From assembly GCA_030456405.1 (NCBI GenBank), contig JAKDNQ010000025.1:1-16526 (forward strand): a stretch of DNA of 16,526 nt. Direction: 5' to 3'. This stretch comes from Nitrospira sp. GTDB lineage: Bacteria; Nitrospirota; Nitrospiria; Nitrospirales; Nitrospiraceae. The notes under the pieces are model-generated. The model saw only the letters and a program-made list of their open reading frames with translations. It had not been told where the DNA came from and did not search any database. Made by a program: the position numbers and the translations under genes. This document shows, piece after piece, positions 1 through 16,526 of the stretch. Position 1 is the first letter of the stretch; each line of letters starts with the position of its first letter.

Positions 1-1
1 G

Positions 2-55
2 ATCGATTTCGTGCCGGTCGACATCTACGGACGCCTCTTGGAAGATGTCGGATAA
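2..55 (+). CDS. Possible 3' end of an unidentified gene entering from the left
   Basis: One plus-strand frame stays open from the window edge to a TAA at 53-55 and reads IDFVPVDIYGRLLEDVG. The composition (alternating hydrophobic and acidic residues, no rare codons) looks like a genuine C-terminus. It would end 21 bases before the gpmA stop, so the two genes would converge. Seventeen codons are too few to name a family, and an open frame this short can occur by chance. No hairpin terminator is visible between the two stops. Confidence 0.3.
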   Translation: MDFVPVDIYGRLLEDVG

Positions 56-76
56 GCTTCCGGCTTCCTCGACCGG

Positions 77-682
77 TCAGAGGTAGCGGTGATCGACGAC
101 CTTCCCGGTTTTGTCCAGCTCATAGAGCAGCGGCGCGCCGGTTGGAATATTCAACTCCAGTACTTGTTCTCGCGAGAGCTGCTCCAACTCCATGATCAGC
201 GCTCGTAAGCTATTTCCATGCGCTGCGACGAGGATTATGTCCCCCTTCAAGAGATAGGGCTTGATGGTCTGCTCATAGTAGGGCAACACTCGCTCTGCCG
301 TGTCTTTCAGGCTTTCTCCTCCCGGTGGTCGCACATCGTAACTGCGCCGCCAAATCTTGACCTGCTCATCGCCGTACTTCTTGGCTGTTTCCGCCTTGTT
401 CAATCCTTGAAGCTCGCCGTACATCCGTTCGTTGAGCGCCTTGTCCTTCCCGATGGGGATACCGGTTTGGCCGATGGTGTCGAGCACCAGTCGCAATGTC
501 TCATTCGCGCGGGCCAACACGGAGGTAAAGGCCCGGTCGAATGTGAAGGGGCGCAGTTTCTCGCCTGCGTCCTTCGCCTCCTGAATGCCGCGAGGAGAGA
601 GAGGCACATCGACCCATCCCGTGAAACGGTTCTCCAAGTTCCATTGCGATTCCCCGTGACGGAGCAAGATCAATCGAGCCAT
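77..682 (-). CDS. gpmA: 2,3-bisphosphoglycerate-dependent phosphoglycerate mutase (short form)
   Basis: Interconverts 3-phosphoglycerate and 2-phosphoglycerate in cytosolic glycolysis and gluconeogenesis, through a phosphohistidine primed by 2,3-bisphosphoglycerate. The histidine-phosphatase signature LLRHGES puts the phosphorylated histidine at residue 9. The substrate-site block [15 protein letters not shown] has the acid/base Glu at 85, WRRSYD lies at 111-116, and [10 protein letters not shown] supplies the second histidine at 155. At 201 residues it is shorter than the roughly 250-residue enterobacterial enzyme. The missing length is mainly in the loop after WRRSYD and at the C-terminus, as in other compact bacterial dPGMs. 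The ATG at 682 is supported by an AGAGG ribosome-binding site about 8 bases upstream. A promoter candidate lies at 734-761. It is transcribed alone, away from the unknown genes to its right. Confidence 0.95.
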
Positions 683-733
683 TGTGTGTTCCTCTCAAGT
701 CTGAAAGATATAATGGTCATGGACAGGGACCGA

Positions 734-761
734 AGCATACTCGAACAAACGCCCAAGTCAA
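734..761 (-). promoter_or_regulatory. Sigma-70-like promoter candidate for gpmA
   Basis: Reading the minus strand, TTGACT (761-756) is followed after 16 bases by TATGCT (739-734). The predicted start near 727 gives a leader of about 45 bases before the gpmA ATG. The -35 box matches consensus at five of six positions and the -10 at four of six. This is inferred from pattern and position only. Confidence 0.4.
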
Positions 762-945
762 GCGGTATGGTTCGTCAGCGCAGGAAGAGATATATTCTTT
801 AGAAAGAAGGGCTCTCGACCATGGCCATTTGAAGGGGCGTGGCGATTCTTGAATCGATGTCGGCGTATGAGTTCGACAGCCCTATCATCATGTACGCTCG
901 CCAATCTAGCCAACATGGCAGTGATGAATGAAAACGAACGTCCGG

Positions 946-974
946 TTGAGATACATTAACGAAGAACTGATATT
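946..974 (+). promoter_or_regulatory. Weak promoter candidate for the 40-residue membrane protein
   Basis: TTGAGA at 946-951 is followed after 17 bases by GATATT at 969-974, within an AT-richer patch about 100 bases before the small gene at 1077. Both boxes are imperfect. It is listed because nothing better lies between the two divergent genes. Confidence 0.2.
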
Positions 975-1076
975 TTAACTCCAAGGGTTATGCTGGCGTA
1001 CTACATCGAGAACGGAACTTGTGGTTTACTGAACTTCAAGGAGCCCGCTCCCGCACCATAGACTAGGAGGTGCCTT

Positions 1077-1199
1077 ATGGATCTATTTGATAAGACTAGA
1101 CAGGACATGGAGGCCGAAGTCAAGAAATCGCTCAAGTGGGTCGTGTTAACCGCTATCTTCGGGCTCGTGTTGGTGTCGTTTTATGTCATGGTCAACTGA
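1077..1199 (+). CDS. Small single-pass membrane protein, 40 residues
   Basis: Forty codons from ATG at 1077 to TGA at 1199. The start is well supported: AGGAGGTG at 1065-1072 places AGGAGG six bases before the ATG, the best ribosome-binding site in this part of the window. The N-terminal half (MDLFDKTRQDMEAEVKKSLK) is charged and probably helical. Residues 21-39 (WVVLTAIFGLVLVSFYVMV) form one uninterrupted hydrophobic segment long enough to span the inner membrane. The protein would therefore have a cytoplasmic charged tail and a C-terminal anchor under the positive-inside rule. I do not recognise the family. It stands alone on the plus strand and converges on the 71-residue gene that ends at 1247. 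Confidence 0.65.
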   Translation: MDLFDKTRQDMEAEVKKSLKWVVLTAIFGLVLVSFYVMVN

Positions 1200-1246
1200 G
1201 CGCGATCAGGGAATGGATGTGTGACAGAAGCAAAACGGGAGAGGAG

Positions 1247-1462
1247 TTATAGCGGTTCCTGAAACTGGAGCGGGGCGTGCTTTCGATCTTTCGGCAGCGT
1301 AAACCTGAAATGCCAATCCTGTTGCCCGCCTTCCGGTGTGGCGTGGAACCAACCTTCTGCGCCGAGATGCTCGCCTGATTTGGATTTGCCCTCTGGATAG
1401 AATTTGAACTGCAAGCGCCCCTGTCGATCACCTTTCACATCATCGGGGTCGAGCGTTCCCAT
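1247..1462 (-). CDS. Hypothetical protein, 71 residues, downstream of the kelch gene
   Basis: A soluble-looking, charged protein with no signal peptide or membrane segment. It is rich in Gly, Lys and Gln, with aromatic clusters around residues 38-39 (WF) and 50-54 (WHFRF) that suggest a small beta-rich fold. It starts 14 bases after the kelch stop on the same strand, which suggests co-transcription. The ribosome-binding site is poor, so translation may depend on the upstream gene. I do not recognise the family. Codon use resembles the neighbouring genes, which is the main reason for treating it as real rather than a chance frame. Confidence 0.65.
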   Translation of the reverse strand: MGTLDPDDVKGDRQGRLQFKFYPEGKSKSGEHLGAEGWFHATPEGGQQDWHFRFTLPKDRKHAPLQFQEPL

Positions 1463-1476
1463 GAATCGTTCGGTTC

Positions 1477-2526
1477 TCAGCGGCCGGCCGGCGGCGTAAA
1501 GGCCTCGTTCAGATCGCTAAAGGAGCCTCCGGGGGTCGGGCCCCCGCCGATGACGTGAATGCGGCCCTGCACCACAGCCGATCCAAGGCCGTGGCGCGCA
1601 GTCGGCATCGGCGCCATGGTCTGCCATGTTCCACTCGCCGGATCATACGATTCGTTTTCCCGGAACGTGCCCTCTTCCCCTTCGCCGCCGAACACATAGA
1701 CTGTACCGCCAACTTCAGATGCCGCGATTCCACTGCGAGCAGTCGGAAGACCAGCGGTGCGGGCCCAACGGTCCCCGACGGGATCGTACACTTCCGTGAC
1801 AGAGAGATTCTGTCGATAGTCGCCATTCAGACGTCCGCCGATTGCGTATACTTTCCCGGCCACGGTTGCGGCAGCCAGATGATCGCGAGGCGTCGGCAAT
1901 GGTGCGCACGGGCCCCAGAGGTTGCGCGCCGGATCGTAGACCTCGACCGCCGCGCTATTGGACTTCCCATCGTAGCCGCCGATCGCATACAGCTTGCCTT
2001 CGTGCGCGGTGACCGATAACGCGCCGCGAGCCGCCGGCATGGGCGCGCGCTCGACCCACGTATCCGTGGCTGGATCATAGGCGTACACAGTTGCGACTGG
2101 TTGCCAGACGCTGAGTCCCGACTGCCTGTACCCGCCGATGACATACAGTCGCCCGCCTGTCACGCCGATGCCCACATGATGCAGACCAACTGGCAGGGGC
2201 GCTTTGGCCGTCCAGCGGTCTGTGACGGGATCATATGCTTCGAGGGCGGGAGTGATCGCCAGGTTCATCACATTGCCCAAGCTGGGCTGCTCGAACCCGC
2301 CCACCACGTAAATCTTGTCAGTCAACGTCACGGCAGCCGCCTCAGTCCGCTTCGTCGGCGCAGGCGCGGCCGTGCGCCAAACGCCGCGATCAGGCTCGGG
2401 CTGTGCTGAGTGCGTCGAGACCGGCAACATGATGAGGCAGAGACTAGTGAGGAATACCGCCAGGACTGACGCCGACCTCACGATGAGAACGAAGCGTCGG
2501 ATTGCCGATATCATCTCGTGTCGCAT
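1477..2526 (-). CDS. Exported kelch-repeat beta-propeller protein
   Basis: A predicted secreted or periplasmic six-bladed kelch propeller, a fold used for protein or ligand binding and, in some families, sialic-acid handling. Counting from the upstream TTG at 2544, Gly-Gly doublets of the form (I/V)YV(V/I)GG fall at residues 82, 137, 189, 236, 286 and 333. Each is followed by a YDP...W motif and APLP or APMP, which is the standard kelch spacing. A signal peptide with basic residues (AIRR), a hydrophobic core and a cleavage site near THSA-QPEP precedes the propeller. The frame also opens at TTG 2544, but a TATAAT sits inside that extension. I therefore prefer ATG 2526, or ATG 2514; none has a Shine-Dalgarno sequence. 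No enzymatic motif is visible, so the substrate is unknown. The 71-residue unknown gene follows 14 bases downstream. Confidence 0.9.
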   Translation of the reverse strand: MRHEMISAIRRFVLIVRSASVLAVFLTSLCLIMLPVSTHSAQPEPDRGVWRTAAPAPTKRTEAAAVTLTDKIYVVGGFEQPSLGNVMNLAITPALEAYDPVTDRWTAKAPLPVGLHHVGIGVTGGRLYVIGGYRQSGLSVWQPVATVYAYDPATDTWVERAPMPAARGALSVTAHEGKLYAIGGYDGKSNSAAVEVYDPARNLWGPCAPLPTPRDHLAAATVAGKVYAIGGRLNGDYRQNLSVTEVYDPVGDRWARTAGLPTARSGIAASEVGGTVYVFGGEGEEGTFRENESYDPASGTWQTMAPMPTARHGLGSAVVQGRIHVIGGGPTPGGSFSDLNEAFTPPAGR

Positions 2527-2533
2527 GACGTCT

Positions 2534-2539
2534 ATTATA
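2534..2539 (-). promoter_or_regulatory. Consensus -10 box directly before the kelch gene
   Basis: A perfect TATAAT on the minus strand ends eight bases before the ATG at 2526. Transcription would start at or next to that ATG, giving a leaderless message, or a 12-base leader if ATG 2514 is used. The sequence 17 bases upstream is a poor -35 match, so the box may be fortuitous. It argues against using the TTG at 2544 as the start codon. Confidence 0.3.
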
Positions 2540-2570
2540 CTCAATCGAAGATAGCCCAGAGAGATCGAAT

Positions 2571-2594
2571 GAACCCGAGGGGCGGGCCGGGTTC
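2571..2594 (-). terminator. GC-rich hairpin between the HsdR stop and the kelch gene
   Basis: GAACCCG (2571-2577) pairs with CGGGTTC (2588-2594) across a 10-base loop, in the 126-base gap after the module A hsdR stop. Nothing like a T-run follows on the minus strand, so it is at best a weak or factor-dependent terminator. Confidence 0.2.
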
Positions 2595-2670
2595 CCCTAC
2601 CTCCTCTGAAATGGATGAACGAATAGGACAGAGTACGCGAAGATCTATATTCGGTAGATGCCTCTCTCCT

Positions 2671-5600
2671 TCACCCCGCGCGTTTGCCGTCAGTGAAACT
2701 TCCGCTTGCGCTTCGCTGCCACACATAGTCATACACGCGACCTGCAAGTGTTTGGGCGTCCTCGTCCGTGAACGGAGGGCGCGGGAGCGATTGCCACAGG
2801 TTATCGAGGATGAACATCTTCACTTCAGCCTGAGTGGCAGTATTCTGGGTCCAGCTCGGCATAGGCTTCAGTAGCTCTTGTAGCGTGGCAAGCAGATTCT
2901 TGCTGGCTTGCTTCAGCTTCTCTCGATCAATCTTGCTGATGCGGTCTCTCGAAAGCAGATCGAACAACGCCAACTCGTCGTCGCCCAAGCCCTCTTCGGC
3001 AGCACGCTTCTGTTCGGCATCGAGGCCGGTGGCTAATTCGACGAGCCTGGCAAACGTCTCCTCCACTGTTATGCGATCCTTCTCACGGTTATAGTCGGCG
3101 ATGATGTCCTGATATTTCTTGTAGTAATCCATCCGCATCGGATGGCGGGCGAGCATTTGCTGGAGCTTTTTCTCGACAAGGTCGCGGACATCCTGAAGTG
3201 CCGCGTGCTTCCGCTTCACATTCTTGGCAAACTCATCGCGCAATTTCGCAAAATCAATCCGGCTCAAGTCCACAGTCAGCCCATCTGCGTGGTCCTGGCC
3301 TGCACCCTGCGCCCTAATCGCCTCATTGACGATCTTGTGCAGCTCTTTGAGCAGCTCCGTCACGTCGGCGGTATCGCGCTTCTCCTGCAGCTTCTTGTAG
3401 ATCGCCTCGATGTTGTCGTGCCGCTCGGCATAGGCGAAGACGCTCGGCTCCATCAACAATGTCTTAAACCGGATGAAGACTTGCCGAGCCATGATTTCAA
3501 AGCGACGCTTCGTCTCGTCGGAAGTGTACAGCGCGTCCACCGCGTCGCGCAGCGCCTGGATGCGGGTAAAGCCCTTGGCTCCAGCAAGCCGAGACGAATC
3601 GAAGCGCAAACCTTTCAGATGGTTTTCCGCTGCTTCGATCGCCTCCGCAAGCATCTGCACCAACTCTTCGAGCTGCGCGACGATGTCGCCACCGTCTCCG
3701 CCATCGTCCTCATCACCGATGGCATATTGAGCAAGCGCCTCACGCAGGCTCTTGAGCATGCCGTTATAGTCCACGATCAAGCCGCAGTCCTTGCCTGGAT
3801 AGACGCGGTTGGCGCGGGCGATGGCCTGCATCAGGGTGTGGGCCTTCATCGGCTTATCGATGTAGAGGGTCGAGAGACATTCCACGTCGAAGCCGGTCAG
3901 CCACATGGCGCAGACGATGGCGATGCGGAACGGGTGCTCCGGGTCCTTGAAGGCGTCCTCCACGGCTACCCGTTTGCCATCGGGCGTCTGGAAGCCGGTC
4001 TTCATGACGACGCGATGCGGGATGATATCGAAGTTCCATCGCTGGAAGTCGCGCACCTCGTTCTGCGCTTCGCTGATGATGATCTCGATGATCGCGCTGT
4101 CCATCCACTTGGCCTGCCCACGCAAACGCTCCAGAACCTTGGCGAGCCGTTCCCGTTCGTCCTCATTCGACGTAGCAGACAGCTCCGCTTCCTTCTTCGG
4201 TATAAGAGCCTTCACCTCTGCAAGCGTAAACTGCCAGCGGGTCTCGATGCGTTGCAACATTCGGGCACACGTCACCTTATCGATACACACGAACATCGAT
4301 TTGCCGGTCTCCCAACGAGTTGAGCAATGCTCCACGAAATCGTTGGCCAGCTTGTCCAGCCGGTCGTCAGCGGTGATGACTTCATAGTCTTTCCCGAGCA
4401 GATTCTCTAGGAGCGCGGTCTGATCTGGGTCGAGCTCCGCCTCCTCAATCTTCGCGGCGATGCGATCGTTCAGATCCAGTCGCGCAATGCCGAGCTTCTC
4501 GCCCCGGCTCTCGTAGACCAGTTTCACCGTAGAGTGGTCTTCCTCGGAGCGTTTGAAGTCGTAGCGCGAGATGTAGCCCCCGAAGATCCGGCGGGTCAGC
4601 TCGTCATGCTTAAAGAGCGGCGTACCGGTGAAGCCAATGAACGAAGCGTTCGGCAGTGCCAGCCGCATGTTCCGCGCGAACTTGCCCGCCTGGGTCCGGT
4701 GCGCTTCGTCCGAGATCACGATGATGTCGTCGCGCTCGCTGTAGGGCCCGGTGACCGGCTGATTGAACTTGTGAATCAAGCTGAAGACGAACCGGTGATT
4801 CCCGCGCAGGATCATCTGGAGTTCCTTGCCCGAACTGGCACGCGGGGTCTTCTCGTCCGATACGCCGCAGCCGATGAAGGTGCGCCAAATCTGGTCATCC
4901 AGGTCCTCCCGGTCGGTCATCACCAGGAAGGTGAAATTGCCTGGCACGACCCGGCGCACTTTCTCCGCAAAGAAAGCCATCGAGTAGGACTTTCCGCTCC
5001 CTTGCGTATGCCAGAAGACCCCGAGACGGCCCAGGTCCGTATGCGCTCGCTTAACTAGGGGCAATGCCTCATCGGTGTGGCTACTGACAACGAATTGTCC
5101 GACATCCTCTGTAGTCGCGTCGCTACTCTCTGCGGCCAACAGCAACTCGGACTTGAGGACCGTATAGGATACGAGACGCCGTTCCAGCGGAAACTCCCGC
5201 TTCAATTCCTCTTGCCGGACCACCGACCCGACCGCATTATTTACCCCCAGCACTTGATGATTGCGAGCGATGACCTTGCGCGTCCCGCCCGCGCGGCTGT
5301 CATCGAACAGGATGAAGTTTTCGATCACGTCGAGCAGGCGGTCCTTGGCCAACATCCCGTCGAGAAGCGCCTCAGCATCCACCCGGCCCTTGTCTTTTTC
5401 GCCGTTTCGTTTCCACTCAACGAAGTGCTCCCACTTGCTGGTGATGGAGCCGTAGCGGGCCTTGTCGCCGTTGCTCACGACGAGAATTGCGTTATGGTGG
5501 AAGGCGTGGGCGATACTGTGCTCGTGCAGGTAGTCGGTGAGGTTCTCATCGAACCCGGCGCGCCGGTTGTAGTGCGGCACCCGCACGCCCTGAAGCTTTA

Positions 5601-6081
5601 GTTCACGCACCGCCAGAAACCGGTTATTTCCGACGTGGCGAAAGTCGATAACGCGGGCTCGCCCATGCCGGGCCTCGCCCGACCCATCCCGCCATTCCAC
5701 GGGCACACCCCCACGGATGAAACCGTAATACTCCCGGTTGTGCTGCAAGAGCGAGCGAGCAAAATCGATACGCGTCAGCTTGTCGATGGCCTGTTCTCTA
5801 GCGGAGGCGGGAAGGTCGGGGTTCAGTCGCTCCAGAGCGAACCTCAGATCACGCACCAATACGACGTCCCGCTCAGACGTGCGCCCCAAGTCGCAGACCT
5901 CGCCCTCACCCCGCCCCTCTCCCGCTGGGAGAGGGTGATGCAAAGCATCGGGTGAGGGCGGAGGTGTGCCAAACACCTCAGTGTTGTAGGCATAGACATT
6001 TTCCCAGCCGAGCGTTTGTTCAAGGTGCTCGGCGAACGTCTGCTGAACCAGCCGATCTTCGCCGTTGATGTCGGTGATCAT
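2671..6081 (-). CDS. hsdR: Type I restriction enzyme R subunit (module A), nuclease motif apparently deleted
   Basis: HsdR proteins couple an N-terminal PD-(D/E)xK nuclease to an SF2 DNA-translocating ATPase. The motor is complete: Walker A HTQGSGKS at 358-365, DEAH at 458-461, FTGTP at 484-488, WLTGFDVE at 727-734 and motif VI QAIARANRVYPGK at 752-764. A helical C-terminal domain follows. In relatives as I recall them, a stretch containing Asp, the 'FVNGLPLV' strand and Glu-x-Lys lies between NRRA and GFDENL. Here NRRA (172-175) runs straight into GFDEN (176-180), so roughly 25 residues with the catalytic motif are absent. Residues 41-61 are encoded by a palindromic repeat inserted in frame. 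The ATG at 6081 overlaps the abiEii stop by 4 nt, so translation is probably coupled to the toxin gene. No hsdM or hsdS of its own is adjacent. The protein may be a nuclease-dead translocase or a decaying gene; its frame is intact over 1136 codons. Confidence 0.93.
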   Translation of the reverse strand: MITDINGEDRLVQQTFAEHLEQTLGWENVYAYNTEVFGTPPPSPDALHHPLPAGEGRGEGEVCDLGRTSERDVVLVRDLRFALERLNPDLPASAREQAIDKLTRIDFARSLLQHNREYYGFIRGGVPVEWRDGSGEARHGRARVIDFRHVGNNRFLAVRELKLQGVRVPHYNRRAGFDENLTDYLHEHSIAHAFHHNAILVVSNGDKARYGSITSKWEHFVEWKRNGEKDKGRVDAEALLDGMLAKDRLLDVIENFILFDDSRAGGTRKVIARNHQVLGVNNAVGSVVRQEELKREFPLERRLVSYTVLKSELLLAAESSDATTEDVGQFVVSSHTDEALPLVKRAHTDLGRLGVFWHTQGSGKSYSMAFFAEKVRRVVPGNFTFLVMTDREDLDDQIWRTFIGCGVSDEKTPRASSGKELQMILRGNHRFVFSLIHKFNQPVTGPYSERDDIIVISDEAHRTQAGKFARNMRLALPNASFIGFTGTPLFKHDELTRRIFGGYISRYDFKRSEEDHSTVKLVYESRGEKLGIARLDLNDRIAAKIEEAELDPDQTALLENLLGKDYEVITADDRLDKLANDFVEHCSTRWETGKSMFVCIDKVTCARMLQRIETRWQFTLAEVKALIPKKEAELSATSNEDERERLAKVLERLRGQAKWMDSAIIEIIISEAQNEVRDFQRWNFDIIPHRVVMKTGFQTPDGKRVAVEDAFKDPEHPFRIAIVCAMWLTGFDVECLSTLYIDKPMKAHTLMQAIARANRVYPGKDCGLIVDYNGMLKSLREALAQYAIGDEDDGGDGGDIVAQLEELVQMLAEAIEAAENHLKGLRFDSSRLAGAKGFTRIQALRDAVDALYTSDETKRRFEIMARQVFIRFKTLLMEPSVFAYAERHDNIEAIYKKLQEKRDTADVTELLKELHKIVNEAIRAQGAGQDHADGLTVDLSRIDFAKLRDEFAKNVKRKHAALQDVRDLVEKKLQQMLARHPMRMDYYKKYQDIIADYNREKDRITVEETFARLVELATGLDAEQKRAAEEGLGDDELALFDLLSRDRISKIDREKLKQASKNLLATLQELLKPMPSWTQNTATQAEVKMFILDNLWQSLPRPPFTDEDAQTLAGRVYDYVWQRSASGSFTDGKRAG
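5901..5960. repeat. Three-armed palindromic repeat inside the hsdR coding sequence
   Basis: An exact 11-bp outer stem (5901-5911 with 5950-5960) encloses two hairpins. One is CCCTCTCCC/GGGAGAGGG (5915-5923 with 5927-5935, 3-base loop), the other GATGC/GCATC (5937-5941 with 5945-5949). The CCCTCACCCC...CCCTCTCCC core is a widespread interspersed repeat that, when translated, gives peptides such as HPLPAGEGRGEGE, exactly as seen here at HsdR residues 49-61. It lies between the conserved N-terminal helix (GWENVYAYNTEVFG) and the LGRTSERDVVLVRDLR block, so it appears to be an in-frame insertion of about 60-66 bases. Confidence 0.85.
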
Positions 6082-6974
6082 GTTCGTATGGCTCTCAAAG
6101 CGGATGCGACCTTGGACACGATCGAGAAAGCACGGTCGAGATCAAACGCCTCAAATTCCTTGGCTCGCAGAACGGTCTTCAATCCCGGTTCTAGTTGTTT
6201 TTTGAGGGCATTCAATCGTTCTTCTGACACATCGATGGGCTCATTACCAGGAACCATGATCTTCCGCTCGACCATTTGCATCCATGGCCCCTCAGTTGGA
6301 TCGATCACGCCGTTTCCGACCGCGTAATCGATATCGAAGTAATCTCGGATCGCGGGTTCTCGCCGGGTCATGGCGGCTCGAAACTTTTCCGCCAAAGCTT
6401 CTCGCTTGTTGATGCAGGCGATCTGCACCGCGGGAATGAGCGGTTGCCCGGAAAGAGGATTCATCAGAATGGTCGCTGCACCCTGGGGCACAGCCGCATA
6501 GAGAAGCGGCTCTCGGAGGCTGATTTCGATCTTAATGGTTTCCCGATTGCGATGGATCATTGACTCATAACTGAAGCTGCCGATGTATTGCGTAGAATCG
6601 TTTGCGCCGCGCAGTGGTTCTGCTTTGCGAAATTCCGGTAACGCATCGACGAGATTGTCAAACATGCGTTTGACCGGTTCCATCTTGCGGCTGCGCTCAG
6701 CCCGTCGTGCATGGCTGGGCATAGGAACGGTAAAGTCCAGGTCTTCGCTCAGTCGGTAGAATCCGGCATGCACCTTTGTGAGACAGGTCCCGCCTTTGAA
6801 GACCAGTCCGGATGTGACCCCGCTGGAGAAATAGGCCAGCACGAGACTGCAAAAGTAGTCCTTCTCGATCAACGCCGGAACAAAGTCCTGTCGTGCAGCC
6901 GTGAAGGCGATGGCGTCCGCGAAAAACCTCATGTCGAGATGGTGCCGAATGGGCAAAGACTTAGGAGCGTCCAT
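6078..6974 (-). CDS. abiEii: AbiEii/AbiGii-family nucleotidyltransferase toxin
   Basis: Toxin of the type IV AbiE toxin-antitoxin system. Characterised members are polymerase-beta-like nucleotidyltransferases, and homologues such as MenT modify tRNA; they stop growth and can abort phage infection. Family motif I is seen as FKGGTCLTK (59-67) followed by RLSEDLDF (74-81), with D78 and D80 as the metal-binding acids. IEKDY (36-40), KREALAEKF (190-198) and RDYFDI (210-215) match the later conserved motifs. At 298 residues it is of normal length and shows no lesion. Its ATG at 6974 lies 14 nt inside the end of abiEi, with GGAG nine bases upstream. Its TGA overlaps the hsdR ATG. The antitoxin, toxin and HsdR-A therefore form a tightly coupled three-gene operon. 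The target RNA cannot be told from sequence. Confidence 0.92.
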   Translation of the reverse strand: MDAPKSLPIRHHLDMRFFADAIAFTAARQDFVPALIEKDYFCSLVLAYFSSGVTSGLVFKGGTCLTKVHAGFYRLSEDLDFTVPMPSHARRAERSRKMEPVKRMFDNLVDALPEFRKAEPLRGANDSTQYIGSFSYESMIHRNRETIKIEISLREPLLYAAVPQGAATILMNPLSGQPLIPAVQIACINKREALAEKFRAAMTRREPAIRDYFDIDYAVGNGVIDPTEGPWMQMVERKIMVPGNEPIDVSEERLNALKKQLEPGLKTVLRAKEFEAFDLDRAFSIVSKVASALRAIRT

Positions 6975-7761
6975 TGTCCACCACTCCCCATCGACGATTG
7001 ATGATCCCGCGCTTCGGCTTCGATGGAATCCAGGGAATCAGGCTGCGGGTCGGCTTCAACGCCCGTTCGAACCGTCGCAAGAGCGACGCGTCGATCGATT
7101 CACGTTCGAGCAAGTACCCCATGCGTCTGATTGTGCCGATGTCCCCGTACTTCAGCGTGACCTGCACCAGATCTTTCGCGATCACCCGCCGTTTTTTCAG
7201 ATCGGTACGAACCCAGTCATACGCGCGTGGGAGCGAACCGAAACGCGACCAGTCGTACACCGCATCGAGCAATGCACGCGCCCTGGATGAATAGACCGCG
7301 GTCTGACCGTCCGCTGTCATGATGTGTTCCGTGGCGCCAAGGCGTCGGTCCGCCACTTTGATCAAGGTGAGCTGAATCGGTCCGACCATCCGCTCACCGA
7401 AGAGCCGGTTGTTATAGGCATACACCCGATTGGGAACTTGATCATCGTACCCGTAGCGATTGAAGGCATTCGGACCGCAAATCTGATAGCGCCCTTTCAA
7501 CTCGCCGATCAGGGTATTGAGCGCAAGTATTTCGTCTGGCGACCAGATGCCGCCCAACGGCAGGCGTTGGGGGATAAGATACAGGCCACGGCGCACCTGT
7601 GCGATCATGCGGGCTTTCGAGAGCCGCGTGAAGAGCTTGCTCTCCTGCTTGCGGGAAATTCCGAGCGCTTTGGTCAAATCACCCGTTCTCAGGGTACTCA
7701 GATCCCGCATCTGAGCGTAGGCAAACAGCGTTCGTTCGAGATTTCCAAGGGTCTGTTTCAT
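6961..7761 (-). CDS. abiEi: AbiEi-family antitoxin and autorepressor
   Basis: Antitoxin of the AbiE pair. Known AbiEi proteins have an N-terminal winged-helix domain that represses their own promoter and a C-terminal domain needed for antitoxicity. Residues 1-65 fit the winged helix: LRTGDLTKALGISRKQESKL (24-43) forms the helix-turn-helix, and the wing ends in VRRGLYLIP (56-64). The core has the typical CGPNAFNRYGY (95-105) and NRVYAYNNR (111-119) segments. The C-terminus is strongly basic (KPTRSLIPWIPSKPKRG). At 266 residues it is full length. Upstream lie an inverted repeat and promoter that fit autoregulation. The ATG at 7761 has no good Shine-Dalgarno sequence; the GTGCAC arm of the operator occupies that place, so repressor binding and initiation sites are adjacent. 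It overlaps abiEii by 14 nt. Confidence 0.9.
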   Translation of the reverse strand: MKQTLGNLERTLFAYAQMRDLSTLRTGDLTKALGISRKQESKLFTRLSKARMIAQVRRGLYLIPQRLPLGGIWSPDEILALNTLIGELKGRYQICGPNAFNRYGYDDQVPNRVYAYNNRLFGERMVGPIQLTLIKVADRRLGATEHIMTADGQTAVYSSRARALLDAVYDWSRFGSLPRAYDWVRTDLKKRRVIAKDLVQVTLKYGDIGTIRRMGYLLERESIDASLLRRFERALKPTRSLIPWIPSKPKRGIINRRWGVVDNGRS

Positions 7762-7762
7762 A

Positions 7763-7819
7763 GTGCACAGTATTATCTGTAAGTTCCCTGGTGTGGCACT
7801 TGATGATAATACCGTGCAC
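7763..7819. promoter_or_regulatory. Probable AbiEi operator: 15-bp inverted repeat
   Basis: GTGCACAGTATTATC (7763-7777) and GATAATACCGTGCAC (7805-7819) are inverted copies matching at 14 of 15 positions, separated by 27 bases. The first arm ends one base before the abiEi ATG and the second overlaps the -10 box of the candidate promoter. Characterised AbiEi repressors bind paired inverted repeats over their own promoter, so the role follows from family knowledge plus position. Confidence 0.75.
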
Positions 7820-7834
7820 CCACGAATCCTTCAA
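7806..7834 (-). promoter_or_regulatory. Promoter of the abiEi-abiEii-hsdR operon
   Basis: On the minus strand TTGAAG (7834-7829), a 17-base spacer and TATTAT (7811-7806) make a good sigma-70 match. Transcription would begin near 7799, about 38 bases before the abiEi ATG. The -10 box lies within the distal arm of the operator, so repressor binding would block polymerase directly. Confidence 0.5.
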
Positions 7835-7866
7835 CTACCAATCATATAAGGCCTCCGCTAACCAGC

Positions 7867-8031
7867 TCACACCGCAATCTCGCCGCTCATCAGACGAGGC
7901 AGCAGCAGATTGCGGGCGGCGCGGAGTTTCTGATTTTGATGAAGCAAATTTTCGATTTGCTCAATTAGAAATTGTTCGAGCGCTGCATCGAGGTCGTCGA
8001 CGATTTCTTGGAAGATGAGGTTCGGTATGAT
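7867..8031 (-). pseudogene. 3' remnant of an hsdS specificity gene
   Basis: The minus strand from 8031 to a TGA at 7867 reads 54 codons ending LRAARNLLLPRLMSGEIAV. They are preceded by a leucine-rich coiled stretch (DDLDAALEQFLIEQIENLL). This is the hallmark C-terminal conserved helix and 'LLLPRLxSGEI' end of Type I HsdS subunits. The frame is closed upstream by TAG at 8032-8034, only 45 bases from the end of the module B hsdR. No target-recognition domain remains and there is no plausible start. It is not derived from the hsdS at 11473-12879, whose corresponding end reads RTRLIADVVTGKLDV. It probably marks a recombination scar between two restriction loci. The base composition is AT-richer than the flanking genes. 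Confidence 0.65.
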
Positions 8032-8078
8032 CTACGGAAAATGGTTCCAGACAACTCCCTGCTTGACCAAATGATGCT

Positions 8079-11000
8079 TTAGGGGTTAGCCTCTGGCTTG
8101 CGATACGTCACGTTAAAAATCGTGTCAGAGAGCCACTTTTTGAAGCTATCGTTATCCTGAAACTCCTTGAATAGCTGGGTGTGGTCCGAGAGCAAGTCCG
8201 TCATGACTTTTCGTAGCGCCTTGTCATGTTCGATGCGAGCGTTTTGTTTATCGGAATGCTGCCGGGCGTTTTGATAGGCGCTGTCGGCGGCAACCTTGGC
8301 AGGGATCTCTTCGGTAATCAGCTTGTGCACCCGATCCGAGTCAGTCCAGGGGATGTTGCCGAATTGGTCGTTGAAGGTCTTGAGGATATTGGAGAGCCGG
8401 TCGAGTTCAGGCTCCGGCTTATAGCCGCCACCAGTCGTCGGCACCGGCTCGATTTCCGCATCGGCATCGGGTAACTGGATCTTCATTGCCGCCTTCTTCT
8501 CGACACGATAACTATCCATATCAATCGCTTCGAGAATCCCCTTCGAGAGATCTTCCTCTTTTGGCGCCGGCAGCTTGGGCACAAGGAAGTTTAGGAAGAT
8601 CGACAGCTTCTCCCACTCGGCGTTGGTATAGGGCAGGATCGATGAGAGGAAGCCATAGGCACGCGTGAAGGCCTTGGCTTTACCCTTAAAGGCCACTTGC
8701 CCGTCCTCGTTGAGCTGTTCTTTATAGATCGCGACGCAGGCATCCAAAATTGGATCGAGCTTGTCCCGGTCGGCTCCGTCAAGGTATAGCGCAACAAGCT
8801 GGTCTATCTGCGCCACCGCATAGACTTGATATCCATCGAGTGCGGCTTTCAAATCATGCAGCTTGTTGGGATCGGTCTCTTCGGCAAGGATTGTCGTGCG
8901 GTAGTAGCCAGCAAATGCTTCCTGGATCATCGCGCTGTCGTTCATGAAGTCGAGCACGAACACATCGTGTTTCTGAGGATGAGCGCGATTGAGGCGCGAG
9001 AGTGTCTGCACCGCTTTGATGCCGGAGAGAATCTTGTCCACATACATCGTGTGGAGCAGCGGTTCGTCGTAGCCGGTCTGGAACTTATCGGCACAGATCA
9101 AGAACCGGTAGGGATCTTCTTGTATCTTGTCAACTATCTGGCTCGACGGAAAACCATTGAGCGACGCCTCGGTCACCTTCGAGCCGCCGTACTCATGTTC
9201 GCCCGAGAAGGCAACAATGGCTTTGTGCGGACTTTTGCGCTCGGTCAGATAGTCGCGGAAAGCGTGGTAGTACTGGATGGCCCGATCGATGCCGCTCGTC
9301 ACAACCATTGCGCGTGCCTGCCCACCAATCTTGTTCAGCGCCAGCACCTGTTCGTGGAAGTGATCCACCATGATCTCAGCCTTGAGCCGGATGGCATGGT
9401 CGTGGCTCTCCACATAACGGCGTAGTTTTTTCTTCGCGCGCTTCGTATCGAACTCCGGATCGGCTTCTACCTTCTTTATGAGCTTGTAGTAGCTATCGAC
9501 CGGCGTGTAGTGCTTGAGCACGTCCAGGATGAAGCCTTCTTGGATTGCCTGCTTCATCGTGTAGCTGTGGAACGGTTTGTGTTTCGTTTTTCCGCCTTCG
9601 GCGTATGGCTCTCCAAAGATTTCCAGCGTCTTGTTCTTCGGCGTAGCCGTAAAGGCAAAGTAGCTCGCATTCGGCAGGAGCTTCTTGGCCTCCATGATCC
9701 GGTTGATCTTGTCCTCAGTGGTTTCCTCATCCTCTTCGGCTCCAGCTTCCGAAAGGGCCATGCTGATCGCCGCCGAGGTCTTGCCGCCTTGGCTTGAGTG
9801 AGCCTCGTCGACGATGATCGCAAATCGTTGCCCCCGCTGATCGTTGCCTATCTCCTCCAGGATGAACGGAAACTTTTGCACCGTGGAGATGATGATCTTC
9901 TTGCCGCTCTCGATGAACTTCTTAAGATCGCCGGAGTGCTCCGCATGGCCGACAGTGGCGCCCACCTGGGCAAACTGTTTAATGGTGTCGCGTATTTGTT
10001 TGTCGAGAATCTTCCGATCGGTCACGACGATAATCGAGTCGAACACCGGCGCCTCGTCTTTGCGTAATCCGATGAGTTGATGGCCGAGCCAGGCGATCGA
10101 GTTCGATTTCCCGCTGCCCGCCGAATGCTGGATAAGATAGCGCAGGCCCGCGCCATGCTGACGCGCATCCGCTAAGAGCTTCCGCACCACATCGAGTTGG
10201 TGGTAGCGAGGCCAAATTTGCACGGCCTTCTTCTTGCCGGTCTTCTCGTTTCTCTCCTCGACCACCTGGGCGTAATTCTCGATGACGTCGGTCAGACTCT
10301 CGGGAATGAGGAATCGCTTCCACAGATAGTCGGTCTTGATCCCGTTCGGGTTCGGCGGGTTGCCTGCTCCGTCGTTCCAACCTTGATTGAAGGGAAGGAA
10401 CCACGAGCTTTTTCCCTTCAGATGAGTGCAGAACCGTACCTCGTGATCATCCACGGCGAAATGCACGACGCAGCGCCCGAATTCGAACAGCTTCTCTCGT
10501 GGGTCACGGTCGCGCTTGTATTGCTCCACCGCATCCTCGACGGTCTGTTTGGTCAGACTGTTCTTAAGCTCAAAGGTCGTGATCGGCAAGCCGTTGATGA
10601 AGAGACCAAGGTCTAAAGCGCACTGTGTTTCATCGCGACTGTAGCGAAGTTGCCGGGTAACACTAAATCGGTTAGCCTCGTAAAGCGCCTGTGCCTTTTC
10701 ATTGCCCGCTGATGGCGTGCCGAAGAACAGATCGATATGGTGAGGGCCGTCCTTCACACCGTGGCGGAGCACGTCGATGACACCGCGCTTGGAGACCTCC
10801 CCTTGGAGGCGAGCCAGAAATTTTCGCCTCGGAGGACCGTCATGTTCCAGATCAAGCGCCTCGGCAACCCGTGGTTGGGTCGTGCTTAGGAAAGTGCGGA
10901 GTTGAGTGAGATCGACGCAGAACTCACGGTCATAGTCTTGCGCCTGGCCAAGAATCCAACCTGCTCCGCCATACCGGGCCCGGATGAGCCCGATGCCTTC

Positions 11001-11090
11001 GCCCGACGGCGGCGGCTCGCTCGACGGTTGGCCGGTCATCGCCGCAATGATGAGGCTTTCAAGGCCCTTCTCGCTGGTGTCGGTGTTCAC
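8079..11090 (-). CDS. hsdR: Type I restriction enzyme R subunit (module B), motifs intact
   Basis: Restriction and translocation subunit expected to work with the HsdM and HsdS encoded upstream, cutting DNA that lacks their methylation. The nuclease motif is complete: D160, NG at 166-167 and E174-L-K176. The motor motifs are HSAGSGKS (322-329), DEAH (428-431) and FTATP (480-484), with QTGYDEP and QTLSRLNRAHPQK further on. At 1003 residues it has normal length. It starts at GTG 11090, preceded by AGAGG six bases upstream. It shares little with the module A HsdR outside the motor motifs, so the two are different subfamilies rather than recent duplicates. A 200-base gap with short repeats and a broken gene separates it from hsdS, unlike the 4-nt overlaps in the rest of the operon. 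A remnant hsdS end lies just after its stop. Confidence 0.95.
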   Translation of the reverse strand: MNTDTSEKGLESLIIAAMTGQPSSEPPPSGEGIGLIRARYGGAGWILGQAQDYDREFCVDLTQLRTFLSTTQPRVAEALDLEHDGPPRRKFLARLQGEVSKRGVIDVLRHGVKDGPHHIDLFFGTPSAGNEKAQALYEANRFSVTRQLRYSRDETQCALDLGLFINGLPITTFELKNSLTKQTVEDAVEQYKRDRDPREKLFEFGRCVVHFAVDDHEVRFCTHLKGKSSWFLPFNQGWNDGAGNPPNPNGIKTDYLWKRFLIPESLTDVIENYAQVVEERNEKTGKKKAVQIWPRYHQLDVVRKLLADARQHGAGLRYLIQHSAGSGKSNSIAWLGHQLIGLRKDEAPVFDSIIVVTDRKILDKQIRDTIKQFAQVGATVGHAEHSGDLKKFIESGKKIIISTVQKFPFILEEIGNDQRGQRFAIIVDEAHSSQGGKTSAAISMALSEAGAEEDEETTEDKINRIMEAKKLLPNASYFAFTATPKNKTLEIFGEPYAEGGKTKHKPFHSYTMKQAIQEGFILDVLKHYTPVDSYYKLIKKVEADPEFDTKRAKKKLRRYVESHDHAIRLKAEIMVDHFHEQVLALNKIGGQARAMVVTSGIDRAIQYYHAFRDYLTERKSPHKAIVAFSGEHEYGGSKVTEASLNGFPSSQIVDKIQEDPYRFLICADKFQTGYDEPLLHTMYVDKILSGIKAVQTLSRLNRAHPQKHDVFVLDFMNDSAMIQEAFAGYYRTTILAEETDPNKLHDLKAALDGYQVYAVAQIDQLVALYLDGADRDKLDPILDACVAIYKEQLNEDGQVAFKGKAKAFTRAYGFLSSILPYTNAEWEKLSIFLNFLVPKLPAPKEEDLSKGILEAIDMDSYRVEKKAAMKIQLPDADAEIEPVPTTGGGYKPEPELDRLSNILKTFNDQFGNIPWTDSDRVHKLITEEIPAKVAADSAYQNARQHSDKQNARIEHDKALRKVMTDLLSDHTQLFKEFQDNDSFKKWLSDTIFNVTYRKPEANP

Positions 11091-11102
11091 GAGGAACCTC
11101 TA

Positions 11103-11299
11103 ATCAAGTAACCATCAAGTACCAAGGACCCTCATACCTATTGATTTCAAAGGAGCAGGGCCTTCAGTTCTGCTTATTAGACCTGTTCTAATCAAGCATC
11201 CATCAAGCAACATAAGAAGGATTAGGCTACGCCCTTTCAATATGTTACAAGGAACGGACTGTCGCGAAAGTGCCACCCAAAAGCGAACCATCAAGCAAT
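11103..11299. repeat. Dispersed CTTGATGG-type repeats in the hsdR leader
   Basis: Two 21-bp units, 11103-11123 and 11191-11211, match at 17 of 21 positions. Each contains two CTTGAT cores ten bases apart when read on the minus strand. A third, partial copy (TTGCTTGATGGTT) lies at 11287-11299 and supplies the stop codon of the AlbA_2 relic. Next to the second unit is a perfect dyad, ATTAGA-N5-TCTAAT (11176-11192). Evenly arranged half-sites before hsdR could be regulator binding sites, or the worn ends of a small inserted element. Confidence 0.5.
11212..11240 (-). promoter_or_regulatory. Weak promoter candidate for the module B hsdR
   Basis: On the minus strand TTGAAA (11240-11235) and TCTTAT (11217-11212) are separated by 17 bases. 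The position, about 120 bases before the GTG start, would give hsdR its own transcription now that it is no longer coupled to the genes above. The -10 box has two mismatches. Confidence 0.25.
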
Positions 11300-11476
11300 A
11301 TCTTCCTTGGCCAAAGAGACTGCCGCAGCCGCGTTCGCGAGCGCGGAGATGTACTCGCCGATCTCTGCGAGGTTCAAGTTGTTGGCCTTGAATTCGACCC
11401 ACTCGGTTTCACGAGGCAATGTGCATAGCTCGCGAACCAAATCAACGAGGTAGTCATTGGAACGATCAGCTGTCAC
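11291..11476 (-). pseudogene. Truncated Schlafen/AlbA_2-domain gene
   Basis: The 61 codons read MTADRSNDYLVDLVRELCTL, then PRETEWVEFKANN and IGEYISALANAAA. That is the start of the AlbA_2 (Schlafen-type) proteins often encoded inside Type I restriction operons as putative ATP-binding regulators, several hundred residues long. Here the frame stops 12 residues after the ALANAAA block. Shifting frame at that point gives SLFGQGRYCLMV, which resembles the expected next strand (family pattern L-x-G-K-x-x-x-Y-L-V-W-G), so a frameshift probably came first and deletion followed. No later part of the domain is found before hsdR. It starts at a GTG overlapping the hsdS stop by 4 nt, so the old coupling is preserved. 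A short peptide might still be made but would lack the rest of the domain. Confidence 0.65.
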
Positions 11477-12879
11477 GCCTCGGCCTCCTCGGGCACCGCG
11501 GCGGGGTCCGCGTCTTCGGTTTCTTCGTCACCCTCGGCAAAAGCCTCTGCGCCATCGAGTGGTTCGGGCTCATCAGTTTCTTCAGGCAGCTTGACGGCCG
11601 CTGCTCTCACGTCCAGCTTGCCGGTCACCACATCGGCGATCAGGCGGGTTCGGTATTCGCGAAGGAGGGCGATCTCACAGCGCACCTTGTCGGCAGTCGT
11701 GTCGACCTCCCTGGTCAGCCGTACGATTGCATCAGCAATCGCAGTCTGTTCGCTCGGTGGTGGATAGCACGATGGCATCCGCTTGAAGTCCTCCCAATAC
11801 AGCCGATTGCGATCCTTGACGATGCCTCGGGAATAGCCGTCCACCTCCGCCTTGTACTCGCTGGTCCTGAAGAGCTGTGCGAAGTACCTTGGGTCTGTGC
11901 CGAGAAGCGGTGTTGCCACAACGTAAGCGGGGCTGACTAATCCATCGACTGGCGCAACACCCACAGCCCCCTGCCACATTCGCATCATGTTGTAGGCGAT
12001 GTCGCCAGCACGAGATCGCTTGTACTTCTCTCGGTCCGTCATGACTTGCTTTCGGTCAGGATTTCCCAGATCACGAACCTGAACCCCTGTTCGAAGTGAG
12101 ACCTCGAGGATTGGAAGGTCGCCGAAACCAGTCTCATTTCGTTGTTTGAATAATCGCCCGTTGCGCCTCACCTCCCAATGCTCTGGCATGTCGCCGAGCC
12201 ATTCGACGCCCGAGGGCTTGAGGCGGACGTTGGGCATCGCCTGCCCTGAGCCTGCCTGCGGTGAGCCTGCCGAACCCGTCGAAGGGAGACCGCGAGTGAC
12301 GGCGCGGTGGATGGTGGCCTGCTTCTGCTCCTCCAGCAGTTTGATCAGTTTCTGCTTGGCACGGATGTAGCGACGAATGCGCCGGTCGGCATGTTCCAGA
12401 AAGCGGACGATGGCGGATTGTTCGCTCCGTTCCGCCGGGTATGCCGCCATGCGTCGGTATGCATCCTCTCGATCAAGGCCCGGCACTGCTGAGTCCTTGG
12501 ACACCTCATCGAGCCGCAGCCAGCTGAGAAGGAATGACAACCAGCGCACATCAGCGGCAGTGATGCGGCCATCGACATAGAACGTGGTATCGATTGCAAA
12601 AACGGGTTCGGCTGAGAAGTTCACTTTGCCGAAAGAGCCCTTGCGCCCAATCACGATACAAGGCGCCTTTGTATTCGACGACACATGCGAACCCACTCGC
12701 CCATTGGAGCCAAACACGGGCACCTCTCCGCAGTGCCGTGTTTCCGTTGGCAACGAATCGCCATAGTTGAAACGGCATATGTGCTTCAGCCGCCGTACCT
12801 GCCAATGCTCCGGCACCTCCCCCAGCCACGGCACGCCGGAGTCCTTCATCGCGGGATATGGCTTGAGGTCGGTGATCAT
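11473..12879 (-). CDS. hsdS: Type I restriction-modification specificity subunit
   Basis: Determines the DNA sequence recognised by the HsdM methyltransferase and the HsdR nuclease. It has the classic two-half layout, with two target-recognition domains of different sequence. The first follows WLGEVPEHWQVRRLK (18-32) and the second WLGDMPEHWEVRR (227-239). Each ends in a conserved helical spacer: SEQSAIVRFLEHADRRIRRY (152-171) and SEQTAIADAIVRLTREVDTT (376-395). Two half-sites and therefore a split recognition sequence are expected. Residues about 199-214 (PSTGSAGSPQAGSGQA) are encoded by a palindromic repeat in the central linker. The last 38 residues are very acidic (about 17 Asp/Glu). The ATG at 12879 overlaps the GIY-YIG stop by 4 nt, and its stop overlaps the GTG of the AlbA_2 relic. 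The frame is intact, so I take it to be functional. Confidence 0.93.
   Translation of the reverse strand: MITDLKPYPAMKDSGVPWLGEVPEHWQVRRLKHICRFNYGDSLPTETRHCGEVPVFGSNGRVGSHVSSNTKAPCIVIGRKGSFGKVNFSAEPVFAIDTTFYVDGRITAADVRWLSFLLSWLRLDEVSKDSAVPGLDREDAYRRMAAYPAERSEQSAIVRFLEHADRRIRRYIRAKQKLIKLLEEQKQATIHRAVTRGLPSTGSAGSPQAGSGQAMPNVRLKPSGVEWLGDMPEHWEVRRNGRLFKQRNETGFGDLPILEVSLRTGVQVRDLGNPDRKQVMTDREKYKRSRAGDIAYNMMRMWQGAVGVAPVDGLVSPAYVVATPLLGTDPRYFAQLFRTSEYKAEVDGYSRGIVKDRNRLYWEDFKRMPSCYPPPSEQTAIADAIVRLTREVDTTADKVRCEIALLREYRTRLIADVVTGKLDVRAAAVKLPEETDEPEPLDGAEAFAEGDEETEDADPAAVPEEAEA
12244..12287. repeat. Interspersed repeat inserted in the hsdS linker
   Basis: Read on the minus strand, the segment begins CCCTTCGACGGGTTCGGCAG and continues with AGGCTCA motifs. 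This is the widespread 'CCTTCGACAAGCTCAGG' type of interspersed repeat. TGAGCCTGCC occurs twice in direct orientation (12247-12256 and 12262-12271). It encodes the low-complexity peptide STGSAGSPQAGSGQ between the first-half helix and the second target-recognition domain, where HsdS proteins normally run from AVTRGL directly into NVRLKPSGVEWLG. Confidence 0.72.
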
Positions 12880-13295
12880 GTCCGCTCCCTTCCGTCATTC
12901 CCGCGCAAGCGGGAATCCAGGTTAGCCGAGAGTTTCTGGGTCCCCGCTTTCGCGGGGACGACGCACCCAGGGATCTTCCCGTTCAGGCGGGAATCCATCT
13001 CCTCGCTTTCCGTCAACGAACGCCAAAGGTCCTGCCATTGGGGATTAGTTCTTTCAATCAATTCGATCTTCCATGCCCGATTCCATTTCTTGACCTGCTT
13101 TTCACGACGGATGGCTTCGAGCATGTCGTCATGAAGCTCGAAATACACCAGAGAGCGAACACCGTAGCGCTTCGTAAACCCTTCGACGAGGTCGTTCCGA
13201 TGCTCCCAGATCCGTCTGACCAGGTCGCTCGTCACCCCCGTATACAATGTGCCATTGTGTCGGCTGGCCAACATGTAGACGGCAGGTTGCTTCAT
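12876..13295 (-). CDS. Small GIY-YIG nuclease-domain protein with repeat-encoded tail
   Basis: Single-domain GIY-YIG protein of the COG2827 (YhbQ-like) type, a predicted DNA endonuclease of unknown substrate. VYML (6-9) stands for GIY and LYTGVT (17-22) for YIG. The catalytic Arg lies at 27 or 28 (LVRRIWEH). AIRREKQVKKWNRAWKIELI (61-80) carries the metal-binding Glu and the Asn/Lys cluster. The domain ends near residue 97. Residues about 100-139 (from MDSRLNGKIP to DSRLRGNDGRERT) are the translation of palindromic repeats and are not conserved protein. The gene is coupled at both ends: its ATG overlaps the stop of the truncated DUF1016 gene and its TGA overlaps the hsdS ATG, each by 4 nt. GIY-YIG genes are not standard restriction-operon components; this one is bracketed by inverted repeats and looks inserted. 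Confidence 0.9.
   Translation of the reverse strand: MKQPAVYMLASRHNGTLYTGVTSDLVRRIWEHRNDLVEGFTKRYGVRSLVYFELHDDMLEAIRREKQVKKWNRAWKIELIERTNPQWQDLWRSLTESEEMDSRLNGKIPGCVVPAKAGTQKLSANLDSRLRGNDGRERT
12892..13000. repeat. Cluster of three palindromic repeats at the 3' end of the GIY-YIG gene
   Basis: Three hairpins follow one another. The first is ATTCCCGC-GCAA-GCGGGAAT (12897-12916), the second GTCCCCGC-TTTC-GCGGGGAC (12940-12959), and the third, degraded one TTCCCG-N6-CGGGAA (12976-12993). The first fits ATTCCC-N8-GGGAAT exactly, the consensus of the dRS3 repeats of Neisseria, which serve as prophage integration targets there. All three are translated as the tail of the GIY-YIG protein and end just before its stop. 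Confidence 0.88.
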
Positions 13296-13358
13296 GGGAA
13301 AAGGTCTGGATTCCCGATGGAGCCCGCCCTCGACCCCGCTCGGGGGCGGGAATGACGG
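12892..13358 (-). mobile_element. Candidate repeat-bounded GIY-YIG cassette
   Basis: A 467-bp unit made of one GIY-YIG gene between inverted repeats. The outer 12 bp, CCGTCATTCCCG (12892-12903), is exactly inverted at 13347-13358. The inner 11 bp (12910-12920) is exactly inverted at 13306-13316. It lies within a restriction operon, and the gene on its upstream side is cut off about 50 bases before its border. The arrangement resembles elements in which a nuclease or transposase gene travels with short palindromes, as RAYT/REP units do. I see no clear target-site duplication, and mobility is inference only. Confidence 0.35.
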
Positions 13359-14047
13359 GATTGTCGATCCGACGTCTCTCCTGGGCGCGCAACGCCGGAG
13401 TTTCTCAGCTGCCAGAGCAATCCGTCATGAAGATCGGCTTCGGCATGGCCATCGGGGAGATTGAGAAACTCGACCACGTAGCTGTCTTTGAAGAGGCTCT
13501 GCGCCGAGGGGTGCAACTGTCTCACCGCTGGTGAGACTTTCGTCGGGTTGAGCACGACACGTTCGAAGAGGGCGCCGCGCAATTGCCGCTCCAATTCGCG
13601 CTTCCCCCACTGTTCACGAGCAGCTATGCGAAGGTAGAACTCTCGCTCCGCGGCAATCTTGCATTGGCTTAGAATGATCAGATTGTGAGTCCAGGGCAAT
13701 TGTCGCACCAGTGGTACGACTTTCTTATGCATACGGTAGGTATCATAGAACTGCCTCATCCTAAACAAGTTGGCCCGCGTGAACCCGCGCAAGCCCGGTT
13801 GGGTGCGTGCGAGATAACGGGCCAATTCCTCCACCACCCCATCGCCCCATTCTGCAGACTTCAGCTTACGACTGATGTACTCACCGATCTGCCAATACAG
13901 ACTGACCAGTTCCTGGTTCACCGCCTGGTATGTCCGCTGCTTGGCGGCCTGAATCATGCCGACGATTGCGGCAAAGGAGGCCTCGACTGGAGCCGATGCG
14001 ATAGCATTCCCCGCAACGTTCTTCCGTTTCCGGAGCGGCTTCTTCAC
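13292..14047 (-). pseudogene. DUF1016/YhcG-family gene truncated before its nuclease domain
   Basis: Full-length proteins of this family (about 340-380 residues) have an N-terminal DUF1016 domain and a C-terminal PD-(D/E)xK nuclease. Residues 25-215 match the N-terminal part well: VNQELVSLYWQIGEYISRKL (43-62), GFTRANLFRMRQFYDTY (88-104), LPWTHNLIILSQCK (117-130), REFYLRIAAREQWGKRELERQ (about 135-155), and FKDSYVVEFLNLPDGHAEAD (186-205) followed by LHDGLLWQLR. That last block is where the nuclease domain should begin. Instead the frame runs through about 12 unrelated residues and then through a palindromic repeat, to stop at 251 inside the ATG of the GIY-YIG gene. The nuclease domain is therefore lost and is not found elsewhere in the window. 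The ATG at 14047 overlaps the hsdM stop by 4 nt. A shortened protein could still be made. Confidence 0.8.
13305..13360. repeat. Inverted copy of the ATTCCC-type repeat at the 5' end of the GIY-YIG gene
   Basis: CTGGATTCCCG (13306-13316) and CGGGAATGACGG (13347-13358) are the two arms of a larger palindrome. Its loop is GC-rich and itself partly paired (CCCGCC at 13323-13328 with GGCGGG at 13345-13350). The arms are exact reverse complements of the arms of the first repeat at 12892-12920, so the gene sits between repeats in opposite orientation. The repeat is translated in frame as the tail of the truncated DUF1016 protein (QSRHSRPRAGSRAGSIGNPD). Confidence 0.75.
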
Positions 14048-16188
14048 GCCGGACCTCCACCGACGATCTCACCGAGTAGCCCTTCTGTCTCTTTCTCAAG
14101 GGCGAGGATGTCGGCGCGAATCTCCTCTAGCGTGCGCAGCGGCTGTGGCTTATAGAAGTAGCGAGTGAAACTGATCTCGTATCCCGTCTTGACGCTTTCA
14201 GAGTTGTACCAGGCGTCAGGGACGTGGGGTAGGACTTCGCGGCGAAGAAAGGTCTCGATGCCACCCTCTTCCAGCAACGGGATCTGTTCAGTGTCTCGCA
14301 GCTCGCTGTCAGGCTCGTACTCGACCACGCAAGGTTTGCCATCAAGCTTGACCTCGAAGAGGCCACACAACGGGTTTGGCTTAGTCTTGACCGGCTTGTG
14401 GATCTTGCTGATGACTTCGACGGCCGTCTCGTCTCGCTTCGCCAGTCGATCCTTTAGCAATTTCTTCCGTGCGGCCGTCAGTTTGAGGCTATGCTTCTCC
14501 GCATCAGCCTCAACCGCGTCCATGAAGAGATTGAAATTCAGGTGAGGCCCGGGACCGAGTATTCCGGCGACACGATCCACCGCGTTGGCCATCGGAGCCT
14601 CGTCGTCTTCATCGCATGCCACGCGAAATGCGGAGAGCGACATCGTGTCCAAGTCCACTCGTAGACGCAGCGGCCGTTCGACGGTGACCTTCCAGTAGCC
14701 AAAAGTGGCGTTGGGGAAAATCTTCGACTGCTCGGTCTCTTTAAAATCCAGGAAGGTTTGGCAGATGCGCTGGATATCCTCCTCAGACAGCTCGCAGTTC
14801 TTTTTGCCGAGGTTTTTGCGAAGCGGCTTGAACCATTGCGTCGCGTCGATGAGTTGAACCTTGCCCTTGCGATGCTCGGGCTTCCGATTCGTCAGCACCC
14901 AGATATAGGTCGCGATGCCCGTGTTGTAAAACATGTTCAGCGGCAGGGCGACGATGGCCTCCAGCCAGTCGCTCTCGATGATCCAGCGCCGAATGTTGCT
15001 TTCGCCCTGGCCTGCGTCGCCGGTGAACAGCGACGAACCGTTATGCACTTCGGCAATACGGCTCCCGAGCTTGGTCTTGTGCTTCATCTTCGAGAGCATG
15101 TTCGCAAGGAACAACAGCTGGCCATCGCTCGAACGGGTGATCAGCGAGTACTCGGCATCGCCTGTATGTTGGATGACGAACCGCGGATCCTTGAGGCCGT
15201 CTTTACCGCCCAGACGTTCAAGGTCACTCTTCCAGCTCTTGCCATAGGGTGGATTGGAAAGCATAAAGTCGAACTCACGGGATGGGAAAGCATCGTTCGA
15301 AAGCGTGGAATGCTCCGGCCCGCCGACGATGTTGTCCGCCGCTTCGCCTTCGCCTTTCAGCAGAAGGTCGGCCTTGGCGATGGCATACGTCTCCGCATTG
15401 ATCTCCTGCCCGTAGAGATGCGTAGACACCTTCTTCTTATGTACAATTGCAAGTTGTTGGAGTGTTTCCTCGCCAACCGTGAGCATGCCGCCTGTGCCAC
15501 AGGCGCCGTCGTACAGAAGATAGGTACCGGATTCGATCTTTTCTGCAATAGGCAGGAAAATGAGCTTCGCCATGAGCTTGACGGCATCGCGCGGCGTCCA
15601 GTGTTCACCAGCCTCCTCGTTGTTCTCTTCGTTGAAGCGGCGGACTAGTTCCTCAAAGATCGTTCCCATGGCGTGGTTATCGAGGCCAGGATGCTTGACC
15701 GAACCGTCATGATTCAGGACCGGGTTGGGGCTCAGGTTGATGTCGGAGGAAAGGAGCTTCTCAATCAGCGTATAGAGAGCATCCGCCTTGGATAGACGCG
15801 GAATCTGATTGCGGAATTCAAACTTCTCAAGAATGTCCTGCACGTTCGGCGAGAACCCATCGAGGTACGCCTCAAAGTCAGCTCTAAGCTGCTGCTGGTT
15901 GGTACGAGATTTGAAATCGCGCAACGTGAACTTCGAAGTATTGTAGAAGGCCTGTCCGGCGGCTTTGCGCAATGGCTGGTCCTGGTGGACGATCTTGGCC
16001 TTGTCGAGCGACTTTTTCATGTCGAGCACGGCTTTCTTCGTCGGCTCAAGCAAAGCGTCGAGACGGCGCAGGACGGTCATAGGAAGGATCACATCGCGGT
16101 ATTTACCTCGCACATACAGGTCGCGGAGTACATCGTCAGCGATGCCCCAGATGAAGTTGGCAATCCAGTTGAGATCCCCGTTGCTCAT
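14044..16188 (-). CDS. hsdM: Type I restriction-modification DNA methyltransferase subunit
   Basis: Adenine-N6 methyltransferase subunit that, with HsdS, protects host sites and forms the core of the restriction complex. An N-terminal helical domain (about 1-170) contains the family's LRRLDALLEPTK (40-51). The catalytic domain starts at GEHWTPRDAVKLM (194-206). Motif I, which binds S-adenosylmethionine, is DGACGTGG at 227-234; GQEIN (260-264) follows; catalytic motif IV is NPPYG at 312-316. At 714 residues it is longer than the roughly 500-residue HsdM of E. coli. The C-terminal third (from about 500) matches the extended M subunits with an extra helical end. It is the first gene of the operon. 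The ATG at 16188 has only a weak GGAA ribosome-binding site. The stop overlaps the next gene by 4 nt. No lesion is seen. Confidence 0.96.
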   Translation of the reverse strand: MSNGDLNWIANFIWGIADDVLRDLYVRGKYRDVILPMTVLRRLDALLEPTKKAVLDMKKSLDKAKIVHQDQPLRKAAGQAFYNTSKFTLRDFKSRTNQQQLRADFEAYLDGFSPNVQDILEKFEFRNQIPRLSKADALYTLIEKLLSSDINLSPNPVLNHDGSVKHPGLDNHAMGTIFEELVRRFNEENNEEAGEHWTPRDAVKLMAKLIFLPIAEKIESGTYLLYDGACGTGGMLTVGEETLQQLAIVHKKKVSTHLYGQEINAETYAIAKADLLLKGEGEAADNIVGGPEHSTLSNDAFPSREFDFMLSNPPYGKSWKSDLERLGGKDGLKDPRFVIQHTGDAEYSLITRSSDGQLLFLANMLSKMKHKTKLGSRIAEVHNGSSLFTGDAGQGESNIRRWIIESDWLEAIVALPLNMFYNTGIATYIWVLTNRKPEHRKGKVQLIDATQWFKPLRKNLGKKNCELSEEDIQRICQTFLDFKETEQSKIFPNATFGYWKVTVERPLRLRVDLDTMSLSAFRVACDEDDEAPMANAVDRVAGILGPGPHLNFNLFMDAVEADAEKHSLKLTAARKKLLKDRLAKRDETAVEVISKIHKPVKTKPNPLCGLFEVKLDGKPCVVEYEPDSELRDTEQIPLLEEGGIETFLRREVLPHVPDAWYNSESVKTGYEISFTRYFYKPQPLRTLEEIRADILALEKETEGLLGEIVGGGPA

Positions 16189-16526
16189 ACGGCTTTTCCG
16201 TTCCAGAAATTTTCGACCTATTCCGCCGAAGAATACCTCTTTCTCCCTGAGAAAGCACTTAAACTTGGGAGGGAGTTGCCCTAGAAATGGAAACTGTCAC
16301 TCGCGTGTAATCCTGCCGCGATTGGTATAAAAAGAAGGTTGTTGCGGGCCGCCTGTGTCGTTGCTTGACGTGATACTTCGATGCAGAACAGTGACATGTG
16401 GGAAGAGGATTATTGGCTCGATCCGGCACGCTGCCGACTAGCGGACGCCAGACAGGCGTACACTCACCCAATGTTACACGCTGCTCGTCGCGGAGGGCTT
16501 CGCGGGTTTTCCGGGTGATTGTTCGC
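16189..16526. other. Region upstream of hsdM to the window edge
   Basis: These 338 bases hold the dyad described above and an AT-rich patch with TTTTTATACC near 16325-16334 on the minus strand, which might contribute a -10 box. A 70-codon minus-strand frame (16259-16471) has no ribosome-binding site and gives an unremarkable basic peptide, so I do not call it. From the window edge, a minus-strand frame reads EQSPGKPAKPSATSSV to a TAA at 16474-16476. It could be the 3' end of an upstream gene, but 16 codons cannot establish that. I find no tRNA or attachment site. Confidence 0.35.
16239..16255. promoter_or_regulatory. Perfect 7-bp dyad in the hsdM leader
   Basis: CTTTCTC (16239-16245) and GAGAAAG (16249-16255) are exact inverted copies around a 3-base centre, about 50 bases upstream of the hsdM ATG. 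It could be a repressor site, such as a controller-type regulator would use, or a leader hairpin. No regulator gene is adjacent, and I see no convincing promoter boxes around it. Confidence 0.3.

Follow-up and report, generated by a model that had tools for sequence, protein, structure and literature searches.

A type I restriction R subunit without its nuclease block, probably orphaned in a decaying hsdM-hsdS-abiEi-abiEii-hsdR system of Nitrospira

The importance of the HsdR nuclease triad has been analyzed by mutation in EcoR124I. According to the available portion of the published study (PMC2602864), the mutants D151A, E165H, and K167A did not cleave DNA in vitro. The triad mutants still translocated, most of them more slowly, and the ATPase activities of the point mutants were 0.25–0.63 of that of the wild type. 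Upon expression in a restricting host, three of five mutants nearly or fully abolished restriction, the efficiencies of plating being 0.9 for D151A, 1.0 for E165H and K167A, 0.2 for E165A, and 0.6 for E165D. In a non-restricting host, the mutants still lowered plating to 0.1–0.3, compared with 0.001 for the wild type. Because of this residual effect, the absence of restriction remains uncertain when it is deduced from the triad alone.

The window, i.e., the whole stretch of 16,526 nt that was analyzed, contains genes of two type I modules, denoted A and B (Table 1). Its hsdR-A gene belongs to the family, as the TIGR00348 hsdR profile scored 390.6 bits, above the curated cut-off of 284.55. The profile search yielded motor and C-terminal matches, including the SWI2/SNF2 motor domain (PF18766, 214.9 bits), and reading of the sequence revealed six conserved stretches, which we take to be the motor motifs. 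The expectation that these motifs and more than 1100 codons had stayed open was thus confirmed. The nuclease core, in contrast, was gone. The HSDR_N profile gave 55.9 bits, versus 132.3, 122.3, and 131.6 bits for the homologues P0001, P0002, and P0003, and the match stopped at profile position 122 of 198. A complete N-terminal PD-(D/E)xK nuclease with its D, E, and K was not found in HsdR-A, nor were a cognate HsdM and HsdS found alongside the gene within the window.

Table 1. Positions of the features of modules A and B in the window
Feature	Coordinates	Strand	Evidence
hsdR-A, type I restriction R subunit, 1136 codons, open	2671..6081	minus	ORF, domain matches, homologues
Deletion junction in hsdR-A, one CGCGCCG copy left; 25 codons of relatives missing between residues 175/176	5556..5562	minus	alignment, DNA comparison
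Query-only stretch in HsdR-A, residues 39-64, net +22 aa, with palindromic sequence at about 5901-5960	5890..5967	minus	alignment
AbiEii-like nucleotidyltransferase gene, 298 aa, open, stop overlaps hsdR-A start	6078..6974	minus	Pfam PF08843, PADLOC
AbiEi-like gene, 266 aa, open	6961..7761	minus	PADLOC; 82% to L001
hsdS-A remnant, last 33 codons + stop	7867..7968	minus	tblastn, translation
hsdR-B of module B, nuclease motif NGLP...FELK present	8079..11090	minus	domain match; 84% to L119
hsdS-B	11473..12879	minus	domain match, PADLOC
hsdM-B	14044..16188	minus	88% to HsdM of L119; 21-32% to HsdM of hsdR-A loci

The original prediction was that about 25 codons including the catalytic triad had been lost in frame, and that NRRA is directly followed by GFDEN in the region 5541..5620. 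Residues 170–181 indeed read HYNRRA|GFDENL, with the junction at 5556/5557. In the relatives the layout is NRRAD...NGLP...ELK...NIRAGFDENL, just as had been expected. In a MAFFT alignment with the best 120 homologues listed, the gap after A175 comprised exactly 25 columns, all of which were occupied in 120/120 relatives, and it was the sole HsdR-A deletion of at least two columns at sites occupied in more than half of them. The D, E, and K of the block (P0001 positions 154, 168, and 170) were each invariant in the same 120 sequences, and they aligned to the catalytic D151, E165, and K167 of EcoR124I HsdR. At the level of loci, identical D/E/K residues were found at 104 of 105 matched loci, overlapping records of one place being counted; the contig of the single exception, L065, starts past the block.

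The junction of HsdR-A was not found in any of the homologues listed. The block was present in 194/194 of them, in 191 by pattern and in three by eye. Of 1900 candidates in a region search for junction carriers, 1887 had E values of at most 0.001; the best 120 of the 1887 were examined, and the top match among those listed was P0001, with an intact block. As the protein set was clustered at 90%, it may conceal a nearly identical copy with the deletion. No viral contig matched the back-translated junction pattern exactly, and all 1983 matched plasmid records, scored by identity, were below 60%. In the literature searched, no report of an HsdR triad lost naturally and in frame was recognized.

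The residues D146, E160, and K162 had been named as a possible true alternative to the lost triad. They are common among the best 120 relatives listed (E160 in 120, D146 and K162 in 118 each). However, in these relatives they occur together with the true triad, and therefore they are no replacement for it. Furthermore, they align to D125, Q139, and E141 of EcoR124I, and K162 is replaced by T, Q, E, and V in L018, L030, L052, and L059. That HsdR-A still cuts DNA through these three residues is thus extremely improbable. AlphaFold2 models of HsdR-A and of intact P0001 as a control were both of poor quality, with mean pLDDT values of 48.9 (33 rows) and 50.1 (32 rows). The nuclease region was mostly below 50 in both models. 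The underlying alignments were too shallow, as they contained only close relatives, namely 32 of the 120 homologues listed.

Short direct repeats had been proposed as the cause of the deletion. Among 78 distinct intact relatives, 13 had repeats of 7–8 bp at the RA codons, 75 bp apart. In contrast, the nearest Nitrospira relatives with DNA (L001, L120, and L124) have a repeat of only 4 bp, and thus the longer repeat has to be assumed for the ancestor of the window. Short CGCGCCG-like repeats at both RA-coding ends could have led to the removal of the block by slippage or recombination, and this location would explain why the loss was in frame. A short direct repeat is therefore a plausible cause.

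A second in-frame event, which was absent from the original prediction, is an N-terminal net insertion of 22 residues, shared by none of the best 120 relatives listed. It contains a palindrome, and a second copy of it was not recognized in the window among 20 of 44 direct repeat families and 25 of 34 inverted pairs. The gpmA gene at positions 77–682 is 95% identical to those of genomes G138 and G141. In 32 genomes of the genus of G138, the strict palindrome pattern occurred in just one (G135, two places), and thus it did not emerge as a common repeat of this genus. Among the listed matches to hsdR-A of more than 100 residues in these 32 genomes, none exceeded 46% identity.

Outside of the two indels, HsdR-A was well conserved. 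At 413 near-invariant columns of the alignment of 121 sequences, it has one private change (rank 24 of 121, the sequences having 0.89 on average), and it departs from the consensus at seven of 656 columns of at least 95% conservation (median 8). Thus, no erosion at conserved columns that would indicate relaxed selection was detected. Relative-rate counts of window-specific versus P0001-specific changes were 33/36, 33/34, 35/27, 37/29, and 30/26 with P0003, P0004, P0005, P0008, and P0011 as third sequences, respectively. The value with P0002 was 56/26, but P0002 is an unfair outgroup because it is 90% identical to P0001. For residues 1–300, 346–800, and 800–1136, the counts were 16/12, 5/4, and 10/7 with P0003, a slight window-side excess that we do not regard as significant, and 14/8, 6/5, and 13/10 with P0002. 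As the conserved positions are not eroded, either the loss of the block would be recent, or the motor would still be under constraint.

The neighborhood of hsdR-A was then compared with that of related genes. The stub of hsdS-A matched HsdS of L001 (tblastn, 77% over 30 aa, E 1.9e-8) and of L004 (70% over 33 aa, E 1.7e-8). A search with the relatives' genes did not reveal hsdM-A in the window. The adjacent AbiE genes matched the PADLOC models for AbiEi (2e-21) and AbiEii (4.7e-30); in Pfam, AbiEii was matched with 1.9e-24 and AbiEi was not. Directly upstream lies module B, which is type I as well but different from module A, and its hsdM, hsdS, and hsdR are open. A T1RH-like_C match is present in HsdR-A and was not found in HsdR-B.

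The order M-S-AbiEi-AbiEii-R was found in L001, L004, and L124. An AbiEi match of at least 58% was present at 11 loci, and M, S, and R are all whole at two of these. At four loci R is broken or a fragment and M is broken as well, at three no M-A, S-A, or R-A was found in the stretch examined, and two contigs are too short to judge. The relatives in Nitrospiraceae thus often have broken or lost restriction-modification genes of the same system. That the AbiE pair outlasts the surrounding type I genes in one bacterial family is a small and still weak pattern.

These results bear on the proposal that the protein has been kept as a translocase or sensor. A nuclease-dead HsdR-A might be kept for its motor, either to translocate DNA or to inhibit, in a dominant-negative manner, a matching type I enzyme that is encoded elsewhere in the genome. 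The motor motifs are present, the conserved sites are uneroded, and both HsdR-A indels stay in frame, whereas the broken hsdR genes of relatives show split reading frames. In addition, the EcoR124I triad mutants translocate, and three of the five nearly or fully abolish restriction (PMC2602864, available portion). However, the window lacks a cognate M and has only a stub of S, module B belongs to another class with regard to both HsdM (Table 1) and the C-terminal domain of HsdR, and four Nitrospiraceae relatives have a broken hsdR. With repeats located at the two RA codon pairs, a deletion would keep the frame in any case. Moreover, 25 residues are gone instead of one, and even point mutants had a reduced ATPase in the same source. 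Retention for the motor is therefore unlikely.

An artefact of assembly or strain mixture, with an intact hsdR-A in the living cell, would fit the observation that the best 120 relatives listed are all intact at the junction. Yet the frame is kept and the flanks match the relatives on both sides, and independent evidence of real decay comes from the hsdS stub and the missing hsdM. Usual assemblers are also not misled by a repeat as short as about 7 bp. Such an artefact is thus very unlikely.

Taken together, we favor, with a probability of about 0.7, that HsdR-A is a nuclease-dead R subunit left orphaned by the decay of its hsdM-hsdS-abiEi-abiEii-hsdR type I system. HsdR-A would be unable to cleave DNA and, as its own M2S is missing in cis, would probably not be recruited to sites; both together would leave module A without restriction. 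A cognate M2S may be encoded elsewhere in the genome, as the search for M and S covered the window. The open AbiEi/AbiEii pair, which we presume to function as a type IV toxin-antitoxin system, may persist alone. A quite doubtful extension would be that the nuclease-deleted HsdR was kept with intact AbiE after the loss of the methylase, as a non-cutting motor or dominant-negative regulator, AbiE being the part that selection holds while restriction genes turn over. HsdR-A represents a clean natural case of a restriction subunit that lost only its cutting site, and it exemplifies that a long open hsdR above the TIGR00348 cut-off can be miscounted as an active restriction enzyme, although it is probably inactive.

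HsdR-A and EcoR124I HsdR (PDB 2w00, 4beb, and others) align over their nuclease and motor stretches, which follow each other in the same order, but HsdR-A lacks the block of the relatives that aligns with the triad, and it has a T1RH-like_C match and the N-terminal insertion. It resembles D151A, E165H, and K167A in that the same catalytic residues are hit and the motor motifs are kept. However, as far as the available portion of that study describes them, those are laboratory point mutants with M2S, whereas in HsdR-A 25 residues were lost naturally, and the partners are missing in cis. The Nitrospira MAG locus L001 has the same gene order, with identities of 82% for AbiEi, 63% for AbiEii, and 74% for HsdR-A. 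Compared with the hsdM-hsdS-abiEi-abiEii-hsdR loci of L001, L004, and L124, the window lacks hsdM-A, nearly all of hsdS-A, and the nuclease block of hsdR-A. Both AbiE genes match the respective models of the type IV toxin-antitoxin system AbiE, but in the window the pair is flanked by a type I hsdS remnant and by hsdR.

Alignment of HsdR-A, the R subunit of the type I restriction module A, with the 120 highest-ranked homologues listed (75–87% identity) revealed a 25-column gap after residue 175. The missing columns are occupied in all 120 relatives, and this is the only deletion of at least two columns in HsdR-A at positions occupied in over half of them. As originally noted, NRRA runs directly into GFDEN in the ORF, and the gap lies, as predicted, at residue 175/176. 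In P0001, the overall closest homologue, the missing block contains D154, E168, and K170, each invariant in the 120 relatives. The D, E, and K were found in 104 of the 105 loci matching this part of P0001 (136 loci compared; the 105 include overlapping records of one place), and the contig of the remaining locus, L065, begins downstream of the block. The block pattern was fitted by 191 of the 194 proteins listed in both protein searches; the other three also have the block, with a changed preceding residue. None of these 194 proteins, close homologues included, has the short junction of HsdR-A. The HSDR_N score was 55.9 bits for HsdR-A versus 122–132 bits for the three top-ranked homologues, P0001–P0003. 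HsdR-A has thus lost the complete D/E/K triad, and the predicted loss of its nuclease site is borne out.

In the alignment, the D, E, and K of P0001 fall on D151, E165, and K167 of the EcoR124I HsdR, which form the catalytic site of its PD-(D/E)xK nuclease (PMC3874165). In the experiments described in PMC2602864, in vitro cleavage was zero for D151A, E165H, and K167A, and slow partial cleavage remained in E165A and E165D. All triad mutants retained translocation, with mean rates reduced except in K167A, and their ATPase rates were lower; phage plated at 0.1–0.3 on the non-restricting host carrying them, compared with 0.001 for the wild type (PMC2602864). We infer that HsdR-A does not cleave DNA. 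D146, E160, and K162 had been put forward as a possible true alternative site. These residues are conserved in 118, 120, and 118 of the 120 relatives, respectively. However, they align to D125, Q139, and E141 of EcoR124I, the relatives carry the true triad as well, and the K162 position varies among more distant relatives, so a replacement site is very unlikely. AlphaFold2 models had low mean pLDDT values for both HsdR-A (48.9) and the intact P0001 (50.1).

The block was probably excised by slippage between short repeats at two RA codon pairs, a mechanism read from relatives. The window retains a single CGCGCCG at 5556–5562, and in L002, a relative's locus, this heptamer stands at either end of the block, 75 bp apart. 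An exact repeat at this spacing, 7 bp long in five cases and 8 bp in eight, occurs in 13 of 78 distinct sequences from relatives' loci whose block is equally long; all 13 sit on the two RA codon pairs, and 11 include CGCGCCG. These 13 sequences make the predicted role of short direct repeats plausible, but only a 4-bp repeat is present in L001, L120, and L124, the closest relatives for which DNA was compared. Since both repeats derive from R-A codons read in one frame, a deletion between them would preserve the frame automatically, which makes frame retention weak evidence for selection.

A second in-frame event was found in the same N-terminal part. Where the relatives have four residues, HsdR-A has residues 39–64 (net +22), a stretch present in none of the 120. 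The RNA of the 96-nt stretch 5885–5980 folds at −59.9 kcal/mol, compared with −39.4 for shuffles (z −5.2), and contains a palindrome. A loosened CCCTCTCCC...GGGAGAGG pattern also occurred, among the 136 loci, in L008, L028, L033, L050, and one region of genome G135 (L135/L136), showing that palindromic sequence of this kind is present in unrelated loci. A stricter pattern, however, had a match in only one of 32 genomes of the host genus, that of G138, so the palindrome is at most a candidate mobile repeat of this host.

Features of module A in the window
Feature	Coordinates	Strand	Description
hsdR-A	2671-6081	minus	ORF, 1136 codons
Three-armed palindrome	5901-5960		in frame within hsdR-A; from RNA folding of 5885-5980
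hsdS-A remnant	7867-7968		last 33 codons and stop; matches HsdS of L001 and L004

The intact gene order, seen in L001 (a Nitrospira MAG), L004, and L124, is hsdM, hsdS, abiEi, abiEii, hsdR on one strand. AbiE matches precede an hsdR of the A type in 5 of 80 genome loci (L001, L003, L004, L009, L064), some of the others ending at contig ends. The window contains AbiEi, AbiEii, and HsdR-A, with the AbiE genes open, but hsdM-A was not found within it and hsdS-A is a stub (77% identical to L001 over 30 residues, E 1.9e-8; 70% to L004 over 33, E 1.7e-8). The distance from its stop to abiEi is 105 bp, versus 116 bp in L001. Upstream lies the different module B, with an HsdM (21–32% identical to the HsdM of hsdR-A loci), a truncated DUF1016 protein, GIY-YIG, HsdS, and an HsdR-B that retains its NGLP...FELK motif. 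From the missing hsdM-A, the 33-codon stub, and this different module it follows that HsdR-A belongs, as R subunit, to a system that has had its M and S replaced or has lost them. Module A would give no restriction.

The window's gpmA (77–682) is 95% identical to that of G138 and G141, from the family of the L001 MAG. AbiEi matches were found in 16 of 175 family genomes, in 11 of them at least 58% identical over nearly the whole length, and the surroundings of all 11 were inspected (L001, L119–L124, L133, L134, L114, L116). Two genomes, G001 and G107, have M, S, and R intact. In four others R is damaged, being split in G004, G051, and G037 and reduced to a fragment in G083, and their M is likewise broken, carries an internal deletion, or is a fragment. 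M-A, S-A, and R-A were not found within the stretches taken from G002, G117, and G056. The contigs of G014 and G017 are too short to show the state of M, S, and R, although the R frame of G014 ends after 81 codons. A single ORF encodes AbiEi in all 11 genomes and AbiEii in nine, the exceptions being G117 (two pieces) and G017 (cut by the contig end); a counter-example is L093, a second place in G014, with AbiEii split over two frames. That the AbiE pair stays whole while the neighboring type I genes break or vanish is suggestive only, as metagenome assemblies may contain frameshifts that stem from sequencing errors, the AbiE genes offer smaller targets than M, S, and R, and AbiEi presence was the criterion for inclusion.

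Clear decay outside the lost block was not seen at conserved columns of the 121-sequence alignment. At the 413 columns where at least 120 sequences agree, HsdR-A has one private change (mean 0.89, rank 24 of 121), and it departs at 7 of 656 columns with at least 95% identity (median 8). By rough arithmetic, about one in three neutral replacements would strike those 413 columns, and fewer than about 13 neutral ones have likely accumulated. Either a recent loss or continuing constraint on the motor would therefore fit the data. Retention as a translocase or sensor, as originally proposed, agrees with the motor motifs present and the uneroded conserved sites, but its partner genes are gone and the system is visibly broken in four relatives, and for these reasons a recent loss is favored. 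The boldest alternative, in which the natural protein serves as a motor that does not cut or as a dominant-negative subunit, would need its cognate M2S to be encoded outside the window. The favored recent loss points to recent decay of module A. By eye, residues 300–345 are closer to P0003 than to P0001, suggesting that members of the family have recombined.

The DUF1016/YhcG-like protein (13292–14047, minus) matches the N-terminal domain only, and its distant relative in L119 (7544–8665, 30% identical) also has a YhcG_C PDDEXK nuclease domain; the island thus seems to lack a second nuclease part as well. The window copy enters repeat-like sequence and is followed by the GIY-YIG ORF (12876–13295, minus), whose 3′ end (12893–12962) is repeat-like and 76% identical over 70 bp to 8620–8689 of locus L121, 27 bp of it being 96% identical to L121 19167–19193.

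Genome G002 (L119) resembles the window in a similar module B (HsdM 88%, HsdR-B 84%), followed about 1.4 kb further along by AbiEi (85%) and AbiEii (63%), but differs in being without HsdR-A. By eye, an SbcD-like gene lies downstream and a sigma-factor-like gene nearby in both L119 (13350–17600) and L001 (13455–15764). It may be that one and the same chromosomal site holds module B with AbiE in G002 and module A in G001.
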